Below, piece after piece: positions 1-64,000 of a stretch of 64,000 bases of DNA. The stretch lies in the NCBI GenBank assembly GCA_903871855.1, contig CAIQIK010000042.1, forward strand, positions 62,001 through 126,000, written 5' to 3'. The notes under the pieces are model-generated. The model worked only from the letters and a program-made list of their open reading frames with translations. It ran no database searches and was not told the DNA's origin. Within the stretch, counting starts at the first letter, position 1. Every line of letters begins with the position of its first letter. This stretch comes from an uncultured Caldisericota bacterium. Lineage in GTDB: Bacteria; Caldisericota; Caldisericia; Cryosericales; Cryosericaceae. Made by a program: the position numbers and the translations under genes.

Positions 1-1091
1 GTAGCAAACCGACCATCACGCTGACGGCACAGAGTGCAGTGGATGCACAGCCGGTCATCTCGTACCACTTCGACACCAACCCTGACAGTGTCTACGGCGG
101 GCAGGCGCTCACGGCATTAGAGGGGACGCATACGCTGACCTTCTATGCGACTGACCGCCTGGGCAGCCGATCCGAGATCGGCACGCTGACCATCGCTGTC
201 GATTCCATTGCCCCGGTCATTGCCCTGACCTCGCCCAGGGACGGAGAGGTGCTCAACAGCACCTCCTTTGTCGTGCAGGGGACCGTGGACGTTGGCAGCA
301 CGCTCCAGGTCAACGGCCAGAACGTGACCGTCGATGCGACAGGCGCATTCGCGGCACCCATGACGATCCAGGGGACATCGGCGACCGTGGTCATGGATGC
401 GACTGACGTCGCCGGCAATACGGCACACAAGACGGTGTCGGTCAGCGTCGACAAGACGCCGCCGGCCTTGACCGTGTCCCAGCCGGTCAACTTCCAGAAG
501 ATCCAGCGCCTGCCCATCGTTGTCATGGGCAAGACCGAGGCCGGCGCGGCTGTGACCGTCCAAGGCAGTGTTGCAACAGTGCTGGCGGACGGTTCGTTCG
601 AGTATTCCATTGCCAGTGCCGCGGATGGTCCGCTGACCATCGCGGTCGTTGCGCGCGATGCTGCGGGCAACGCAACGACGCGCACGATCGTCATCAGCGT
701 CCTGAGCACCAAGCTGATCCAGATGCAGGTGGGCGCCAAAGCCGCATTGGTCAATGGTCAGTCAGTCAACCTGCAGACTGCGCCGCTCATCCGCAACGGG
801 ACGACGCTGGTACCCCTGCGCTTCATTGCCGAGACGTTTGGCATCAGCCCCGTGTGGGATGGTGTCTTCCAGATCATCGACCTGCCCCTTGGCACCCGCA
901 CGGTCCGCCTGCAGGTGGGTCAGCGGTTCGCTGCAGTCGACGGCAAGCGGGTGAGCCTGGATGCTGCCCCTGTCATCCTGGGTGGTGTCACCATGGTCCC
1001 GCTGCGGTTTATCACCGATACGCTCGGAGCCGATACGCAGTGGGAGGCCGCCACGCGCACCATCATCATTGTCTACCCCAGGGCATCGTGA
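1..1091 (+). CDS. Secreted Ig-like / stalk-domain protein, 5' end outside window
   Basis: The reading frame is open from base 3, upstream of the first possible start (GTG at 39), so the true N-terminus lies before the window. Counting from 39, two bacterial Ig-like domains occupy about residues 57-138 and 139-222; each ends in a DxAGN-type turn. Residues 226-347 hold two copies of the copper amine oxidase N-terminal-like stalk domain, recognised by the repeated VPLRFI motif (residues 258-263 and 320-325). Such proteins are normally exported and serve as surface or wall-associated adhesive modules; the domain name does not imply oxidase activity. The next two genes have the same architecture and orientation, so this is the first visible member of a tandem paralogous set. 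No enzyme motif is seen. Confidence 0.85.
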   Translation, partial: SKPTITLTAQSAVDAQPVISYHFDTNPDSVYGGQALTALEGTHTLTFYATDRLGSRSEIGTLTIAVDSIAPVIALTSPRDGEVLNSTSFVVQGTVDVGSTLQVNGQNVTVDATGAFAAPMTIQGTSATVVMDATDVAGNTAHKTVSVSVDKTPPALTVSQPVNFQKIQRLPIVVMGKTEAGAAVTVQGSVATVLADGSFEYSIASAADGPLTIAVVARDAAGNATTRTIVISVLSTKLIQMQVGAKAALVNGQSVNLQTAPLIRNGTTLVPLRFIAETFGISPVWDGVFQIIDLPLGTRTVRLQVGQRFAAVDGKRVSLDAAPVILGGVTMVPLRFITDTLGADTQWEAATRTIIIVYPRAS

Positions 1092-1118
1092 CATGAGATG
1101 CTCCTGCAAGGAGTCCGC

Positions 1119-3935
1119 GTGAACCGACATCTTTGGTTGCGCTGCCTCGCATGTGCCGTGCTGGTCACCATGTTTGCATGTGCCGGTACAGTGCCTGCCA
1201 GGGCAGAACAAGTACTGTGCTCGGTGACACCTGCGCCCGTGACTGCCAGTACCCCGGCTGCATATACCGTACGCATCTCGACCAACCCATATGACCGCGT
1301 TGACCAGCTGCGCATCACGTTTCCGTTCGACACCGGGTTCACGATGGGGTCTTTTGCCCCATCGATGGTTGTCGTCAACGGCGTCCAGAGCCGTGGGGGT
1401 CAGATTCAGAAGCTGGCAACGACGAACCAGATCCAGATGGACATCCTGCTGTCGACACGGCTGTCTGCGGGTACTCCACTGACCATTGTCATCGCCCGTG
1501 ATGTGGGCATCCTGAACCCGCTGTCGCCGCGTTCGTGTTATCGGCTGATGGTCAGCTTCTTCTGCGACGGCAGAGAATTCGACGGAGTTGAGTCGGACCT
1601 CTATGCGATTACGCCATCGGCCATTGGGTCTGTCACTGCCGCTATCGATCCCGTCGTGGCGGGCGCCGCTGCCGACGTCGTCGTCAGCTTTCAAACTGGG
1701 TCCAACGGGCGACTGATGGCAGGCCAGGATAGCGTCAACATCTCTTTCCCGCTTGGCTTCAATGTTCCACAGTCGTTTGGTCTAGCCGACGTAACGCTCA
1801 ACGGTGTCTCCTGTGACGGCAGGTTCTTTCGCGACAACGCCAGTCCAAACACCGTCCTTGTGTACGTCCCGGTCGACATTCCGGCCCGCTCACTCGTTAT
1901 CGTTCGCATCCCTGCCAAGGCAGGCATCAAGAACCCGGCTGTCGCTGGTCCTGTCGTCCTCAGCGTCTACACAACTGCCGAAGTGACTCCTATCGACACA
2001 CCGGTCGTTGAGATACGTGGTCGGGAGGTGACCGGGCTGACAGTTCAGCTCACGACGCCAGTCGCCGGGTCGCCGACGGGGCTGCAGCTGCACTTCGGAC
2101 TGTCGGCCGTTGGTCGCCTGACGCAGGGCCAGCTTGTCCATGTCCGCCTTCCGGTTGGTTATGCGGCGCCGGCCCCGACGACCACTGTGCAGGTCACTGT
2201 CAATGGCACTACGGCAGCGGCAACCATTGCGGCTGGGGGCATAGATGTCGCTGTTCCTGCCTATCTGTCGGATGAATCCTCCGTAAACCTCGTATTGCCA
2301 GTCGAATTCGGTATCGTCAACCCCATGGCGCCAATGGGATATGCCTGGACGGTCTGGACTGACAGTGACACGGTGCCGATAGTGGCTATGGCACTGGTGC
2401 AGGCGTCGTCGGCGTCGGGAGCAACGCTTCTGACATCAACCGTCTCCATTGGGCGCAGTGCTTCGTGGACGGTGACCTTCACTCCAAGCTCCGCGGCCAC
2501 ATTCCCGGCAGCCGGAGAATCCATCATGATCACCTTTGATGGAGCGATCCTCGTGCCGGCGCGGCTGGGCGACGGCAGCGTGACAGTCAACGGTGTGCTG
2601 GCAGCTGCTGCAGCTCAGGGGGCGACTATCGTGGTGACTGTGCCGACCGGCGTTGTCCCGTCGGGGATCATCACGCTTGTGCTGAACGAGCAGGTGGGTA
2701 TCCGCACGCCGGCTGTACCTGGGCCTGCAAGGATACACATCGCGACGACCCGGGACAGCAACCCCATCGCTAGCTCCGCTGTTGAGTTCAGGTCACTGCC
2801 TGTCGCCATGATACTGGTAACGCCTGACGCGCCCAACGGTGTTGGCGGACGCTATGTCGCGACCAAACCCATGGTGCGGCTCGTGAATGAAGATTCCTCG
2901 CTGTACTACCGGATTGATGAGGGAGCTTACCAACTATATTCACCGGGAACATCGATAGCCATCGACGAGGGATCCCACACACTTACCGCCTATGCCGTAG
3001 CGCGCGATGGTACGCAGGGTGAACCGAGTAGCCGGTCCTTTGTGGTCGACTTGACCAAGCCAGTCGTCACCCTTACGGGAGCCACGGGGGATTTGTTTGT
3101 CCGCTCGACGTCGCTGACCATCACCGGCACTGTTTCGGAACTGGTGGACGTGCTGCAATTCAATGGTATCGCGGCCGTTGTTGCGGCGGATCTTACCTTC
3201 TCGGTTGCGCTTAACGTCTCGGACGGCCAGGCGCTCGCTTGCTTTGCACGCGACTTGGCAGGCAACACGGTGACGTTCGTACGGACGATACGGGTCGACA
3301 CGACTGCGCCTGCCATCACGCGACAGGGACCGTTCCCTGCCGAGAGCACGGTGCATGCCGACAGTATCTCTATCCGAGTGACGGTCAGCGAGCCTGCTTC
3401 GGTGAATGTCAACGGTATTCCCATGACCCAGACAGGTTCAGTCTGGGAGGCGATGGTGCCACTCTTCAAAGGCGAAAATGCCATCACGGTCACAGCAGTT
3501 GACAGAGCGGGGAATGAGGGTCGGCTGGCTTGGACGGTCACCCGCAACGACGTCCTCACCATACGGCTCGTAGTGGGACAGACGACGGCTATGGTAGGCG
3601 ATGAACAGCGCTTGCTGGATGCCCCGCCCATCATCGTGAACGGCGTGACATTCGTGCCCCTCCGGTTCATCGGCGAGGCCCTGGGAGCACAGGTGACGTG
3701 GAGTCCTGCTCTCCAGGTCGTATTCCTTGTCAGGGGCAGCTCACAGGTCCAGCTGACGGTCGGATCCAAGCTTGCCATCATCGACGGGAAGATCACTCAG
3801 CTGGCGGAGGCGCCGTTCATCCAGAACGGGCGCACGATGGTGCCCTTGCGGTTTATCAGCGAAGCATTTGGAGCCGACGTCACCTGGGATCAGGCGACGC
3901 AGGCAGTCACCGTGTCCCTTGCGGACGCAACGTAG
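1119..3935 (+). CDS. Secreted multi-Ig-like protein with C-terminal stalk domains
   Basis: The frame opens at 1098, but the GTG at 1119 is the better start: AAGGAG at 1108-1113 is well placed, and the product then begins with a clear signal peptide (MNRHLWLRC, a hydrophobic run, cleavage near ARA-EQ). The mature part of this 938-residue protein has several beta-rich repeats carrying the phrase I(R/K)NPxxPG or similar, then Ig-like domains, and ends with two copper amine oxidase N-terminal-like stalk domains, each with VPLRFI(G/S)EA(L/F)GA. It follows the preceding paralogue by 27 nt and precedes another by 11 nt, so the three are probably co-transcribed. The likely role is as an extracellular structural or adhesion protein; no catalytic motif is visible. 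Confidence 0.85.
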   Translation: MNRHLWLRCLACAVLVTMFACAGTVPARAEQVLCSVTPAPVTASTPAAYTVRISTNPYDRVDQLRITFPFDTGFTMGSFAPSMVVVNGVQSRGGQIQKLATTNQIQMDILLSTRLSAGTPLTIVIARDVGILNPLSPRSCYRLMVSFFCDGREFDGVESDLYAITPSAIGSVTAAIDPVVAGAAADVVVSFQTGSNGRLMAGQDSVNISFPLGFNVPQSFGLADVTLNGVSCDGRFFRDNASPNTVLVYVPVDIPARSLVIVRIPAKAGIKNPAVAGPVVLSVYTTAEVTPIDTPVVEIRGREVTGLTVQLTTPVAGSPTGLQLHFGLSAVGRLTQGQLVHVRLPVGYAAPAPTTTVQVTVNGTTAAATIAAGGIDVAVPAYLSDESSVNLVLPVEFGIVNPMAPMGYAWTVWTDSDTVPIVAMALVQASSASGATLLTSTVSIGRSASWTVTFTPSSAATFPAAGESIMITFDGAILVPARLGDGSVTVNGVLAAAAAQGATIVVTVPTGVVPSGIITLVLNEQVGIRTPAVPGPARIHIATTRDSNPIASSAVEFRSLPVAMILVTPDAPNGVGGRYVATKPMVRLVNEDSSLYYRIDEGAYQLYSPGTSIAIDEGSHTLTAYAVARDGTQGEPSSRSFVVDLTKPVVTLTGATGDLFVRSTSLTITGTVSELVDVLQFNGIAAVVAADLTFSVALNVSDGQALACFARDLAGNTVTFVRTIRVDTTAPAITRQGPFPAESTVHADSISIRVTVSEPASVNVNGIPMTQTGSVWEAMVPLFKGENAITVTAVDRAGNEGRLAWTVTRNDVLTIRLVVGQTTAMVGDEQRLLDAPPIIVNGVTFVPLRFIGEALGAQVTWSPALQVVFLVRGSSQVQLTVGSKLAIIDGKITQLAEAPFIQNGRTMVPLRFISEAFGADVTWDQATQAVTVSLADAT

Positions 3936-3946
3936 AAAGGACGGGA

Positions 3947-6043
3947 ATGATGATGCGGATAATCGATTGTTCATGGTTCAAGCGGCTCATCGGGGTTGTG
4001 GTTGTGTGTGTGTTGCTGGCTGGATATGGTGCTCCGAAGGCGCGTGCTGTCGTCAGCGCTGTCGAAGTGCAGGTCGTGCCCAACGTTGCAAAGACCAACG
4101 CGCGGTACACGGTGTCGTTCGTTACCGGTGAGGGTCTCGCAGCAGGTGATGCAGTCCTGCTGGAGTTCCCGCAGGGGACAACCCTGCCGTGCTCCCCCTG
4201 CAACCCGCTGGTCTATGCCGACGAAGTGACCGTCAACGACCTCCACCCAACACAGCCGGCTTTCGGCAATCCGAGCGCTTGTACGCTGAAGGTGTTTGTT
4301 CCCGAAGCGATCCCCGCTGGAGGCACCGTACAGATCATCATTAGCGCACTGGTGCCACGCGTGGGCAACCCCGGCACCGGTACATATCATGTTCGTGTGT
4401 CCACTGATCACGAACCGGCGGTGGACTCGGCACCATATACCATTGGGACGAGCCAGATCATGGCGCCCAGCGTCCATCTGGAATCCACCATTGCGAATGT
4501 AGGGTCGGGGTATATAGTTGTATTTGTCACCGGGGTGACTGGACAGCTTGTCCAAGGCAGCAGCACCATCACGATCACCTATGCGGCCGGTGGGTTCCCC
4601 GTGGCACCCGTCAACAGTGCGGTCACAGTGAATGGTTTGGTCCCGGAGCGCATCCTGACCAACCCGGTCAAGCACACGATCGAGATCCTGTCACCGGTTA
4701 CGGTAGATACGCGGTCTGCCGTGACGATTGCTATTGGTGCAGGCTATGGTTTGACGAACCCTGTCAAGGCGGGTAACTATGTGCTGTATGTCCATACGTC
4801 ATCCGAACCCGGGGACGTTGCGTCCGAGCCGTTTCAGATCAAGGACCTGCCCATGGTTTCCACAACCATCTATGTGGGTCCAGGCACACCGGACGGACAG
4901 AACGGATGGTATGTCAGCGAGCCCATGGTGACGCTTGCTGCTGCCTCGAACGTCGACGGGCGCCTGGAGCTGCGCTATGGTATCGACGCCGACCCGACCA
5001 TCTTGTATACTGTGCCCTTTCAGATTCCATCGGGCGTGCACACGCTGAAGTATCGCGCCCGCAATGTGGACGCGGGGATCGACGAGGAATCGGTCAAGAC
5101 CGCCGAGTTCCGCGTTGCCACAACGGGCCCAGTCCTTGCTATCGACGGTGCTGAACGGCGCCTCGTGACTTCTTCCTCGTTCACGCTGGCGGGGTCGGTC
5201 ACGGCTACGTCGGCTCCGGTCGTGAGCGTCGACGTGCTGGGCAAGGAGACACATATCATCGCGGGAGGGACTTTTTCTGAGCTGTTGACTCTCTTTGAAG
5301 GGGCCAATGAACTCCGTGTTACTGCCACGGATGAGAGCGGCCGCACGACCTCTGCAGTGGTGAACGTCACCGTCGACACCGTACCGCCTAAGCTGACCGT
5401 GTCTGCGCCGGTCAACTGGCAGGAAATCCATGCCGAAAAGGTCATGGTACGGGGGACGGTCGAGGCAGGCGCCGTGCTGACAGTCAATGGGACATCGATT
5501 TCCAACCTCATGCCGGATGGATCGTTTGCCCATGAGGTGGCACTCGCCATAGGAGCCAACACCATCACTGTGACCGCACAGGATGCTGCCGGTAACACAC
5601 GCCGCGTGGCTGTTCTCGTGACCCGTGTCCCTGCCAATGCGACGACGATCGTCCTGACCATCGGCAACAAATATATGACCGTCAATGGCACGAAGAGGGA
5701 GATCGACGCGGGACGCGGCACGACGCCGGTCATTCAGAACGGCCGCACGCTGGTCCCGATCGCTGCTATCATCGAGGCGTTGGGTGGCAAGGTGGTCTGG
5801 GCAGCCTCCGCGCGGACCGTAACCATCACGCTGGGCAACACCGAGCTCGTCCTCGCCATTGGTGGACCGACCGCATACGTGAATGGCAAGGCTGTACCCA
5901 TCGATACGGACCCCAAGGTCACGCCGATCATCATCAATGGCCGTACCATGCTTCCGTTTCGCTTCATCGCCGAGCAACTGGGTGGCACCGTGGAGTGGAA
6001 CGCGGCGACGAAGTCGGTCGTCCTGCACTTTAGCGTGTCCTAG
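3947..6043 (+). CDS. Secreted Ig-like / stalk-domain protein, third paralogue
   Basis: The open frame extends back into the upstream gene, but a run of three ATG codons at 3947-3955 follows GAAAGGA at 3934-3940 and starts a signal peptide (MMMRIIDCSW, hydrophobic core, cleavage near ARA-VV). That gives 698 residues. The order matches its neighbours: N-terminal repeats of the ITNPxKxG type, an Ig-like section (VNGTSISNLMPDGSF, DAAGN), then two stalk domains with LVPIAAIIEALGG and MLPFRFIAEQLGG. The protein is presumably exported and retained at the surface. Which of the three ATGs is used cannot be decided. Confidence 0.84.
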   Translation: MMMRIIDCSWFKRLIGVVVVCVLLAGYGAPKARAVVSAVEVQVVPNVAKTNARYTVSFVTGEGLAAGDAVLLEFPQGTTLPCSPCNPLVYADEVTVNDLHPTQPAFGNPSACTLKVFVPEAIPAGGTVQIIISALVPRVGNPGTGTYHVRVSTDHEPAVDSAPYTIGTSQIMAPSVHLESTIANVGSGYIVVFVTGVTGQLVQGSSTITITYAAGGFPVAPVNSAVTVNGLVPERILTNPVKHTIEILSPVTVDTRSAVTIAIGAGYGLTNPVKAGNYVLYVHTSSEPGDVASEPFQIKDLPMVSTTIYVGPGTPDGQNGWYVSEPMVTLAAASNVDGRLELRYGIDADPTILYTVPFQIPSGVHTLKYRARNVDAGIDEESVKTAEFRVATTGPVLAIDGAERRLVTSSSFTLAGSVTATSAPVVSVDVLGKETHIIAGGTFSELLTLFEGANELRVTATDESGRTTSAVVNVTVDTVPPKLTVSAPVNWQEIHAEKVMVRGTVEAGAVLTVNGTSISNLMPDGSFAHEVALAIGANTITVTAQDAAGNTRRVAVLVTRVPANATTIVLTIGNKYMTVNGTKREIDAGRGTTPVIQNGRTLVPIAAIIEALGGKVVWAASARTVTITLGNTELVLAIGGPTAYVNGKAVPIDTDPKVTPIIINGRTMLPFRFIAEQLGGTVEWNAATKSVVLHFSVS

Positions 6044-6055
6044 TTGAGTGCATTG

Positions 6056-6547
6056 ATGGCTTTCTTGCAACAGCTCTATACGACGGACGGCGGCCGTATC
6101 GGCATCGCCGCCGCCGTCCTCATTGCGTTTGGGTTTGGTTTGGCAGGTCTGGTTACTGCTGCCGGCAACCGTCGTCTGCTGAAGCGCATCTTTGGCGAGG
6201 CGCAGGGGCAGCAGTTCCAGCAACACCTTGCTGCAATTCTGCGGACCTTCGAGGATCATGCAGCGATGGAGCGCGAGGTGCGAGACTCCCTGGCCGGCCT
6301 CGAGAAGACGAGCAATGGCTTCTTTGACACCGTGGACATCGAGCACTACGACGCCTTTCCCGGCCAGGCCGGCAAGTTCAGTTTCTCGCAGCTCATGCTC
6401 AATCGCAATGGATCAGGAATCATCCTGACGTCGCTTACCAGTGCCCAGGGCAGCAAGGTGTTTGCCAAGATTCTTCAAAACGGGCGCAGCGACATTCCTC
6501 TTGGCCGCGAGGAGCAGGACTTGCTGAGTAGACACACACGGTCTTGA
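6056..6547 (+). CDS. DUF4446 family membrane-anchored protein
   Basis: This is a small protein (163 residues from the ATG at 6056; a TTG at 6044 is an alternative directly after the preceding stop). Residues 10-35 form one transmembrane segment. The C-terminal half reads HYDAFPGQAGKFSFSQ, then GSGIILTSL, then KVFAKIL, which is the recognisable DUF4446 pattern (DAFxxxGGxLSFxxALLD, VVLTSLxxR, AKP). The family is common in Firmicutes-like bacteria, often near chromosome partition or cell-wall genes, and its function is unknown. Here it sits between surface proteins and an M23 peptidase. Confidence 0.72.
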   Translation: MAFLQQLYTTDGGRIGIAAAVLIAFGFGLAGLVTAAGNRRLLKRIFGEAQGQQFQQHLAAILRTFEDHAAMEREVRDSLAGLEKTSNGFFDTVDIEHYDAFPGQAGKFSFSQLMLNRNGSGIILTSLTSAQGSKVFAKILQNGRSDIPLGREEQDLLSRHTRS

Positions 6548-6647
6548 CGTGGGGTTGCATTTTGCACTACGCTCTTATACTGTGTACATGTGTGTCATTG
6601 GTGGGTAGGAGTTACCCGCTGGGACGCAATCCTGGGGAAGCGAGGCG

Positions 6648-7601
6648 ATGATGGCGACGAAAACGTCAGTCGAGAAGAAGAGCAAGCGCACGTGTTACTC
6701 GGTCGTTATCGTTCCACAGTATGAAGGTCGCGCGCATCAGTTCAAGGTCTCCCGTTTCGTCATCTACAGTGTCATCACCGCAATTGTTCTTTTTGTCTCG
6801 AGCTTCGCCGTCGTCCTGACGCAGAACGTTCGCCTCAGGAACACAGTCGCCCAGTACACCGGGATGGGTCTCGATCAGGTCGTGCGCCTTCAGTCTGCAC
6901 AACTTGATGCCGCTAACGAGACCATCAGCAACAATAACACGGAACTAGCTGCACTCAGAAAATACGTTGCTTATCTGGGAACCCTTGATGCTACAGTCCG
7001 CAAAACGCTCGGCGTCGGCGGGAGCAGCGTCTCCCTGGCGTCCATCCTCAAATCGTCGGCTACACCAACCCTTTCTGTCAGCCGCGGTTTGGCCGCGGGC
7101 GCGACACAGCTGTCGACGTCAACGGCTGTCGTGCAGCAAGAAGCTCAAGCTCGTGAGAAGAACCTTATCATCTTGCAGGACGCGGCTTCCAAATACAACA
7201 CCATGCTCGCGGAGACTCCTTCGCTCTGGCCCTTGTACGGACTCATCACCTCTGACTATGGCTGGCGCTCCGACCCGTTTGGCGGCAGCGGTAGCGAGTT
7301 CCACGACGGCGTCGATATTGCGGCTCCGTACGGAACGGCAATCAGGGCAACGGCTGAAGGCAAGGTAGAGCAGTCCGGGTGGAACGGGAGTTATGGCATC
7401 TCCGTGACGCTGTACCATCGTGACGGCATCGAGACCCTGTACGGCCACATGTGCCGGACGGCCGTGTCCGCGGGCCAGACTGTCAAGAAGGGCCAGGTCA
7501 TCGGCTACGAGGGATCGACCGGCCGTGCAACTGGACCTCACGTCCACTACGAGGTCATGATTCATGGCAGTTCAGTTAACCCGATGACGTATCTTGACTA
7601 G
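6648..7601 (+). CDS. M23 family murein endopeptidase, membrane anchored
   Basis: This 317-residue protein has a basic N-terminus, one transmembrane helix (about residues 30-52), a coiled-coil region (about 55-180) and a C-terminal LytM/M23 metallopeptidase domain. The Zn ligands are visible as EFHDGVDIAAPYG (HxxxD) and GPHVHYEV (HxH), so the enzyme should be active against peptide cross-links of peptidoglycan on the outer face of the membrane. The start is one of two adjacent ATGs (6648 or 6651), behind GGGGAAGCGAGG. A bactofilin gene follows after 15 nt. M23-bactofilin pairs are a well-known shape-control module in which the cytoskeletal polymer positions the hydrolase. Confidence 0.93.
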   Translation: MMATKTSVEKKSKRTCYSVVIVPQYEGRAHQFKVSRFVIYSVITAIVLFVSSFAVVLTQNVRLRNTVAQYTGMGLDQVVRLQSAQLDAANETISNNNTELAALRKYVAYLGTLDATVRKTLGVGGSSVSLASILKSSATPTLSVSRGLAAGATQLSTSTAVVQQEAQAREKNLIILQDAASKYNTMLAETPSLWPLYGLITSDYGWRSDPFGGSGSEFHDGVDIAAPYGTAIRATAEGKVEQSGWNGSYGISVTLYHRDGIETLYGHMCRTAVSAGQTVKKGQVIGYEGSTGRATGPHVHYEVMIHGSSVNPMTYLD

Positions 7602-7616
7602 GCGGAGGAGACAGCC

Positions 7617-8009
7617 ATGGCATTTGGACCATCCAAGACTTCTACAGAGAGCAAGACGGCGTCTGTCTTTGCCCATGACCTCGCAGTAAAGGGTGACGTC
7701 GAGAATCAGGGAGACCTGCGTATCGAGGGTCAGTTGCATGGCAGCGTGAGCGGCCATGGGACGATCACGGTCGCCGAACAGGGTGAGGTGCATGGGAACA
7801 TCGAAGGGCGTCAGGTTATTGTAATGGGGCGCGTCGAGGGAAACGTCACGGGCGCGGAGAAGGTCGAAGTCCTGGAGAAGGCGACCGTCAAGGGCGACGT
7901 CACGAGTGCGCGCATCTCCGTCGAGGAGGGTGCATCAGTGTCCGGGAAGTTTGACACGACACCCCGAGAGGTCGCACCTGCAGGTGAGAAGAGACTGCCT
8001 AAAGGATAA
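7617..8009 (+). CDS. Bactofilin (polymer-forming cytoskeletal protein)
   Basis: The 130-residue product has the bactofilin core of repeated short beta strands: VKGDVENQGDLRIEGQLHG, VSGHGTITVAEQGEVHG, VIVMGRVEGNV and ATVKGDVTSARISVEEGA. These fold into a right-handed beta-helix that polymerises without nucleotide. Short disordered tails flank the core, as usual. The start follows GGAGGAGA by 6 nt. Its position directly after an M23 endopeptidase gene suggests a local cell-wall remodelling role. Confidence 0.93.
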   Translation: MAFGPSKTSTESKTASVFAHDLAVKGDVENQGDLRIEGQLHGSVSGHGTITVAEQGEVHGNIEGRQVIVMGRVEGNVTGAEKVEVLEKATVKGDVTSARISVEEGASVSGKFDTTPREVAPAGEKRLPKG

Positions 8010-8032
8010 ACTGTACACTGCGATAGCGTGAT

Positions 8033-8064
8033 CACACCGGCGCTTCGTTCATGGCGCCGGTGTG
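8033..8064 (+). terminator. Hairpin after bactofilin gene
   Basis: An 11-bp perfect inverted repeat (CACACCGGCGC and its complement) with a 10-nt loop lies 24 nt after the bactofilin stop. No T-run follows, so it is either a weak or factor-dependent terminator or simply an mRNA-stabilising hairpin. Confidence 0.5.
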
Positions 8065-8092
8065 CCATATCCGGCGCAGTAGTGCCCTTTCG

Positions 8093-8118
8093 GTCATTCC
8101 CGCGAAAGCGGGAATCCA
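8093..8118 (+). repeat. H1 repeat (uninterrupted copy)
   Basis: A 26-bp palindromic extragenic repeat: GTCATTC followed by CCGCG, a short A-rich centre and GCGGGAATCCA. This widespread REP-like type is important here because the same sequence at 41015-41076 is split by a 36-bp unit exactly after GTCATTC. A related, weaker copy follows at about 8135-8165. Confidence 0.8.
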
Positions 8119-8193
8119 TCATGTCGCGCAAAGCTGGGTGCCCGCCTGCGCGGGCAAGACGAATCCGGAGACATTCTCTCCATTGTTGTCGTT

Positions 8194-8310
8194 CCCCCGA
8201 GCCCTTTTGTCCAAGGCGAGGGGTGCTTCCCACGAGCATGTTGGTCCAATGGGAGTGGCGCTCTGCCCCCCGAGCACTTTTTTCGCATGCGAGGGGTGCT
8301 TTCGGCGAAG
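8194..8310 (+). repeat. 36-bp palindromic unit cluster A (three units)
   Basis: Three units lie head to tail. Unit 1 (about 8195-8230) pairs CCCC with GGGG and GCC with GGC. Unit 2 (about 8230-8265) pairs CCAC with GTGG and CAT with ATG. Unit 3 (8268-8303) pairs CCCC with GGGG and GCA with TGC. In all three the two stem parts are separated by GA opposite GA. Each hairpin is followed by a 6-7-nt tail of the TGCTTC type. The block fills most of the gap between the bactofilin and ftsB-like genes; no gene is seen in it. Confidence 0.85.
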
Positions 8311-8389
8311 GCGGGAATCTATCACTTCATGCAGAGCTGGATTCCCGTGTGTGCAGAAACCACAAATCAGAGGCGAGACAACACGGGGC

Positions 8390-8418
8390 TTGACGCGGCC
8401 GTGTTGAATGAATACTAT
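8390..8418 (+). promoter_or_regulatory. Sigma70-type promoter of ftsB-like gene
   Basis: TTGACG (8390-8395), a 17-nt spacer and TACTAT (8413-8418), about 105 nt before the start codon of the next gene. Confidence 0.7.
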
Positions 8419-8524
8419 GACCCTAGGGGCTGGACCATCTGGGCATTCCGACGACTGAAACGATGAGACGACCGAGAATCGACTAGCTGAGCACTGTTGG
8501 GTCCGGCATCTGAGGGGTGAGACT

Positions 8525-8911
8525 GTGGTAAGACGGCAGCAGCATGGACATACATCAAACATGCACAAGGTGCTGGCGCTCGCAGCGTGTTTTGTCATTG
8601 GTTATCTTATCTGGAGCACGGTTGCAGCGCTCGCCTATCTGGGCAAAGCAGACCGGGAATCGACACGTACGTTTGCTGAACTACAGCAGGTTAGCGCGCA
8701 GACGCTGGAACAGCAGAAAGCCATGGAATATCATGCGACCAAAGCCTATGTCGAGAAGATTGCGCGTGAGGACCTGCTTATGAGCAAGAAGGGTGACACC
8801 GTTATTCTTTTCCCCATAGACCACGCGGTCCAAGAACCCGTCCCTCCTGAGTCGACGACTCTCCCTCGCTTGCTGGGTCAGCTCATCACATGGGTCAAGG
8901 GATGGTTCTAG
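8525..8911 (+). CDS. FtsB/DivIC-type septum formation initiator
   Basis: This 128-residue bitopic protein has a short basic cytoplasmic N-terminus, one transmembrane helix (about residues 15-37), an extracytoplasmic coiled coil (about 40-75) and the family signature AYVEKIAREDLLMSKKGDTVILFP, close to the usual EYIEKIAREELGxVKPGE. FtsB/DivIC forms the FtsQ-FtsL-FtsB divisome subcomplex that signals septal wall synthesis. The GTG at 8525 is preceded by GAGGGGTGAG. The gene stands alone behind its own promoter; the remaining tail is proline-rich. Confidence 0.8.
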   Translation: MVRRQQHGHTSNMHKVLALAACFVIGYLIWSTVAALAYLGKADRESTRTFAELQQVSAQTLEQQKAMEYHATKAYVEKIAREDLLMSKKGDTVILFPIDHAVQEPVPPESTTLPRLLGQLITWVKGWF

Positions 8912-8913
8912 GG

Positions 8914-8941
8914 TTGTATTTTGGCCTGGGTCCTGTATGCT
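8914..8941 (+). promoter_or_regulatory. Promoter of S1-domain gene
   Basis: TTGTAT (8914-8919), a 16-nt spacer and TATGCT (8936-8941), just after the preceding stop codon and about 60 nt before the next start. Confidence 0.5.
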
Positions 8942-9002
8942 GTTCTATTGGAGCCTGCCACGTCGGCAGAGCTATCCCCCACAGAGGTGAGTGACTACTT
9001 TA

Positions 9003-9464
9003 ATGGCTGAAGAGCACCGCATCAAGCTAACTGAAGGCATCGTCGTCAAGATTGTTCCATTCGGAGCGTTCGTCAAGACAGACACTAATGAGGTAGGACT
9101 AGTCCACATTTCGGAAATCAGCGACACCTATGTCAAAGACGTCAACCAGTTCCTCAAGGAAGGGGACAAGGTCACCGTTCGTGTTATTGGCCGCAACAAG
9201 GATGGCAAGCTCAATCTCTCAATCAAGGCTGCCAAGATTGCCGGCGGTACCGAAGGAACACCTGTGGCTCCCGCCCCAGAAGGAAGCTCCCCCACGCGAG
9301 CTTCTGCGTCAAGTACACCGCCCGCCCGCCCTTCCTACGGCTCGCGCCCCTTCCGTGAAAAACCCGTGCTGAGCCCTTTCGATATGATGATGAAGCGGTA
9401 TCTGCAGGATTCACAAGAGTGGCAGGTCGACAAGAAGAAACGGACAGAGCGCAAGCGCGGATAG
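9003..9464 (+). CDS. S1 RNA-binding domain protein (YugI/GSP13-like)
   Basis: The N-terminal 75 residues form a complete S1 OB-fold: EGIVVKIVPFGAFVKTD, VGLVHISEISDTYVKDV, EGDKVTVRVIGRNKDGKLNLSIKAA. The remainder is low-complexity (Ala/Pro/Ser) and ends in a strongly basic tail rich in Lys and Arg, as in small ribosome-associated S1 proteins of the general-stress type. The ATG at 9003 is preferred over the GTG at 8991 because the GAGGTGA motif (8984-8990) would abut the GTG. A role in RNA or ribosome binding is inferred from the domain only. Confidence 0.85.
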   Translation: MAEEHRIKLTEGIVVKIVPFGAFVKTDTNEVGLVHISEISDTYVKDVNQFLKEGDKVTVRVIGRNKDGKLNLSIKAAKIAGGTEGTPVAPAPEGSSPTRASASSTPPARPSYGSRPFREKPVLSPFDMMMKRYLQDSQEWQVDKKKRTERKRG

Positions 9465-9482
9465 CGTCTCGCTTTTCCTGGC

Positions 9483-9511
9483 TTGACAAAGGCTGTCGCC
9501 TCTGCTACTAT
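9483..9511 (+). promoter_or_regulatory. Consensus promoter of tRNA-Met
   Basis: Perfect TTGACA (9483-9488), a 17-nt spacer and TACTAT (9506-9511). The predicted transcript would start about 17 nt upstream of the mature tRNA 5' end. Confidence 0.85.
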
Positions 9512-9534
9512 GTTCCAGTTTTCCAACCCCCTGT

Positions 9535-9611
9535 GGCGGCGTAGCTCAGTTGGTTAGAGCATTCGGCTCATACCCGGAGTGTCGAGGGTTCGAATCCCCC
9601 CGCCGCCACCA
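9535..9611 (+). tRNA. tRNA-Met (CAT anticodon), elongator type
   Basis: A full cloverleaf is visible: acceptor GGCGGCG pairs with CGCCGCC, the D-arm is GCTC/GAGC, the anticodon stem is TTCGG/CCGGA around loop CTCATAC with anticodon CAT, and the T-loop is TTCGAAT. The discriminator A and 3' CCA are encoded. G1-C72 is paired, which argues against an initiator tRNA. A CAT anticodon could also be tRNA-Ile2 (lysidine-modified by TilS), but the body resembles elongator Met. The T-stem has one A-C mismatch. Confidence 0.93.
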
Positions 9612-9735
9612 ATTCCTGTGTTATCTGTCTTTGCTCAGTAGCTGCGGCTGGCCTTCCCCGGGTCGTGGCGTGCACCTTCGTGACCGTTGTGTCGCAGCAT
9701 ACGACCAGAGCGTCGCTCTACTAATCCGCGAAATA

Positions 9736-9744
9736 TGCTAAAAT
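9736..9744 (+). promoter_or_regulatory. Extended -10 of SLH gene
   Basis: TG, one base, then TAAAAT (9739-9744), about 20 nt before the ATG at 9764. No convincing -35 is seen, which fits an extended -10 promoter and a very short leader carrying AGAGGTGGAG. Confidence 0.5.
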
Positions 9745-9763
9745 ATATGTAAGAGGTGGAGAC

Positions 9764-10759
9764 ATGCGACGATGGGTTGCCTTTGGCCTGACGGGACTTC
9801 TGGCGTTCTGCTTGGCTATTCCTGGGAAGGCGCTCTGCGCCGGCGGCGTGACTTCAACGGTGTCGACGGACAAAACCATCTATGCCCCCGGTGACACGGT
9901 CCATCTGACGTACCGGCTGACGAACAGCTTGTCTGAGGCGCTTACGCTGGAATTCACGTCGGGGCAGCGCTTCGACTTCACTATTTCCGGTGGTGGCATG
10001 TTCTTCCGCTGGTCGAAGGGTCGGTCGTTTGCCGATGTGATGGGCACCTTCTCAGTATCAGCAGGGGGGAGCTTTGTACAGGAGTCGAGCTGGAAGGTAC
10101 CGACCGATGCCCACGAAGGAGTATACACCGTAACGTTTTCCCTCGCTAGTCATACTGCACTATCCTCTTCTGCTTCAGCATCTTTCACTGTCAGCAGGTC
10201 CACCAACGTGTCTCCTGCTTTTCGGGATATCGCTGAGAGCTTCGCCCGCGCGTCTATTGAACGCTTGTCTTCCTTGGGGATTGTCACTGGCTATGCAGAC
10301 GGGCTGTTCAGGCCGGGCGGTTTCGTCACCCGCGCCGAAGGCGCTGTCCTCGCCGCTCGTGCCCGCAATCTCACGCCTGCTGGCGGAACGACGGTGAAGT
10401 GGCCAGACGTGACCCCGCACCATTGGGCGTACGCGCCTATCATGGCGCTTGCCGAGACGCTGGACGAGGCCTCGCTGACATGGGCAGGTCCGCGCTTCGA
10501 CCCGTCAAGACCGATGACGCGCATGCAATTCATTGTGTGCTTGATGGCGCCCACAGGGGATGTGGGGTCGCTTCAGCTGCCGTTTGCAGATGTAGTCGAA
10601 GGTGCGTTCGGCTGGCGTGAGGCGTCGACAGCATATGCTCGCAGTATCGCGGTCGGGACGTTGGAGTCGGGTATCAGAAAACTGCGGCCGGACGATGCGA
10701 TCACCCGGGCCGAGGCTGCAGTACTTGTTGACCGATTTTTGGCCGGGCACCAGGAGTAG
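9764..10759 (+). CDS. BsuPI-like domain fused to S-layer homology domains
   Basis: The 331-residue secreted protein has a signal peptide (MRRWVAFGLTGLLAFCLAIP, cleavage near ALC-AG). Residues about 28-145 form an Ig-like BsuPI (intracellular proteinase inhibitor) domain with YAPGDTVHLTYRLTN, FDFTISGGG and EGVYTVTFSL. From about residue 148 there are SLH repeats, the first with FRDIAESFARASIERLSSLGIV and GYADGLFRPGGFVTRAE, the others more diverged. SLH modules bind pyruvylated wall polymers, so the protein is probably anchored to the wall. Despite its name, the BsuPI fold is often a surface module rather than an inhibitor. The gene is monocistronic between a promoter and a strong hairpin. Confidence 0.85.
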   Translation: MRRWVAFGLTGLLAFCLAIPGKALCAGGVTSTVSTDKTIYAPGDTVHLTYRLTNSLSEALTLEFTSGQRFDFTISGGGMFFRWSKGRSFADVMGTFSVSAGGSFVQESSWKVPTDAHEGVYTVTFSLASHTALSSSASASFTVSRSTNVSPAFRDIAESFARASIERLSSLGIVTGYADGLFRPGGFVTRAEGAVLAARARNLTPAGGTTVKWPDVTPHHWAYAPIMALAETLDEASLTWAGPRFDPSRPMTRMQFIVCLMAPTGDVGSLQLPFADVVEGAFGWREASTAYARSIAVGTLESGIRKLRPDDAITRAEAAVLVDRFLAGHQE

Positions 10760-10782
10760 GGGGAGGTCCAGCCAATGCTAGA

Positions 10783-10813
10783 GAGTGTGGTTCAAATCCC
10801 ACCGTCGCCACCA
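10783..10813 (+). pseudogene. Possible 3' tRNA fragment
   Basis: About 30 nt resemble a tRNA 3' end: GTGTGG, TTCAAAT, CCCAC as a slightly damaged T-arm, then CGTCGCCACC-A like an acceptor strand plus CCA. No 5' half is present upstream. The match ends where a repeat (10815) begins. It may be a tRNA remnant left by an integration or deletion; with so short a stretch, chance similarity is not excluded. Confidence 0.4.
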
Positions 10814-10814
10814 C

Positions 10815-10849
10815 TGTAACATTCTCGGGACGGTTCCAAAGTGTAACAT
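10815..10849 (-). repeat. H2 repeat (uninterrupted copy)
   Basis: Read on the minus strand this is TGTTACACTTTGGAACC followed directly by GTCCCGAGAATGTTACA. Two other copies of this repeat (12936-13010 and 41104-41246) are interrupted by 36-bp-type units exactly at the GGAACC/GTCCC junction; this copy is uninterrupted. Confidence 0.8.
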
Positions 10850-10876
10850 ACTGGCGCCCATGGGCGCCAGTATGTT
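10845..10876. terminator. Bidirectional terminator, 16-bp perfect palindrome
   Basis: AACATACTGGCGCCCA is followed directly by its exact complement. TTTT completes it in the plus direction. It lies between the convergent SLH and pepF genes and should serve both. Confidence 0.75.
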
Positions 10877-10884
10877 TTGTGGCG

Positions 10885-12690
10885 CTACCTGCGCTCGGAC
10901 ACGAGCCTTTCAAGAGGTTCGACCCAGCGGGTGCGCATGAAGTCGAAACCCTTTTGCCAGAAGGCCTTGTCGTGCGGGTCAATGCCTGCGAGACCAAGGA
11001 TCTCGGCGGGGGTCATGGCACTGCCTGTCTCGAGGATGCGGTAGTAGACGGGCTTGAACTTATCGCCTTCTTCCAGATATTTCTGATACAACGACAGCAC
11101 GACGAGTTGCGCGAAGTTGTAAGCGTAGACATAGAAAGGCCACAGGAACATGTGCTGGACGATAGACCACTCCGTGTCGTAGTGTGGTGGGATGACGACG
11201 GAATCACCAAACATGCCCACCAGTTCCTCGTGATAGATGGAACTGAGCTCATTGGTGGACAGTTGATGGTCAGCGATGAGACCGTGCGTACGGGTCTCGA
11301 ACCGGTGGAACATGTTCTGACGAAATGTCGTGGCGAAGGCCGACTCCAGCTTGGAGCAGTAAAGCGCGATCTTCTCCTCGGGGTCCTTCATGCGACCCAG
11401 CAGGTAATCGGTGACGAGCATTTCGCCGAAGACCGACGCCACTTCGGCAAGTGGGAGAATAGGGTCGCGGTTGACCGCAGTCTGCTTGGCGGACAGCATA
11501 CCGTGCATGCCGTGTCCAAGTTCGTGTGCCATCGTCTCCACGTCGCGGCTGGTCCCGGTGAAGTTGAGCATGACCCACGGATGTGCGCCGGGGATATTGA
11601 AGGTGCAGAAGGCTCCACCCGTTTTGTTGGGCAGGGTGCGACCGTCGATCCAGTTCTTGTCGAAGAACTGCTGGATGATGTCGTGTGCCCGCTGGTCGAA
11701 CTTGGCATACGCGTCCAGGACGATGGTCCTGGAGTCGTTCCATGTATATCGGTGAGGCTTGGCGCTGATGGGCGCATAGATGTCTGCAAGTGTGAGCTTT
11801 TTGCTGTTCAGAAGGCGCGCCTTGAGGGTGTAGTAGCGCTGAACGATGTCGACGTTGTCTCTGGTGACGTCGGACAATGTGTTGACGACCTCCGCGTCCA
11901 GCTCGTTCTCCAGATTGCGCAAGCCCATCGGTTCGTCGACGTGGCGCAGCTCGCACTCGATTTGGTGGTCCTTGAGCAGGGTGTCGAAGGCGTTGGTGAT
12001 GACGAGGCTGTTCTCGGTGTATTTGCCGAAGTACTGCTTCATGGCACGTGCGCGCAGACGCGAATCGGTGTTTTCCCGCAGTGAGCGAATCTGTTCGCCA
12101 TTCATGACCTTGCGCTCACCATTCACGGTAACCGTGAACTTGAACGAACTCGTAAGCTCCTGGTAGATGCGCTGTATGGCCAGCTTGCCCGTCAGGTCAC
12201 GCTTGCTGAGCAGCATCTCTTCTTTCTCGCTGAGGAGATGCTCTCGGCGCTTGCGCAGGAACAGCAGATAGTGGCGGTAGTTGTCCAGCGCCTTGTCGGC
12301 AACAAGGTGCGCAAAAACAGCCTCGTCCATCTGGCCCAGTTCGATGGCGAAGAAGACGAGTGCGTTGGAGATGTCGCTGCCCAGTTCCTGGGCCTTCATG
12401 ACGAGACTTTTGGCGCCCTCGTCCAGGTTGTCGGTCGTGAGCATGAGTTCTGCATACTCACCAAGCCGGCCTGTTGCGGAACTGATGCGCTCTTCTTCGA
12501 CCATGAACTTCCTGAGCTCGGCCGGGGTAATCTTGCCGGCCGCAATCTTGCCGCGGTACTCCGCTGCGAGGGCGGTGGCATCCTTTCGCACCACTTTCAT
12601 GTCGCGTGTGATGTGTGGATCGTCAAGGCTCGCATACAGGGCACTCAGGTCCCAGATGATGTTTTCCGACCCAAGTTTTTCTGCTTTCAT
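10885..12690 (-). CDS. pepF: Oligoendopeptidase F (M3 family metallopeptidase)
   Basis: This 601-residue cytoplasmic Zn peptidase of the M3 family has the catalytic motif HELGHGMHG (HExxH with the usual GxxxH context) preceded by RDVETMA. The N-terminal part (WDLSALYASLDDPHITRDM) matches the PepF start. The frame continues upstream into repeat sequence to 12867, but the ATG at 12690 follows AAGGAGGAATTG and gives the family length. It degrades short peptides after proteolysis. It is monocistronic, with a promoter at 12728-12755. Confidence 0.93.
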   Translation of the reverse strand: MKAEKLGSENIIWDLSALYASLDDPHITRDMKVVRKDATALAAEYRGKIAAGKITPAELRKFMVEEERISSATGRLGEYAELMLTTDNLDEGAKSLVMKAQELGSDISNALVFFAIELGQMDEAVFAHLVADKALDNYRHYLLFLRKRREHLLSEKEEMLLSKRDLTGKLAIQRIYQELTSSFKFTVTVNGERKVMNGEQIRSLRENTDSRLRARAMKQYFGKYTENSLVITNAFDTLLKDHQIECELRHVDEPMGLRNLENELDAEVVNTLSDVTRDNVDIVQRYYTLKARLLNSKKLTLADIYAPISAKPHRYTWNDSRTIVLDAYAKFDQRAHDIIQQFFDKNWIDGRTLPNKTGGAFCTFNIPGAHPWVMLNFTGTSRDVETMAHELGHGMHGMLSAKQTAVNRDPILPLAEVASVFGEMLVTDYLLGRMKDPEEKIALYCSKLESAFATTFRQNMFHRFETRTHGLIADHQLSTNELSSIYHEELVGMFGDSVVIPPHYDTEWSIVQHMFLWPFYVYAYNFAQLVVLSLYQKYLEEGDKFKPVYYRILETGSAMTPAEILGLAGIDPHDKAFWQKGFDFMRTRWVEPLERLVSERR

Positions 12691-12727
12691 CAATTCCTCC
12701 TTGAGGGCATGGTTGTTCAGACACCAA

Positions 12728-12755
12728 ATGATACCACACAACACCGTGGTCTCAA
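12728..12755 (-). promoter_or_regulatory. Promoter of pepF
   Basis: On the minus strand: TTGAGA (12755-12750), a 16-nt spacer and TATCAT (12733-12728), about 40 nt before the ATG. Confidence 0.55.
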
Positions 12756-12786
12756 CTGCTCGGGTCCGTCGTTCTCTCTCTCTCCC

Positions 12787-12917
12787 CCCCGAGCCCTTTT
12801 GTCCAAGGCCCCCGAGCACTTTCTTCCAATGCGAGGGGCGTTTCTGAGGGGTGCTTCCCACGAGCATGTTGGTGCAATGGGAGTGGCGCTCTGCCGCGTC
12901 TGCGGGAATCCAGTCCT
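12787..12917 (+). repeat. 36-bp unit cluster B1 with nested insertion
   Basis: A first unit of the GCC/GGC type begins at 12787 and breaks after GGC at 12809. A complete 36-bp unit (GCA/TGC type, 12810-12845) follows, and then the missing 3' part of the first unit (GAGGGGTGCTTC) resumes at 12846. A CCAC/GTGG unit (about 12858-12893) comes next, then the right half of an H1-like repeat ending GCGGGAATCCAG. No gene is seen between 12691 and 13099; the whole gap is promoter and repeats. Confidence 0.85.
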
Positions 12918-12935
12918 TTTGCTGACGGGCGCTTC

Positions 12936-13010
12936 GAGAATGTTACAGTTTGGAACCCCCCGAGTATGTTAGTTCAATATGAGGGGTGCTTCCGTCCCGA
13001 GAATGTTACA
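12936..13010 (+). repeat. H2 repeat interrupted by one 36-bp unit
   Basis: GAGAATGTTACAGTTTGGAACC (in two pieces: 12936-12947 and its continuation to 12957), then a complete unit 12958-12993 with GTAT/ATAT inner stem, then GTCCCGAGAATGTTACA (12994-13010). Removing exactly 36 bp restores the H2 sequence found at 25129-25167, with no duplicated target bases. Confidence 0.85.
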
Positions 13011-13041
13011 GATGTTAGGTGGCGATAGGGCACAACGCGGC

Positions 13042-13047
13042 TATACT
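13042..13047 (+). promoter_or_regulatory. Possible -10 of murJ
   Basis: TATACT lies 53 nt before the GTG start, with no good -35 at standard spacing. If used, it rules out the upstream in-frame start at 13019. Confidence 0.3.
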
Positions 13048-13099
13048 GATGCAACGCGCGCAGACTGGACGTAGAGCCGAATCGAAGGGAGTATTGACT

Positions 13100-14662
13100 G
13101 TGGAAAATAATGCCAAAGTAACCTCAAGGGTTGACGTGAAACGACTCGAGAATACCCCGCGTCAAGCAGCATTCTGGAAGGTCTCGGGCTCATTTCTCTC
13201 AAAGCTGCTGGGGTTTCTGCGGGACGTTCTTGTGGCCAAGATCTTTGGTGCCACCTACATCGTGGACGTTGCCCAGCTGGTTGAGAATGTGCTCCTGAAC
13301 ATCGTCAGCTTCGTCACGTCTCCCATCTCGATTCCACTCGTTCCCGAGCTGACGCATGCCCGATTGGAGAGTGAACGCGACTACCGTGGCCTCCTGAGTT
13401 CCGTGTTCGGTTTGTTCTCGATTGTCGGGCTGGTCCTCTTTACGGCAGTCGCCGTCTTCCCGCGTGCGTTCGTGACGCTGTTCAGCGGCGGGTTTAAGAG
13501 TGCTGCCCTCGCGTACGCCGAGTACACCTATCGGTGGATGGCCGCCCTGTCAGTGATTATTGTCATCTCGGCGACTATGAAAACTGCACTGGCTGTCAAG
13601 AAGGACTTCATCCTCCTGTCGTTTGGCGATGTTCTCATGAACATGGCCGTCATCAGCGGGCTGCTGTTTGGGGCACGCCAGATGGAACTGCCTATCCTCA
13701 AGACCGGAGCGCAGCTCGTATCAGCGCTTACGCTGTGGGTATACTTCGCGATTCGTGAGAAGTGGTTCATCTTGCCGCGATATGGTCACTGGGACCCCAG
13801 GGTGAAGTCGCTGCTCAAGCAGGCTGCCCCCCTTTTTATCGGTTCGGCGACGGATATGCTGCTGACGCTGATCGACCGAACCATGGCTTCCTTCCTCCCT
13901 GAAGGGTCGATTGCTTCTCTGGGGTACGCTCAGAAGATCTTTCTGCTGCCACTCGGCGTCTGGGCGGTTCAGATCGCGGAGTCGTCGTATCCCTATATCG
14001 TCTCCGCATTTGCCGTCAGCGACGTTGGGAAAGGCTATCGACTAGCTCGTGGCGCCATCCAGCGTATCCTGTTCTTCACCCTGCCCGCGATGGCCGGTCT
14101 CCTGCTGCTTGCCCCGTCCATCGTCCGCATCATCTATCAGCGGGGAGCCTTCAGCGAAGCCAACACGGCTGTCGTAGCGCGCGTCTTGCAGGGATACATG
14201 GGGGTACTGCTGTTCAGTTCGGTCCAGTACATTGAGACCAGGCTCTTCTACGCCAGGCGCAATACCATGACGCCAATGTTCATCAGTGTCACCAGTCTGG
14301 GGATGAACGTCGGCCTCAACTACCTGCTTGGCTTCGTGTTCCATCTTGGCGCCTACGGGCTTGCCGTCGCCTCGTCTATCGCCGCCTTCGTGAGCATGGC
14401 GCTCATGTATCTTGTGTACCGGCACATGTACGGGGCAGTCGACTATGTTCTGATTCTCCGGGACGTCCTGAAGATTGGTGGAGGCACACTGATCATGGCT
14501 GCCGTCATTGTCGGCATACAGGCCCGGATCCATATCCTGCCACTCATCGCCATTGGTTTCGTCTCGTACATGATTGCTACGGCGCTCCTGCGGGAAGACG
14601 AGGCAATGGGCTACCTGGGGATTGGACGCAGACTCCTGGCGCACGCCTCCAGAAAGAGCTGA
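13100..14662 (+). CDS. murJ: Lipid II flippase MurJ (MviN)
   Basis: This 520-residue polytopic membrane protein of the MATE-like MVF family has the characteristic start SGSFLSKLLGFLRDVLVAKIFGA and the conserved RRxF-type region ETRLFYARRNTMTPM. About 14 transmembrane segments are evident. It flips lipid-linked peptidoglycan precursor to the outer face. The frame opens at 13019, but GTG at 13100 has AAGGGAG 8 nt upstream and better fits family length. It stands alone, preceded by a repeat cluster and followed by a 250-nt gap. Confidence 0.92.
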   Translation: MENNAKVTSRVDVKRLENTPRQAAFWKVSGSFLSKLLGFLRDVLVAKIFGATYIVDVAQLVENVLLNIVSFVTSPISIPLVPELTHARLESERDYRGLLSSVFGLFSIVGLVLFTAVAVFPRAFVTLFSGGFKSAALAYAEYTYRWMAALSVIIVISATMKTALAVKKDFILLSFGDVLMNMAVISGLLFGARQMELPILKTGAQLVSALTLWVYFAIREKWFILPRYGHWDPRVKSLLKQAAPLFIGSATDMLLTLIDRTMASFLPEGSIASLGYAQKIFLLPLGVWAVQIAESSYPYIVSAFAVSDVGKGYRLARGAIQRILFFTLPAMAGLLLLAPSIVRIIYQRGAFSEANTAVVARVLQGYMGVLLFSSVQYIETRLFYARRNTMTPMFISVTSLGMNVGLNYLLGFVFHLGAYGLAVASSIAAFVSMALMYLVYRHMYGAVDYVLILRDVLKIGGGTLIMAAVIVGIQARIHILPLIAIGFVSYMIATALLREDEAMGYLGIGRRLLAHASRKS

Positions 14663-14779
14663 TGCGCGTGTCGTGAGCACCGAGGCGCGCGCGTTCGCCG
14701 CTGGGGGCAGGCACACGAGTGGTTGTGCGGCTGTCGGGATAACTGCGCGTCGGCGCGTTGATCAGTACTCTGGTGGCCT

Positions 14780-14807
14780 TTGTGAGTCACATGGTTTTCG
14801 CTACACT
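14780..14807 (+). promoter_or_regulatory. Possible promoter of TPR-tilS-hpt-ftsH unit
   Basis: TTGTGA (14780-14785), a 16-nt spacer and TACACT (14802-14807). A transcript from here would have a leader of about 100 nt. The rest of the 14663-14912 gap shows no gene. Confidence 0.45.
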
Positions 14808-14912
14808 ACTAGGTAAGAGCGAAGCAGTCGGCTGCCGCAATCTGGCTCTGCGTACGGCTCAACAACCAATGCGCTTTCGTCAGTGGCACGCCGGAAAGGG
14901 AGAGAGGTTGAG

Positions 14913-15641
14913 ATGTTGCAAAGATCACGGGCTGCTGAACCAGCAATGATCGAGGAGTCCAGGGAGAACGAGGACGCCCGTCACTGTGCTTCATTAAATG
15001 CGTACGGCAGCTACCTGTATGGTCAGGGTAGATGGGAAGAGGCGCGTGCTGTCTTCGTCAAAGCCTCGGAGTTCCTGCCCGACGATGACCTGACGCGCAA
15101 GAACCTTGCGGTGGCCTCGAGTGCATGTGGCTTGAACGACGAAGCTGCCCGGATCTTCGCTGATCTGACTGCCAGGTTCCCGGGCGATGCATCTCTCCAC
15201 AACAGCTACGGTTTGGTGTTGCACAATGCCGGTCGCCTCGGGCAGGCCGGGATCGAGTTCGCTCGAGCAACTGAGCTTGCCCCAACCGAGTACATCTACT
15301 GGCATCATAAGGGGGCAAACGCTCTTGCCCAAAACAGGACATCCAGTGCGATAGCAGCGCTGGCCCGCGCCATCGCTCTCCCGGGTGCCACCCCTGTCTG
15401 CTACTACAATTTGGCAATGGCTCTGCGTGTGACGGGCGAGACGGAACGTGCCACGATGTTCCTGCAGAAGGCGATTGCGCTGCAACCGGATAACCCCAAA
15501 CTTCTGGTACGTTCGGCGAGAATCATGAACGGTTGGGGGAGACGTGCCATGGCCATCGAATGCTTGCAGGTGTTCGCTCGTTCAGGCGGGCGCAGTAACG
15601 ACGTCGAGCTCCTGCTCAGCGAACTGCTTGCTGCCGGCTGA
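14913..15641 (+). CDS. Tetratricopeptide-repeat protein
   Basis: The 242-residue protein, probably cytoplasmic, is built of about six TPR-like helix pairs (for example AYGSYLYGQGRWEEARAVF, NSYGLVLHNAGRLGQAGIEF, YNLAMALRVTGETERATMF). The start is taken at ATG 14913 behind AGAGAGGTTGAG; the frame opens earlier at 14883. No enzyme domain is present, so it is presumably a protein-interaction scaffold. The tilS gene begins 8 nt after its stop, so the two are co-transcribed. Its specific partner cannot be inferred. Confidence 0.8.
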   Translation: MLQRSRAAEPAMIEESRENEDARHCASLNAYGSYLYGQGRWEEARAVFVKASEFLPDDDLTRKNLAVASSACGLNDEAARIFADLTARFPGDASLHNSYGLVLHNAGRLGQAGIEFARATELAPTEYIYWHHKGANALAQNRTSSAIAALARAIALPGATPVCYYNLAMALRVTGETERATMFLQKAIALQPDNPKLLVRSARIMNGWGRRAMAIECLQVFARSGGRSNDVELLLSELLAAG

Positions 15642-15649
15642 TTGGACCC

Positions 15650-17047
15650 ATGCTCCAGGACGACGTCTGGTCATACTGCAGCTCCCTTAACCTGCTGACC
15701 CCTGGTACCCGGGTGGTTGTCGCCGTTTCAGGTGGGTCGGATTCGGTCGCACTGCTGCACCTCCTTTGCTCGCTGCGGGAAAGCCGTCATCTCGACGTGG
15801 TCTGCGCCCATTTCAACCATCAGCTCCGTGGTGCTGAGAGTGACGCGGACGAGGCGTTTGTGCGGGAATTGGCACGTTTACTGGACGTTCCATGCGAAAC
15901 AGGATCCGAAGATGTGAGCGTATATGCCTCCGAACACCATCTCAGCAGCGAAGAAGCGGCCCGGGAACTACGGCTTCGCTTTCTTCGGATAACCGCGCTC
16001 AAGACGGGAGCTGCGTGTATTGCCACGGCTCACACCCAGGACGACCAGACGGAAACGGTCCTGTTTCGACTTCTCAAAGGGACGGGCTTGCGGGGGATAT
16101 CGGGCATCGCGCCACGGATGGGGATGTTCGTTCACCCTCTGCTCGCAGTGTCAAAAGAAGAGCTTCAGGACTGGCTGCGGGCGCAGAGTTTCGCCTGGCG
16201 GGACGATTCTTCCAATGCGGACGTTCGGTACGAGAGGAACTTCATTCGCACGAGCGTGATCCCGCTGATTGAGACTCGGTTTCCTGTCGCTAAGACGGCC
16301 ATTGCGCGAACGGCGAACATGGCACGTGCCGCCTGTGAGCTATTTGAGCGACAGACCGAGCAGGTGACGGACAACATCGAGATCCTGGAAGCAGGCGATG
16401 GGAAACATCCAGGAGCGCTGCGCCTTGCCAGATCGGCCCTTGCGGGTCTTCCTGACCCCTTGCTGCAATATGCGCTGGAAGAGATTTTCGCCACGGCGGG
16501 CGTCGGTCCCAGCTTCGAGCGACTGACACGCAGTACCCAGGCTATACGGAACGGAAGGACGGGCATCCGCGTAACGCTGGATGACCGTGTGATGCTCGAG
16601 GTGGGTTACCAGCATGTCTATGTCTATGGAGCGGCATTTACCGTCCGCGTCCAGGGGCCAGTGGAGCTAGGGAGGTTTCCTGCAACAGTCGACTGGTTCC
16701 AGAAACGCCTGACCTTCGAGGAGAAGACGCCTGCGGACGTCCCGTCAGACTTGAGGGACATCGGGCCGAAGGAAGCGTGGTTCGACTTCGACGCATTGCG
16801 GTTGCCTCTCTCGGTACGCCATGCACGGCCTGGTGACCGCATGACGACGTTTGGGGGGCATACACGCAAGCTGCAAGACCTGTATGTCGACGCAAAGGTA
16901 GACCGTGTGCTCCGGGCGCGGAGGCCGGTGGTGTGCGATGCAGACGCCATCGTCTGGGTGCCTGCCCTTGCTCGCAGCGCCGCAGGAGCGGTGACATCGG
17001 TGTCGCATCGTCTCCTGCGCATTGTATACTATAGTTCACAGTGCTAA
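15650..17047 (+). CDS. tilS: tRNA(Ile)-lysidine synthetase
   Basis: An N-type ATP pyrophosphatase with PP-loop SGGSDS at residues 27-32, followed by HFNHQLRGAESDADEAFV and HTQDDQTETVLFRLLKGTGLRG, all diagnostic of TilS. The 465-residue length includes the C-terminal substrate-binding domains. It converts C34 of tRNA-Ile2 (CAU) to lysidine, so that AUA is read as Ile. It lies between a TPR gene and hpt; tilS-hpt-ftsH is a classic conserved order in Gram-positive and deep-branching bacteria. Its 3' end contains a possible promoter for hpt. Confidence 0.95.
   Translation: MLQDDVWSYCSSLNLLTPGTRVVVAVSGGSDSVALLHLLCSLRESRHLDVVCAHFNHQLRGAESDADEAFVRELARLLDVPCETGSEDVSVYASEHHLSSEEAARELRLRFLRITALKTGAACIATAHTQDDQTETVLFRLLKGTGLRGISGIAPRMGMFVHPLLAVSKEELQDWLRAQSFAWRDDSSNADVRYERNFIRTSVIPLIETRFPVAKTAIARTANMARAACELFERQTEQVTDNIEILEAGDGKHPGALRLARSALAGLPDPLLQYALEEIFATAGVGPSFERLTRSTQAIRNGRTGIRVTLDDRVMLEVGYQHVYVYGAAFTVRVQGPVELGRFPATVDWFQKRLTFEEKTPADVPSDLRDIGPKEAWFDFDALRLPLSVRHARPGDRMTTFGGHTRKLQDLYVDAKVDRVLRARRPVVCDADAIVWVPALARSAAGAVTSVSHRLLRIVYYSSQC
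17025..17030 (+). promoter_or_regulatory. Possible internal -10 for hpt-ftsH
   Basis: TATACT, preceded by TTG, lies within the last codons of tilS and 49 nt before the hpt start. The -35 is weak. Confidence 0.35.
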
Positions 17048-17078
17048 GTTGTCTCGTCATGGGAGTGGGGTAGAATAC

Positions 17079-17645
17079 ATGGACATGAGAGATGATGTAC
17101 TCGAGATTCTGATCTCGACCGAGGAAATCCAGAAACGTGTCAGCGAACTGGGCCAGCAGATAGGACATGACTACGAGAGCAGGAACCCGCTAATGATCTG
17201 CATTCTGCGAGGTGCCATCGTGTTCCTTTCGGACCTCATCCGCTCGGTGCCGGTTCACGTCACGGTGGACTTCATGGGCGTGGGTAGCTATGGCGGTACC
17301 AACATGGATAGCACAGGCATCATCAAGATCACGCGTGATGTCGACGCCAACGTGGCGCACCGCGACATCATCATCGTCGAGGATATCGTCGACACAGGTC
17401 TCACGATGAGGGCACTGGTCGACCTGATGAAAACGAGAGGTCCCAACAGTATCGAGATCTGCACGTTCCTCTCCAAGCCACAGCGTCGCAAGGTGGACGT
17501 GGACATCAAGTACTGTGGGTTTGAGATTCCCAACAAGTTTGTCATCGGTTACGGGTTGGATTACGACGAGAACTACCGGAACCTGCCATTCGTCGGGGTC
17601 CTGAAACCCGAGGTCTATGAGAAGAGAAAAGAGGAGAAAGGATAA
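17079..17645 (+). CDS. hpt: Hypoxanthine phosphoribosyltransferase
   Basis: A 188-residue purine salvage enzyme with the PRPP-binding motif IIIVEDIVDTGLTM and the N-terminal ICILRGAIVFLSDL. It converts hypoxanthine or guanine to IMP or GMP. The open frame starts inside tilS (17022), but ATG 17079 follows GGGAGTGGGG by 8 nt and matches the family start. The stop codon is immediately adjacent to the ftsH GTG. Salvage may be linked to the adenine deaminase operon downstream, which would supply hypoxanthine. Confidence 0.95.
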   Translation: MDMRDDVLEILISTEEIQKRVSELGQQIGHDYESRNPLMICILRGAIVFLSDLIRSVPVHVTVDFMGVGSYGGTNMDSTGIIKITRDVDANVAHRDIIIVEDIVDTGLTMRALVDLMKTRGPNSIEICTFLSKPQRRKVDVDIKYCGFEIPNKFVIGYGLDYDENYRNLPFVGVLKPEVYEKRKEEKG

Positions 17646-19559
17646 GTGGCCAACCAGAAGAAGAACGGAGGCTCGAACCCGAATCTGCTGAAAGAGCTCA
17701 TCGGATGGGCCCTTCTCTTTGCCATACTGTGGGGTGCCTATTCGCTGTTCAGGCAACCTGCGGCCCAGCCGGTGCAACTCACGTATACCGATTTTGTGGC
17801 CAAGGTTCAGGCCGGGGAGGTCAAGGACGTCACGTTCGAGATTTCGGACGTTATCCAGACCGGGACAGGAACGCTGAAGGACGGCACGAAGTTTACGACC
17901 ATTGCGCCCCTGTACGATGCCAGTCTGTACTCACTCCTCGTGGAAAAGGGTGTCGAGGGCAACTTCAACAAGGTGCAGACGAGCATCTGGCTGACGTTGC
18001 TGATGAATGTCCTGCCATACGTGCTGCTGATTGGGATCTGGTTCTTCATGATGCAGCGCATGCAAGGCGGTCAGAACAACCAGGTGTTCGGGTTTGGCAA
18101 GAGCAAAGCCAGGTTGTTCATGGACAACCGGCCGCGCGTGACGTTCAAGGATGTTGCGGGTCTGGATGAGGCCAAGGAAGAGACGGGCGAGCTGATCGAT
18201 TACCTCAAGAGTCCGAAGAAGTTCTCGACGATGGGTGCCAAGATACCCAAGGGCGCGTTGCTGGTCGGGCCTCCCGGTTGTGGGAAGACACTGCTCGCAC
18301 GTGCAATTTCCGGCGAGGCCAAGGTGCCGTTCTTCAACGTGTCGGGTTCTGAGTTTGTCGAGATGTTCGTTGGTGTGGGAGCAAGCCGCGTCAGGGACTT
18401 GTTCGCACAGGCGAAGCAATATGCCCCGTGCATCGTGTTCATCGACGAAATCGATGCCGTGGGGCGCCATCGCGGCGCCGGCATCGGTGGCGGCAACGAC
18501 GAACGTGAACAGACGCTGAACCAGCTGCTCGTCGAGATGGACGGCTTTGACGCGAACAAGGGCATTATTATCCTTGCGGCTACGAACCGGCCAGACGTTC
18601 TGGACCCGGCCCTGCTGCGTCCGGGCCGCTTCGATCGGCGCATCGTCGTCGACCTGCCGGATGCCAAGGGGCGAGAGGAGATCCTCAAGGTTCACGCTTC
18701 GGACAAGCCGTTTGCGGTCGGCGTCATGTTCGGCGTTATCGCCAAGGAAACTGCTGGTTTCACAGGAGCCGACCTGGAAAACCTGTTGAACGAGAGCGCA
18801 CTCCTTGCCGTTCGCAGGGGCAAGACGGACATTACAATGGAAGAAGTCGAGGAAGCCATCGACAAGGTCATCGCTGGACCACAGAAGAAGTCCAGAGTCA
18901 TCAGCGACGATGAGCGCCGCCGCATCGCCTATCATGAAGCCGGGCATGCCGTCGTCGGCAAGGCTCTGGCTGCACGTGAGGAAGTTCACCGCATCAGTAT
19001 CGTATCACGCGGCATGGCCCTTGGGTTCACGTTGCAGCTGCCCACAGAAGACCGGTACATGCGCACGAGCGAGGAGCTCCTCAAAGAAGTTGCCGGCCTG
19101 CTCGGTGGCAGCGCTTCCGAGAAACTCTTCCTGGGCAGCATCTCGACCGGACCCTCGAACGACCTTGAACGCGCTACGGACGTCGTCCACCGCATGATCC
19201 GTGCGTATGGCATGAGCGACAAACTCGGGCCCCTCACGTATGGCAAGAGCAGCGACTTGGTGTTCCTCGGAAAGGAACTGAGCGAGGAACGCAACTATAG
19301 TGAAGAGACCGCCGAGACTATCGACGCCGAGGCGAGGCGCCTGGTCGAGGAACAGTACCGGCGTGCGACCGAAATTCTGGAGATGAACCGGTCTGTGCTG
19401 GAAAACTTGGTGGCTGTCCTGTTGGACAAGGAGACGTTGCAAGGGCCGGAACTCATAGAAGCTCTCAAGGGCGTCATCGACCTGACGGCGAGCACAGTGG
19501 AGATTCAGGCGCCTGCTGCGCAGTCTGGTTCGCCGGTGAGCACGCAGCCCGCTTCATAG
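17646..19559 (+). CDS. ftsH: ATP-dependent zinc metalloprotease FtsH
   Basis: This 637-residue membrane protease has two transmembrane helices (about residues 18-36 and 115-135) bracketing a periplasmic domain. An AAA module follows with Walker A GPPGCGKT, Walker [10 protein letters not shown] and the second region of homology [19 protein letters not shown]. The M41 protease domain has HEAGH and the third Zn ligand region. It degrades misfolded membrane proteins and selected regulators. It uses a GTG start directly after the hpt stop. A strong terminator follows. Confidence 0.97.
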
Positions 19560-19581
19560 TCCAGACAAAGCAATATCAAGA

Positions 19582-19611
19582 AAGGACCCCAGCCATTAGG
19601 CTGGGGTCCTT
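19582..19611. terminator. Bidirectional terminator between ftsH and fba
   Basis: A 13-bp perfect stem (AAGGACCCCAGCC and complement) with loop ATTA sits between two convergent operons. Confidence 0.88.
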
Positions 19612-19636
19612 GAGTATCCTGAAACCCGTGGCGTTC

Positions 19637-20491
19637 TCAGGCGCGGTTGGCAGTGCCGAACAACTCGATCTTGCCACGTACGCCGTCCCTGATGGCCTGC
19701 AACTGTGGCTTTGCAAGGTCCCGGAACCCGATGGCGTCCGGGGTCTGCTTGAACATCGCCTTAACGGCGAGAGCGGCCTTCTTCTGCAGGAAGGTTGCAA
19801 TATTGATCTTGGTGATGCCCAGCTGGATGACCTGCCTGACATCATCATCCACTGCGCCGGAGGCACCGTGCATAACGAGCGGGACGGCTGGCATGGCCTC
19901 GTGCAGCTTGCGGCAAAGGTCGATGTCGAGATGAGCTGCCTGGACGGCCATGGCGTGCACCGTTCCGATGGAAACGGCCAGAGCGTCGACGTGCGTATCG
20001 CCGAAAAAGCGAACCGCCTCGTCGACCGCCGTGTAGTGCATATCGTCAGCCTCGGTGGTTGCACCGTCCTCGGACTTGCCGACCTTGCCGATTTCTGCTT
20101 CGACGGCCACGCCTACCTGGTGGGCAGCTTCGACGACCTGGCGCGTGATGGCGACGTTTTCGGCGTATGGCAGCGAGGACCCGTCGAACATGACGGAGCT
20201 GAACCCGGCACGCAGTCCTTCGACACAGCGCAGGAAGCTCCGCCCATGATCGAGGTGCACGACGACGGGGATGGGAACCTTGGCAGCGTAGTGACGGGCG
20301 ATCATGCTCAGTTCTTCGAGCCCCGCAAAATCAGAGCTACCCTGTGAGATCTGGAGGATAACAGGCGCCTTCATCTCATACGAGGTTTCGACAACGGCCT
20401 TGGCGTATTCCAGGTTGTGGATGTTGTACGCGCCGACCGCGTAGTGGTTCTTGAGTGCGTCCTGTGTGACTTCTTTCAACGTTACCAGCAT
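19637..20491 (-). CDS. Class II fructose-bisphosphate aldolase family protein
   Basis: The 284-residue Zn-dependent TIM-barrel aldolase shows AYNIHNLEYAKAVVE at the start, the HLDHG metal site, AEIGKVGKSEDG, VSIGTVHA and MHGASGAVDDD, which supply the Zn and phosphate-binding residues. Both fructose- and tagatose-bisphosphate aldolases have this fold; the substrate is not certain, but a glycolytic or gluconeogenic role is most likely. It is the last gene of a four-gene minus-strand unit, 18 nt after an allantoinase-like gene, with GGAGGTG before its start. Its presence behind nucleobase-degradation genes is unexpected. Confidence 0.88.
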   Translation of the reverse strand: MLVTLKEVTQDALKNHYAVGAYNIHNLEYAKAVVETSYEMKAPVILQISQGSSDFAGLEELSMIARHYAAKVPIPVVVHLDHGRSFLRCVEGLRAGFSSVMFDGSSLPYAENVAITRQVVEAAHQVGVAVEAEIGKVGKSEDGATTEADDMHYTAVDEAVRFFGDTHVDALAVSIGTVHAMAVQAAHLDIDLCRKLHEAMPAVPLVMHGASGAVDDDVRQVIQLGITKINIATFLQKKAALAVKAMFKQTPDAIGFRDLAKPQLQAIRDGVRGKIELFGTANRA

Positions 20492-20509
20492 TGTGCCACC
20501 TCCATGTAG

Positions 20510-21889
20510 TTAGACAGCCTTGATGAATTTTCCGTAGCCGGCTCCCGCAGGGAACCATGCCGAACCGTCGAAGACCTCAGTGCCACGTACAAACGTTCGG
20601 CGGACCGCGCCTCGCAGCTCCCGTCCTTCAAAGGGCGTGTATTTGTTCTTGGCGTAGAGGTCTCGGGCGTGCACAGTCACCGGCGCATTCAGGTCGATGC
20701 AGGCAAAATCGGCATCGGAACCGACTGCAAGTACCCCCTTCCGCGGGAACAAGCCAAGACGCTTGGCCGGGTTGGTACTCAGGATTTCGCCAAGACGGTA
20801 CAGGTTCATGCCCCGGATCGAGCAAGCTTCGTGAAGCATCAGAGGGACGCGGAGCTGAACGCCAGGCATACCTGCATAGGCATTCCAGATGTTGTCAGTG
20901 ACCTTCTCCCGCGGGTAAACGCCGGCTGCATGGTCGGTCGTCACATAGTCGATGGTCCCGTCGAGCAGGCCTGCCCAGAGCACCTCGTTGTCGTAGCGAT
21001 CGCGCAAGGGCGGCGTACACTTGGCCAGACTGCCCAGGCGCACGAAGTCCTCTCGGTTGAGCAACAGGTAGTGCGGGCAGGTTTCGGCCGTGGCGTCGAT
21101 GCCCTGACCCTTAGCTTGCCGGATAAGGTCGACTCCGGCCGATGTCGACAGATGGACGATGTGGACGCGCGTCTGCTCGCGCCGGGCGAGAGCAAGAACT
21201 ATGGTAATGGCGAGGGGTTCTGCATCGTAGGTACGGCCGTCCTTGTATGCCAGAGGGTCCAAACGGCCTTCCCGGATGATCTTGTCGGTGTAGTGTGTGG
21301 CGAGGAAGTAGTCCTCAGCGTGCACCGCCACCAGCATGTTGAATTCGCGTGCAGCCTCAAAGAGCATCAGCATCTGGCGTGGGTCAAGACGCGGATACGT
21401 CTGCATGCCCGAGATCGTATACGCCTTGATGCCGACGACGCCCAGCTCCCTGAGTTCCGGCAACAGCCTGCGGAAGGCGCCGCTGTCGATGAAGGTTGGG
21501 GTCGTTCCGCCCCAGAATGCATAGTCGACGTAGGCCTTGGACTCGACAGCCTTCATCTTCATCTTGAAGTTCTCGGGCGTGGTGACTGGTGGAAGCGACG
21601 TGCATGGCATGTCGACGATGGTCGTGACGCCACCGGCGGCAGCTCCCATCGTGCCAGTACCAAAGTCCTCACGTTCCGTGAAGCCGGGATCGTCGAAATG
21701 GACGTGTCCGTCGACCCCACCCGGCATGACGAAGAATCCATGCAGGTCCGTGGCGACGACTCCAGCTGGAGCAGGCTCGCCGAGTGCGGGAGTGAGCGTC
21801 TTGATGACGCCTTCGGTGACCATCATGTCGACTGCCGCGAGCGTGCCGTCAGGTTGTGCTATCTGAGCGTTCTGGAAGAGATGCTGCAT
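20510..21889 (-). CDS. Allantoinase-like cyclic amidohydrolase
   Basis: The 459-residue enzyme keeps every metal ligand of the dihydroorotase/hydantoinase/allantoinase family: HVH in MPGGVDGHVHFDDPG, the carboxylated lysine in GIKAYTISG, His in VAVHAED, His in VHIVHLSTSAG, and Asp in VTTDHAAG. AAAGGVTTIVDMP and DYAFWGG are closest to allantoinase (AllB). It hydrolyses a cyclic amide bond in a purine- or pyrimidine-derived ring; the exact substrate is uncertain. It lies 12 nt after adenine deaminase, which supports nucleobase catabolism. The start follows GGAGGTCTGCC. Confidence 0.85.
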   Translation of the reverse strand: MQHLFQNAQIAQPDGTLAAVDMMVTEGVIKTLTPALGEPAPAGVVATDLHGFFVMPGGVDGHVHFDDPGFTEREDFGTGTMGAAAGGVTTIVDMPCTSLPPVTTPENFKMKMKAVESKAYVDYAFWGGTTPTFIDSGAFRRLLPELRELGVVGIKAYTISGMQTYPRLDPRQMLMLFEAAREFNMLVAVHAEDYFLATHYTDKIIREGRLDPLAYKDGRTYDAEPLAITIVLALARREQTRVHIVHLSTSAGVDLIRQAKGQGIDATAETCPHYLLLNREDFVRLGSLAKCTPPLRDRYDNEVLWAGLLDGTIDYVTTDHAAGVYPREKVTDNIWNAYAGMPGVQLRVPLMLHEACSIRGMNLYRLGEILSTNPAKRLGLFPRKGVLAVGSDADFACIDLNAPVTVHARDLYAKNKYTPFEGRELRGAVRRTFVRGTEVFDGSAWFPAGAGYGKFIKAV

Positions 21890-21901
21890 GGCAGACCTCC
21901 C

Positions 21902-23653
21902 TTAGATGAACAGGCTGACAACTTTGAACTTCTCGACGTCGATCAGGCCGAAATCCGTGATCTTGAGCCTGGGAATAACCGGAAGAGCCATGAATGCCAG
22001 TGTCATGAACGGATCATCCAGTGGACAGCCTGTTGCGTCGCGCATGACCTTTCCCAGATCATCCAGGCGGGCCGCGACTTCAGGTATGGATAGGTCGGAC
22101 ATAAGACCACCATATGGAAGCGAGAGAGAACCGACGACCTGCCCGTTGTTCGTCACCGCGAGACCGCCGCCGATGAAAGCGACCTGTTGTACGGCCAGCA
22201 ACATGTCGCGGTCGGCAACGCCGCACACGATGATGTTGTGGGAATCGTGGCCAATCGATGAGGCCACCGCCCCCTGCTTCATTCGGAACCCGCTGATGAA
22301 CGCCACGCCTACGCGCCCGGTGGCGTGATGGCGTTCGAAGACTGCCACCTTCAGGACGTCCTGGTCGGTGTCCGACACAACAAAGCCGTGTGTGTCGACT
22401 CGTGCGTTTACGCGGCGCTCGCCGGTTACGACCTGATGAGGTATCAACTGCAGGACTCGCAGCTGCTTGCCTGGCTCGTCCTTGACACGCAGGCTCTGGT
22501 AGGTGGGAGTAGCGATGTTGATACTGTTCTTGATGCCATAGCTCCTTGAGGGATGCCCGTCGTCAGGGCCAAGGTAGACACCGTCCTTCGCCACAAGTTT
22601 TCCCTTTGCATATGTGGATGAAGGCTGGACGTGCCGCGGGTCCGAGAAGATGATGAAGTCGGCCCAATAGCCGGGGGCAATGGCACCCTTGCGGGGAAGG
22701 TTGTAGTGGGTGGCCGGGTTGAGTGAACCGAGGCGTATGGCGGTCGGGAGATCGATGCCTGCTTCAAGCAGCAGGTTGACCGCGTAGTTGATGTGCCCTT
22801 CTGAAAGTAGGTCGGATGGGTGTCGGTCATCTGTCGCCAGCATGATGCGGTGCATGTTTTCTCTGGTCAGCAGTGGGATCAGGGTTTTCACGTCTCGTGT
22901 CACCGATCCCTCGCGCATCATGATCCACATACCGCGAGCCAGTTTCTCGCGGGCTTCATCTACTGTCGTGCATTCGTGGTCTGTAGAGATCCCCGCGCCA
23001 ATGTATGCTTCCAGGTCGTGTCCAGTGATGAATGGCGCGTGCCCGTCGATCAACTGTCCGTCGAAGGCGGCCAGCTTGGCGAGGACGGCCGGATCCCTAA
23101 ACAGGATGCCCGGATAGTTCATGAACTCCGCAAGACCCAGGACTCGTGGGTTGTGACGCAGCTCCGACAGCCGGTCGGCGTCCAGTGTCTCACCATTTGT
23201 CTCGAGGTGCGTCGCGGGGACACAGGAGGGAAGCATGAAGTAGAAATCCAGCGGAGAGTTGCGCGTAGCCTCGAGCATGAACCGGATGCCACGCGCTCCA
23301 GCGACGTTGGCGATCTCATGCGGGTCTGCGATCACTGCGCCGGTACCACATGCAAGGGCTACCTTGGCGAATTCGCCCGGGACGACCATAGTGCTCTCGA
23401 TATGCATGTGGCTGTCGATGAAACTGGGCGCGGCATAGGCGCCACCCCCATCGACGACTGTCTCACCGTCATATTGCCCGATCCCTGCGATCTGGCTGCC
23501 CGACAATGCAATGTCGACATCGTCCTCGATGTGTCCGTCGAAGACGTTTACCAGGTGAATATTCCTGACGACCACGTCCGCCGGTATGCGGCCGGCTGCG
23601 ACGTCGATCAGCCGTGCGATGCGTTCCTGAGCTGTCTGAGTTCTGCTGTCCAT
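21902..23653 (-). CDS. ade: Adenine deaminase
   Basis: The 583-residue Ade-type amidohydrolase converts adenine to hypoxanthine and ammonia. Visible motifs are PSFIDSHMHIESTMV, GTGAVIADPHEIANV, MLPSCVPAT, DGHAPFITGHDLEAYIGAGISTDHECT and ATDDRHPSDLL, followed by the C-terminal family domain (SIGHDSHNIIVCG). The ATG at 23653 follows GTGAGGAACG; the longer open frame starts inside the upstream gene. Hypoxanthine made here can be reused by the Hpt encoded 4 kb away. It is the second gene of the minus-strand unit. Confidence 0.95.
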   Translation of the reverse strand: MDSRTQTAQERIARLIDVAAGRIPADVVVRNIHLVNVFDGHIEDDVDIALSGSQIAGIGQYDGETVVDGGGAYAAPSFIDSHMHIESTMVVPGEFAKVALACGTGAVIADPHEIANVAGARGIRFMLEATRNSPLDFYFMLPSCVPATHLETNGETLDADRLSELRHNPRVLGLAEFMNYPGILFRDPAVLAKLAAFDGQLIDGHAPFITGHDLEAYIGAGISTDHECTTVDEAREKLARGMWIMMREGSVTRDVKTLIPLLTRENMHRIMLATDDRHPSDLLSEGHINYAVNLLLEAGIDLPTAIRLGSLNPATHYNLPRKGAIAPGYWADFIIFSDPRHVQPSSTYAKGKLVAKDGVYLGPDDGHPSRSYGIKNSINIATPTYQSLRVKDEPGKQLRVLQLIPHQVVTGERRVNARVDTHGFVVSDTDQDVLKVAVFERHHATGRVGVAFISGFRMKQGAVASSIGHDSHNIIVCGVADRDMLLAVQQVAFIGGGLAVTNNGQVVGSLSLPYGGLMSDLSIPEVAARLDDLGKVMRDATGCPLDDPFMTLAFMALPVIPRLKITDFGLIDVEKFKVVSLFI

Positions 23654-23663
23654 GAGTCGTTCC

Positions 23664-24998
23664 TCACGTCTTTTCCAGGATGCGGACAAGTTCGGCGTTT
23701 GCCTGTTCGACAAGCGCTTCTTCGTCGCAGCCGGTGACATGGTCACCTTGGTAGACGATTCTCCCACCTATGATCGTACATGCTATGTTGCATGTGGATG
23801 CCTCATAGACCAGCCGACAGCATGCGTTTGTGTGAGCTCCCGGCTGAGCGAAAATGTCTCGTCCAAGGTTCACGAGCACAATGTCGGCTTGCTTGCCCGG
23901 TTCCAGCGTTCCCAGTTCGTCGTCCATACCAAGTGCCTTTGCGGCATCGACGGTCACCATCGAGAGGACCTGTTCAGGAGTCATCGTCTGTGGACCATAT
24001 TGCGGTCGAAAAACCGTTGCCAGGACAGCGAGCTCACGTAGAGCGTCCATCCTCCCACCATACAAGGGACTGTCGAACCCGGGTAGTACCGGCGTTCCCT
24101 TGCGGACAAACTCTGGGAGACGGGACAGCGGGCGACCGAGTTTCAAGTCGGCTGTCACGTTGGCGACAACACGCGTGCCGGTCTTGCGGATGGTGTTCTG
24201 TTCCGGCTCGGAGACAAATGACGGGTTGACCAGGAACGTATGCTCTCCCAGAACTCCCAGCGTCTCGAGAGAAGCCAGCTCCTGGGGACCGCTTTCGCGG
24301 CGCATGCGCTCGACTTGACTCTTGTCCGTCGTCAGAACGATCTTGAGGGGGTAGTCACCTGCATCGGCGAATGCCTTGGCCTGTGTCAGGCATTCGTCAG
24401 TACAGAACAGAGGGTTTGTGGCGCTCACGGCATATCGGAGTAGACCGTTCGGGTCGCTCGATGCAATGTCACGGGCAAGTGCCTGCGCGTCAGACATCTG
24501 CTCGCGGAGCGATATGCGCAAAGTGTCAGGCCAATCCGGCGTGCGGTCAGCCAGCATCCGTCCGACGATGAGCCTGAATCCGAGCGTGCGGGCTGCCTGG
24601 AGAATCTGGTCTGTGTGTCGCATCGAGCCGCCTTCGAAGAGTGTCGTGACACCGCTGCGAATCGACTGGCAGATTCCGAGTTCAGCCGAGCAACGGACCT
24701 GTTTGGGAGAAAGGCCTCCAACGAGCCTGAGAGCCATCCTCTCGCGCTCGGCATCGTCCAGGATCTGGTCGGTCTGACCACGGAGAAGGCTGAAACCAAG
24801 GCGAGCATGACCAAAAATCAGGCCAGGCAGGACAATCATACCTGAGGCGTCAATAGTGATGTCAGGGCGTTCGCCGCGATCGATGGCAGTGTCGATGCGC
24901 TTGATACGTCCATCGGCGACGAGCAGGTCGGCCTTGCGGGGCTGACGATCGCCTTCCATGGTCAACAACGTTCCGTTCTTTATGAGCAGCTTATTCAT
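23664..24998 (-). CDS. Chlorohydrolase/SsnA-like amidohydrolase lacking metal ligands
   Basis: This 444-residue protein aligns along its length with the ATZ/TRZ (SsnA, guanine/cytosine deaminase-like) amidohydrolases: KNGTLLTMEGD, SGMIVLPGLIFGHARLGFSLLRG, SGVTTLFEGG, MTPEQVLSMVTVDAAKALG, GTLEPGKQADIVLVNL. The catalytic residues are largely gone: HxH is HAR (64-66), the strand-5 His region reads VLTTDKSQ (221-228), the strand-6 His region reads FLVNPS (255-260), and only the strand-8 Asp (309) remains. It is probably a pseudoenzyme or has a changed mechanism. It heads the operon with ade and the allantoinase-like gene. The start is set by the promoter at 25015-25043; an ATG at 25016 overlaps that -10. 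Confidence 0.8.
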   Translation of the reverse strand: MNKLLIKNGTLLTMEGDRQPRKADLLVADGRIKRIDTAIDRGERPDITIDASGMIVLPGLIFGHARLGFSLLRGQTDQILDDAERERMALRLVGGLSPKQVRCSAELGICQSIRSGVTTLFEGGSMRHTDQILQAARTLGFRLIVGRMLADRTPDWPDTLRISLREQMSDAQALARDIASSDPNGLLRYAVSATNPLFCTDECLTQAKAFADAGDYPLKIVLTTDKSQVERMRRESGPQELASLETLGVLGEHTFLVNPSFVSEPEQNTIRKTGTRVVANVTADLKLGRPLSRLPEFVRKGTPVLPGFDSPLYGGRMDALRELAVLATVFRPQYGPQTMTPEQVLSMVTVDAAKALGMDDELGTLEPGKQADIVLVNLGRDIFAQPGAHTNACCRLVYEASTCNIACTIIGGRIVYQGDHVTGCDEEALVEQANAELVRILEKT

Positions 24999-25014
24999 AA
25001 TCGTTGTGCTGCTC

Positions 25015-25043
25015 ATTGTACCCCGCGTGCAACTCCTTGTCAA
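25015..25043 (-). promoter_or_regulatory. Consensus promoter with near-leaderless start
   Basis: On the minus strand: TTGACA (25043-25038), 17-nt spacer, TACAAT (25020-25015). The ATG at 24998 begins 17 nt after the -10, so the leader would be only about 9 nt and carries no Shine-Dalgarno motif. Confidence 0.8.
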
Positions 25044-25128
25044 AGCCGTAGCGCATCACGTGGGACCCAGTCCACTTGGTGAAGGATGTGGCGAAGGTGC
25101 AACAGAAATGGAACTATCCCGACAGTGT

Positions 25129-25167
25129 GAGAATGTTACACTTTGGAACCGTCCCGAGAATATTACA
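25129..25167 (+). repeat. H2 repeat (uninterrupted copy)
   Basis: GAGAATGTTACACTTTGGAACC (ending at 25150), then directly GTCCCGAGAATATTACA. It is the empty-site counterpart of the interrupted copies at 12936-13010 and 41104-41246. Two direct copies of GAGAAT(G/A)TTACA flank the centre. Confidence 0.82.
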
Positions 25168-25182
25168 CGCGGTTTCCTCTCT

Positions 25183-25293
25183 GTCATTCCCCCCGAGCAC
25201 TTTTTTCCCATGCCCCCGAGTGTGTTAGTCCAATACGAGGGGTGCTCTTGAGGGGCGCTTCTGAGGGGTGCTTCTCCGCGAGTGCGGGAATCC
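25183..25293 (+). repeat. 36-bp unit cluster C inside a split H1 repeat
   Basis: GTCATTC (25183-25189) and CCGCGAGTGCGGGAATCCA (25276-25294) are the halves of an H1 repeat. Between them lie the 5' part of a GCA/TGC unit, a complete inserted unit (GTGT/ATAC stem, tail TGCTCTT), the 3' part of the first unit (GAGGGGCGCTTCT), and one orphan 3' part (GAGGGGTGCTTCT) whose left half is missing. The 24999-25378 gap otherwise holds an H2 repeat and promoters; no gene is seen. Confidence 0.82.
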
Positions 25294-25315
25294 AGTCCTT
25301 ACCGCTTCCGGTCGT

Positions 25316-25338
25316 AATTGCCAGTTGACCCCATGGCG
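25316..25338 (+). repeat. Shared upstream motif, copy 1
   Basis: AATTGCCAGTTGACCCCAT-GGC closely matches 41276-41298 (AATTACCAGCTGACCCCAT-AGC). Both copies lie just after a 36-bp unit cluster and before a plus-strand gene. Confidence 0.5.
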
Positions 25339-25378
25339 GCTGCGAAACCATGTATACTGTCGTGGACGAGGAGGTACA

Positions 25379-26437
25379 ATGAGTGAGACAGTCATGATAG
25401 AAGCATTGGGACAAGGGACCCTTGCCCGGACTCAGGCGCTCGACAATGTGTTTGACTGGGTGGAGCCTCGGGGGCTTGACGGCAAGCGGGTTCTCGTGTT
25501 ACTGGGCGACATCCCCGTGCGGCTGGACCTGGTGGAGCGGACGGTTCAAGCGCTGTCCGGGGCTGCCCGGGTGGACTTTGCAGCACGGTCTCTGGCGGGC
25601 TACGACGAGGCATATCGGAGCGCCCTGACAAGCCTGCTGGGGGGACGTGGTGACCTGATCGAGATCGTCTCCGGGGAGTACGAATCTCTGACGGTGCCCA
25701 AGAGGTCCTATGCACGTCAGCTGCACAAAATGGAGACCCCAGAGCGTCGGTACATCAAGCAGGCCTTCGTGGCACGGTGCCTCGCCGAGGCCGACCTGTT
25801 CGTCGTCATACGCGGCCTCGAGCTCAACAGGTTCTCCGGCGTCCACGGTGTGTTTGCCACAGTCCTCGACTGCGTCCCCACAAAGACGCGAACGGAGATC
25901 CTGAGCTATGCTGCCTATCGACTGATGGGAGAGGCTCTCTTGGATGTCTGGTCGGCGATCAGAGGAGCTTTTCTGTTTGGCGTCGTCGATGGCGAACGTG
26001 CCCGCGAAGAAACGTACGGGAGAATCGCCGAGACCGGTGTGATCCTGGCTGGTATCGATCCCGATGAGTTGGACGGCTACGCGCTCATCGCGAGTGGCGG
26101 AAGAGTCTCCTGGTCACCGTTCAGCTCTTCAGCGTCGGCACGCATCGGTAGAGGGGGTCGCGGCAGGGGGGCGGATGTTGCGTCCAATATCTCGCTGCAT
26201 GAACTTCGGGCACGAATGCCCGCCGGGTTCTTGCAGAAACCCGCGATGCACGGCGCATTTGGTGCTCCGCTTGTCTTCCGGTTCTCAAGGCGTCCAGACA
26301 ACTTCGACACGCTTGTCTGCCCGATGGGCGCAATCGAGGAAGGACAGAATGGCATACCGCTCGTCAGGCGTGCTGCATGCGTCGCATGTGGGTGGTGTCT
26401 CAAGGAGTACGCCGAGGTATCTCCATATAGGAGATAG
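25379..26437 (+). CDS. DUF362 domain protein with C-terminal CxxC ferredoxin-like end
   Basis: The 352-residue protein from ATG 25379 (GAGGAGGT just upstream) matches DUF362: LAEADLFVVIRGLELNRFSGVHGVFATVLDCVPTKTRTEIL corresponds to the family's central block (shown here as a description of residues about 139-179), and VDGERAREE then GVILAGIDPDELDGYAL to its C-terminal block. It ends with LVCPMGAIEE and CVACGWC, a partial 4Fe-4S-like cluster motif. DUF362 proteins often occur with ferredoxins; their reaction is unknown. The gene is monocistronic, with TATACT at 25353-25358 as a possible -10 and a terminator after it. Confidence 0.72.
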   Translation: MSETVMIEALGQGTLARTQALDNVFDWVEPRGLDGKRVLVLLGDIPVRLDLVERTVQALSGAARVDFAARSLAGYDEAYRSALTSLLGGRGDLIEIVSGEYESLTVPKRSYARQLHKMETPERRYIKQAFVARCLAEADLFVVIRGLELNRFSGVHGVFATVLDCVPTKTRTEILSYAAYRLMGEALLDVWSAIRGAFLFGVVDGERAREETYGRIAETGVILAGIDPDELDGYALIASGGRVSWSPFSSSASARIGRGGRGRGADVASNISLHELRARMPAGFLQKPAMHGAFGAPLVFRFSRRPDNFDTLVCPMGAIEEGQNGIPLVRRAACVACGWCLKEYAEVSPYRR

Positions 26438-26460
26438 GTTTTGGGCGAGCTCAGCGCAAT

Positions 26461-26486
26461 GAAGGGGCGTACGAGTACGCCCCTTC
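26461..26486. terminator. Terminator between DUF362 gene and minus-strand surface protein
   Basis: An 11-bp perfect stem GAAGGGGCGTA/TACGCCCCTTC with a 4-nt loop, followed by a T-rich stretch. It serves the convergent genes on both sides. Confidence 0.8.
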
Positions 26487-26514
26487 TTCATTCTCTGTGT
26501 CTGTTGGCTCTGAC

Positions 26515-29500
26515 CTAGCTGAAGGAAACGAGGTCGTTCCCGGATTCGGCCGATATCTCTGGAGTCTTGAGGCTTGCTGTCTCGACGATACTGACGTCCT
26601 TGTAATTCTTCGAGATGTTCTTGTACGTCGTGAGATAGTTCTCATACCCCATCTTCTTGGCTACCAGCAGGGCTTCGCCGACAAATCCCGGCGCCTCGAG
26701 GCGCATCGCCAGGTCTCGGGCAATTGACAGCTCGATAGGAGACAGAGCAACGACAGTGAGCTTGATCACATGCCGTATCTCCTCTGGCACATTCTGCAGG
26801 TCCTTGGCCGAGACAGCCAGTTTGGAGATACGGTTGCGGTACCCGCCGCGGAAGAGCTGCGCCAGAGCGCCGGCATCGGTGACGACGCCGTCACGCAGCA
26901 GCGTGTCAAGTTCGATAGCGCCCGAGAAGATAGAGGGCTGTAGAGCCGGTCTGCTTGCTGGAACCGGTACGACTGGTGGTACAGAGGCAGTGACGCCTGC
27001 TGGTGCGCTGGCTGCAGCAACTGTTTGCTGGAACGACTCCTCATCGGCCAACAGTCGCGACAGAAGGTCCGCGCTGGGTGCTGCCCCCGGATTGCTTTCT
27101 GGTGGTTTCGCCGCTGGGCGTTCGCGGTCTGATGTGAGAGGTTCGACTTCGACAGGGACCACCTCGGGTGTTGTTACGAGTTCTGAGGTTTCCTGAGTAG
27201 CCGGCGCCATCTCTTTGGCAAGTGAAACTTCCTCATGCGTTGGAGCACCCGTCTCCTGAGTCGAAACCGGTTCTTCCATGGAAGCTGCCTGTGGTGCAAC
27301 AGGTGCCTCTGGAACAGAGATTTTTTCGGCCTGAAGTGCCTCCTGGGTTCCCAGGAATTCCTCGGTAGGCATGGGGCGCTCGAGAGGCAAGGCAGTTTCA
27401 GCACCGCTGCTTTCTAGTTCAATGGGCTGGGCTGGAGCCTCCTGCCCGATAGGTCTCAGTTCCGGTTCGGGGAAAGGTTTGAGGAGCATTTCCGAGGGAA
27501 GTTCCTGGGCAGGAGGGCCTTCCTGTGGAGGCATGAGGAGAGCTTCCGAAGGAACCTCAGCCGGCACGGCCGGCGCAATCATAGCGGCAGCGTCCGCAGC
27601 TCCATGAGGCACTGCAGCGGGCGCCGTCTCTGTGCCGGCGAAGAAGCCAAGTGGCTCCAGGGAAATCTCCGAGACCTGCGGTGACTCGAGCCGGGCATGA
27701 GATGATTCCTCGGCGATCGCTGGTTGAGCAGCGGGTTCCTGCACACGCTGTGCTTCCTGCTTCTCATGGGTTCGTGTCAGTCGATCCAGTGTCATTGTGG
27801 GCGATGGTATTGGGCCTTGTTCCACAAGACCGAACTCTATGGTGTTCTCTTTCTGTCCTGCCGTCCTGGGTGTCACCTTAGGCAGGCGCTTGCCTACGTT
27901 GCGGCGGGGACGCAGAGCGAGTAGGAGGATGATGAGGGCAAGAACGACAACAACCCAAAACATCCATACAGCTACCAGCTCGGGCGTCACCGAGAGGCCG
28001 GACACCATGCGTCCCAGAACTGGTACGACCAACGCAGCCAGGGGCAAAAACAACCGGACGGCGAGATCATTGATCGCCTGTGTCGCGGTCTGGAGCACCT
28101 TCAATGCCTTACCCGAGACGAAGAAATCACGGATGCCCACAGTGAGAGAAGCGACAAACGCCCCCGTCGCGCGAGTTGTCTTCTGAATCCATACCCATGC
28201 CGTCTGCCACCGAGCAGCAATGAAAGTGCCCGTCGCGTGAGTTGCCTTCTGAATCCATACCCATGCTGTCTGCCACCGGGAAGCAATGAAGGCACCCGTC
28301 GCGCGAGTTGCCTTCTGAATCCATGCCGACACTGCCTGCCAGGGTCCCGACGACGGTGACTCCACAGGAGTGGATGTTTGCGTCGTTTCGTCTGTATTGG
28401 TCGAGGCTACGGGACTGGAAGACGAGACCTCTGCGACACTTGCGTTGACCGAGGAGTCGGCCAGCGGTAGCGCTACAGCCAATCCCTCGCGAGCCTCTTC
28501 TCCGAGATCGAAGAGCTGAACCGGTTTTGTCGAGGTGAGCCGAATGGGAACCCCGCTGGCGTCGATACGTAGAATCTTCGCTTGAGCTGTATTCAGGGTG
28601 AAGCGCTGAGATGAAGCTCCTGTGGATAGCGTGACATCCGCTCCGTCCTGAACGCCAACAACAGCAAGGCGGCGAAAGTGACCCTGGGAGAAACCGCTGA
28701 AGAGCTTGCCACTGGTGACGACGAAGTTTAACCCAGAGCCGGTGAGGGCTGTCGATGGATATTGTTCAAGGCCGAAGTTGCCCGAGTTTCCGTCGGTGGT
28801 CAGCGTGTACGGTCCATTACTCTCGACCACGATCGGCTTCCACTCGGTCTTGCCCGCAACATACGCGTTTTGTGCAATCGTGGTTCTTGTCGTTGAAGAA
28901 CCGAGCTCTGGAAGCAAAGACGTCTGTGTGGTTCCTGCGAACGATGTTGTGACCGTGGTGGCAGGACGCCAGGACGTTATGGTCGTCTGTCCGAACGACG
29001 GACCCGCAAACCATGTCCCGACAGGATACTGTACACATGATATGTTGTCTTCCTCGACGCCCGAGGTGACACAAACGGGAGACGAGCTCCTGAGGCGATA
29101 TATTCCGGGTTCCAGCCCGTCAACGAACCTGACAGATGCAGGAGAAAGCGCGATGGTCCGCGTGCTTCCCTTGCTTGTGAGCGAAACCGAGGTAGACGAA
29201 GGCGCCGCAAGCCAGAGCTCGCCAAAGGTCCGCACCAGTAGGTCGGTACCCACTGTGCCGTAAACGTCATCGTTGGACTGCCTGAGGGCTTGCTGTTCCG
29301 AATCGGGAGCCATTGTGACAAGCCAGACACTGACGGGCTTTGCTGCATCGATGCGCACGACCTGCGGGGACTTGGCGGTGTAGGACATCGATTCATCGGG
29401 GCCGAGTGTGCGCGACAGAAGCAGTGTCCCATCGGCCTGCACGAGTCTGACCAAATTGCCGGCCTCGAATGAAGCCACCTCGAGCACCTTCTCTACGTAG

Positions 29501-29898
29501 ACCAGATAGGACGTCCCCATAAACAGTGGCAACTGGGTCACACCCGTCACCGCAGAACCCGTGCCGTTTACGAGCTTGAAGGTCTGGGCGGAATTGGCAG
29601 GTAAGTCGGCCAGAAAGTGGAGAACCAGTGCACTTGTGCCCGTCTGCTGGATAGAACATGCAATCGGAGCACCAGAAGGATCTGCCAGGTGCCAGTCGGC
29701 AGCTGTGGTCGATTCTGCGGCAAGAGCAACGACGACCGGGTAGGCTGTACGTGTGAGACCGGCATTCTCTGTGACGATGATATTGCGTGTCACCGAGTCG
29801 GACGAATCCGCTCGAACATGCACCTTGGGCATAAAGCCCATACAGGTGCAGCAGAGTACCAGAAGTCCTGTGAGTACGCTTCTCGCCCGTTTTCTCAT
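26515..29898 (-). CDS. Large membrane-anchored surface protein with 22-residue repeats
   Basis: I do not recognise this 1127-residue protein as a whole. It has a signal peptide (MRKRARSVLTGLLVLCC, cleavage near VRA-DS), an extracellular beta-rich region of about 480 residues, three tandem 22-residue repeats starting WIQKATRATGAF (about residues 530-595), a hydrophobic stretch and a transmembrane helix near residue 660 (VAVWMFWVVVVLALIILLLAL). After a basic stop-transfer (RPRRN) comes a long Glu/Pro/Ala-rich cytoplasmic linker (about 690-1000). A conserved-looking C-terminal domain of about 120 residues (IELDTLLRDGVVTDAGALAQ, GFVGEALLVAKKMGYENYL) vaguely resembles a PIN fold. A transmembrane sensor or surface-to-cytoplasm linker is possible but unproven. 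It stands alone, with a remnant of an H2-like sequence in its leader. Confidence 0.7.
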   Translation of the reverse strand: MRKRARSVLTGLLVLCCTCMGFMPKVHVRADSSDSVTRNIIVTENAGLTRTAYPVVVALAAESTTAADWHLADPSGAPIACSIQQTGTSALVLHFLADLPANSAQTFKLVNGTGSAVTGVTQLPLFMGTSYLVYVEKVLEVASFEAGNLVRLVQADGTLLLSRTLGPDESMSYTAKSPQVVRIDAAKPVSVWLVTMAPDSEQQALRQSNDDVYGTVGTDLLVRTFGELWLAAPSSTSVSLTSKGSTRTIALSPASVRFVDGLEPGIYRLRSSSPVCVTSGVEEDNISCVQYPVGTWFAGPSFGQTTITSWRPATTVTTSFAGTTQTSLLPELGSSTTRTTIAQNAYVAGKTEWKPIVVESNGPYTLTTDGNSGNFGLEQYPSTALTGSGLNFVVTSGKLFSGFSQGHFRRLAVVGVQDGADVTLSTGASSQRFTLNTAQAKILRIDASGVPIRLTSTKPVQLFDLGEEAREGLAVALPLADSSVNASVAEVSSSSPVASTNTDETTQTSTPVESPSSGPWQAVSAWIQKATRATGAFIASRWQTAWVWIQKATHATGTFIAARWQTAWVWIQKTTRATGAFVASLTVGIRDFFVSGKALKVLQTATQAINDLAVRLFLPLAALVVPVLGRMVSGLSVTPELVAVWMFWVVVVLALIILLLALRPRRNVGKRLPKVTPRTAGQKENTIEFGLVEQGPIPSPTMTLDRLTRTHEKQEAQRVQEPAAQPAIAEESSHARLESPQVSEISLEPLGFFAGTETAPAAVPHGAADAAAMIAPAVPAEVPSEALLMPPQEGPPAQELPSEMLLKPFPEPELRPIGQEAPAQPIELESSGAETALPLERPMPTEEFLGTQEALQAEKISVPEAPVAPQAASMEEPVSTQETGAPTHEEVSLAKEMAPATQETSELVTTPEVVPVEVEPLTSDRERPAAKPPESNPGAAPSADLLSRLLADEESFQQTVAAASAPAGVTASVPPVVPVPASRPALQPSIFSGAIELDTLLRDGVVTDAGALAQLFRGGYRNRISKLAVSAKDLQNVPEEIRHVIKLTVVALSPIELSIARDLAMRLEAPGFVGEALLVAKKMGYENYLTTYKNISKNYKDVSIVETASLKTPEISAESGNDLVSFS
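28140..28335 (-). repeat. Three tandem 66-bp coding repeats
   Basis: CCCGTCGCG(C/T)GAGTTG recurs at 28163, 28229 and 28295, spaced exactly 66 bp. The first two periods are nearly identical at the DNA level; the third diverges after about 40 bp. They encode the WIQKATRATGAF repeats, so the expansion is recent. Confidence 0.9.
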
Positions 29899-29991
29899 GC
29901 CATACGCACCATCCTTGTACCAAGAATGTTACAGGCCATTCGCTGTTTTGCAACACTGCAGGGCCTGTTTGTATGCTGCCACTCGGTCAGC

Positions 29992-30019
29992 TTGTGCAGA
30001 CTGGTACAGCAGGTATAAT
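29992..30019 (+). promoter_or_regulatory. Promoter of DUF4388 gene
   Basis: TTGTGC (29992-29997), 16-nt spacer, perfect TATAAT (30014-30019), 50 nt before the ATG. Confidence 0.7.
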
Positions 30020-30069
30020 GCCAATATCGAAAGCGTGGTTCACATTCGGAGAACAATACGGAGGCGCGT

Positions 30070-30861
30070 ATGCCATTGGCTGGTGATCTATCGGGATTCG
30101 GCGTCGATGAGGTCGTTTCTTTCGTCATGAAGGGCGGAAAATCGGGACGTCTCGTTCTGAAAAACGATGCTGACGAGAGCTCGTTGTTTTTTGACGCGGG
30201 CACGATTGTCGAGGTGGTCCACGGTCGCATTCATGGCCTGGGGGCCCTCGCCAGTACGCTGGCCGCATTTTCTGCTGGACAGTTCACGTTTCACGAGGGC
30301 GAACAGATACCGGCGCCCTCGATGCACGTGGACGAGTCCCAGTTGTCGAGTGTCGCGCGGCAGGCGCACATCGAGACGGACACGATGGCACCTGTCCTTC
30401 CTGATACCGACGAGAAGCTAACATTGATGCTGTCATTCACAGACCCTCCTTCGCTGACACCATTGCAGTGGCTGCTTCTGGCCCAGATCCCCCAACTCTG
30501 CACGTTGCGGCACCTGTGTGAGGGACGGGACTCGTTCACGGTCAAGAAGGCTCTGGCTCCCCTGCTGGTCAGCGGACTCGTGCAGCGGACTGGACAGATC
30601 ATGCCGGTGGGTACCGCAGGAATCCGCCTGACGGTAATTAAGGGGTACACGCGCGAGGAGGAAGCCGTTGAACTCGACCAGGAGATCGTTGCAGGATGGC
30701 GTGAGTCGGGCGTCTTCACAGGGCGAGTGCTCGTCGGAGGGCATGTCTTCACTGCATTGGCGAAACAAGGACTGGGCAAGAGCATTGTGATGTCTGTACC
30801 AGCTCTCCGGTTGTGCGGCGTGCGCGACACGCAGGAAGTCGATGTCACCCCCGCGCCTTGA
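30070..30861 (+). CDS. DUF4388 (PATAN-like) domain protein
   Basis: The first 95 residues match DUF4388/PATAN: LAGDLSGFGVDEVVSFVMKGGKSGRLVLKND, then SLFFDAGTIVEVVHGRIHGLGALASTLAAFSAGQFTFHEGE. Such domains occur with response regulators and small GTPases in signalling and motility control. The C-terminal 165 residues include a winged-helix-like middle part (PLQWLLLAQIPQLCTLRHLCEGRDSFTVKKALAPLLVSGLV shortened: residues about 134-175) and have no other identified domain. No output enzyme is fused. It is monocistronic between a good promoter and a terminator. Confidence 0.75.
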   Translation: MPLAGDLSGFGVDEVVSFVMKGGKSGRLVLKNDADESSLFFDAGTIVEVVHGRIHGLGALASTLAAFSAGQFTFHEGEQIPAPSMHVDESQLSSVARQAHIETDTMAPVLPDTDEKLTLMLSFTDPPSLTPLQWLLLAQIPQLCTLRHLCEGRDSFTVKKALAPLLVSGLVQRTGQIMPVGTAGIRLTVIKGYTREEEAVELDQEIVAGWRESGVFTGRVLVGGHVFTALAKQGLGKSIVMSVPALRLCGVRDTQEVDVTPAP

Positions 30862-30884
30862 GAGGTTGAGCCAAGGTTTGGAAA

Positions 30885-30918
30885 AGTAAACCCCCGACCG
30901 TATGGTCGGGGGTTTACT
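30885..30918. terminator. Terminator after DUF4388 gene and rnfB
   Basis: A 15-bp perfect stem AGTAAACCCCCGACC with loop GTAT sits between the convergent DUF4388 gene and the end of the rnf operon. Confidence 0.88.
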
Positions 30919-30945
30919 GCATGACAACTGAGCTGCCTCGGACAA

Positions 30946-31761
30946 TCAGGCCCTGATGATGTCCTTCTCGATGAGCTTGAAGACCTTTGTGGGGCACTTG
31001 GCGACGCATATGCCGCATGAGGTGCACAGGTGTTCGTCTACCACGGGGAGCCCGTGTTCCATGCGAATGGCTCCTTCGGGGCAGGATTTGACGCATATCT
31101 CGCACTTGATGCAGCCGGTCTTGCATGTCGCGATGACCTTGGATTTCACAGGATTCCGGTTGGAACACAAGGGCATGGCACCCTTCTTGGTGCGTGAGAT
31201 CCTGGTGAGAACGTTTTGAGGGCAGGCATCCACACACTTCCCGCACCCTGTACACTTGACCGTGTCCACATGGGGAAGACCGTCATCTCCTATATGGAGT
31301 GCGTCGAAAAGACAGACTCTGGTGCAGTCACCCAGGCCAATGCAGGACCACTGACACAGCTTCGTGCCCCCCGTTGTTATTTTGGCAGCGCGGCAAGACT
31401 GGATGCCCTCATAGTCGGCCTTGAGAGGGGCCTTGTCCTTGGATCCTTGACACACGAGAACAGCGATCCGGTCGACGGCGCTGGACGTGAGGCCGAGCAG
31501 GGCAGCGATCTGGTCGCCCGCTTTCTTGCCACCCGTCGTGCAGCGGTCGGGAGCAGCCGTCTGATGGGCGGCCGCAATCGCGTACGCATCACAGCCGGCG
31601 AAACCGCAGGCGCCGCAGTTGGCCCCGGGGAGGATGGCACGGACCTTCTCGACGAGTGGATCACTGGGGACCGAGAACTTCTGGCGGAAAAAACCAAGGG
31701 CAACACCGATGAGCAGGCCGAGGATGGCAGAGATGATTGCAGTTTCGATGATGATTTTCAT
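30946..31761 (-). CDS. rnfB: Rnf electron transport complex subunit B
   Basis: The 271-residue iron-sulfur subunit has an N-terminal membrane anchor (IIIETAIISAILGLLIGVALG), a CGACGFAGCDAYA cluster motif, then further cysteine sets (CQWSCIGLGDC, CTGCGKCVDACP, CIKCEICVKSCP, CTSCGICVAKCP). RnfB is the entry point for electrons from ferredoxin. ATG 31761 is chosen over the longer frame because it starts the anchor and has GTGAGG upstream. It is the last gene of the operon, 7 nt after rnfA. Confidence 0.95.
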   Translation of the reverse strand: MKIIIETAIISAILGLLIGVALGFFRQKFSVPSDPLVEKVRAILPGANCGACGFAGCDAYAIAAAHQTAAPDRCTTGGKKAGDQIAALLGLTSSAVDRIAVLVCQGSKDKAPLKADYEGIQSCRAAKITTGGTKLCQWSCIGLGDCTRVCLFDALHIGDDGLPHVDTVKCTGCGKCVDACPQNVLTRISRTKKGAMPLCSNRNPVKSKVIATCKTGCIKCEICVKSCPEGAIRMEHGLPVVDEHLCTSCGICVAKCPTKVFKLIEKDIIRA

Positions 31762-31768
31762 CGCAGCC

Positions 31769-32347
31769 TCACTTGATGAGTCCGGCAAAACCCATGAATG
31801 CCACGGCTATGACGCTTGTCGTGAGGAACAGGATAGGCGTGTCCATCATGAACGACGGGATTGGGGAATTCTTGAGTCGCTGGCGCACACCCGCCAGAAG
31901 GAGCATCGCAAGCAGATACCCCAGGGACACGGCGACCGCGAAGACAATGGATTGTACGAAGTTGTAGTTGTACGTGATCTGGTCGAACGTGACGGCCAGG
32001 ATGGCGCAGTTGGTCGTGATCAGAGGGAGATAGATGCCCATGGCGTGGTAGAGCGCCGGCACGCTCTTCTTGAGGTAGAACTCGACCAATTGAACCAGCG
32101 CGGCGATGACGACGATGAAAACCAGAATCTCGAGGAATTCGAGGCCGTTCGGCTTGAGGATCCAGTAGTAGATGGGCCACGTGACGGCCGAAGCCATCAC
32201 CGTGACAAAGGTCACGGCCAGCCCCATGCCTACCGACTGTCCTACGTCGGACGTCATGCCGATGTAGGAGCAAAGCGCGATGAAGCGCATGAGGATGATA
32301 TTGTTGATGAGGAACGCTGCGACGAAGATCTTGATCAAGTCAGACAT
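31769..32347 (-). CDS. rnfA: Rnf complex subunit A
   Basis: A 192-residue integral membrane protein with six hydrophobic helices and the family start LIKIFVAAFLINNIILMRFIALCSYIGMT. Together with the homologous RnfE it forms the membrane core and contributes a cysteine-ligated 2Fe-2S site (Cys in RFIALCSYIG) that passes electrons across the membrane. It lies between rnfE and rnfB in the common order C-D-G-E-A-B, with GGAGGACAC before the ATG. Confidence 0.95.
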   Translation of the reverse strand: MSDLIKIFVAAFLINNIILMRFIALCSYIGMTSDVGQSVGMGLAVTFVTVMASAVTWPIYYWILKPNGLEFLEILVFIVVIAALVQLVEFYLKKSVPALYHAMGIYLPLITTNCAILAVTFDQITYNYNFVQSIVFAVAVSLGYLLAMLLLAGVRQRLKNSPIPSFMMDTPILFLTTSVIAVAFMGFAGLIK

Positions 32348-32355
32348 GTGTCCTC

Positions 32356-33024
32356 CTATGCCTTTTCGGTCGAGCCGTTTTCGGGCAGCGTGCAGCAGCT
32401 ATCCTGGGTTGGTTCCGGCTTTCTGCCTGCCAGCAGTTTTCGGCGCAGGTCGTTGCTTGCTGCCATCCAGAGGGCAAAGACGAGGAAGCCACCGGGTGGC
32501 AGGATGAAGAAGATCATGGGCGAGAAGGATGACGGCATGATCTGGAATCCCAGAAGAGTACCGTTGCCCAGCAGCTCCCGGACAACTGCCAAGGCGATGA
32601 GGACCCACGTATACCCGAGTCCCATGCCAAAGCCGTCGAATATAGAGTCGAGAACGGGCTGCTTGGACGAGAATGCTTCCACACGCCCCATGACGATGCA
32701 GTTCACCACGACGAGTGGGATGAAGACACCCATGGACTTGGAGAGGACGGGGAAGTACGCTTTCATCTCGAGGTCCATGATGGTCGTGAATGCTGCAATA
32801 ACAATCAGGAAGATGGGCATACGGATGCTATCCGGAATCAGGTTCCGGAACAGTGAAATGATGAGCTCGGACATGACCAAGACGAAGGTCAGCGCGACGC
32901 CCATACCGATGCCGTTGGCGACCGTAGTCGTTACGGCCATCGAGGAGCAGAGGCCGATCATAATGATAAACAGCGGGTTTTCGACGATGAGACCGTTGAC
33001 GAAGACACCAAACAAACGTTTCAC
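32356..33024 (-). CDS. rnfE: Rnf complex subunit E
   Basis: A 222-residue membrane protein homologous to RnfA: LFGVFVNGLIVENPLFIIMIGLCSSMAVTTTV, then VNCIVMGRVEAF and GLGYTWVLIALAVVRELLG. The Cys in IGLCSSM corresponds to a ligand of the RnfA/E 2Fe-2S cluster. It uses a GTG start overlapping the rnfG stop (GTGA), so translation is coupled. A hydrophilic C-terminal tail with Cys-Cys is longer than usual. Confidence 0.93.
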   Translation of the reverse strand: MKRLFGVFVNGLIVENPLFIIMIGLCSSMAVTTTVANGIGMGVALTFVLVMSELIISLFRNLIPDSIRMPIFLIVIAAFTTIMDLEMKAYFPVLSKSMGVFIPLVVVNCIVMGRVEAFSSKQPVLDSIFDGFGMGLGYTWVLIALAVVRELLGNGTLLGFQIMPSSFSPMIFFILPPGGFLVFALWMAASNDLRRKLLAGRKPEPTQDSCCTLPENGSTEKA

Positions 33025-34043
33025 AGACCACCTCCTGCAAGAGCCTTGGCAAGAGCTTCGGCAGTTGCTTCCACAAGCGCTGTAGCTCCCTTGCTGCTGA
33101 ACGTAGCCCCTGAGACTGCATCGACATTCGTACCGACCTCGAGAGGGGTGCCTGCTTTCTTGCCCGCGAATTGCTGTGCAAAAGCAGGTGTCATGATCAA
33201 GTTTCCGAGACCGTCTGTGCAGCTGACTATTTGCACGCCGGTGATTGTTCCATCCACTGAGACGCCGACGATAACGGTAACGTTACCGTCGTAGCTCTTT
33301 GCTGTGGCCTTCACAGATGCACTGACGATAACCCCGCCTCTTGTTGTCACCGATGTTTCCAGGATGGAGACACCAGATACGCTGGACGTTACGGGTCTGG
33401 ACGAAGGCCGGACGGTATCCGTCGGTGGAACGACAGGGGTGGTGCCCTGTGAGGAACCTCCAATGCCGAGGGCGTCGGAGACGGCCTTGCCGACGACCTG
33501 AACCAGATTGGTAATGGAACGGCTGGTAATCGTCGCACTGGTGATAGGGATAACATCTTTCTTGACTTCAAAGGCGTCCGTCAGTTTTTTGCCTGCGAAC
33601 TGTCCTGCGAATGTCGTCTTGGTCGCTTTGTCGACGTAATACGTCGCATTCGCAGCATTCGCACCGAGACCGGGGGTGTCCTTGTTCTCGAGGACCTTGA
33701 CGCCTGTGATGATCCCTTCGCTCGAAACGCCGACGAGCAGTGTCGTGTCACCACCGTAGCTGGGACCCTGGACCTTGACGGCTATGCCCAGCGGTCCTGA
33801 AGGGCCGTCCGCTGTATATGCAGCATTGAAGATGACTTTTGGGTTCGCGGACTTTACCATGTCCGTTGGGGTGAATCCAGTGGCCTTGGGGAACACTTCG
33901 CGAAGACCGGCCTGAAGGTCGGCCTCCTGGCGCTGTGCAATGGTCTTGCTCGTGCTGTTGTAGACGAAGGCAAGCCCGACACAGCCGACGATGCAATACA
34001 TTGCCAGGATGAGTCCCAGCTTGATCATCTGCCAGCGTTTCAT
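33021..34043 (-). CDS. rnfG: Rnf complex subunit G with two FMN-binding domains
   Basis: RnfG is usually about 180-210 residues with one FMN-binding domain; this one has 340. After an N-terminal helix (MIKLGLILAMYCIVGCVGLAFVY) the first domain (about 35-195) has KDTPGLG and ends in ITSATITS (T171 is the expected flavinylated Thr, although the usual SGAT reads TSAT). A Pro/Thr/Ser linker (about 196-222) leads to a second, shorter FMN-binding domain with TDGLGN and canonical SGATFSS (T314). FMN is attached through a phosphoester to Thr on the outer face by an ApbE-type transferase, which is not encoded here. It overlaps rnfD and rnfE by 4 nt each. Confidence 0.92.
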   Translation of the reverse strand: MKRWQMIKLGLILAMYCIVGCVGLAFVYNSTSKTIAQRQEADLQAGLREVFPKATGFTPTDMVKSANPKVIFNAAYTADGPSGPLGIAVKVQGPSYGGDTTLLVGVSSEGIITGVKVLENKDTPGLGANAANATYYVDKATKTTFAGQFAGKKLTDAFEVKKDVIPITSATITSRSITNLVQVVGKAVSDALGIGGSSQGTTPVVPPTDTVRPSSRPVTSSVSGVSILETSVTTRGGVIVSASVKATAKSYDGNVTVIVGVSVDGTITGVQIVSCTDGLGNLIMTPAFAQQFAGKKAGTPLEVGTNVDAVSGATFSSKGATALVEATAEALAKALAGGGL

Positions 34044-35032
34044 GCGTTCACCTTCCTGGGCTTCACGAATCCAAACTTGCGAGGGATGATCTTGTCCAGA
34101 TAAGGCGCGAGGACGTTCATGAGCAGGATGCCGTAGGTGACGCCCTCAGGGAAATTGCCGAGCTGACGGATCAGGACCGTCATGAGTCCTGCCCCGATGC
34201 CAAAAGCCCACTTGCCGACAGGTGTCACAGGGGTCGTGACATAGTCTGTCGCCATGAAAAAGGCTCCCAGCAGGATGCCACCGGCCAGCACTGAGAAGAC
34301 CGGGTCGCGTCCAAACAGCCACGATGCGGCGAATGTTGCGGCAACCATGGCAACTGGTGTGCGCAGGTCAATAACTCGTGTCACCACCAGGAACGCGGCT
34401 CCCAGCAGGAGCAGCAGCGCGGACGTCTCACCGATGCAACCTGCGTGGTTGCCGAGGAACATCTGGAGGTACAGTGCAGATTTTCCACTGACCCCGACAT
34501 TCTTCATCACGTCGGTGAGGGTGCCACCCAGCTTCAGGATGCCCAGAGGCGTCGCAGTCGTCGTCGCGTCGACGGCAGCCGCACGCAGAGAGGGGGACCA
34601 GTGGGTCATAAATGCCGGCCAGCTCATCAGCAGAACGGCGCGCCCCACGAGGGCGGGATTGGCGAAGTTGCCACCGAGGCCTCCGAACAACTCCTTGGCC
34701 ACGATGATGGCGAACGCGGAGCCGACCGCTGCCATCCACAATGGGGAGGACACCGGCAGGATGAGCGCGAGCAGCATCCCGGTGACGACCGCAGACAGGT
34801 CAGTGACGTGTGTCTCGCGGCGAAGCGCTTTGCGGAACAGGAACTCGGCTGCGACGGCGCTGACGACTGATGCCGCTGTAACGAGCAGCGCCCGGGGTCC
34901 AAAGAAATAGACGCCGCCGGCCAGCGCGGGGAGTAGGGCGATGATGACCATGCCCATCGTTTTCTGGATATCGTTGCTGGTCACAAAGTGCGGTGCACCA
35001 GACAACACGAGCCTTGTCGTCTTATTTTCCAT
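34040..35032 (-). CDS. rnfD: Rnf complex subunit D
   Basis: This 330-residue polytopic protein is homologous to NqrB. It begins MENKTTRLVLSGAPHFVTSNDIQKTMG and includes LFGGLGGNFANPALVGRAVL and the TATPLGILKLGG region, where the Thr (S/TATPL) is the covalent FMN site in this family. It forms the main ion-conducting membrane part. The ATG at 35032, behind AAGGAGG, overlaps the rnfC stop by 11 nt; the longer frame runs antisense-like through rnfC and is rejected. Confidence 0.95.
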   Translation of the reverse strand: MENKTTRLVLSGAPHFVTSNDIQKTMGMVIIALLPALAGGVYFFGPRALLVTAASVVSAVAAEFLFRKALRRETHVTDLSAVVTGMLLALILPVSSPLWMAAVGSAFAIIVAKELFGGLGGNFANPALVGRAVLLMSWPAFMTHWSPSLRAAAVDATTTATPLGILKLGGTLTDVMKNVGVSGKSALYLQMFLGNHAGCIGETSALLLLLGAAFLVVTRVIDLRTPVAMVAATFAASWLFGRDPVFSVLAGGILLGAFFMATDYVTTPVTPVGKWAFGIGAGLMTVLIRQLGNFPEGVTYGILLMNVLAPYLDKIIPRKFGFVKPRKVNA

Positions 35033-36362
35033 GGCGGGCCTCCTTGGCACGCTGGTTGCGGAGAAGATCCTTGCCGAGTTTAAACCGCTGGGTAAGCTGA
35101 ATACGCGCGGGACAGACATAGCTGCAGGCACCGCACTCGAAGCAGTCGATAAGGCCGATGGCATCGGCGCGGTTCAGGTCGTTCGCATCCAGTGCAGCGT
35201 TCATCAGCATGGGCATGAGAAGGGCAGGACAGGCGTCGGCGCAGCGGCCGCAGCGGATGCACAGGCGCTCCTCGTACTGCGTCGATTCGGCGGCAGTGAA
35301 GAACAAGACGCCACTGGTGCCTTTGGCGACCGGGACCTGCAGTGTCGGCACAGCGACGCCCATCATGGGGCCGCCGAAAATGACTTTGCGGACATCGTCG
35401 CTGATCTGAATCACACCGGGAATGAGATCAGCGATCATCGTCCCGATAGGTGCATACAGATTCTTGGGTGTTATGCAGGCTCCGCCTGCGACGGTGAAAC
35501 CACGTTCGATGAGGGGTTTGCCGTCGGCGAATGCCTCTTTGACGGCTTTGAGGGTCCCGATATTCTGGCAGATGACCCCGATGTCTGCCGGCAGCCCGTG
35601 AGAGGGGACCTCACGTCCAGTGACCGCCTTGATGAGCATCTTCTCCCCGCCTTCGGGGTACTTGGTTGCAGCGATGACGATTGCCATTGGGATGCCGTGG
35701 CTGTGTCCAGCAAACTCTCGTTCAATGGCGGGCAGAGCCTCGGCCTTGTTGGATTCGATGGCAACTACGGCCCTCTTGGCGCCCACGATGTGGGCGGCGA
35801 TTGCAAGTCCCTCGACGACGTCTGCCGGCGTTTCGATCATCGTCCGGTAGTCGATCGTCAGGTAGGGCTCGCATTCTGCGCCATTAGCAATCAATGTGTC
35901 CACGGGTTTGTCTGCCGGTGGGGCCAGCTTGACGTCAGTTGGGAAGGACGCGCCTCCCATGCCGACGATACCGGCGTCGCGCAAACGCTTGATCGCTTCC
36001 TCGCGTGAGCAGGCAAAAGCGTCGAGTGGCGCCATGTATGCTGTCTCATCGGTGCCGTCAGCCTCAATGAAGACGGCCATGCCATCCTTCAGATTACTCT
36101 GGGGGGCAGGTTCGATCTTCTTGACGATACCGGTGATGGATGCGTGGACTGCCGCTGCAGGACAGGCCTCGACGTCGCCGATCTTCTGACCCTTCAGGAC
36201 GCGGTCTCCGACCTTGACGAGCGGCTGGTTTTGTGCGCCGATAGCCTGTGTCAGGTGAATGACGACAGATGTTGGCGCCGGCACATGTTCGATAGGCAGA
36301 TCTCTGGTTGGTTCCTTGTGCTCAGGGGGGTGAACACCGCCTCTGAATGTTTTCAGACTCAT
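35022..36362 (-). CDS. rnfC: Rnf complex subunit C
   Basis: The 446-residue peripheral subunit binds NADH and FMN. The N-terminus FRGGVHPPEHKEPT is diagnostic, followed by GGASFPTDVKLAPP (NADH/FMN fold), an SLBB segment and two 4Fe-4S motifs, CIRCGRCADACP and CFECGACSYVCP. Electrons from RnfB leave here to NAD+. The start ATG abuts the stop of the zinc-ribbon gene. Together with the other five subunits the complete ferredoxin:NAD+ oxidoreductase is present, giving this organism an ion-motive respiratory coupling site. Confidence 0.96.
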   Translation of the reverse strand: MSLKTFRGGVHPPEHKEPTRDLPIEHVPAPTSVVIHLTQAIGAQNQPLVKVGDRVLKGQKIGDVEACPAAAVHASITGIVKKIEPAPQSNLKDGMAVFIEADGTDETAYMAPLDAFACSREEAIKRLRDAGIVGMGGASFPTDVKLAPPADKPVDTLIANGAECEPYLTIDYRTMIETPADVVEGLAIAAHIVGAKRAVVAIESNKAEALPAIEREFAGHSHGIPMAIVIAATKYPEGGEKMLIKAVTGREVPSHGLPADIGVICQNIGTLKAVKEAFADGKPLIERGFTVAGGACITPKNLYAPIGTMIADLIPGVIQISDDVRKVIFGGPMMGVAVPTLQVPVAKGTSGVLFFTAAESTQYEERLCIRCGRCADACPALLMPMLMNAALDANDLNRADAIGLIDCFECGACSYVCPARIQLTQRFKLGKDLLRNQRAKEARHGK

Positions 36363-36863
36363 CTAGACCAACTCTCCTTTCGCTTCAGGCTGTCGGGTCT
36401 TGTGCCCACAATGTGGGCACGATTTCCAGTTTGTTTCCATGAGTTCACCGCAGGCGGCACATACAGTGCGGAGTTCATCGCCACATGCGGGACAGAACCG
36501 ATACCTCGACTTCACTTCGTGTCCGCAGACTGGACACTTCCTGTCCTGTTCGTCCAGGAGGAAGGCGTAGTAACTTCTTTCGAGCTTGAGGACGTCGTTG
36601 TTTAGCTTGTCCGTCATGTGATCGTCCACAGTCAGGGGGTCACGGACGAGAAGATACACGACCAGTGGCAGTAACCCGAGACCGACTACGGTGAAGACCG
36701 ACCAGACGACGGTGTTGGCGCCTCTCCTCGACGTGTCCTTGATGGTCCAGATGAGGAGTACGACGACAAGAACAGCCATACCCAGCAGGATGGAACTGAG
36801 GTTCGGGATGACCGTGTTCTGCCAGAATTCTACAAGTGATGTGCCGATAGAATCACCTCCCAA
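36363..36863 (-). CDS. Two-helix membrane protein with C-terminal double zinc ribbon
   Basis: The 166-residue protein has two transmembrane helices (about residues 22-41 and 50-72), a short linker, and two zinc ribbons: CPVCGHEV with FCPACGDEL, and CAACGELM with CPHCGHKT. Function unknown. It lies between folC and rnfC in a tight operon. The start is unclear: the frame's only upstream start is TTG 36863, yet an ideal GGGAGGTGATT lies at codons 2-5, pointing to a start further in, where the best-spaced codon is ATC at 36848. Confidence 0.75.
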   Translation of the reverse strand: MGGDSIGTSLVEFWQNTVIPNLSSILLGMAVLVVVLLIWTIKDTSRRGANTVVWSVFTVVGLGLLPLVVYLLVRDPLTVDDHMTDKLNNDVLKLERSYYAFLLDEQDRKCPVCGHEVKSRYRFCPACGDELRTVCAACGELMETNWKSCPHCGHKTRQPEAKGELV

Positions 36864-36875
36864 GGCGGAATGGTA

Positions 36876-38225
36876 TCACGGACGCACGAACGTGTAAAGA
36901 CCCATGAGCTTGCGAACTGCTCCTACAAGGTACAGGGAGCCTGTCACGAGCAGCCAGGAACCTTCAGGTGTCAGAGATTGCGCCGTCCGATACGCCTGCT
37001 CGAAGTCTTCCTTGACATAAATGGATTCGTGTGGATGGAAGTGCAGGAACTTCTCTTCAAGCGCCCACGGGCTGGCCGCACGGTTGTTGTCTGGCACACC
37101 GGTCAGGACGACCGTATCGATTTCGGGCGCAAGGATGCGGGCGATACTGTCCATGTCCTTGTCCTTCAACACGCCAAACAGCATCGTGAACCGCTGGCCT
37201 GGAAAATGGGCATGCAGCGATTCTACGAGATACTTGGCTGCTGTCTGTGTGTGTGCACCATCAAGAAGGACCATTGGAGTCCCGGGAACGAGCTCCATGC
37301 GTCCTGGCCAGAACGTCTGCTCCAGGGCACGCCGCATTGCGCTTTCAGGCACGTCGAAGTCGTCCTTCACCGCCAGAGCAACGACAGCCGTGATGGCGCT
37401 GGCAGCATTCTGGACCTGATGAGTTCCGCGCAGCGAGATGGTCACGCCCGGGAGTGAAACCCGTCGGCCGAGGACTACGCCCTCGTAGTCGAACGTGACG
37501 GAGTCCGGTGTAAACCGCTGCGAGGAGAAGGCGTAGTCTCGTCCGGCAAGAGCGATCCGGTTTCCCATGGCCTCGGCCTGGGCGAGCAGGGTCGCCTGGG
37601 CGGCAGGGTAGTCCTGATGGCCGATGACCGTGATACCCCCCTGCTTGATGATGCCGGCCTTCTGGGTCGCGATCTCTTCGACGGTGTTGCCAAGGCGGTC
37701 CGTGTGTTCTAGTCCGATATTCGTGATAACAGCGGCCTCGGGCACGGGGATCACGTTCGTGGCATCATGCAGCCCTCCGAGACCGACCTCCCACACGACC
37801 ACGTCGACCTTTTTGCATGCGAAGTGTACGATCGCCATGGCGGTGAAGACCTCAAAGACCGTGACCGGGTCGTCTTCCGAGACGTTGCCAATTGCACTCC
37901 ACACGACGTCGAACACCTCAAGGAAGTCTTCCGGTGAGAGCATTGTCCCGCCCACCGAGATGCGTTCGCCAACATTGACGAGTGAGGGACTGATGTAGAG
38001 ACCGACGGTGTAGCCGGCTTCCTCGAGTATGCGCGCCGTGAACGCACAGACTGACCCTTTGCCTTTGGTGCCTGCCACGTGAACGAATCGGAGCTGCCGT
38101 TCCGGGTTTCCCAGGCGAACCATGATACGGCGTATTCTCTCCAGGCCCAGCTTTGAGCCAAACTTGGAGAGTGAGAAGACACAATCGAGCGCTTCAGCGT
38201 ATGTCCTTCGAGCGCGAGTTTCCAC
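36876..38225 (-). CDS. folC: Folylpolyglutamate synthase / dihydrofolate synthase
   Basis: The 449-residue Mur-ligase-type enzyme has P-loop HVAGTKGKGSVCAF, the SPSLVNVGERI substrate loop, EVGLGGLHDATNVI and NIGLEHTDRLGNT. It adds glutamate to (dihydro)folate or dihydropteroate using ATP. The GTG start lies 11 nt after the valS stop; the valS-folC pair is a conserved order in many Firmicutes. Its stop is 12 nt before the zinc-ribbon gene, so it is co-transcribed with the rnf genes. Confidence 0.95.
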   Translation of the reverse strand: METRARRTYAEALDCVFSLSKFGSKLGLERIRRIMVRLGNPERQLRFVHVAGTKGKGSVCAFTARILEEAGYTVGLYISPSLVNVGERISVGGTMLSPEDFLEVFDVVWSAIGNVSEDDPVTVFEVFTAMAIVHFACKKVDVVVWEVGLGGLHDATNVIPVPEAAVITNIGLEHTDRLGNTVEEIATQKAGIIKQGGITVIGHQDYPAAQATLLAQAEAMGNRIALAGRDYAFSSQRFTPDSVTFDYEGVVLGRRVSLPGVTISLRGTHQVQNAASAITAVVALAVKDDFDVPESAMRRALEQTFWPGRMELVPGTPMVLLDGAHTQTAAKYLVESLHAHFPGQRFTMLFGVLKDKDMDSIARILAPEIDTVVLTGVPDNNRAASPWALEEKFLHFHPHESIYVKEDFEQAYRTAQSLTPEGSWLLVTGSLYLVGAVRKLMGLYTFVRP

Positions 38226-38236
38226 GCCTGTCAGGG

Positions 38237-40873
38237 CTAGGCCTGTCCCTCCAGGAAGGCACCGACGAGCCGTTCTTCAGCCTTGAGGTCTTCCAGTTTC
38301 TGCGTGTCCTTGTCCACGACTTCGGCCGGCGCACGTGCGAGGAAGTCCTGGTTGCTCAGCCGAGCTTCGAGCTTGGCGATATCTGCGTGCAGGAGCTCCA
38401 GTTTGCTGCCGAGCACCTTGAGCTCGCCTTCGTAGTCAAAGTCCGACTTCGCAAGGAGCATGACCTGCATCGCCCCATACGCGCCTTTGATGTAGCGCTG
38501 GGCCGGATCCAGTTCAGTGCCGATGTCGGCAAACCGCCCCACAAACTTAACTGCCTCCGCGTTTGCCGTGATTGCTGCAATGTCGCTCTCCGACCCGACC
38601 GCCACGACGCTCTGCTTCTCGGTTGGCGGCAGGTGAAAGACCGCCTTGAGGTTCCGGACTGCCTTGATGAACCCGATGAGGAAGTCGGCCTGTGTGGCGT
38701 CCCCCTCGTAGGTGACCATTCCATCGGCTTCCGGGTACGCCGCTGTCATGATCAGATGGTCGCCGCCGTACAGCTGCTGTGTGATGGTCTCCGTGACAAA
38801 GGGGATAAACGGATGGAGAAGCCGCAGTGTATTCTCCAGGACGTATGCCAGTACCCAGCGGGTTGCGGGTGCCTTGGCCTCGTCGCGGAGAGGGATCTTC
38901 GACAACTCAATGTACCAGTCGCAGAAATCGCCCCAGACAAACTCGTAGACCCGGTGCGAAGCCTCGCCGAAGTCATATATATCCATTTTGGCCGTCACAT
39001 CGCGTGTCGCGTCGGCCAGACGCGTCAGGATCCATCGATCGAACAGGCCAAGCTGATCGTCGGACGGACGGGGTCCTGCAAGTGCTTCCTTGACGTCTAC
39101 GCCGGCTACGACGAAGCGCGTGGCGTTCCACAGCTTGTTGATGAAGTTCCGCGACGACAGCAGCTTCTGGTCGGAGGGCAGAATGTCTTGTCCTCCGTAG
39201 GTGGAGAGGGAGGCCATGGTGAATCGCAGAGCGTCGGTGCCGTACGTACTGATGAGGTCCAGTGGATCCAGTTGATTCTTGAGCGACTTGCTCATCTTCC
39301 GTCCCTGTTCGTCACGAATGAGACCCGTGATGAAGACCGTATGGAAGGGGACATTATTCATGAACTCGAGGCCGGACATGACCATGCGGGCGACCCAGAA
39401 GAAGATGATATCGTATCCGGTGATGAGCAGAGACGTCGGATAGTAATATGTGAGAGAGGCGGTCTGTTCGGGCCACCCCAGCGTGGCGAACGGCCACAAT
39501 GCCGAGCTGAACCACGTATCCAGGACATCGTTTTCCTGGGTGATATGACTGCCGCCGCATTTCGGGCAGACGTGGGGATCGACCACGGAAACGATGACCT
39601 CTCCACAGTCCTCGCAATGGTAGACCGGAATGCGGTGACCCCACCACAACTGACGGGAAACACACCAGTCGTTGATGTTTTCCAGCCAGCTCTCATAGAC
39701 CTTCCGCCACTTGACCGGCAGGACCTCGACCTTGCCCTGGCGTTCAGTCTCCAGTGCCCTGGTAGCCAGGTCCTTCATGCGCAAGTACCACTGGTCCGTG
39801 ACAATGGGTTCAATGATGGAACCGCAGCGCGAACAGTGTCCGACACTGTGCTCATAGTTGTCCACCTTCTCCAGCAGCCCCAGGGCATCGATCTCGGTCA
39901 CGATCTTCTCACGGGCCTGGGTCACCGTCATGTCCTTGTAGTGCAAGGCATTCTCGTTCATAAGGCCGTCGAGACCGATGACAGCCATGTTTGAAAGATT
40001 GTTCCGCCGGCCGACCTCGAAGTCTGTGGGATCGTGACCGGGAGTGATCTTCAGGGCGCCCGTGCCGAAATCCAGCAGGACGGCTTCATCCGCGATCACC
40101 GGGATCGTTCGGTTGGCGGCAGGAACAATGACTTCTTTGCCGACAATGTTCGTGTACCGAGGGTCAGTTGGGTTGACGGCGACGGCTGCATCTGCGAGGA
40201 TGGTCTCCGGACGCGTCGTGGCAATCGTCACGAACCCAGAGCCGTCTGCGAATGGATATCGGACGTACCAGAGATGACCTTTCTCGTTGGCATACGTGAC
40301 CTCGATGTCCGAGATGGCCGTGTGGCAATGGGGACACCAGTTGGTGATACGCTGACCTTTGTAGAGGAGGCCTTTTTCGTAGTAATGGACGAAGGCAGTC
40401 TTGACCGCGCGCTCATATGGTTCGTCAAGTGTGAAGCGCAGACGGTCCCAATCGGCGGAGACGCCGAGCTTCTTGAGTTGGGACAGGATGATTCCTCCGT
40501 ACTTTTCTTTCCACTCCCAGATGCGGCGGACGAATTCGTCGCGCCCAAGTCCTTCCTTGGTCAACCCCTGTTCCTTGATCTGACGCTCGACGACCGCCTG
40601 CGTGGCGATGCCGGCGTGATCCATACCCGGCAGCCACAGAGCCTCAAACCCCTTCATGCGCTTGTACCGGACCGCGATGTCCTGGAGGGTCATGTTGAGA
40701 GCGTGGCCCATATGCAGGTACCCGGTGATATTGGGTGGTGGCATCATGACGACGAATGGTGTTCTGTCGGGGTTGGGCTCCGAATGAAAAGCCGCCTGGC
40801 TGAGCCACAGGTCATAAATCTGTTCCTCGTGCTTCTTTGCTTCGTATAGCGGATCCAGCTCGATTGGAGTCAT
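38237..40873 (-). CDS. valS: Valyl-tRNA synthetase
   Basis: This 878-residue class I synthetase has the HIGH-type signature PPPNITGYLHMGHAL and KMSKS in GRKMSKSLKNQLDP. The editing domain, the two-cysteine zinc motifs (CSRCGSIIEP, CEDCGEVIVS, CPKCGGSH), the anticodon domain and the C-terminal coiled-coil arm are all present. It charges tRNA-Val in the cytoplasm. The start ATG 40873 follows GGAGGTTTGGGTG; the longer frame reaches into the promoter. It heads an apparent ten-kilobase unit that continues through folC to rnfB. The leader is too short for a T-box. Confidence 0.97.
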   Translation of the reverse strand: MTPIELDPLYEAKKHEEQIYDLWLSQAAFHSEPNPDRTPFVVMMPPPNITGYLHMGHALNMTLQDIAVRYKRMKGFEALWLPGMDHAGIATQAVVERQIKEQGLTKEGLGRDEFVRRIWEWKEKYGGIILSQLKKLGVSADWDRLRFTLDEPYERAVKTAFVHYYEKGLLYKGQRITNWCPHCHTAISDIEVTYANEKGHLWYVRYPFADGSGFVTIATTRPETILADAAVAVNPTDPRYTNIVGKEVIVPAANRTIPVIADEAVLLDFGTGALKITPGHDPTDFEVGRRNNLSNMAVIGLDGLMNENALHYKDMTVTQAREKIVTEIDALGLLEKVDNYEHSVGHCSRCGSIIEPIVTDQWYLRMKDLATRALETERQGKVEVLPVKWRKVYESWLENINDWCVSRQLWWGHRIPVYHCEDCGEVIVSVVDPHVCPKCGGSHITQENDVLDTWFSSALWPFATLGWPEQTASLTYYYPTSLLITGYDIIFFWVARMVMSGLEFMNNVPFHTVFITGLIRDEQGRKMSKSLKNQLDPLDLISTYGTDALRFTMASLSTYGGQDILPSDQKLLSSRNFINKLWNATRFVVAGVDVKEALAGPRPSDDQLGLFDRWILTRLADATRDVTAKMDIYDFGEASHRVYEFVWGDFCDWYIELSKIPLRDEAKAPATRWVLAYVLENTLRLLHPFIPFVTETITQQLYGGDHLIMTAAYPEADGMVTYEGDATQADFLIGFIKAVRNLKAVFHLPPTEKQSVVAVGSESDIAAITANAEAVKFVGRFADIGTELDPAQRYIKGAYGAMQVMLLAKSDFDYEGELKVLGSKLELLHADIAKLEARLSNQDFLARAPAEVVDKDTQKLEDLKAEERLVGAFLEGQA

Positions 40874-40902
40874 CACCCAAACCTCCACGACGGTATCTTG
40901 CA

Positions 40903-40930
40903 AGTATAGGCTTGGGTGGCTGTTTGTCAA
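40903..40930 (-). promoter_or_regulatory. Promoter of valS-folC-rnf unit
   Basis: On the minus strand: TTGACA (40930-40925), 16-nt spacer, TATACT (40908-40903), 30 nt before the valS ATG. No other convincing promoter was seen before the rnf genes. Confidence 0.78.
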
Positions 40931-40970
40931 TTGAACTGAGGCTCTTCGGCCCCGTGTCATCTGTCATTCC

Positions 40971-41076
40971 CGCCTTCCCCTCTGTCATTCCCGCCCACAC
41001 GGTTGTCCTATTCTGTCATTCCCCCGAGCACTTTTTTCCCATGCGAGGGGCGCTTCTCCGCGCAGGCGGGAATCCA
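40971..41076 (+). repeat. H1 repeat copies, one interrupted by a 36-bp unit
   Basis: Two partial H1 left halves (GTCATTCCCGCC at about 40971 and 40984) precede a full H1 repeat split by a unit: GTCATTC (41015-41021), a complete 36-bp unit (41022-41057, GCA/TGC inner stem, tail CGCTTCT), then CCGCGCAGGCGGGAATCCA (41058-41076). Removing the 36 bp gives the sequence type seen intact at 8093-8118. Confidence 0.88.
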
Positions 41077-41103
41077 TGTGTTTTGTCGAGTGGTACAGCG
41101 AAG

Positions 41104-41246
41104 GTGTAACAGAATTGGAACCCCCCGAGTATGTTAGTTCAATACCCCCGAACATATTTTCTCAATGCCCCCGAGTATGTTAGTCCAATACGAGGGGTGC
41201 TTCTGAGGGGCGTACTGAGGGGTGCTTCTGTCCCGAGAGCGTTACG
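41104..41246 (+). repeat. H2 repeat interrupted by three nested 36-bp units
   Basis: H2 left half ends GGAACC at 41122; H2 right half GTCCCGAGAGCGTTACG begins at 41230. Between them are three left halves in a row (starting 41123, 41146 and 41169) and then three right halves (GAGGGG plus tails TGCTTCT, CGTACT, TGCTTCT). The total is 107 bp, that is 3 x 36 minus one base in the middle unit. The gap 40874-41376 holds only promoters and these repeats. Confidence 0.88.
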
Positions 41247-41275
41247 TTTCTCCGCGCTTGTACCACCCTGTGCAC

Positions 41276-41298
41276 AATTACCAGCTGACCCCATAGCA
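41276..41298 (+). repeat. Shared upstream motif, copy 2
   Basis: AATTACCAGCTGACCCCAT-AGC, matching 25316-25338. It lies directly after the repeat cluster and upstream of the smc promoter. Confidence 0.5.
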
Positions 41299-41306
41299 GC
41301 GCCTGA

Positions 41307-41334
41307 TTGCTACGTCCCGGAACGCGGTTATACT
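41307..41334 (+). promoter_or_regulatory. Promoter of smc
   Basis: TTGCTA (41307-41312), 16-nt spacer, TATACT (41329-41334), 43 nt before the ATG. Confidence 0.55.
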
Positions 41335-41376
41335 TTCGCTGGACTCAACTTTCTTGAGCCGGAGGACACACACGAC

Positions 41377-44300
41377 ATGTATCTGAAATCCCTTCATATC
41401 CAGGGGTTCAAGACCTTTGAGCAGAGCACGACACTGGAGCTCTCCTATCCTGTCATCGCTATCGTCGGACCCAACGGCTCCGGCAAGAGCAACCTGGTCG
41501 ATGCGTTGCGCTGGACGTTGTGCGAGCAGAATCTGAGAACGCTCCGAGCCCGGTCCATGCTGGATCTTATCTTCTCCGGCAGCGCCACACGCCATCCTGT
41601 CAGTTATGCCGAAGCCGAGGTCGTGTTCAACAACGAGGGTGACGTGTTCGGCACCGGCACGGATAAGGTCACTGTGGCCCGACGCATCTTCCGCTCCAAG
41701 GAATCGGACTTCCTCATCGATGGAAACGATGTCCAGTTCCGGGATGTCGAAGAACTGCTGACATCGACGGGGCTCGGGTTCCGACACTATCCGTTCATCG
41801 GGCAGGGCGAGATAAGCCGCATCTTCACAATGAAGCCCGAGGAGCGAAAATCTCTTTTCGAAGAGGTCGCCGGTATCGCCGAGTACAAACAGCGCAAGAG
41901 GGACACGCTGGTCAAGCTGGAAGAAACAAGGGTGAACATCGCCCGTGTCGAGGACCTGCTGGCCGAGCTGAATGGCAACTCTACGCATCTCGGCCTCCAG
42001 GCGGCGGCTGCACGCGAGTACATCGGCTATCAATCGCGCTTGCGTGATCTGGAGATGGACATTGCACATGCGCGGTACCTGTCTGTGCTGCGGGAGCAGG
42101 AGCGTGCGACAGCGCGACTTGCCGAGGCCCAGGACAAGATGGCGGAGGTCATCACCAGCCTGAACGACCGGCAAGCGGCACATGATGACCTTCAGACCGC
42201 ACAGCGCAAGATCAATGCATCTTTGCGCGACAAAGCATCAGCTCTCAGCGAGGCGCGGGAAGATGCGTACCGGCTCGAGAAGGAACTGGTATCCGTCCGC
42301 GAGAAGGCCAAGTACCTTGCAGCAGAAGAGTCGAGGCTTGTACGTCAGGAACAGGACTGGGATGCCAACAGGCTCCAGACGACCAGGCTGTTCGGCGAGA
42401 CAGGATCGTCCATTGACCAGCTGAGGGGCGAGGAGTCGCAGGCGGAAGTGGAATTGGCCGCAGAGCAACGCACCTACGACGAAGTGATCCAGATGGTCGA
42501 ACAGAGGCGCAAGAAACTGGCCCAAGCACAAGCTCAGGTCCTGCAGCTCGAGACCGAGGTCCGTCAGTTGTTCAGCCGATTCAACCCGCTGCAGTTCGAG
42601 TTGGACGAGAAACGCAAGACGGTTGAAGCGTCCGGACAGGTCGCCAGCCCCCTCGAACCCGAATCGGTCACGGAACAGGTAAACGTAGTTCATGAGCAGG
42701 TGGCTGCACTCGAAAAAACGCTTGAGGAACGGCGAAGCCAATCTGAGGTCGCTTCCCGGGAGTTGACCGTGCTCGAACAGGAGCAGGCTGCACTTGCGGC
42801 TGACAGTAGGGACAAAGCCACGGCTGCAGAATCCTACCGGGAGTCCCTCCAGAATGCTGCAGTGTTCGTCGCCAGCCTCGAGCGGCAGATACGGAATGGA
42901 TCCACGGCACGCCGTGTCCTCGACGTGGTTGATCTGGGCGAGCGCGGGCCTCTCCTGTTGCAGTTGCTGCGCGAGGAACTGGCCACCCTGCTGAGTGATG
43001 ATCCATGCGATGCTCTGGCGCTGGCCGTCCGTCGTTCTGGGCAAGCGATCATGGGGGTTCGGTACGCGCCAGGAAACGATGCAATGCACCAGAAGAACGT
43101 CATTGCTTCGTCGGTAGCGGCGATGGCTACCAGTGTGGCGGGCGCACCGCCTATCATCGACGAACTGCTGTGCCGACTTTATGTCGTTTCGTCCCTCGAG
43201 CAGGGACTGACGTTTGCCCGTGAACATCGCCACGACTTCTACAAGGTGTACTGCGAAGATGGATTTGTCATCGACAGCGCATTTGCGGTACATGCTCTGC
43301 ATGCGTCCATCGAACGCTCGTTTGCGGGCAAGGACTCTGCCGAGCTTTCCCGGCTCGAGACAGAGGCTGCCGAAGCCTTGCGGCTGGCTACTGACCAGGC
43401 ACAGACAGTAACGCTTGCGCGCAGCAAGCGAAGCTTGACCCTAACTGGCATTCAGCAGGCTGAGCTCGACCTGAAAGAGGTTCAGGCACAGTTGCAGGCA
43501 ATGGTTGTGGAGGAGGAGCGGCACCTGGCGGTCGAACATGAGCGGGCAAGTCGCCTGGACGCTGCACGGAGCCGCATCGTAGAACTCGAAAAGGAACTGG
43601 CGCCTCTGCGCGAGACTCTGGCGGAACGCAGGAGCACGCTGGCCAAGGCGCGCGACGCTCAGGACAGTGCGGACAAGGCTCGCCAGAAGGCCGAGGCGGA
43701 CCTGCTCGCGGGCAAGGACAGAGTCCAGGCGCTGCAGATCCGGCGAAACTCTGTGTCGGGGCGCATCCAGGCATTGCTGGAGAAGAAACTGGCATATGAG
43801 GATCAGCTTGCGAGTCTTGCCACTGAGATCAAGACGTCGCAGGATGGCTTGGTGCGGGTGCGTGCCGAACGCGTGGCGCTCGAGCAGCGTATTGGTTTGC
43901 TGGATGCCCAATTCAAGGAGAAGTCGAACGGATTGGCGGCGTTTCAGGCTGCCATCGACCAGCTGGAGCTTGACAAGCGTCGCAAAGACGAACAGACAGC
44001 GGCCCTGGCGGCGGAGATGGAAGGGGTCAAGGCGAGTCGTACACGTCTCGATGGCCGCATACGCGAGCTGGAGGTCCTGCTGGCAGAGGGGAAGGGTAAG
44101 CTGGAGCAATTTACGGCGCGCGATGACTTCGCGCAATTGACGGGGAAAACGGAACCAGACGAGAGCCTTGAACACATGCAGACCGAGATGGATCAGGTTC
44201 GCTGCAACATGACGAACCTGGAGCCCGTGAATATGGCCAGCATCAGGGAAAGCGAGGAGCTTGCGGCACGCATCGCACATCTCAAAGCGCAGGATGACGA

Positions 44301-44829
44301 CCTCTCCCAGTCGAGAACGAAGTTGCTTGCTCTGATCGATGACCTCGATCGGCGTGCGTCGACGTTGTTCGAAGAAGCGTTCGTCGTCATCGAGAAGGCA
44401 TTTCAGGAGAACTTCGTCAAGATGTTCGATGGCGGCGAGGCAAAACTGGTGCGCCAGCAGAATGGCGAATTGACGGGCATCGACATCGACGTCATCCTTC
44501 CGGGCAAGCGGCGACAGCCCCTTGAGCTGCTTTCAGGTGGTGAAAAAGTCCTGACGGCCGCGGCTCTGCAGTTTGCCCTGTTCAAGGCGCGCCCCAGCCT
44601 GTTCTACCTTCTCGACGAGGTAGATAATGCCCTCGACGATGACAACGTTCATCGCTTTGCACGGTTGCTTCGGGAGCAGGAGGGTTCGCAATTTCTGGTT
44701 GTGACACACAACCGCGAGACCATGCTCGCAGCCGATGTCCTGTACGGTGTGACGATGCAGGAGACCGGTGTTTCGAAGGTCGTGTCGCTTCGGCTGGACA
44801 GTGATGAAGCGCTTGCTCGCCATTCCTGA
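41377..44829 (+). CDS. smc: Chromosome segregation protein SMC
   Basis: This 1150-residue condensin ATPase has the N-terminal head with Walker A GPNGSGKSNLVDAL, a long coiled coil, a hinge (about residues 510-640, including LLQLLREELATLL and a Gly-rich segment), a returning coil, and the C-terminal head with signature LLSGGEKVLTAAALQFALF and Walker B FYLLDEVDNALDDDN. It compacts and segregates chromosomes with ScpA and ScpB, which are not in this window. ATG 41377 has GGAGGA 10 nt upstream; the longer frame includes repeat DNA and is rejected. Confidence 0.96.
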   Translation: MYLKSLHIQGFKTFEQSTTLELSYPVIAIVGPNGSGKSNLVDALRWTLCEQNLRTLRARSMLDLIFSGSATRHPVSYAEAEVVFNNEGDVFGTGTDKVTVARRIFRSKESDFLIDGNDVQFRDVEELLTSTGLGFRHYPFIGQGEISRIFTMKPEERKSLFEEVAGIAEYKQRKRDTLVKLEETRVNIARVEDLLAELNGNSTHLGLQAAAAREYIGYQSRLRDLEMDIAHARYLSVLREQERATARLAEAQDKMAEVITSLNDRQAAHDDLQTAQRKINASLRDKASALSEAREDAYRLEKELVSVREKAKYLAAEESRLVRQEQDWDANRLQTTRLFGETGSSIDQLRGEESQAEVELAAEQRTYDEVIQMVEQRRKKLAQAQAQVLQLETEVRQLFSRFNPLQFELDEKRKTVEASGQVASPLEPESVTEQVNVVHEQVAALEKTLEERRSQSEVASRELTVLEQEQAALAADSRDKATAAESYRESLQNAAVFVASLERQIRNGSTARRVLDVVDLGERGPLLLQLLREELATLLSDDPCDALALAVRRSGQAIMGVRYAPGNDAMHQKNVIASSVAAMATSVAGAPPIIDELLCRLYVVSSLEQGLTFAREHRHDFYKVYCEDGFVIDSAFAVHALHASIERSFAGKDSAELSRLETEAAEALRLATDQAQTVTLARSKRSLTLTGIQQAELDLKEVQAQLQAMVVEEERHLAVEHERASRLDAARSRIVELEKELAPLRETLAERRSTLAKARDAQDSADKARQKAEADLLAGKDRVQALQIRRNSVSGRIQALLEKKLAYEDQLASLATEIKTSQDGLVRVRAERVALEQRIGLLDAQFKEKSNGLAAFQAAIDQLELDKRRKDEQTAALAAEMEGVKASRTRLDGRIRELEVLLAEGKGKLEQFTARDDFAQLTGKTEPDESLEHMQTEMDQVRCNMTNLEPVNMASIRESEELAARIAHLKAQDDDLSQSRTKLLALIDDLDRRASTLFEEAFVVIEKAFQENFVKMFDGGEAKLVRQQNGELTGIDIDVILPGKRRQPLELLSGGEKVLTAAALQFALFKARPSLFYLLDEVDNALDDDNVHRFARLLREQEGSQFLVVTHNRETMLAADVLYGVTMQETGVSKVVSLRLDSDEALARHS

Positions 44830-45124
44830 GGAATCACCTTCGCTTGCGATTGGGTTGCTGGTGCTGTCCCTGGTCGTCCCCGGGAGTCGCACCTTGAAGG
44901 ACAAGCGGTCCGTTCTCCTGCGCCTGTTCAGTCGTATCCGACGAACTTTCAACGTCTCCATCAGCGAGGTGAGAGACAGGGACACGCGCGACCGGGCGGT
45001 CGTCGCAGTCGTTGGCTTGAACAGCGACAAAGCGCAGTGCAATACGACCCTGTTGGCCATCGGGCATGAGGTCGAGGCTGTGGGAGACTTGGTCCTGAGC
45101 GACTTCAGCGTGCAGTTCCTGTAG
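44804..45124 (+). CDS. DUF503 (YlxP-like) small protein
   Basis: A 106-residue protein matching DUF503: GLLVLSLVVPGSRTLKDKRSVLLRLFSRIRRTFNVSISEV fits the family's LxLPGSxSLKDKRxxxxxxxxRxxxxFNVSVAEV pattern (residues about 17-57), followed by DRAVVAVVGLNSD. Family members are short, ferredoxin-like-fold proteins of unclear role, often next to rbfA or infB. It overlaps the smc end by 26 nt in another frame, so it is probably translated from the smc transcript. Confidence 0.85.
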   Translation: MKRLLAIPEESPSLAIGLLVLSLVVPGSRTLKDKRSVLLRLFSRIRRTFNVSISEVRDRDTRDRAVVAVVGLNSDKAQCNTTLLAIGHEVEAVGDLVLSDFSVQFL

Positions 45125-45143
45125 CGTCTTCCCCTGGTACATA

Positions 45144-45180
45144 TCATCGCCTGGCTGTGCGGTTGACAGCCAGGCGATGA
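45144..45180. terminator. Hairpin between DUF503 gene and gatB
   Basis: A 15-bp perfect stem TCATCGCCTGGCTGT with a 7-nt loop between convergent genes. No T-run on either side. Confidence 0.65.
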
Positions 45181-45201
45181 CCTACCGTCTCGTAGGGCGG
45201 G

Positions 45202-46632
45202 CTATGACTTCAGCAAAGTCCGCAGGACCTCTCCAGCGAGTTTCGGATTGGCCTTGCCCTTGCTCTTTTTCATGAGCTGGCCGACGAGGAAACCGAGTAC
45301 TGCCTCCTTGCCGCTCTTGAACTGCTCAACCTGGGTCGCGTTCTCCGCTATCACCTCGCACGCGTAATCCTTGATTGCGGAAGCGTCAGAGACCTGCTCC
45401 AGGCCAAGATTCTTCACGGCTTCCGCGGGTGTGACTCCGGTATCCACGAGCAGGGGCAGGACATCCTTCGACGCCGTGTTGCTGATTGTGTTGTTCTCGA
45501 CCATCGTCAGGAGGCCGGCGAGTGCCGCGGGTGTGAGCTGCGTCTCCGAGAGCGTCTTGCCGCGTTCGTTCAGGAGCCTGGCTACTTCGGTCCCCATGTA
45601 ACTGGCTGCCTTCTTTGGGTTGTTATAGAGTGCAATGGTCTGCTGGAAGAACTCTGCCGTGGAGCGTTCCTCGGTCAGTAGGGCTGCATCGTATGGCGAG
45701 AGGCCAAGGTCCCGCTCGAAGCGTGACTGCATCTCCCAGGGCAGCTCCGGCATCTGTGCCCGCAGGGATTCCAGTTCTGTCGAATCCAGCTGCAGCAGGG
45801 GCAGGTCCGGCTCCGGAAAGTAGCGGTAGTCGTTGCTGGCTTCCTTGCTGCGCATAACGGTCGTTGTCCCTTGCACTTCGTCGAAGTGCCTGGTCTCTGA
45901 CACGATGGAAGTACCGCCCCCGAGGCACTGTGCCTGCCGTTGCTCCTCGTAGTCGATAGCTCGCTTGACACTGCGAAAGCTGTTGAGGTTCTTGATCTCC
46001 ACCTTCGTCCCACGCAGTGCGGGATCTGGGCTGACGGAGACATTCACGTCACAGCGCATGGCTCCCTTCTCCATGTCGCCTGACGACACGCCGAGCCATC
46101 TGACAAGCCGTCTCAGGTTGCGCAGGAATTCGTACGCTTCATCGCCGCTTTGCATGTCTGGTTCGGTGACGATCTCGATCAGTGGCATGCCACAGCGGTT
46201 GAAGTCGACTAGTGTCTCACCCCCGAGCGTGATATCCGCGACATGCATTGACTTGCCGGCGTCTTCCTCGATATGGGCGCGCGTCAACCGGATGCTGCGG
46301 GCGCCTCGTTCGGTGACGATGGGAACCGATCCCACTGTCGCGATAGGACGGTCGAACTGGGTGATCTGATAGGACTTGGGAAGATCCGGGTAGAAGTAGT
46401 TCTTGCGTGAGAACTCGGAGACCTCGTGGACCTCGCATCCCAGGGCCATGGCGAGCGTGATGGCCAGATGCACGGCTTCGGCATTCAGTGTGGGCAGTGC
46501 GCCTGGCAATCCAAGGCAGACGGGGCAGACATGGGTGTTGGGTTCGTCACCGAACGTCGTGCTGCAGCCGCAGAACATCTTGGTCCGTGTAGCCAGCTGA
46601 ACGTGGATTTCCAGGCCGATCGTCGTAGTCAC
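45202..46632 (-). CDS. gatB: Asp-tRNA(Asn)/Glu-tRNA(Gln) amidotransferase subunit B
   Basis: The 476-residue kinase/tRNA-binding subunit begins IGLEIHVQLATRTKMFCGCSTTFG with the zinc-binding CGCS and C-VCLGLPGALPTLN motifs, and contains SRKNYFYPDLPKSYQITQFD. The C-terminal YqeY-like tail domain (GKEAVLGFLVGQLMKKSKGKANP) binds the tRNA. It phosphorylates the misacylated tRNA so that ammonia from GatA can amidate it. Its GTG start overlaps the gatA stop (GTGA). It is the last gene of the unit. Confidence 0.97.
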   Translation of the reverse strand: MTTTIGLEIHVQLATRTKMFCGCSTTFGDEPNTHVCPVCLGLPGALPTLNAEAVHLAITLAMALGCEVHEVSEFSRKNYFYPDLPKSYQITQFDRPIATVGSVPIVTERGARSIRLTRAHIEEDAGKSMHVADITLGGETLVDFNRCGMPLIEIVTEPDMQSGDEAYEFLRNLRRLVRWLGVSSGDMEKGAMRCDVNVSVSPDPALRGTKVEIKNLNSFRSVKRAIDYEEQRQAQCLGGGTSIVSETRHFDEVQGTTTVMRSKEASNDYRYFPEPDLPLLQLDSTELESLRAQMPELPWEMQSRFERDLGLSPYDAALLTEERSTAEFFQQTIALYNNPKKAASYMGTEVARLLNERGKTLSETQLTPAALAGLLTMVENNTISNTASKDVLPLLVDTGVTPAEAVKNLGLEQVSDASAIKDYACEVIAENATQVEQFKSGKEAVLGFLVGQLMKKSKGKANPKLAGEVLRTLLKS

Positions 46633-48050
46633 GACTCACCTCCGAGCGCTGTGAAGATGACGTTCGCGGAGGAGAGGACGTCAGCATCGCTCCAGCGGGG
46701 ACCCATGAGCTGCAGTCCGATGGGAAGGCCCGCTGCATCCTTGCCGGCGGGAAACGAAATGGCGGGGACGCCGGCCAGATCCGCAGGGATCGTAAACACG
46801 TCAGCCTTGTACATTTCGAGCGGGTCGGTCACTGCCCCGATCCTGAACGCTGTCGTCGGCGTGGTCGGTGTGAGCAGCACGTCGGCAGACTGCAGCGCTT
46901 GCTCCAGTTCGTCGGTGATGAGCTGGCGGACGCTGGTTGCCTTTTTGTAGTAGGCGTCATAGTACCCGGCCGAGAGTACGAATGCACCAATGAGGATACG
47001 TCGTTTCACTTCGGTACCGAATCCGGCATTGCGGGTCCTGCTGTATGTCTCGGTCATGTTCCGTCCGTCCACGTGAAGGCCGTAGCGAACGCCGTCAAAC
47101 CGCCCGAGGTTTGCGGAGCACTCGGCAGGTGCGATGATGTAGTAAACAGGCAGCGCGGACAGAATGTGCGGCAGGCTGACGTCGACAATCGATGCGCCGC
47201 TTCTCACGGCTGCTTTGCGGGCAGCCTCCATGGCTGCTGCGATTTCCGGCTGCACGTCCAGCCTCTGGAGCTCGCGGATAATGCCGACTCGCTTGCCTGT
47301 AAGGGTCGGCTGCAGTGTGGCCTCGAAGTCTACATGGGGCCGCTTGACGCTGGTGGCATCCTTTGGATCATGGACGGCCATGATGTTCATCATAATGGCC
47401 GCGTCGCGGACAGTTCGTGTGATCGGTCCGATGCAATCGAGGCTGGACCCGAAGGCGACCAGACCATAGCGTGAGACAAGCCCATAGGTCGGCTTGAAAC
47501 CGACGACTCCGCAGAATGCAGCGGGCTGCCGCACTGAACCGCCAGTGTCGGAGCCGATTGCCCCAAGAGCGAAACCCGCCGCTACCGCAGCCGCCGAGCC
47601 ACCGCTGGACCCACCGGGAACACGGGTAAGGTCGGCTGGATTGTGTGTGGGAAAAAAGGCGGAGTTCTCTGTGGAGGAACCCATGGCAAACTCGTCGCAG
47701 TTGGTCTTGCCCGGTATGACAGCCCCTGCAGCAAGCAACGACACCACGGCAGTCGCCGAGTAGGGTGCGACATAGTGTTCAAGGATCTGGGAGCCGCAGG
47801 TGCAGCGCTCGCCGGCCACCATGATATTGTCCTTGATCGCTATCGGGGCTCCTGCAAGAGGAGACAGGGGGTTGGTGGCCTGCGCATCAGACCGCGCGGC
47901 GTCGAGACGCAGGTGCAGAAATGCCCTCACTTGGGGGTCTCCGTGTTCGATACACTGTCGCGTCTCGTCCAGATACTCCTCTGCCGACAACTCGTGTGCG
48001 TGAACAGCGTGACGATACTGTTCCAGGGTGTGTGGAAGTTTGCTACTCAT
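46629..48050 (-). CDS. gatA: Asp-tRNA(Asn)/Glu-tRNA(Gln) amidotransferase subunit A
   Basis: The 473-residue amidase-signature glutaminase has the catalytic Lys in GAPIAIKDNI and the Ser-Ser-Lys triad region GGSSGGSAAAVAAG with GSDTGGSVRQPA. It releases ammonia from glutamine for GatB. ATG 48050 lies within the end of gatC (overlap 8 nt) after GGAGCCGAGG; the longer frame is antisense-like. The organism therefore probably makes Gln-tRNA and/or Asn-tRNA by the indirect route. Confidence 0.97.
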   Translation of the reverse strand: MSSKLPHTLEQYRHAVHAHELSAEEYLDETRQCIEHGDPQVRAFLHLRLDAARSDAQATNPLSPLAGAPIAIKDNIMVAGERCTCGSQILEHYVAPYSATAVVSLLAAGAVIPGKTNCDEFAMGSSTENSAFFPTHNPADLTRVPGGSSGGSAAAVAAGFALGAIGSDTGGSVRQPAAFCGVVGFKPTYGLVSRYGLVAFGSSLDCIGPITRTVRDAAIMMNIMAVHDPKDATSVKRPHVDFEATLQPTLTGKRVGIIRELQRLDVQPEIAAAMEAARKAAVRSGASIVDVSLPHILSALPVYYIIAPAECSANLGRFDGVRYGLHVDGRNMTETYSRTRNAGFGTEVKRRILIGAFVLSAGYYDAYYKKATSVRQLITDELEQALQSADVLLTPTTPTTAFRIGAVTDPLEMYKADVFTIPADLAGVPAISFPAGKDAAGLPIGLQLMGPRWSDADVLSSANVIFTALGGES

Positions 48051-48339
48051 CCTCGGCTCCCATGACGTTTCGCACGATGACGAACCCGTCACGCATTGCA
48101 GGTGCTCCACCAAGCCCTTCTTCTCGTGTCAGGCCCTCACACGGCTCATCCGGGCGGAGTTCGGCCATTGCGGGCCGCTTGCTGATGGTGGCTGACGTGT
48201 CCACGGAGCTCAGCTGTGCAACATACCCCAGGATGCGTTCGATATCCCCGAGAAGAGAACCTTCCTCGTCTGGAGTTATCTCGAGACGCGCGAGTAAAGC
48301 TACGTGCTCGAGCGTCTCCTTGTCGATGATCATTGCCAT
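48043..48339 (-). CDS. gatC: Asp-tRNA(Asn)/Glu-tRNA(Gln) amidotransferase subunit C
   Basis: The 98-residue linker subunit has the standard pattern IDKETLEHVALLARLEITPDEE and the closing LRPDEPCEGLTREEGLGGAPAMRDGFVIV. It stabilises the GatA-GatB complex. The start is ATG 48339 (or 48333) behind AGGAGGT; the gene lies 22 nt after ligA. Confidence 0.95.
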   Translation of the reverse strand: MAMIIDKETLEHVALLARLEITPDEEGSLLGDIERILGYVAQLSSVDTSATISKRPAMAELRPDEPCEGLTREEGLGGAPAMRDGFVIVRNVMGAEDE

Positions 48340-48361
48340 GCTACCTCCTGTGCCTGTTTTC

Positions 48362-50386
<2,025 letters not shown>

Positions 50387-50394
50387 TTATCCTG

Positions 50395-51546
50395 TCAGGG
50401 AGTAAGGATGAGAAAACCGCTGCTGAGAGCAAGGATGGAGCGCATCCCCGGCAGTTGGAAAACCTGGGGAGACTCAGTCTCAGCCGTACTCCACTGACCC
50501 ACTAGTGTGCGGCTCTTCATGTCGTAGACACCAAGGAAGTAGATCGCAGTCTGAGAGGTGGTCTGTTCCTGGAACAGGAGTGAGCACTCCCCATTGGACA
50601 TTGAGGCATCGATTACATTGAAGTTGAGTTTTGATGCTGACAGCAGCTGGTTGCCGTCTCCCCCGATGATCTCTGCGGTACGTCCAAAAATCAGAAAGAC
50701 GTTGCCCAGCGCACGAAGGCCGGGATTGTCAGAGGTGGTCGCTATCTGGGCGATCTTTTTCCCTGTCTGATCGAAGAGTATGCGCGGCAGGGGACCGGCA
50801 ATGCCCGAGACGCTGCGGCCGTAGCCGGCCAGGATGCGCGTGCCGCTGTCGTCGACAGCCGTGACAAGACCTGCCAGTTTCTGGTCTGGGTTAGGGACTG
50901 TGAATTTCGCGATGACCTTTCCTTGCGGCGAGACGGTGTAAATGGTGCCGCCTGCCAGTGTTACGACGAGCATACCGCTGCGCGCAAGGTTGATCTGCGA
51001 CCCACGGCCAAAATCGGGTACAGTGTAGCCGTCCAGGTACTTGCCGGCGAGGTCATAGGTAACGAACTGCCGGGATTGGTCCGCCAGGAACGAGTAAACG
51101 ACGGCAACCTGTCCGGTGGTGGTAAACACAGCTTGCTCGACGACGCTGGGGGCTGTCGTCTGTCGCGACCATTGCTGGCGAAGGGTATCGTCCAGCAGTG
51201 TCAGCCGCTGTCCCGCTACCAGGAGATATTTGCCCGACGTACTCAACGTGAGTGACGTGGGGCGATCACCCAGCTCCACGCCTTCGCTCTGGCTCGTCCA
51301 TCCGCGCAGCGCAAACACCTGCCCATCTGCAGTCAGGACATATCCCTGGTCTTGTGTACCTGCGATCCCGATAGGGTAATCATTGGTCTTGAACTGCGAG
51401 GCCACGTGCAACGCCGTCGTTTTTCCACGAAGCGCCCATATGGTCGTGGCCCCGAGGGTTGCTGCCACGATGACGAAGGCGACTAGCCAGCGCCGATTGT
51501 GAACCAGCATCTGCCGTAGACCATGTGACCGAACGGTTTTCTTCAT
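50395..51546 (-). CDS. Membrane-anchored beta-propeller-like protein
   Basis: The 383-residue protein has a basic N-terminus, one transmembrane helix (about residues 19-39, RWLVAFVIVAATLGATTIWAL) and an extracytoplasmic region of repeated four-strand blades (DQGYVLTADGQVFAL, SGKYLLVAGQRLTLLDD, SGMLVVTLAGGTIYTVSPQGKVIAKF, SGTRILAGYG). The arrangement resembles DUF5711-like propellers. No catalytic motif is seen. It is divergent from tldD with its own promoter and is followed by ligA after 11 nt. Confidence 0.7.
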   Translation of the reverse strand: MKKTVRSHGLRQMLVHNRRWLVAFVIVAATLGATTIWALRGKTTALHVASQFKTNDYPIGIAGTQDQGYVLTADGQVFALRGWTSQSEGVELGDRPTSLTLSTSGKYLLVAGQRLTLLDDTLRQQWSRQTTAPSVVEQAVFTTTGQVAVVYSFLADQSRQFVTYDLAGKYLDGYTVPDFGRGSQINLARSGMLVVTLAGGTIYTVSPQGKVIAKFTVPNPDQKLAGLVTAVDDSGTRILAGYGRSVSGIAGPLPRILFDQTGKKIAQIATTSDNPGLRALGNVFLIFGRTAEIIGGDGNQLLSASKLNFNVIDASMSNGECSLLFQEQTTSQTAIYFLGVYDMKSRTLVGQWSTAETESPQVFQLPGMRSILALSSGFLILTP

Positions 51547-51561
51547 CTCATCACCGTGACA

Positions 51562-51589
51562 ATTCTAACCTGAATGTCGGGTTTGGCAA
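51562..51589 (-). promoter_or_regulatory. Promoter of propeller-ligA-gatCAB unit
   Basis: On the minus strand: TTGCCA (51589-51584), 16-nt spacer, TAGAAT (51567-51562), 16 nt before the ATG. Confidence 0.55.
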
Positions 51590-51629
51590 AGAAGAAGCTG
51601 AGAGGCGCGACGGTACGTGGCTCCTGGCG

Positions 51630-51657
51630 TTGCTTTTGGCGGATGCTCCAATATACT
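51630..51657 (+). promoter_or_regulatory. Promoter of tldD-tldE-pfk
   Basis: TTGCTT (51630-51635), 16-nt spacer, TATACT (51652-51657), 27 nt before the GTG at 51684 and its GAGGAGGT. Confidence 0.6.
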
Positions 51658-51683
51658 GACGATATTGACTGAGGAGGTAGCCA

Positions 51684-53129
51684 GTGGACAAATTCATGGA
51701 GCGGGTGATTGCAGACGCGAAACGCCTTGGCGCAAGCTACTGCGATTGCCGTCTTATTGACATGGAACGCGAGGACGTATCGGTTGTCGGGGGAGCGCCC
51801 CGCGCTGTCGTGCATGCTCACCAGCGTGGATTTGGGGTACGCGTCATCGCGAACGGGGCATGGGGATTCTCATCATCGTCCGTTGTGGCCGACACCGAGG
51901 CCGACCATATCGTCGAAGAGGCGGTCGAAATAGCGCACGCGAGTGCGCTGGCAAAGAAGAAGGATGTCGTGCTGGCCCCAATCTCTTCCAGCCAGGACAT
52001 GATACCGCACCAGGCAGACGTGGATCCCTTCACGATTCCCGATTCCGAGAAGATCGGACTGCTCGCCGAAGTCACCAGGGCGATGATGTTGCCGGGAGTC
52101 GTCCTGGCGCGGGGTCAGATGCAGTTTCTGAAGGAACGCAAGATCTTCGCGTCGTCCGAGGGTTCGTACATCGTGCAGGACCGGGTCGAGAGCGGAGCCG
52201 GCATCAGTGCCATGGCTGCCAGCGATAAAGATGATGTCCAGGTCCGCAGCTACCCCGTGTCCTCGTCTGGTGACAATGCTCAGTCGGGCTGGGAGTTCGT
52301 GGATGCCATGAAGCTTGTGGAACATGCGGAGCCGACCGCGAGGGAAGCTCTGGCACTCCTGTCCGCCAAACCGTGTCCGTCGGGAGTCAAGGATCTGGTC
52401 GTTGGTGGGCAGCAACTCGCGTTGCAGGTCCACGAGTCATGCGGTCACCCCTGCGAACTGGATCGGGTCATGGGCATGGAAGCGTCGTTCGCTGGGACGT
52501 CATTCCTGACGCCCGACAAGAAGGGCAGCTTCCGGTATGGGTCCGACATCGTCAATCTGACCGCTGATCCCACGATTCCCCACGCTTTGGGCGGGCTTGC
52601 GTATGACGACGAGGGGGTGAGGGGTCGCAAAGTGTACCTGGTGCGCAGCGGCATCTTCGAACATTACCTCAACTCGCGTGCATCAGCTCCTATCGTCGGC
52701 GAGGAGCCCATGGGGGCGATGAGGGCCGACGGCTTCGCCCGTTCTCCTATTGTCCGTATGGTGAGCATCAACCTTGAGCCCGGCGACCTGACCTTCGAGC
52801 AATTGATCGGGGGCGTGGAGGACGGTCTCTACGTGGACGGCATCAAGAGCTGGTCTATTGATGATCGACGCTTGAACTTCCAGTTCGGCAGCGAGATCGG
52901 CTGGGAGATCAGGGGAGGAAAACTACAGGACATGGTCAAGAACCCGACATATACGGGCGTCGCGTATGAGTTCTGGAGATCCTGTGATGGCATTGGAGGC
53001 CCCGGGCTGTATCACGTGTGGGGTGTCGATAACTGTGGCAAGGGAGAGCCGATGCAGATAGCGCATGTGTCGCATGGCACGTCGCCTGCCCGGTTCCGCC
53101 ATGTTCAGGTGGGGGTGCTTCATGAGTAA
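51684..53129 (+). CDS. tldD: TldD-type metalloprotease
   Basis: The 481-residue TldD subunit carries the zinc motif HESCGHPCELDR (HExxxH) followed by GMEASFAGTSFL. N-terminal FGVRVIANGAWGFSSSS and C-terminal DGLYVDGIKSWSIDD also match. TldD and TldE form a heterodimeric protease that threads unfolded peptides; in other bacteria it matures microcin B17 and degrades CcdA. GTG start with GAGGAGGTAG. It overlaps tldE by 8 nt. Confidence 0.93.
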   Translation: MDKFMERVIADAKRLGASYCDCRLIDMEREDVSVVGGAPRAVVHAHQRGFGVRVIANGAWGFSSSSVVADTEADHIVEEAVEIAHASALAKKKDVVLAPISSSQDMIPHQADVDPFTIPDSEKIGLLAEVTRAMMLPGVVLARGQMQFLKERKIFASSEGSYIVQDRVESGAGISAMAASDKDDVQVRSYPVSSSGDNAQSGWEFVDAMKLVEHAEPTAREALALLSAKPCPSGVKDLVVGGQQLALQVHESCGHPCELDRVMGMEASFAGTSFLTPDKKGSFRYGSDIVNLTADPTIPHALGGLAYDDEGVRGRKVYLVRSGIFEHYLNSRASAPIVGEEPMGAMRADGFARSPIVRMVSINLEPGDLTFEQLIGGVEDGLYVDGIKSWSIDDRRLNFQFGSEIGWEIRGGKLQDMVKNPTYTGVAYEFWRSCDGIGGPGLYHVWGVDNCGKGEPMQIAHVSHGTSPARFRHVQVGVLHE

Positions 53130-54465
53130 GGAACAACTTCACGACCTCATGCGCGAGGCACTGAAGGCGTCCGACGCAGATCAGACAGAGATCGTGGCCA
53201 TGACTTTCAACAGTGCTCTCACGTGGTATGCCGAGAACATTATCCATCAGAACGTGGCCGAGCATACGGCACAGGTGCAGGTTCGCGCCGTCACGGGGAA
53301 GAAGGTCGGAAGCGCCTCGACGACCGACTGTTCTCCTGAGGGTCTGGCGCTCGTTGTGCGGCAGGCATCGCAGGCTGCACGGCTCATGCCTGACGATCCC
53401 GATTTTCCGGGTCTTCCGTCTCCTCAGCCTTTAACTGCAGGATGCATCAGCGGATGGTCCGCAGCGACCGCCGCCTCCCAGCCTGGAGAACGCGTTCTTG
53501 CGGTGAAGAAGGTCATCGAGCGCGCAGAACACGAAGGCCTGCGGGCGGCCGGGACTTATCAGGTGCAAAACTCTGAACTGGCAGTCGTGAGTTCGACGGG
53601 TGTGGCGGCCCATCACCAATATACGGTTGCAGCGCTGAAAGCCGTCGTCATGGGCGACGACAGTTCCGGGTATGGCCTGATGTCGTCAGCCGATGTTGCG
53701 GACATCGATCCGGAAGCCATAGGCGAGCAAGCCGTCCGTACAGCAGTCGAGACACGGCATCCCGCTGAGGTCGAACCCGGAGCCTTTGAGGTTGTCCTGA
53801 GTCCGTTTGCCGTCGTGGAGCTTATGGGCATGCTGGCGTATGTTGCCCTGTCTGCTCGCAGTGTCGAGCAGCACACGTGTTTCCTCGAGGGACACGAGGG
53901 TGAGCAGATCGCCTCGCCTATCGTGAGCCTATACGATGACGGGCTGGATGCTGCAGGAATGCCCGTTCCCTTCGACTTTGAGGGAATGCCGAAGCGTCGC
54001 GTCGATTTCCTGACTCAAGGCAAAGGAGGGAATGTCGTGTACGATTCCTACTATGCTGCCAAGATGGGTCGCGTAACAACGGGACACTCGCTTCAGCAGC
54101 CGAACGACATTGGTCCTTATCCCCTCAACATGTTCATGGGTGCAGGTGACAGCAGTGAGGCTGACATGGTTTCCCACGTCGAACGAGGCATCTACGTGAC
54201 CCGTTTCTGGTACGGTAACCCTGTCGAGCCGCGGCGCGCAGTGGTCACTGGGACGACGCGTGACGGCACGTACCTCATCGAGAACGGCCGTAAGGCGCGT
54301 GGGATTCGGAACCTGCGATTCACACAGGGGCTCGTCGACATGCTTGCGCATACTGTCGAAATCAGCCGGAACCGCGCGGTTCTGGCTTCATCATTCGGAA
54401 TCGGTGCTATGGTGCTCCCCAGTATCCGGGCTGAGGGGTTCCAGTTCACCGGTGTGACCCGGTGA
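53122..54465 (+). CDS. tldE: TldE/PmbA-type protease subunit
   Basis: The 447-residue TldE-like partner of TldD lacks the HExxxH motif, as expected. It shows DDSSGYGLMSSADVADIDPEAIGEQAV, EVVLSPFAVVELMGMLAY and IENGRKARGIRNLRFTQGLVDMLA in its middle and C-terminal parts. The ATG at 53122 lies inside the tldD end behind GGGGGTG; the longer frame is rejected. No peptide substrate gene is adjacent. Confidence 0.9.
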   Translation: MSKEQLHDLMREALKASDADQTEIVAMTFNSALTWYAENIIHQNVAEHTAQVQVRAVTGKKVGSASTTDCSPEGLALVVRQASQAARLMPDDPDFPGLPSPQPLTAGCISGWSAATAASQPGERVLAVKKVIERAEHEGLRAAGTYQVQNSELAVVSSTGVAAHHQYTVAALKAVVMGDDSSGYGLMSSADVADIDPEAIGEQAVRTAVETRHPAEVEPGAFEVVLSPFAVVELMGMLAYVALSARSVEQHTCFLEGHEGEQIASPIVSLYDDGLDAAGMPVPFDFEGMPKRRVDFLTQGKGGNVVYDSYYAAKMGRVTTGHSLQQPNDIGPYPLNMFMGAGDSSEADMVSHVERGIYVTRFWYGNPVEPRRAVVTGTTRDGTYLIENGRKARGIRNLRFTQGLVDMLAHTVEISRNRAVLASSFGIGAMVLPSIRAEGFQFTGVTR

Positions 54466-54490
54466 AAGAAGAACAAAGGGAGGAACACAG

Positions 54491-55486
54491 ATGAGACGTA
54501 TCGCACTAATGACGGCTGGGGCGGACGCACCAGGCATGAACGCAGCCATTCGCTCGATTGCAAGGCGTTCGTTTGAGCTCGGATACGATGTCCTGATGGT
54601 ACAGGATGGGTTCGAAGGGCTCGTGCGCGGCGACATTGAGATCATGAATAAGAAGACAGTTTCTGGAATTCTCCCCCTGGGTGGAAGCATTCTTGGTTGT
54701 TCCCGGGTGTCGCCCGAGTTTGCGGTCCAGAATCTGGCGAAGATACGCGACGTCCTGGAGAGAAACAGCATCACGACCAGTATCATCATAGGCGACCGCA
54801 GCGCCGTCGCCGTGGCGGCAGTATTTGAGGCGAACAGCATTCCGTGTGTCGTTGTACCCAATACCATCGACAATGACATCTTCGGCACCGACTTCAGCAT
54901 AGGATTCGACAGCGCGATCACGACCATCAGCGATGCATTGGACAAGCTCCATTCAACAGCGTCGGCGCATCACCGGGTCATGATCGTGGAGGTCATGGGT
55001 CGTCAGTCTGGCTGGCTGGCGCTGTACGGCGGCCTTGCAGGGGGAGCTGATTTCATAGCCATCCCCGAGCAGCCTGTACTCATAGAGACGCTGGCAACAC
55101 ATCTCAAGCAGCGGAAGGAACAGGGGAAGGATTTCTCCATCGTCGTCGTCGCCGAGGGATATCCGGTGACCACACATGAACCGACTGTTGTGGGCAGGCC
55201 AGTAGCGGGATACGGCCTGGCAGAAGCATTGGCCAGCATGACCAACCTGTCCATGCGTGTCACGGTGCTGGGCTATCTCCAGCGGGGTGGCTCGCCTACG
55301 GTCTTTGATAGATTGCTGGCGACCCGACTCGGCCTTGCGGCCGTGAATGCCGTGCGTGAAGGCAAGTCTGGGATCCTTGTCGGTGAGGTTGGGCAGCGCA
55401 TCGCCTTCACCGACCTCAGGGAAGCAACGACTCAGCCACACGTCATCCCAGCCGACGTTGTCCTTCAAGCCAAGACTTTCTACTAG
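54491..55486 (+). CDS. pfkA: Phosphofructokinase family protein with altered nucleotide site
   Basis: The 331-residue PfkA-fold protein has the catalytic TIDND (residues 125-129), GFDSA, VEVMGRQSGWLAL, VVVAEGYP and GYLQRGGSPTVFDR, all typical. The nucleotide-binding loops differ: the usual TSGGDAPGMN is TAGADAPGMN, and GGDGS is IGDRS (101-104), with Arg where ATP enzymes have Gly and PPi enzymes have Asp. Substrate and phosphate donor are therefore uncertain. It follows tldE by 25 nt behind GGGAGGAAC and is followed by a terminator. Confidence 0.85.
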   Translation: MRRIALMTAGADAPGMNAAIRSIARRSFELGYDVLMVQDGFEGLVRGDIEIMNKKTVSGILPLGGSILGCSRVSPEFAVQNLAKIRDVLERNSITTSIIIGDRSAVAVAAVFEANSIPCVVVPNTIDNDIFGTDFSIGFDSAITTISDALDKLHSTASAHHRVMIVEVMGRQSGWLALYGGLAGGADFIAIPEQPVLIETLATHLKQRKEQGKDFSIVVVAEGYPVTTHEPTVVGRPVAGYGLAEALASMTNLSMRVTVLGYLQRGGSPTVFDRLLATRLGLAAVNAVREGKSGILVGEVGQRIAFTDLREATTQPHVIPADVVLQAKTFY

Positions 55487-55522
55487 AACCTGGTCGGCCA
55501 ACTGCACTGCTGCTTGACAGCA

Positions 55523-55550
55523 AACGCCCCGGCCATCAGGCTGGGGCGTT
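55523..55550. terminator. Terminator between pfk and nadE
   Basis: A 12-bp stem AACGCCCCGGCC (one G-T pair) with loop ATCA, then CTTT; it lies between convergent operons. Confidence 0.85.
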
Positions 55551-55581
55551 CTTTGTAGATGAACGTCCTGAGTCGACGGAG

Positions 55582-56409
55582 TTACTTGCCCCAATCACGT
55601 GGGTAGAGGAAATCAATACCCACTGTGCGTTGCGACAGCTTGGCGATGAGAGGAGGGACACGTTTGAACTGGGACGACTGAACCTTGCGCTCGACCTGCT
55701 GAACGAGATCAGCGTCGAAGCCTTCCGATATGACTTCCGCGGACGAGCACCGTTGATCGACCAGGAGGAACAGGACTTGGTCGAGCGTCTCGTAGCTCAC
55801 ACCGATTTCTCCTTCATCCGTCTGGCCGGCCCAGAGGTCGGCGGAAGGAGGTTTGGCGATGACCTGCTGCGGCAGTCCAAGGTGGCGCGCGAGCGACCGC
55901 ACCTGGGTCTTGTACAGGTCGCCGATGGGCATGAGGCCACAAGCCATGTCACCATACCACGTCGAGTAACCAACCAGCAGTTCGCTCTTGTTGCTGGTCC
56001 CGACGACGAGGGCATTCTCCTTCTTCGACTGGTCGAAGATGACGGCCATGCGCAGGCGAGCCAGCAGGTTTCCCGTCCGCAGCCGGTCGATGCCTGGCTG
56101 CAGTGCAATGTACGCATCGGCCATGCTCGTGATGTCCAGCTCCTGCCAGGGAGTGCCGCAGAACTCGAACATCGTGCGGGCATCCCACCTGCTTTCAGCT
56201 GAACTGGCCTTGTAGGGAAGGAAGATGGCATGAACATGGCCGACCCCGAGAGCGTCGACGGCCAGCTTCAGGACCAGCGCAGAGTCCAGTCCGCCCGAAA
56301 GGGCGATGCACGCCTCTGTGAATCCACTCGTATGCAGCTCTTCCTGGACGAACCGTTTGAGATAGTCCTCAATAAGTGCATTGTTGAGGGCAAGGGCGTC
56401 CACCGTCAT
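55582..56409 (-). CDS. nadE: NAD+ synthetase (synthetase domain only)
   Basis: A 275-residue ATP pyrophosphatase-type synthetase with SGGLDSALVLKLAVDALG, VVGTSNKSELLVGYSTWYGD and the C-terminal KPPSADLWAGQTDEGEIG. It converts deamido-NAD+ to NAD+ using ammonia. Its start overlaps the upstream nitrilase gene by 4 nt, so the two products are probably made in step and may together act as a glutamine-dependent enzyme. Confidence 0.95.
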   Translation of the reverse strand: MTVDALALNNALIEDYLKRFVQEELHTSGFTEACIALSGGLDSALVLKLAVDALGVGHVHAIFLPYKASSAESRWDARTMFEFCGTPWQELDITSMADAYIALQPGIDRLRTGNLLARLRMAVIFDQSKKENALVVGTSNKSELLVGYSTWYGDMACGLMPIGDLYKTQVRSLARHLGLPQQVIAKPPSADLWAGQTDEGEIGVSYETLDQVLFLLVDQRCSSAEVISEGFDADLVQQVERKVQSSQFKRVPPLIAKLSQRTVGIDFLYPRDWGK

Positions 56410-57245
56410 GAGTTCCTCCTCATTTCCAGAGCACGGCGTACAATTGCCAGGTCTTCCTCTCGGCGAATGGGAAGCTGGTAGCGGCGCCTCGCAATGTGCG
56501 ACGTGTCGACGGTCCCAAGGAGCTGGACAGCCTCGAACCGGGGGGCCGAGACGGTGATCCCTCCGACTGGGTCACTCAGAGCCGAACCCCCGTAGAACCC
56601 GAGCCCGTCGTCGAATCCCACGCGGTTCACATACACGACGAACATCCCAAGGAACGTGCTGGCCGAACCGAGGGCCAGACCGACGGTCTGCTCAATTGCC
56701 AGTTCCTCACCGCCAAAGCCACGTGCCGGCATCGCACTGGGCGCCAGCAGCAGCTCCACGCCGAGCGCTGCCATCGTGGATACCTCGAGGGGATGAAACA
56801 GATCACGACAGATGACGATACCGGTGCGCCCGAAGCGCGTGTCAAAGATCGAGAGTTCTCCCCCGCGCCCAAAGAACCTGAGCTCCTCAAACATGCCATG
56901 CGTGGGCAGGTACATCTTGCGATGTACGTGGCGGACTTCACCGGCATCCATGAAGAACGCACTGTTGTAGGGAATGCCGTCTGCGCCTTGTTCCACGAAG
57001 CCTGCACAGATCGCGATGTGGCGCGAAAGTTCACGGAGCCGCGCGAACTCAGGGCAGTCGGCGGGGCGCATCACATCAAGCGTCTGGTCCTTGAGCATGT
57101 ATCCGGTAAGGGACAGCTCAGGGAAGACGATTAGATCAGCTCCGACATCAAGTGCTTGCTCGGTCTGGGTAACGTGCATCTCCACGTTGTACTCCAGGTC
57201 ACCGCACGCAGGGTTCACCTGGGCCAGAGCGACGGTGTAGGTCAT
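56406..57245 (-). CDS. Nitrilase-family amidase, probable glutaminase partner of NadE
   Basis: The 279-residue carbon-nitrogen hydrolase has the catalytic triad in PELSLTGY (Glu), HRKMYLPTHGMFEE (Lys) and VICRDLFHP (Cys). This matches the N-terminal glutaminase domain of long NadE proteins, which is otherwise missing from the neighbouring synthetase. ATG 57245 follows GGGGGAG and shares one base with the upstream queT stop. Other amidase substrates are possible. Confidence 0.85.
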   Translation of the reverse strand: MTYTVALAQVNPACGDLEYNVEMHVTQTEQALDVGADLIVFPELSLTGYMLKDQTLDVMRPADCPEFARLRELSRHIAICAGFVEQGADGIPYNSAFFMDAGEVRHVHRKMYLPTHGMFEELRFFGRGGELSIFDTRFGRTGIVICRDLFHPLEVSTMAALGVELLLAPSAMPARGFGGEELAIEQTVGLALGSASTFLGMFVVYVNRVGFDDGLGFYGGSALSDPVGGITVSAPRFEAVQLLGTVDTSHIARRRYQLPIRREEDLAIVRRALEMRRNS

Positions 57246-57808
57246 CAAACTCCCCCCACAGGTCGGATATTGCGACGGACCAGGACAAGCACGGGGAGGC
57301 CGAGGAGAATGACGACGGCTGTCTCACCAGTCAGGATCGAGAGCGCCACCGGCATGTAGACTCCCCAGGAGAAGTGCATCACGATGAAGCGGAGACCCGC
57401 AGTGAAGCTGTGTGTAAGAGGCAGGTTCTCAGCTCCCGGCAGGGTGAGTGTCGATACGTATGCGGACACGATGAGCGCATTGAGGACGATCGGTGGTATG
57501 GCTGCCAGCCAAAGCTTGCCGGTTCTGCGCAGATGTCTTGTGAGAAGTGCGGCCAGCGCGGTCACACTGGTGCCAATAACGACGTCGATGAGGCCGAACG
57601 GGGAAAACAGGTTGGCGACAAGGCAGCCGACGACCACACCAAGAACCGCTTCGTCGAGCAGAAATGGCAACAGGACCAGAGCCTCCCCCAGCCGGAACTG
57701 CACGGCTCCGTAGCTGATGGCACTGAAGGGTGGAACCATTGTGAAGACGATGTACATCGCGGCAATGAGGGCGGCGCGGCTCATCTGGACGGTGCTGTGA
57801 CGATTCAT
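57245..57808 (-). CDS. QueT-type transporter (queuosine precursor or related)
   Basis: The 187-residue membrane protein with about six helices matches the QueT/DUF988 ECF-type substrate-binding component: AALIAAMYIVFTMVPPFSAISYGAVQFRLGEALVLLPF, then GVVVGCLVANLFSPFG (residues about 10-75). QueT proteins import queuosine precursors with a shared ECF energising module. ATG 57808 overlaps the lapA stop (ATGA). No preQ1 riboswitch is visible. Its place before nadE genes could instead mean a nicotinate-like substrate. Confidence 0.8.
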   Translation of the reverse strand: MNRHSTVQMSRAALIAAMYIVFTMVPPFSAISYGAVQFRLGEALVLLPFLLDEAVLGVVVGCLVANLFSPFGLIDVVIGTSVTALAALLTRHLRRTGKLWLAAIPPIVLNALIVSAYVSTLTLPGAENLPLTHSFTAGLRFIVMHFSWGVYMPVALSILTGETAVVILLGLPVLVLVRRNIRPVGGV

Positions 57809-58137
57809 TCTGGGGATTTGCGCTCGCCGGGAGAAGTTGCCTCCGTGGTGTCGGCGATATCCTTGCCCCCCCGGCCTGTTCTCGGTCGCCTGTTCTGTGG
57901 GGGCATCATCCCGCGAAACTTCTTCCGGAGTGCCATGTCGCCGGCAAATGCGATCCCGGTGGCAAGCAGCAGACCGATGAAGAAGGAGACGTAGGCCAGT
58001 GCCTCGGCTGACGTTCGTATGGTCGGGAAAAACAGGATCCTTAGTTGAACGGGTTGTATTCGCAACTGGCCAATGACAAGTGCGAAGACAACAAATACGA
58101 CAAGAAGAACGACCAGACTGGTCAACACTCGCTTCAT
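57805..58137 (-). CDS. LapA domain membrane protein
   Basis: A 110-residue protein with two transmembrane helices (about 5-24 and 47-67) in the LapA (lipopolysaccharide assembly A) domain pattern: VFALVIGQLRIQPVQLRILFFPT, then LAYVSFFIGLLLATGIAFAG. The tail is charged and Pro/Arg-rich. Despite the name, LapA-domain proteins occur in many bacteria without LPS. GGAGGTG precedes the ATG. It heads the lapA-queT-nitrilase-nadE unit. Confidence 0.75.
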   Translation of the reverse strand: MKRVLTSLVVLLVVFVVFALVIGQLRIQPVQLRILFFPTIRTSAEALAYVSFFIGLLLATGIAFAGDMALRKKFRGMMPPQNRRPRTGRGGKDIADTTEATSPGERKSPE

Positions 58138-58155
58138 GTGGCACCTCCAAACATT

Positions 58156-58185
58156 ATTCTATCATACTACAAGCATTCTTGACAA
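58156..58185 (-). promoter_or_regulatory. Promoter of lapA-queT-nadE unit
   Basis: On the minus strand: TTGTCA (58185-58180), 18-nt spacer, TAGAAT (58161-58156). Its -35 overlaps the -35 of the divergent csoR-like promoter. Confidence 0.55.
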
Positions 58186-58206
58186 CGGCAACTATTCGTC
58201 TAATAT
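58179..58206 (+). promoter_or_regulatory. Promoter of csoR-like/thioredoxin unit
   Basis: TTGACA (58179-58184), 16-nt spacer, TAATAT (58201-58206). The -10 lies in the operator palindrome and the leader is only about 8 nt. Confidence 0.75.
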
Positions 58207-58222
58207 ACCCCAAGGGGTATAT
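58203..58222. promoter_or_regulatory. CsoR-type operator palindrome
   Basis: ATATACCCC-AA-GGGGTATAT, perfect 9-bp arms of the type bound by CsoR/DUF156 repressors. It overlaps the -10, contains the only Shine-Dalgarno-like AAGGGG (58212-58217), and its last bases are the first two of the ATG. Binding here should block the promoter, indicating autorepression. Confidence 0.82.
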
Positions 58223-58478
58223 GATGGAAAAGACAAAGGTCCTCCATAGCCTTCGACGTGTCGAAGGGCAGTTGCGCGGGATTCAGAAGATGATCGACGA
58301 AGGTCGTCCGTGCGACGAAGTCCTTGCGCAGCTAGTAGCTGCACATGCGGCCATAGGTCGCATCGGAACCGACATTCTTCTCAACGAAGTCGGCTGCCGC
58401 GTGCAACTGGATCTTGCCCCCGAGAAGGAACTGGAGCGTCTGGAGAGGCTCCTCCTCACATATAGCGGGCTCAAGTAG
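58221..58478 (+). CDS. CsoR-family (DUF156) repressor with altered ligand set
   Basis: The 85-residue all-helical repressor has the family pattern VLHSLRRVEGQLRGIQKMIDEGRPC and VLAQLVAAHAAIGRIG. Cys31 matches the first Cu(I) ligand of CsoR, but the His ligand position is Glu56 and the second Cys is shifted by one (Cys59), so the usual Cys-His-Cys copper site is not intact. It may sense another metal, persulfide or another thiol reagent. The open frame starts at 58080, but the promoter and operator place the start at ATG 58221 or 58224. A thioredoxin gene follows 35 nt later. Confidence 0.88.
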   Translation: MMEKTKVLHSLRRVEGQLRGIQKMIDEGRPCDEVLAQLVAAHAAIGRIGTDILLNEVGCRVQLDLAPEKELERLERLLLTYSGLK

Positions 58479-58513
58479 TACGACGAAGCAGACAACACTG
58501 CAAGGAGGAACAC

Positions 58514-58849
58514 ATGGAAGACAATGAGATTGTTGCTACAACTGCGAATTTCCAGAGCGAGGTACTGTCGTCTTCGCTCCCCGTCCTGGTCGATTTCTGG
58601 GCTGTATGGTGCATTCATTGCCGCAATATTGCACCGATCGTTTCCGAGATTGCCAATGAATACGCAGGAAAGTTGAAGGTCGCTCGTCTGAATGTGGACG
58701 AGAATCCGGAGATTGCTGGTCGGTACGGTATCATGAGCCTACCAACGCTGACATTGTTCAAGGGTGGCGTCGTCGTCAACCAGGTCGCCCAAGCCGTCCC
58801 AAAGCGGACCATTACAGCTATGGTCGACGGTCTGCTCCAAAAGAGTTAG
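58514..58849 (+). CDS. Thioredoxin with CIHC active site
   Basis: A 111-residue thioredoxin fold with active site WCIHC (Cys33, Cys36) instead of the usual WCGPC, cis-Pro77 in SLPT, and the strand KVARLNVDENPEIAGRYGI. An Ile-His dipeptide should raise the redox potential and favour oxidant or isomerase behaviour (His as in DsbA CPHC). There is no signal peptide. It follows the CsoR-like repressor behind AAGGAGGAAC and is presumably controlled by it. Confidence 0.88.
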   Translation: MEDNEIVATTANFQSEVLSSSLPVLVDFWAVWCIHCRNIAPIVSEIANEYAGKLKVARLNVDENPEIAGRYGIMSLPTLTLFKGGVVVNQVAQAVPKRTITAMVDGLLQKS

Positions 58850-58951
58850 GATACCTTCATAGTTTTCCAGAGTGGGCGGTTACCTTCGTGGTGGCCACCC
58901 GCTTTTCTGTCTTTCCCAAGCGCCAACCTGCTGTTCCTCGCTCTTGACCTT

Positions 58952-59179
58952 TCATTTCCCCGAGCCCTTTTGTCCCTCGCATCCTTTTGTCCAAGATGCG
59001 AGGTGTTCTTCAAGGCCCCCCGAGTATGTTAGTCCAATACGAGGGGTGCTCTTGAGGGGCGTTTCTGAGGGGTGCTTCCCACGAGCCCAAAGATGTTTTT
59101 GTATCCGAGGGTGTTCTGCATGTTGGTGCAATGGGAGTGGCGCTCTGCCGCGCAGGCGGGAATCCACTTCTTGTGTCCA
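58952..59179 (+). repeat. 36-bp unit cluster E, multiply nested
   Basis: A GCC/GGC unit starts about 58958. At its loop (after GTC, 58974) a different 36-bp unit is inserted whose 9-bp stem CCTCGCATC/GATGCGAGG is fully paired. The host unit resumes with CAAGGC, then takes a second insertion (GTAT/ATAC type, from about 59018). Two right halves follow, then a CCAC/GTGG unit itself interrupted by a shortened unit (about 59087-59118), then CCGCGCAGGCGGGAATCCA of an H1 repeat. The 58850-59324 gap contains no gene. Confidence 0.85.
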
Positions 59180-59213
59180 ACTGTGGCGGCAAGGTGCAAC
59201 ACTCTCAAGGAGA

Positions 59214-59240
59214 ATGGAACCGTCCCAAAAGTGTTACAGT
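59214..59240 (+). repeat. H2 repeat remnant (uninterrupted centre)
   Basis: ATGGAACC directly followed by GTCCC and AAAAGTGTTACAG: the GGAACC/GTCCC junction is intact here, although the outer part is diverged. Confidence 0.6.
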
Positions 59241-59324
59241 TCAGTGTATCGCTTCCCCATGGGGTCCACACGCTTCTTGCTTGTCCGTCCGGCGCTATTC
59301 GGTACAATAGAAAGGGTGAGATAG

Positions 59325-60353
59325 ATGTTCCTGACAGAACGGCAGAAGCGCATATTGCTGGCCATCGTCCGGAAGTACATGGACGACGGCGAGCCTGTCA
59401 GTTCGGGATTCGTAACCAGCCAACTGGGCAACGACCTCTCGTCTGCGACGATCCGCAATGAAATGGCGGAGCTTGGCAGCATGGGGTATCTTCAGCAGCC
59501 TCACGTATCCGCCGGGCGCGTTCCGACAGTCCTGGCCTATCACATGTATATCTCGGCATTCCTCGTCGAGGCGACGCGTCATCGCATGTTCACCGGACCG
59601 ATGGATCTCCCGCTGCAGTATGAGAGTCTTCCACGGCTATTCGATGGTGTGGCGAGTGCGGTGTCTGACCGCACGAAGAAGGTGAGTTTTGTCCTGTCTC
59701 CCCCAATCAATTCCGTGTCTCTGCGTCACGTCAGTCTCGTGCCGTTCAGCGAGACAGCGCTCATGCTGGTCTTCATTACTGACCGCGAGAACATCGAAGG
59801 CTACAAGCTGCTTGCCCCGCCAGACACAACTGAGCAGGAGCTTGCAGACATCAATGCCATTTTTGCCAGAGAACTCCGCGGGAAGAGCCTCGAAGAAGGC
59901 ATTCGTACCCTTCGCTTCGGCAATGTACTGCCACAGGGCCTTGCTCTGCGGTATGGAGCGGTCCTGGACGCCGTGGCTCAGCTCATGGAAGGAGAGTTGC
60001 GCAAGGGAGAGAGTCAGATCTTTGTCCGGGGGATCGAACAGATGCTGAGCGAGCTTCCCGATGACCAGGTTGGGGCGTTTTCCACGCTGAGCACCTTCCT
60101 GAGTCGCGAAGAGGTCGTGAAACCCTACCTGAACTCGCTGAGCGATCGGGGGGAGGTTAGCCTGTTCATCGGAGAGGAGAACCAGCGGGAGGAACTGAGG
60201 AGCTTCAGCCTCGTGTCGGTGAATTACTCGCTCGATTCAGACCTGCGGGGTGTTCTCGGGGTCGTCGGCCCCATCCGCATGAACTACATCCGGGCCATCA
60301 CGGTCCTGGAGAGTTTCGCAGGATATCTTGGCAGGGTCTCGGGCAGCGGCTGA
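59325..60353 (+). CDS. hrcA: Heat-inducible transcription repressor HrcA
   Basis: The 342-residue HrcA starts with the winged helix (LTERQKRILLAIVRKYMDDGEPVSSGFV, SSATIRNEMAELGSMGYLQQPHVSAGRVPT), followed by the GAF-like and inserted dimerisation domains and the closing GVLGVVGPIRMNYIRAI. It represses groE and dnaK operons at CIRCE boxes. No CIRCE inverted repeat and no grpE-dnaK-dnaJ genes are seen here; instead rsmE and mtaB follow, which are commonly found after dnaJ. A TACAAT at 59303 may be its -10. Confidence 0.95.
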   Translation: MFLTERQKRILLAIVRKYMDDGEPVSSGFVTSQLGNDLSSATIRNEMAELGSMGYLQQPHVSAGRVPTVLAYHMYISAFLVEATRHRMFTGPMDLPLQYESLPRLFDGVASAVSDRTKKVSFVLSPPINSVSLRHVSLVPFSETALMLVFITDRENIEGYKLLAPPDTTEQELADINAIFARELRGKSLEEGIRTLRFGNVLPQGLALRYGAVLDAVAQLMEGELRKGESQIFVRGIEQMLSELPDDQVGAFSTLSTFLSREEVVKPYLNSLSDRGEVSLFIGEENQREELRSFSLVSVNYSLDSDLRGVLGVVGPIRMNYIRAITVLESFAGYLGRVSGSG

Positions 60354-60356
60354 TCC

Positions 60357-61082
60357 ATGCCGGCGTTCGAAGCGGGTCGGTCGCTCAGGCTGGGCGAACA
60401 TGTCATGCTTGGCGGCACGCCTGCCGCACACCACATCGCAGATGTCCTCCGCGTTCGTCACGGCGAACAGATTATCCTGTTTCATGCAGGAATATTGTAT
60501 AACGCGGTTGTTGAAAACGCTTCCAGGTCCGGCCTTGCCGTCTCGGTGGAGAGCATCCGTCAGTTGCCCTTTTCCGCGCGCCCGGTCACCCTTCTGCAGG
60601 CAATCATTCGACCCGCACTGCTGGGCGACGTTGTCCACGTCTGTACTCCGCTGGGAGTGCATCGGTTCGTCCTGTATGCCGCCGAGCGCAGCCAACCATG
60701 GAATGTCGCCGGGCGGCTCGAGCGCCTGAGTCAGGTGGCCCTGTCCGCGGCCGAGCAGGCCGAAACGGGTGACGTCCCAATGATCGAGCTGGCACCAGGG
60801 CTTCAGAGTGCATTGTCATGCGTGGGCCCCGTGGGCAGCCTGATTATGATGTCTCCTCGCGCGCCCTCGACCATGATGGGACTTGCGCGCGACGGGGCAC
60901 TCGCTCTGGATGATTCCGTCGCGGTCGCAGTAGGCCCTGAGGGTGGGTTCTCGGGGCCAGAGGAAGCGCTGCTCATCGAACGAGGCGCCTTGCCCGTTCG
61001 CCTCAGCACGGGCATCCTCAGGAGCGAACTGGCCGGGTTCGCCGCCATATTGATGGTGCGGGAATTGCAGGCGAAACCATGA
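60357..61082 (+). CDS. rsmE: 16S rRNA m3U1498 methyltransferase
   Basis: The 241-residue SPOUT methyltransferase has a PUA-like N-terminus (HHIADVLRVRHGEQIILF) and the knot motifs VAVGPEGGFSGPEEALL and LSTGILRSELAGFAAI (usually LRTETA). It methylates U1498 of 16S rRNA with SAM. It starts 3 nt after hrcA and overlaps mtaB by 4 nt. Confidence 0.95.
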   Translation: MPAFEAGRSLRLGEHVMLGGTPAAHHIADVLRVRHGEQIILFHAGILYNAVVENASRSGLAVSVESIRQLPFSARPVTLLQAIIRPALLGDVVHVCTPLGVHRFVLYAAERSQPWNVAGRLERLSQVALSAAEQAETGDVPMIELAPGLQSALSCVGPVGSLIMMSPRAPSTMMGLARDGALALDDSVAVAVGPEGGFSGPEEALLIERGALPVRLSTGILRSELAGFAAILMVRELQAKP

Positions 61083-62482
61083 AGGTGTTCATCTACACAC
61101 TTGGCTGCAAGGTCAACGAGGTCGACTCCGAGCTGTATGCACAGGAAATGCGTTTGCTGGGTGCCGAAACGACCACAGCGCTGACTGAAGCCGACGCCGT
61201 CATCGTGAACTCGTGCAGTGTCACGAACCGGGCCCAGGCTCAGAGCCTGCAGTTTGCGCGTCGTGCCCTGCGCGAACGGCCAGGGGCGCCCGTGTATCTC
61301 ACCGGATGCGGAGCAACACTGCTGAACCTGACGCGTACGGAAGCTCCTGCCGGTGTCGCCGTCGTTGCCATGCGTGATCGAGTGGAAGTGGCGAGGCTTG
61401 TCGTCCACTCAGGTGATGCAGCACAGGTCACAGCGCGATGGGTCGATGGGCGCATCCAGAGAGCGGGGCCCCGCAACCGTGTGGACGTGCGCGTGCAGGA
61501 GGGGTGCGATAACATGTGCACCTATTGCGTCGTGCCGTTTGTGCGTGGCTCGCGCCTTGAATCCAAGCCCGCCCTTGTGGCGGTGGACGAAGTCATGGGG
61601 CTTGCGGCGGCAGGTGTCAAGGAAGTCGTGCTGACTGGGACAGAGATAGGCAAGTACGGAGAGGCACCACTCAGAAGCACCCCTCGTATTCGAAGAATAT
61701 ACTCGGGAAGTACGCCCTTCGTATTGGACCAACATGCTCAGGGGGCATTGGAGGAACATGCTCGTGAGGAAGCGCCGAACAGACTACCTGCCCTGCTGGA
61801 CAGCATGCTGGGGGCGCTTGAGTCTGCAGGACTTCCGACGCGTGTTCGCATCAGCTCGCTCAATCCGGACGCGATCACCGAAGCGCTGGTCGGTCAGTTT
61901 GCAAACCATGTCGCGCTGTGCCCGCAGCTACATCTTCCCCTGCAGAGCGGGAGTGACGCAGTCCTGAGGCGTATGCGTCGGCCATATACATCGAAGGACC
62001 TACTCGACAGTGTGCAACGCCTGCGGGTCGTCGACCCGGCGTTCACCCTGACGACGGACGTCATCGTCGGGTACCCCGGTGAGACCGAGGAGGACCTGCA
62101 GGCTACCTTGGACGTAGTCCGGCTTGCGGCGTTCGCCAAGGTCCACGCATTCCCCTATTCAGCCCGTCCGTTCACCCCTGCGACACGTGAAGAGAACCAG
62201 GTCCCGCCGGGAGTCGCAAAGGAACGACTCCACCGCGTGCTCGAGCTCGCGGAGCAAACGGGTGTGGCATTTGCTCGCCGGTTTATCGGTCGGGACGTAA
62301 CGATCGTATCCGAGAAGTCCTTTCCCGGAGAGGTTGAAGGGTACTCAGAGTACTATCTCTGGACAGAGGGACGGATGCGTGGAAACAAAGTGCTCGAACG
62401 TGACAGCTTTGTCGTCGTTCACGTTGAGGGTTGTCACTGGGATGGTGACCGGGTCGTCCTTTCCGGGGGCGTAGCTACATGA
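61079..62482 (+). CDS. mtaB: tRNA t6A37 methylthiotransferase with in-frame repeat insertion
   Basis: The radical SAM methylthiotransferase of the MiaB/MtaB family has an N-terminal 4Fe-4S domain (TLGCKVNEVDSE, NSCSVTNRAQ, TGCGA), the radical SAM motif CDNMCTYC (C143, C147, C150) with VVPFVRG, and a C-terminal TRAM domain. MtaB makes ms2t6A at A37 of ANN-decoding tRNAs. It is 467 residues; residues 195-230 are encoded by 108 bp of nested palindromic repeat (61660-61767). Removing them joins TGTEIGKYG to EAPNRLPALLDSM and leaves 431 residues, the usual length. The site is a surface-like loop before the second half of the barrel. Confidence 0.93.
   Translation: MKVFIYTLGCKVNEVDSELYAQEMRLLGAETTTALTEADAVIVNSCSVTNRAQAQSLQFARRALRERPGAPVYLTGCGATLLNLTRTEAPAGVAVVAMRDRVEVARLVVHSGDAAQVTARWVDGRIQRAGPRNRVDVRVQEGCDNMCTYCVVPFVRGSRLESKPALVAVDEVMGLAAAGVKEVVLTGTEIGKYGEAPLRSTPRIRRIYSGSTPFVLDQHAQGALEEHAREEAPNRLPALLDSMLGALESAGLPTRVRISSLNPDAITEALVGQFANHVALCPQLHLPLQSGSDAVLRRMRRPYTSKDLLDSVQRLRVVDPAFTLTTDVIVGYPGETEEDLQATLDVVRLAAFAKVHAFPYSARPFTPATREENQVPPGVAKERLHRVLELAEQTGVAFARRFIGRDVTIVSEKSFPGEVEGYSEYYLWTEGRMRGNKVLERDSFVVVHVEGCHWDGDRVVLSGGVAT
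61660..61767 (-). repeat. Three nested 36-bp units inside mtaB
   Basis: In minus orientation. The outer unit is split: 61660-61672 (tail plus GTGG and GA) and 61744-61767 (TCAC, GA, GCAT, loop, ATGC). Inside are a GTAT/ATAC unit of 35 bp (61673-61707) and a CCCT/AGGG unit of 36 bp (61708-61743). Total length is exactly 108 bp, keeping the mtaB frame; a one-base gain (61744) balances a one-base loss in the inner unit. Confidence 0.88.
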
Positions 62483-62844
62483 TGGACGCGAAGGAACAGG
62501 GCTGCGCCTTCTGCCGTATCAGCCGTCACGAAGCGCCGGCCGAATACATCTACGAGGATGAGACGGTCTTCGTCATCAAAGACCGGTTTCCGAAGGCGCC
62601 GGTACACCTGCTCGTCATCCCTCGAAAGCATATCGCTCGCATCGATACGCTCAGCACAGAAGACAATGGGCTGATCGTTCACCTCTTCGAGGTCATCCGG
62701 CTGATTGCGGTCAAGTACCGCCTTGAAGCAGGGTATCGCGTCATTATCAACTCGGGCGTCGAAGGTGGACAGACCGTGTCACACCTGCACGTTCACATCA
62801 TAGCGGGCAAGTGCCTCGGGTTCAGGGAGGACGCTGCGCTCTAG
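62479..62844 (+). CDS. HIT family protein (Hint-like)
   Basis: The 121-residue histidine-triad hydrolase has an N-terminal zinc-type CAFCRI, the PVHLLVIPRKHI strand and the catalytic SHLHVHIIAG. Such proteins hydrolyse nucleoside phosphoramidates or AMP-lysine. The start overlaps the mtaB stop (ATGA). Its TAG stop overlaps the stop of the convergent ferritin-like gene. Confidence 0.92.
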   Translation: MMDAKEQGCAFCRISRHEAPAEYIYEDETVFVIKDRFPKAPVHLLVIPRKHIARIDTLSTEDNGLIVHLFEVIRLIAVKYRLEAGYRVIINSGVEGGQTVSHLHVHIIAGKCLGFREDAAL

Positions 62845-63341
62845 AACGGTGCGAAACGGTTTTCTGCCCAGATGCGCTCTTTGAGAAGGTCGTATGCTTT
62901 CTCGAGAAGATGTAGGTGGAGTTTCTCCCATTCTTCCAGTTGTGTGTAGAGTGCAGCCTCGTCGGGCTGGGTAGCCTTCTCGGCCGCCGCATGATAGAAT
63001 TCCCATGAATTGCGCTCGAGCAGCATACCTGTGTGAATAGCAGAAGCTTCGTGCTGCGAGAGATCCTTTGCGCTGCGCACAGCATCGGCCAGGACCTCAT
63101 CGTGAGTCGTTTCTTTCAGTGCTCCGAGCCCAGTGATGTCCAGCATGTTCCCCGCCCGTATGCGGTCCAGTTCCTTGCCGATGTACTGCTGGTGTTTCTC
63201 CTCCTGCTCGGTCAGATAAACGAAAACGTCGCGCACCTCCCCTTCGGGCAAGGTGCCGGTTACGTCGCGGTAGAACAGCCATCCTTCGATTTCGAGCTGC
63301 AGCGCGTCCTTGAGAAGAGCAATCGTTCCTTCTTCGCTCAT
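62841..63341 (-). CDS. Ferritin-like/rubrerythrin-type diiron protein
   Basis: A 166-residue four-helix protein with paired metal-ligand motifs: ALQLEIEGWLFYRD, EQEEKHQQYI (ExxH), HEASAIHTGMLLERNSWEFY and EWEKLHLHLL (ExxH). This is the erythrin domain of rubrerythrins; the rubredoxin domain is absent. It probably reduces peroxide or handles iron in an anaerobe. It overlaps the upstream helicase gene by 4 nt (ATGA) and is therefore co-transcribed with it. Confidence 0.88.
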   Translation of the reverse strand: MSEEGTIALLKDALQLEIEGWLFYRDVTGTLPEGEVRDVFVYLTEQEEKHQQYIGKELDRIRAGNMLDITGLGALKETTHDEVLADAVRSAKDLSQHEASAIHTGMLLERNSWEFYHAAAEKATQPDEAALYTQLEEWEKLHLHLLEKAYDLLKERIWAENRFAPF

Positions 63342-64000
63342 GCGCCACCTCCAGTGGTCGTGTCAAGTCTGTCGAGCAGAAGCTGAAGCAGAACACGTGC
63401 GCCGTTTTTGTCCAGCGGCTTGTTGTTGTTGCCGCACTTGGGCGAGTACACACAGCTTGGACAGCCATCCTTGCAGGGGCAATCGGTCACGCGGTCCAGT
63501 GCAAGGCGCACGACATCACGAAAACGGCCGTATGCCGATTCAGTGAGGCCGACGCCTCCGATATGACCATCGTACACAAAGATGCTGGGTTTCAGCGTGT
63601 CCCGATGAAGAATCGTCGAGATGCCACCCAGGTCACGCCGGTCGCACAGCACGACGATCGGCATCAGGGCGATGAGCAGGTGCTCAGCTGCGTGCAGGCT
63701 CCCTGCAATGTCATACCCGCCTTCCTTGAGCGTTTCGAGTATGGCATCAGGGATGGTGATCCAAAGCGCCATCGTATCGTAGCTGATCTCCGGCGTGTCG
63801 ATGTACTCTCGCCCGACCTCTGTCTCGATGTGAAAGCTCTTCTTGATGAAGCCGACCGTCTGCTCAGATACCACGACCTTGCCGAACGACAGGCCGACGT
63901 CGCCGCAGTCACGATGGTCCCGTTCGTTCTGGACAACGACGTCACTGCGAATGATTGCATCGGTGTAGTAGTTCTGCGTCGTGGGGGTGGCATGGACGAC
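63338..64000 (-). CDS. MrfA/YprA-type DEAD-box helicase, C-terminal part (cut by window end)
   Basis: The frame is open to the last base, so this is only the C-terminal 220 residues. They match the DUF1998 region of MrfA/YprA helicases: VGFIKKSFHIETEVG, LHAAEHLLIALMP, DLGG, PSIFVYDGHIGGVGLTESAY and a four-Cys zinc site CPCKDGCPSCVYSPKC. These proteins act in DNA repair (MrfA excises mitomycin crosslinks). The upstream residues (ATPTTQNYYTDAII) also fit the family, so the internal GTG at 63874 is not the start. Confidence 0.9.
   Translation of the reverse strand, partial: VVHATPTTQNYYTDAIIRSDVVVQNERDHRDCGDVGLSFGKVVVSEQTVGFIKKSFHIETEVGREYIDTPEISYDTMALWITIPDAILETLKEGGYDIAGSLHAAEHLLIALMPIVVLCDRRDLGGISTILHRDTLKPSIFVYDGHIGGVGLTESAYGRFRDVVRLALDRVTDCPCKDGCPSCVYSPKCGNNNKPLDKNGARVLLQLLLDRLDTTTGGGA

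Follow-up and report, generated by a model that had tools for sequence, protein, structure and literature searches.

The locus at positions 8194-8310 of the window (the whole 64,000-nucleotide stretch analysed here, from an uncultured Caldisericota bacterium) raises the question of why a hairpin of only 29 nt should be kept as a folded strand. The initial annotation of this DNA had proposed selection on the folded single strand. It reported neither of the two properties that give a reason for keeping such a strand, namely the mobility of the repeated units that contain the hairpin and their nesting in each other. We give an about even chance to the view that the fold is kept because the unit is an ultra-small, non-autonomous mobile hairpin.

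Region 8194-8310 consists of three copies of one 36-nt unit, all in the same orientation. Each unit is made of a 29-nt hairpin (outer stem of 4 bp, GA/GA, inner stem of 3-4 bp and 9-nt loop) followed by a 7-nt tail, e.g., TGCTTCT. The units align without gaps and their loop ends in a TCCAA-like stretch. The first unit (8195-8230, plus strand), which belongs to type A and has a GCCC/AGGC inner stem, abuts the second (8230-8265, plus strand), which belongs to type D (CCAC GA GCAT ... ATGG GA GTGG, then the tail CGCTCTG); since the tail of the first unit is cut from 7 to 6 nt at the abutment, the two units share one base. The third unit (8268-8303, plus strand), another type A with a GCA/TGC inner stem, starts two bases further on; the second arm of a CGTC-type REP (GGCGAAGGCGGGAATC) comes after it. 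Two other subfamilies were distinguished: type B, also of 36 nt (CCTCGCATCC...), and type C, of 33 nt.

Other copies are scattered over the window. On the plus strand, a composite at 12787-12893 includes a type A host, interrupted at its position 23 by another type A unit (12810-12845), and then a type D unit (12858-12893). A unit at 12958-12993 interrupts a different dispersed repeat, with GGAACC on one side and GTCCCGAG on the other; this repeat is known from locus L031, where it flanks a RAYT gene. At 25191-25275 (plus strand), a type A host located at a CGTC-type REP contains a guest at its position 23 (25214-25249) and carries one extra orphan tail; at 41022-41057 (plus strand), a single unit lies between GTCATTC and CCGCGCAGGCGGGAATCCA of such a REP. 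Three units are held one inside another at 41123-41230 (plus strand; 108 nt, outer limits set by hand; innermost 41169-41204, middle 41146-41217), again between GGAACC and GTCCCGAG. The composite at 58958-59148 (plus strand, outer end set by hand) combines two hosts: one of type A, whose loop holds a type B unit (58975-59010) and which also carries a type A guest (59018-59053), and then one of type D with a type C guest. Lastly, 108 nt at 61660-61767, on the minus strand, correspond to three nested units within an mtaB-like gene (61079-62482), antisense to this gene and in frame (36 aa). This dispersion exceeds chance: when at most one mismatch is allowed, the 11-mer GAGGGGTGCTT is found 15 times in the window, compared to an average of 1.08 times in 100 shuffled versions; in the genome it occurs exactly 33 times, and its reversed pattern twice. 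The candidate list held 39 units, from which four chance-like ones and duplicate sequences were dropped and to which three rows were added by eye before alignment. The window also carries a 66-bp tandem repeat (2.5 copies, 28163-28324) inside a minus-strand ORF of 1127 aa (26515-29898), where it possibly encodes a 22-aa protein repeat.

The stems and the GTCCAA-like loop end given by the initial annotation are present in the sequence as it described them, and the stem covariation that it reported is real. A position matrix that takes no account of pairing, itself built from 28 units, yielded 224 distinct units. When all their column pairs are ranked by mutual information, stem pairs take the first three places (8-22, 0.66; 9-21, 0.64; 3-27, 0.46), the next pair reaching 0.19; pair 10-20 does not covary. 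An earlier covariation score calculated from 28 units, a set partly found by pairing, was 0.310 against a shuffle mean of 0.152, and none of 500 shuffles scored as high. The covariation in the 224 units supports the proposal made for the locus: the folded strand of the unit has been under selection.

The GA/GA mismatch does not stand out to the same extent. It was announced as invariant, and it is indeed kept in most units (G5 in 218, A6 in 211, G24 in 203 and A25 in 209 of the 224; jointly, G5.A25 in 204 and A6.G24 in 191), but type B has Watson-Crick GC/GC pairs in its place and type C has AA opposite GA. The GA positions had also been expected to be less variable than the loop. The conservation of their columns, 91-97%, is matched by that of several loop columns (columns 12, 16, 18 and 20, with 220, 204, 207 and 223 of the 224), and GA is therefore not singled out. 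Recognition by a protein, as proposed in the initial annotation, stays hypothetical, and one subfamily has Watson-Crick pairs where GA would be expected. The folding energy of single sequences is unexceptional (z from -1.07 to -1.85 as RNA, from -0.15 to -0.97 as DNA). Selection does not seem to act on each copy either: stem-pair changes in 164 nearest-neighbour unit comparisons comprise 49 cases in which the pair is broken or absent, 35 single changes that keep it and 5 double compensatory ones. The many broken pairs indicate that many single copies are decaying, so that the family as a whole is selected and not the individual sites, as would be the case for a mobile element.

The family is confined to one genus. 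The host genome, a Candidatus Cryosericum (Caldisericota) of 1.84 Mb, has 82 covariance-model matches at E <= 0.1, i.e., around 80 copies, and 13 of the 14 other genomes of the genus have matches at E <= 0.01, against none of 39 genomes from the rest of the phylum at E <= 1e-4. A scan with the exact pattern over one genome per species, which possibly left out the window's own record, found 69 stretches, all of them in records of Cryosericum or "Caldiserica bacterium". No exact match to the pattern was found in viral contigs, which led to rejection of carriage by phages. A literature search, thin on subscription papers, found no account of these repeats in Cryosericum or Caldiserica.

Nesting is frequent and nearly always involves a few fixed positions. 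In the retrieved loci (part of the host genome and the surroundings of the matches in its relatives, rather than whole genomes, a scope that also applies to the 224 units), 91 of 291 distinct unit contexts sit within another unit. Nested units were detected by a script that removes complete units and searches the sequence again, its unit scoring including a pairing bonus. The guest is found at position 23 of the host in 47 cases, at position 24 in 2, at position 17 in 12 and at position 7 in 6, the 24 remaining cases (position 1 or 35) being abutments. Position 23, which lies between the inner 3' arm and the GAGGGG of the host, is represented by 47 distinct host-guest pairs and 43 distinct host sequences. 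The guests at position 17, in the loop, are nearly all of type B, and those at position 7 are always 33-nt units of type C. In the single-guest scan, 54 guests have the same strand as their host and none the opposite one. Nesting reaches a depth of three units, as at 41123-41230.

Units also split other dispersed repeats. CGTC-type REP palindromes, a family described in PMC3733652 as far as its excerpts go, are interrupted between GTCATTC and CCGCGnnnGCGGGAATCCA. Among 72 units followed by the second arm of a REP, 58 are preceded by the arm with the GTC tag, none by the tail arm and 14 by neither pattern. In the same way, a second dispersed repeat is split between GGAACC and GTCCCG by eight units, and it is this repeat that flanks the RAYT gene of L031. 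No target duplication was found either at this site or at position 23 of the host, between AATGC and GAGGGG. A C precedes 158 of the 164 units that are not nested and have a base upstream, which is partly an effect of alignment because units begin with CCCC. Copies of the second repeat with CGAGAATGTTACA ends occur in the window at 12996-13010, 10815-10829 and 25153-25167, and the repeat with these ends also forms the terminal inverted repeats of the RAYT gene (L031 and relatives). The unit (CCCGAGTATGTTA) resembles the RAYT-flanking repeat (CCCGAGAATGTTA), a likeness seen by eye that could be due to chance.

The genes of the genus provide empty, single and nested states of the same sites. According to Pfam, unit-bearing genes comprise the MtaB-like radical SAM gene of the window and genes that encode a T2SSE/PilT-like ATPase, a T2SSF/PilC-like protein, the ATPase domain of a histidine kinase and an EamA transporter (MtaB, PilT and PilC being names given in this analysis). 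The linker of mtaB contains no unit in six genomes (G004, G006, G007, G010, G011 and G012), one unit (+12 aa) in G001, G008 and G013, and three (+36 aa) in G000 and G002; 13 loci were submitted and 11 analysed, G003 and G014 having given no frame. A 4-nt CTTC is present on both sides of the first unit, so a short duplication is possible there. The mtaB tree pairs G001 (one unit) with G006 (empty) at 82/81; its branches are mostly unsupported and it gives no ordering of the states with zero, one and three units. For pilT (8 loci submitted, 7 reported, G000 being without the motif searched for), no unit is found in G006, G007, G012 and G013, one in G001 and G009, and two in G008. The start of a lipoprotein-like gene is empty in G004, carries one unit in G010 and two nested units in G006. 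Units within open genes keep the frame. With lengths of 36 and 33 nt they do so however deeply they are nested, and among the 224 units five of the six reading frames are open in 175-213 units and the sixth in 148.

Dispersed copies, precise insertion at fixed sites and in one orientation, nesting, presence or absence in orthologues and stem covariation make these units a mobile element, whose insertion is precise and free of target duplication at unambiguous sites. The explanation that we favour, to which we accord roughly half of our confidence, is that this ultra-small non-autonomous element is active as a folded strand and depends for its movement on a strand-specific HUH (Y1/RAYT) transposase supplied in trans. 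The units would be mobilized by an enzyme able to cut and join DNA in single-stranded form, the most likely one being a HUH tyrosine (Y1) transposase of the RAYT kind. After recognising the hairpin with its GA/GA internal loop, this putative enzyme would cut in two places, behind a C (often TTC) at the 5' foot and 7 nt beyond the 3' side of the hairpin; it would then paste the strand into the corresponding one of a second hairpin or of a TTC-like site. A HUH enzyme acting in trans is favoured because insertion is directional, free of duplication at unambiguous sites and dependent on the folded strand.

Candidate enzymes are widespread: Y1_Tnp is found in 13 of the 15 genomes of the genus, and one Y1 of the host genome scores above the cut-off of the NCBI model of REP-associated tyrosine transposases. 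G003 has units and no Y1 match, this genome being 73% complete. None of the Y1 genes at 27 loci uses the unit as its own flanking end; three confident unit matches lie nearby, two of which belong to one syntenic region whose orthologue in G004 has no unit. Many Y1 genes carry unrelated terminal inverted repeats. An autonomous parent, in the form of a long insertion between the two halves of a unit, was rejected: there is no convincing case among 17 split or orphan host starts of the retrieved loci, six of which have a gap of 22-36 nt holding unit-like guests, six no partner, and five gaps of 65-2253 nt that look like chance pairing of unrelated tails. Unit orientation agrees with the sign of the local GC skew for 20 of 31 matches on four contigs; the matches are clustered, and no clear or significant replication-strand bias is seen. 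A RAYT-like ORF of about 310-320 aa is syntenic in three species (loci L179, L181 and L183, from G004, G006 and G010); its HUH motif reads HYS (or SYS) and the site expected to hold its catalytic tyrosine RHVVLQP, compared to RYVVLNP in L031. Judging from these residues, it is possibly a domesticated, inactive RAYT.

Another reading, which is unlikely, is that the unit's own nucleic acid picks the insertion point, GA/GA being kept as a guide and not as a protein site. In this view, every guest subfamily has a point of entry of its own (23 for A, 17 for B and 7 for C), without any change of strand. The conserved GAG of the internal loop, which is part of GA/GA, would pair with the TTC-like cleavage motif of the target and of the 7-nt tail.

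An RNA intermediate, i.e., a transcribed hairpin joined into another RNA and copied back to DNA, is rather improbable. Movement of this kind has reportedly been suggested for the cyanobacterial SDRs. It is also suspected for the GC clusters of yeast mitochondria, according to the excerpted account of PMC4478555. The fold kept on one strand and the strand-specific insertion into hairpins would agree with it. However, the polymorphic units of mtaB, pilT and the lipoprotein-like gene are antisense to the gene, which is unexpected for insertion into mRNA (those of pilC and of the EamA-type gene are sense). Furthermore, a reverse transcriptase (RVT_1) is found in only one of the 15 genomes of the genus and in none of the other 14. 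Its long frame (L264, G000:C40, around 3933-4487) has a second half that is Cas1-like by eye and adjoins a Cas6-like ORF; it resembles an RT-Cas1 fusion and is probably an adaptation gene.

A site-specific double-strand recombinase, such as an IS110/Piv-like enzyme, is improbable as well. IS110/Piv-like enzymes target REPs elsewhere, and fixed insertion points, one orientation, lack of clear duplication and REP targets would all suit such an enzyme. However, IS110-family genes occur in 5 of the 15 genomes and were not found in unit-rich genomes, e.g., G001 and G013, and a recombinase leaves the stem covariation unexplained. On these counts (1/15 and 5/15 genomes), both the reverse transcriptase and IS110 were rejected as genus-wide movers.

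It is quite doubtful that the units serve the host as structural elements, in RNA or DNA form (terminators or protein sites), and were spread by copying of larger blocks and not by transposition of 36-mers. Whole composites do recur: 177-nt blocks A[B,A']-D[C] have the same architecture at several loci, such copies being non-independent, and some nested sets may thus have moved together. In L139, positions 7153-7491 hold tandem copies of a longer block composed of a unit and REP arms, which indicates that composites are also duplicated as blocks. However, block copying does not fit the exact 36-nt presence or absence in mtaB, pilT and the lipoprotein-like gene, nor the 43 distinct hosts split at position 23. 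As for a host function, the sole Rfam match of the window at gathering scores is a tRNA, with no family for the unit, and the tail is not a T run; on these grounds, and given folding energies near those of shuffles, a local regulatory RNA or terminator was rejected. A classical MITE moved by a DDE transposase is very improbable: the unit is small, non-autonomous and dispersed, but it lacks long terminal inverted repeats beyond the hairpin, keeps to one orientation and leaves its self and TIR targets without duplication.

The units thus provide a natural record of a mobile element of about 36 nt, near the lower size limit of transposition and among the smallest mobile elements observed. A single locus can preserve as many as three successive insertions, and orthologous genes show the empty, single and nested states. 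As an element that is safe for the frame, it adds modules of 12 residues to conserved proteins (MtaB-like, PilT-like, histidine kinase and PilC-like). The question of what moves orphan bacterial hairpins, such as SDRs and CGTC REPs, becomes testable here: there is a small number of RAYTs to consider as candidates, the boundaries of the unit are exact, its targets are known and empty sites exist.

Several known elements share some of these features. The palindromic elements of Rickettsia, of 105-146 bp, are found in frame inside conserved protein genes (PMC2229807, in its excerpts). The units are like them by their in-frame insertion in genes and unlike them, as far as that account goes, by their size of 33-36 nt and their nesting. 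The GC clusters of yeast mitochondria are GC-rich and mobile, merge and shuffle by an unknown mechanism, and one that was studied measures 42 nt (PMC4478555, as excerpted). These clusters are organellar and, in the excerpted description, associated with AG or ACT direct repeats, whereas the units have no such repeats at unambiguous sites. REPs and REPINs are palindromic repeats of 20-40 bp, present in many copies and associated with RAYT transposases (PMC3116915; PMC3733652), their hallmark being a GTAG or CGTC tag at the hairpin foot (PMC3733652), in the excerpted parts of both sources. Unlike REPs so described, the unit has no GTAG or CGTC tag and is not beside RAYT genes, and the CGTC REPs are its target instead. 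Like them, it is a palindromic repeat present in many copies, and RAYTs exist in the genus and in the host genome. In IS200/IS605 elements, the hairpin is recognised as a single strand, insertion occurs without target duplication next to a fixed flank, and orientation follows the lagging strand. The unit is comparable by the lack of target duplication at the self and TIR targets, the mtaB site being ambiguous, but it has no transposase gene (TnpA) and one hairpin instead of two terminal ones.

The closest known kind would be the nested SDRs of Nostoc and its relatives. These repeats, reportedly described by Elhai et al. in 2008, are said to be 21-27 nt long, to share a hairpin with compensatory changes, to include nested copies and to be confined to a clade, their mover being unknown. 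The Cryosericum units resemble SDRs so described, being tiny dispersed hairpins with compensatory changes, with copies nested in copies and a distribution limited to one clade. They would differ from them by their size of 33-36 nt, their presence in Caldisericota, the tie between guest type and position, and entry in frame into genes, shown by orthologues. The kind is thus already known; as far as the literature was searched, the novelty lies in the family and its phylum, in the tie of each guest type to an insertion position, in the restriction to one strand and in the gene states, i.e., empty, single and nested in-frame insertions in conserved genes.

Follow-up and report, generated by a model that had tools for sequence, protein, structure and literature searches.

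The REP-associated tyrosine transposase (RAYT) of Escherichia coli, TnpAREP, works in a strand-specific way on REPs whose stem must contain a mismatch bulge of unpaired bases, and its cut falls at a CT on the 5' or the 3' side of the hairpin (PMC8266576). Another class of small palindromes, the CGTC REPs, has CGTC at one end, a stem of 8-9 bp, a loop of 4-5 nt and a CCA tail. No dedicated or linked transposase was found for these repeats, and a broad range of transposases was proposed to mobilise them (PMC3733652). They were surveyed in five phyla, Caldisericota not among them (Di Nocera 2013, PMC3733652). Ideas on how REP-type hairpins move have so far come mainly by inference from copy numbers, from rare reads of excision and from cutting in vitro. 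Here we describe U36, a 36-nt repeat for which six orthologous loci, including two genes with stepwise series of insertions, give the unit length, the junction, the orientation and the lack of a target duplication base by base.

U36 was studied in a stretch of 64,000 nucleotides (the window) from the 1.84 Mb draft genome of a permafrost bacterium of the genus Candidatus Cryosericum. The unit reads CCCC-GA-GYAY-N9-RTRC-GA-GGGG-YGCTTCT and consists of a hairpin plus a tail. With R1, a covariance model of U36 made from 31 variants, the window gave ten strong copies (Table 1); eight are on the plus strand, and the other two, on the minus strand, fall within the gene at 61079-62482. An Rfam search of the window gave tRNA as its sole match. 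Many of the copies interrupt two other palindromic repeats, H1 and H2, or other copies of U36.

Table 1. Copies of U36 and its target repeats in the window
Feature	Positions	Strand	Basis
U36 in H2 (the finding under study)	12958..12993	+	R1 model 48.9 bits, sequence
H2 split by a 36-bp U36 (...GGAACC / unit / GTCCC...)	12936..13010	+	comparison with intact H2 at 25129-25167
Three nested U36 (36+35+36 bp) in H2	41123..41229	+	sequence, R1 model
U36 in H1, after GTCATTC	41022..41057	+	R1 58.5 bits, sequence
U36	8195..8230	+	R1 56.0 bits
U36	8268..8303	+	R1 46.5 bits
U36 nested in a second U36 (left half 12787-12809)	12810..12845	+	R1 58.7 bits
U36 nested in a second U36 (left half 25191-25213), within H1	25214..25249	+	R1 51.4 bits
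U36 in a multiply nested cluster	59018..59053	+	R1 55.6 bits
Divergent U36, outer stem CCAC/GTGG (compensatory change)	12858..12893	+	R1 19.7 bits
Two adjacent U36 within an older diverged unit, inside the coding sequence of mtaB	61673..61743	-	R1 38.3 and 33.4 bits
mtaB-like tRNA methylthiotransferase gene with 108 bp of in-frame units	61079..62482	+	TIGR00089 and TIGR01579 matches
Intact H1, a CGTC-type REP (GTCATTCCCGCGAAAGCGGGAATCCA)	8093..8118	+	sequence; class per PMC3733652
Intact H2; H2 also flanks a RAYT gene of the same genome	25129..25167	+	sequence
Intact H2	10815..10849	-	sequence
Intact, diverged H2	59214..59240	+	sequence

An earlier note on this DNA had compared intact and filled copies of H1 and H2 in the window, with one junction shared by the H2 copies that carry 36 bp and 107 bp. 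All of its coordinates for the two repeats proved correct, and the 107 bp, which it took for three nested units, did resolve into three. The left halves of the two outer units lie at 41123-41145 and 41146-41168, the inner unit at 41169-41204 and the right halves at 41205-41216 and 41217-41229; through loss of one base, the middle unit measures 35 bp. At further loci of the same genome, the H1 and H2 palindromes were likewise restored on deleting exactly 36 bp. Some other features of the window were also observed. In the cluster at 25191-25275, right halves (GAGGGG..TTCT) outnumber left halves by one; a left half was apparently lost there, so it seems that clusters also decay through deletion. 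Nested in U36 after TTTTGTC, at 58950-59053 and at loci L008, L012 and L017, is another hairpin of roughly 36 nt whose stem is perfect (CCTCGCATCCTTTTGTCCAAGATGCGAGGTGTTCTT); it represents a related subfamily. A perfect 32-bp palindrome, AACATACTGGCGCCCATGGGCGCCAGTATGTT, adjoins an intact H2 at 10845-10876, and a 66-bp tandem repeat is present three times inside a long coding region at 28146-28343.

The earlier comparison was one of repeat copies; orthologous loci are the proper test of insertion, and they confirmed that it is clean. Seven measured genomes, the divergent G006 and G004 among them, had 28 bp between the conserved anchors in mtaB; three others had 64 and two had 136. The gains of 36 and 108 bp correspond to one and three units and keep the reading frame, and the empty state is found in the most divergent genomes. 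A lipoprotein gene gave distances of 22, 58, 94 and 130 bp in four genomes, that is, zero, one, two and three copies of U36. Where a DUF58-like gene (identified by eye) begins, the distance was 17 in four genomes versus 53 in three; it was 177 versus 213 at a tRNA flank and 19 versus 55 at an intergenic site. The sixth site, at the beginning of an exonuclease-like gene (likewise identified by eye), measured 35 versus 70 and 106, one unit there being 35. No target duplication was detected at any of the six sites; at the tRNA flank, one base next to the junction differs from the empty form, which is indistinguishable from a later substitution. The window's own clusters were absent as a whole or rearranged in relatives, and single units were not resolved in them. 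U36 is thus almost certainly mobile and inserts cleanly as a discrete 36-nt unit, with target bases neither duplicated nor deleted, into the 5' arm of H1, into H2, into other copies of U36 and, in frame, into genes.

The base preceding the unit was C in 59 of 61 copies, and this is the sole constant target base. H1, a main target, matches the dRS3-like REPs of the CGTC type and is found at many loci besides the one in the window. All 24 sampled insertions into H1 were in the GTC[A/G]TTC arm and none was in the mirrored GGATTC arm, with ATTCCCGC common to both arms; the sample is biased toward loci that carry a unit, but not for arm or orientation, and the one row assigned to the other class was not an H1. 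Two classes of H1 junction were seen. The first is GTCATTC/...TTCT/CCGCG, and the second, with about half of the H1 insertions, is GTCATTCCC followed by a unit ending in TTTC or TCTC and then GGCG, which leaves H1 one base longer than its canonical form. The insertion points are GGAACC/GTCCC in H2 and C/GAGGGG in U36 itself, at the base of the 3' arm and beside its own GA mismatch. The orientation of U36 is fixed relative to all three targets. No clear replication-strand bias was found when its orientation was compared with GC skew in 20-kb stretches, a simple test of low power. The earlier note's claim that no bases are duplicated holds at the six orthologous sites; the second class of H1 junctions refines its account of the insertion point. 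Its length of exactly 36 bp applies to most orthologous sites; one site gains 35, and runs of C at the left junction make the exact insertion base ambiguous by 1-2 nt.

The strand as written forms a stem of CCCC, the GA.GA mismatch and G-Y-A-Y, a 9-nt loop, and the returning arm R-T-R-C and GGGG, followed by the tail YGCTTCT. Stem pairs 8-22 and 9-21 covary, with a score that was reached by none of 500 shuffles. Pair 8-22 swaps among C-G, T-A and G-C, and slid and shuffled controls were lower; the larger alignment favours the structure, since it had been fitted to the model. The internal GA/GA mismatch is kept in 49 of 51 copies. Plain folding energies were weak, so the case for the hairpin stands on covariation and not on stability. 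The CGAG/CGAG tandem G.A mismatch is a stable DNA motif, and the opposite strand would have C.T mismatches instead. Judging from structure, mismatch and orientation, one strand would be the functional one, with the sequence CCCC-[GA.GA]-GYAY-loop-RTRC-GGGG and a 3' tail ending in CT. We consider it quite likely that the active form of U36 is a single-strand hairpin.

The R1 model matched 66 times in the genome that contains the window and between 0 and 70 times in each of the 14 other genomes of the genus; 13 of the 15 genomes had matches. A sequence pattern of U36 occurred 27 times in the same genome and its reversed control not once, which together with the 66 model matches indicates that U36 is not a product of chance. 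A strict pattern was absent from 39 genomes of the phylum outside the genus. In a scan of about 85,000 species genomes, pattern matches were confined to Cryosericum and to records labelled Caldiserica. Viral contigs had no U36. In C. odellii, two identical copies of U36 in H1 enclose an AbiE-like toxin-antitoxin pair (identified by eye) and a neighbour (L092, 5154-7132). At L088 1510-1620, the ATPase domain of a histidine kinase apparently contains about three in-frame units of the U36 type.

The earlier note had named a Y1-type enzyme acting in trans as the leading candidate and had proposed a search for a Y1 HUH transposase without its own mobile IS, especially one flanked by these units; it held that finding no Y1 gene anywhere would speak against the idea. 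Y1 genes are present in 13 of the 15 genomes, and the window's own genome has three, with the HUH and Tyr motifs. The best match of all three is the NCBIfam model of REP-associated tyrosine transposases, NF047646; one scores above its curated cut-off and two just below. The one above the cut-off has the target repeat H2 on either side. This RAYT gene (L001, 1329-2320, on contig C20) and its relatives in five other genomes, at L062, L065, L067, L068 and L071, have H2-type repeats on both sides in six of six cases, so H2 looks like its cognate repeat and the genome hosts a repeat/RAYT pair. The two probably represent a REPtron-like pair in Caldisericota, with a repeat that lacks an obvious GTAG foot. 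Across the genus, most RAYT groups are flanked by repeats of their own; those beside groups B to E, as read by eye, differ from H2. In L002 and seven relatives, a RAYT-like gene is fixed beside uvrB, with repeats of the form GTACCAGGTAC...TTCACAATT nearby on both sides in some; this gene looks vertically inherited. At one locus in three genomes (L077 898-1863, L079 901-1830 and L081 904-1860), a Y1-like protein has HYS or SYS in place of HUH and His in place of Tyr, and is probably catalytically dead.

None of the Y1 genes is bracketed by U36. Among 27 loci examined across the genus, no Y1 gene had U36 on both sides, although a few had a single neighbouring unit at a distance of up to 1.5 kb. 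U36 copy number did not track any Y1 group across the genomes. G006 (97% complete, groups A and B) had four matches and G011 (83% complete, groups B and F) had six, yet G001, in which group B was the only one detected, had 66. Together, these data support the earlier note's idea in part, making a Y1 enzyme acting in trans plausible but assigning it to no group. No autonomous element with split U36 halves as its ends was found in the sampled sequence. The genes between closely spaced copies of U36 included the AbiE-like pair, a histidine kinase and others, and no recombinase was recognised among them by eye. A search for IS91-type Y2 transposases gave no match, and its control was likewise silent. 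Because Y1 genes are present, a Y1 enzyme in trans remains the leading, unproven candidate, in agreement with the hairpin, its mismatch and its orientation.

We favour the reading, at a probability of roughly 0.6, that U36 is an orphan, non-autonomous, genus-specific REP-like element of one hairpin that is mobilised as single-stranded DNA by a RAYT-type Y1 transposase in trans. A transposase of this HUH type, encoded elsewhere in the genome, would recognise the mismatched hairpin, cut at the CT end of U36 and after the target C, and then rejoin the strand; replication would afterwards fix the new copy. The GA/GA mismatch and the CT end agree with the features of TnpAREP substrates in E. coli, but the missing GTAG foot does not. 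Another possible explanation is that U36 and the CGTC REPs (H1) are both moved by a non-Y1 recombinase, perhaps one unlinked to the repeats. This would fit with the facts that no Y1 gene of the genus is flanked by U36 or by H1, that no transposase has been linked to CGTC REPs in the literature either (PMC3733652), and that U36 has no GTAG foot. However, we think it unlikely, if still worth serious thought, since no candidate is known, Y1 genes are widespread in the genus, and clean insertion, a strand-specific mismatched hairpin and a CT end are hallmarks of Y1 substrates. Tentatively, and with slightly more doubt, U36 could be a minimal single-hairpin transposable element without a guide tetranucleotide. 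Its mechanism would then be an undescribed one (a RAYT acting on foreign hairpins via the GA mismatch, or another enzyme) that also moves the orphan CGTC REPs present in various phyla.

Copying through RNA, in which the hairpin is transcribed, reverse-transcribed and inserted, has been suggested for the GC clusters of yeast mitochondria (PMC4478555). A covarying stem would fit an RNA hairpin too, and the growth in copy number is that of a copy-and-paste element. Yet this is improbable for U36, as there is neither a priming signature nor a target duplication, the orientation is the same relative to H1, H2 and U36 targets, and the tandem G.A mismatch suits DNA as well as RNA. It is slightly less probable still that U36 belongs to the MITEs and owes its movement to a DDE transposase that makes a short target duplication. 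Repeats of such a short, palindromic kind are often MITEs, and the C runs at the left junction could mask a duplication of 1-2 bp. A duplicated base would follow the target, however, and both ends of U36 are conserved whether the target is H1, H2, U36 or unique DNA. In addition, CC is not repeated at the H2 junction, the usual terminal inverted repeats are absent, the 3' tail lies outside the stem, and the orthologous sites contradict a duplication. Finally, repeats break assemblies and most of the genomes are fragmented drafts, so collapsed or chimeric contigs, slippage or recombination among repeats could mimic insertion. The likelihood of such an artefact is close to nil, given that independent assemblies, some of them strain genomes of named species, show the same filled and empty states within coding genes whose frame is kept; the six orthologous sites refute it.

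U36 works like the REPs and REPINs of RAYTs (TnpAREP). It shares with them a short hairpin with a conserved internal mismatch, an apparent strand specificity, a high copy number, a CT end and in-frame copies in genes, and its genome also has a RAYT with repeats of its own. The REPs have a GTAG or GTGG foot, whereas GT[A/G]G is missing from the hairpin foot of U36, where the preceding base is the target C. U36 also differs from REPs and REPINs in being a single hairpin and not a doublet, in bracketing no RAYT gene, and in its many nested copies and clear orthologous empty sites. Like the IS200/IS605 elements IS608 and ISDra2, it inserts directionally by means of a hairpin and without target duplication, but it has no gene, one hairpin in place of two ends, and only a constant C in place of a fixed target word of 4-5 nt. 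The RPE and WPE repeats of Rickettsia and Wolbachia are also small palindromic inserts, those of Rickettsia lying in protein-coding genes with the frame kept; U36 differs from them in its length of exactly 12 codons and in the stepwise series of zero to three units in one gene. RPE-1 and WPE are longer than U36. The small dispersed repeats of cyanobacteria described by Elhai et al. in 2008 (cited in PMC3116915) are reportedly mobile repeats of very small size for which no enzyme is known, and are like U36 by description.

The CGTC REPs, such as dRS3 of Neisseria and RPE-4 and RPE-6 of Rickettsia, resemble U36 as small palindromes with a short unpaired 3' tail, in genic and intergenic positions and without a linked transposase (for U36, Y1 genes were checked). 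The sequence of U36 is different, its stem carries a mismatch, and its loop and tail measure 9 nt and 7 nt. It does not fit the sequence description of CGTC REPs, which H1 does, and it inserts into them. The GC clusters of yeast mitochondria are hairpins of similar size that are highly mobile, merge with one another and have stems more conserved than their loops (PMC4478555). They are flanked by direct repeats of AG or ACT, like target duplications, in contrast to U36 (PMC4478555). U36 repeatedly enters the CGTC REPs in a genus with several RAYTs, each with different repeats at its flanks. U36 belongs among the small hairpin mobile repeats, with REP-like behaviour and an unproven identity as a REP. 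Since it lacks defining features of both GTAG REPs and CGTC REPs and shows no duplication of the MITE type, we place it as a separate variant of these repeats.

Follow-up and report, generated by a model that had tools for sequence, protein, structure and literature searches.

A 36-bp hairpin unit nested within copies of itself: a probable non-autonomous mobile element of the genus Candidatus Cryosericum

Between the ValRS and SMC genes of a genome of Candidatus Cryosericum, a permafrost bacterium, three left halves of a short palindrome (starting at 41123, 41146, and 41169) are followed by three right halves (GAGGGG at 41192, 41205, and 41217), exactly as an earlier note on this DNA had claimed. 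How could units come to lie inside one another in this way? The note proposed that a very small non-autonomous element had been inserted precisely, one copy after another. We followed this proposal in the window, that is, the whole stretch of 64,000 nucleotides analyzed (bases 62001 to 126000 of contig 42, in a genome of 1.84 Mb), in the rest of the same genome, read as stretches around matches, and in related genomes.

The unit is a 29-nt hairpin followed by a pyrimidine-rich tail of 7 or 6 nt, and the 15 units of the window, once deconvoluted, can be aligned across 36 columns. The hairpin begins with a CCCC stem, continues through a tandem G.A/A.G step and 3 to 4 more base pairs, and closes with a loop of 9 to 11 nt. 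Among the 109 distinct copies used for the consensus and structure counts, the outer stem is of 4 bp, CCCC/GGGG, with the compensatory versions CCAC/GTGG, CCGC/GCGG, and CCCT/AGGG; the internal loop keeps G.A in 106 copies and A.G in 99, the terminal loop is approximately KTTNKTYCA, and the tail reads YGCTTCT. For the unit stem we counted 41 compensatory cells, versus a shuffle mean of 9.2, and 93% of cells were paired, compared with 80% in shuffles and no more than 61% after the partner had been slid. The G.T wobbles favor folding of the given strand by 32 to 10 cells, a result that is reversed once the variable pair 10-20 (41 C.A cells) is counted. Among the units with a recognizable right neighbor, 62 have a tail of 7 nt and 34 a tail of 6 nt; the earlier description of the unit as 29 plus 7 nt holds for the 36-nt units, but there are 35-nt units too, including the middle one of the triple nest. 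Two rarer subtypes were also found, one (CCTCGCATC..GATGCGAGG) with a fully paired stem and 36 nt and the other a 33-nt form. The whole triple nest was also considered as a conserved structure, but its thermodynamic fold is no better than that of shuffles, so the nest itself is not a conserved structure.

A degenerate pattern for the unit found 66 intact copies in its own genome and none for the reversed control, while the window gave 5 matches and 100 shuffles of it gave none; the unit is therefore not a product of chance. With a covariance model, the means of counting that the note had suggested, about 80 copies were found in the window's genome and 1 to 76 in each of 13 other genomes of the genus, so that 14 of the 15 genus genomes and none of 46 others carry it; the one genus genome in which the model found no unit is incomplete. 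Across 84,980 species, a strict pattern, which would miss divergent relatives outside the genus, matched only Cryosericum/Caldiserica records, namely Candidatus Cryosericum species and Caldiserica MAGs. The unit pattern had no match in the viral contigs searched, Rfam had none across the cluster, and a literature search found no publication on repeats of Candidatus Cryosericum.

The features of the window are collected in the table. The single nesting at 12810-12845 was found exactly where the earlier note had placed it, and that in cluster C is real, although it lies one base away from the position given there. Both unusual insertions claimed for cluster E exist as well, in the loop (58975-59010) and in the 5' arm, but the insert in the arm is 33 nt long, not 36. 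The note's list of clusters was incomplete, since it missed the minus-strand cluster inside a gene. Right halves without a left half (GAGGGG plus tail) stand at 25263-25275 in cluster C and at 59054-59066 in cluster E; they are probably deletions between repeated left halves, which suggests that some decay by deletion also takes place.

Table. Repeat units and their hosts in the window (positions count from the first base of the window; a slash in a sequence stands at the junction)
Feature	Position	Strand	Remark
Three tandem units in one CGTC-type REP (8195-8229, 8230-8265, 8268-8302)	8195-8302	+	
Nested pair, intact unit 12810-12845 splitting an outer unit	12787-12857	+	
CCAC/GTGG-subtype unit (compensatory stem change)	12858-12893	+	
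Unit in P2 palindrome, cluster B	12958-12993	+	Orthologous site empty in G002 and G013
Cluster C: intact unit 25214-25249 between the left and right halves of an outer unit, then an orphan right half 25263-25275	25191-25275	+	
Entire repeat block between ValRS and SMC genes	40953-41298	+	Related species have 0-1 bp there
Intact unit within CGTC-type REP (GTCATTC/CCGCG...GCGGGAATCC)	41022-41057	+	CGTC REP definition, PMC3733652
P2 palindrome hosting the triple nest, GGAACC/GTCCCGAG..GTTAC	41107-41247, limits approximate	+	P2 flanks a RAYT gene elsewhere in the genome
Outermost unit (level 1), left half	41123-41145	+	Read from sequence
Middle unit (level 2, 35 nt in total), left half	41146-41168	+	Restored outer unit CCCCGAACATATTTTCTCAATGC/GAGGGG
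Innermost unit (level 3), intact, 36 nt	41169-41204	+	
Middle unit, right half (GAGGGG and 6-nt tail CGTACT)	41205-41216	+	
Outermost unit, right half (GAGGGG and TGCTTCT)	41217-41229	+	
Cluster E, outer unit whose loop holds a CCTCGC-type unit (58975-59010)	58958-59147	+	
Cluster E, further parts: intact unit 59018-59053, then two right halves	within 58958-59147	+	
Cluster E, 33-nt unit in 5' arm of a CCAC/GTGG unit	59086-59118	+	
Three units in mtaB-like gene (ORF 61079-62482, +)	61673-61767	-	72 bp (61673-61744) splits the outer unit

The proposal of sequential precise insertion stood up to both comparisons that the note had named against it, for empty alleles and for 36-bp quantization. 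Clusters C, D, and E have empty orthologous sites, as does one unit of cluster B. The ValRS-SMC block (about 347 bp, with the triple nest) is missing in eight related species, which have 0 to 1 bp between flanks that are 79 to 90% identical; the block of cluster C is missing in three species and that of cluster E in G013 and G002. At the P2 site of cluster B (TTTGGAAC/CGTCCC), empty in both G002 and G013, the difference between G002 and the window is exactly 36 bp. As for quantization, an mtaB-like gene and a family of histidine-kinase genes step by exactly 36 bp, and excision of 35 to 36 bp restored 42 outer units. In this excision test, n = 24 to 49 bases were removed from 193 distinct intact units at loci of the genus; the outer unit was restored 29 times at n = 36 and 13 times at n = 35, never at 24 to 34, and the offset 23 was dominant. 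Smaller counts at 38 to 42 are mostly tandem neighbors matched near their ends, and those at 47 to 49 are double nests. The 47 nested cases represent 47 different combinations of outer and inner sequence; 42 of them lie at offset 22 to 24, between the inner stem and GAGGGG, and the other 5 lie in the loop at offset 17, where 4 are of the CCTCGC subtype. Several nests are three deep. Some composite blocks were found again at several loci, suggesting that nests spread as blocks as well.

Units that stand alone lie mostly within other palindromes, either a CGTC-type REP (P1, GTCATTC/CCGCG..GCGGGAATCC) or P2 (GGAACC/GTCCCGAG..GTTACA), by which a RAYT gene is flanked at two loci. The CGTC REPs, described together with the GTAG superfamily, are defined by a CGTC tag, a stem of 8 to 9 bp beginning with AT, and a CCA tail (PMC3733652), and P1 agrees in tag, stem, and tail. 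The orientation of the unit in the CGTC REP is forward by 57:2 when judged by the left flank and by 67:0 by the right, and the base at -1 is C in 182 of 193 units. No consistent target duplication was seen at the junctions of nested, P1, and P2 sites. Its target specificity is unusual: the unit enters copies of itself, CGTC-type REPs, and a palindrome that flanks a RAYT gene, with C almost always before it and with a single orientation. Together with the restriction to the genus and the lack of a flanking cognate transposase, these palindromic landing sites go beyond what the earlier note could see.

Insertions are also found within genes. ORF 61079-62482 is a tRNA methylthiotransferase gene of the MtaB/MiaB family (NCBIfam), in which the hairpin strand of the unit is antisense to the gene and the outer unit has its right end just below 61673. 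Relative to the empty form (+0) seen in six aligned relatives, three have +36 bp, and the window's genome and G002 have +108 bp, where the additional 72 bp lie at the point of the first unit that nested copies usually occupy. These states are at odds with the poorly resolved and weakly supported gene tree, which suggests that exchange (recombination) between species or precise loss also plays a part. At one site in the ATPase domain of the histidine-kinase family, 11, 23, 35, and 47 residues were found in five, four, two, and two sequences, respectively, corresponding to +0, +36, +72, and +108 bp, with units both tandem and nested; one further sequence (G011) has 15 residues. This multi-copy family (L261-L275, L044, L099, L116, L218) gains 12 residues per step in the ATP-binding domain. 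In-frame insertion into unrelated genes is thus seen in the mtaB-like gene and the histidine kinases, and the unit is an example of a mobile element that gives proteins 12 amino acids at a time.

Comparison of these sites shows that the unit goes in as a piece of exactly 36 or 35 bp with no consistent duplication, nearly always 3' of C and in a fixed orientation to its target; that its targets are mainly other palindromes, including the unit itself, and sometimes genes, which it enters in frame; and that the nests are built by successive insertions at one internal point. That the unit is mobile and is inserted precisely is, on this comparative reading, almost certain. As a whole explanation, we think it rather likely that the unit is a mobile hairpin, specific to the genus and not autonomous, which folds as a single strand and is moved in trans with no duplication of its target. 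The exact length, the lack of duplication, the C at the left junction, the fixed orientation, and the hairpin form together resemble single-strand transposition of the IS200/IS605 and REP types, and a single-stranded hairpin intermediate seems reasonably probable. The unit would move folded as a single strand, be cut at the foot of the hairpin and after the tail, and then be joined into a nicked or looped-out target, while the enzyme would be supplied in trans. The best candidate would be a Y1/HUH protein of the RAYT kind, such as the RAYT beside uvrB. We hold the assignment to a Y1/RAYT enzyme only tentatively, and the RAYT as mover is the weakest step of the explanation. The absence of an orientation bias relative to GC skew (80:96), a bias that a lagging-strand mechanism might predict, counts against this explanation.

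Also against it, none of 27 Y1-transposase loci from the genus is flanked by a pair of units, as RAYT genes usually are by their repeats, and only one has a unit nearby, at most about 300 bp from the Y1 domain. RAYT-A, which matches the REP-associated tyrosine transposase family with a score below the family cut-off, adjoins uvrB in each of the seven genomes in which that gene was located (L072, L074, L078, L081, L086, L088, L092), and no 36-bp unit lies near these seven loci. The uvrB-side RAYT is apparently conserved genus-wide, which makes RAYT-A a genus-wide candidate enzyme, although nothing ties it to the unit. P2 (TGTAACATTCTCGGGACGGTTCCA) stands on both sides of a RAYT gene in two species (L071 2500-3900, L087 2900-4000) and for that reason looks like the cognate REP of the RAYT group that it flanks. 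A third RAYT group (L073) lies between inverted GGGTCAAGCGTTACC sequences.

Other explanations must be weighed against a hairpin moved in trans. Ordinary repeat decay or replication slippage would account for the orphaned halves, but inner and outer copies of different subtypes, the quantized lengths, and the empty orthologous sites refute it as a general explanation, and we give it practically no credence. It is more conceivable, yet still unlikely, that ectopic recombination or gene conversion spread a few ancient nests, with the fixed insertion point reflecting common descent instead of repeated insertion. Composite blocks at several loci, the orphan right halves of clusters C and E, and the scatter of mtaB-like insertion states on the gene tree speak for such exchange; the 47 different outer/inner combinations and the shortness of the arms (about 23 and 13 nt) speak against it, and recombination among repeats cannot start the first exact 36-bp insertions in unique coding sequence, as in the mtaB-like and histidine-kinase genes.

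An RNA route is less probable still. A reverse transcriptase would copy the unit from an RNA hairpin, as suggested for yeast mitochondrial GC clusters, whose authors favored RNA-mediated ligation and retrotransposition (PMC4478555), and a strand-asymmetric hairpin with a tail would suit it. However, a reverse transcriptase domain occurs in only 1 of the 15 genus genomes, that of the window (G000; L253, G000:C40:3933-4487, in an 866-aa frame), while 14 have units, and the hairpin strand of the units in the mtaB-like gene runs antisense to it. The enzyme could also be neither a Y1 transposase nor a reverse transcriptase, such as a recombinase of the serine or DEDD type or a protein specific to Cryosericum. 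The confinement of the family to one genus and the lack of a cognate Y1 gene flanked by the unit agree with this, whereas a search, which was not systematic, turned up no such enzyme; we regard it as possible but doubtful. About equally doubtful is the idea that a separate class of minimal mobile DNA is involved, in which a single 36-nt hairpin uses hairpins as landing sites at subtype-specific points, makes no target duplication, and depends on an as yet unknown enzyme; on this reading, the conserved G.A/A.G tandem might serve as the mark that is recognized.

Whichever enzyme moves it, the unit belongs with the very small palindromic mobile repeats, as a new variant. The analogies drawn in the earlier note (REP, RPE, and yeast GC clusters) proved to be likenesses in kind, and the full defining set of none of them is found in the unit. 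REPs, with their RAYT transposases and 5' guide sequences (PMC6006769), are likewise palindromes of 20 to 40 bp in many copies, mostly intergenic and at times in genes, and are thought to move as folded single strands. In contrast to them, the unit has neither a GTAG/GT[AG]G nor a CGTC tag, ends in TGCTTCT instead of CCA, does not flank RAYT genes, and inserts into other REPs and into itself at a fixed point. The GTAG guide is absent 5' to the hairpin foot, where the flank is variable target with only the C at -1 constant, and the other strand of the unit carries AGAAGCR, not GTAG; the tag, stem, and CCA tail of CGTC REPs are absent from the unit and present in the P1 palindromes that it enters. 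RPEs, described as about 150 bp and including the CGTC REPs RPE-4 and RPE-6 (PMC3733652, PMC10969869), are likewise palindromes that enter unrelated protein genes in frame (PMC10969869), but the unit is 36 bp long, has another tag and tail and no CGTC tag, and nests; no description of nested RPEs was found in the literature searched. The yeast GC42 clusters are also short GC-rich palindromes with presence/absence polymorphism, units merging into one another, and an unknown enzyme, but they have AG or ACT direct repeats at their ends (PMC4478555), whereas the unit has no such repeats and no consistent duplication and resides in a bacterial chromosome.

MITEs and IS200/IS605-derived elements are similarly non-autonomous. 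Unlike MITEs, the unit lacks terminal inverted repeats with a target-site duplication. The IS200/IS605 type uses hairpins and makes no target duplication, and in both respects the unit agrees with it, but the unit is a single hairpin without the 5' tetranucleotide guide of REPs and of IS200/IS605 ends, and no autonomous partner was found. Cyanobacterial small dispersed repeats, about 20 bp long, were reportedly described with evidence of mobility by Elhai et al. in 2008; going by descriptions in citing papers, they too are very short elements with evidence of mobility.

Insertions of REP-like palindromes are rarely caught in the act, and how such palindromes spread is therefore an open question. 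In the present case, sites that hold 0, 1, 2, or 3 units in orthologous or paralogous genes show directly in what order, at what exact length, in which orientation, and into which target the insertions took place, and the unit is among the smallest mobile elements with so clean a record of stepwise insertion. It also offers a defined substrate for testing candidate enzymes, with a 29-nt hairpin, a 7-nt tail, and a target junction after C. Elsewhere in the window, three direct 66-bp repeats (77 to 85% identical to the first) lie at 28146-28343 inside a 1127-aa open reading frame.
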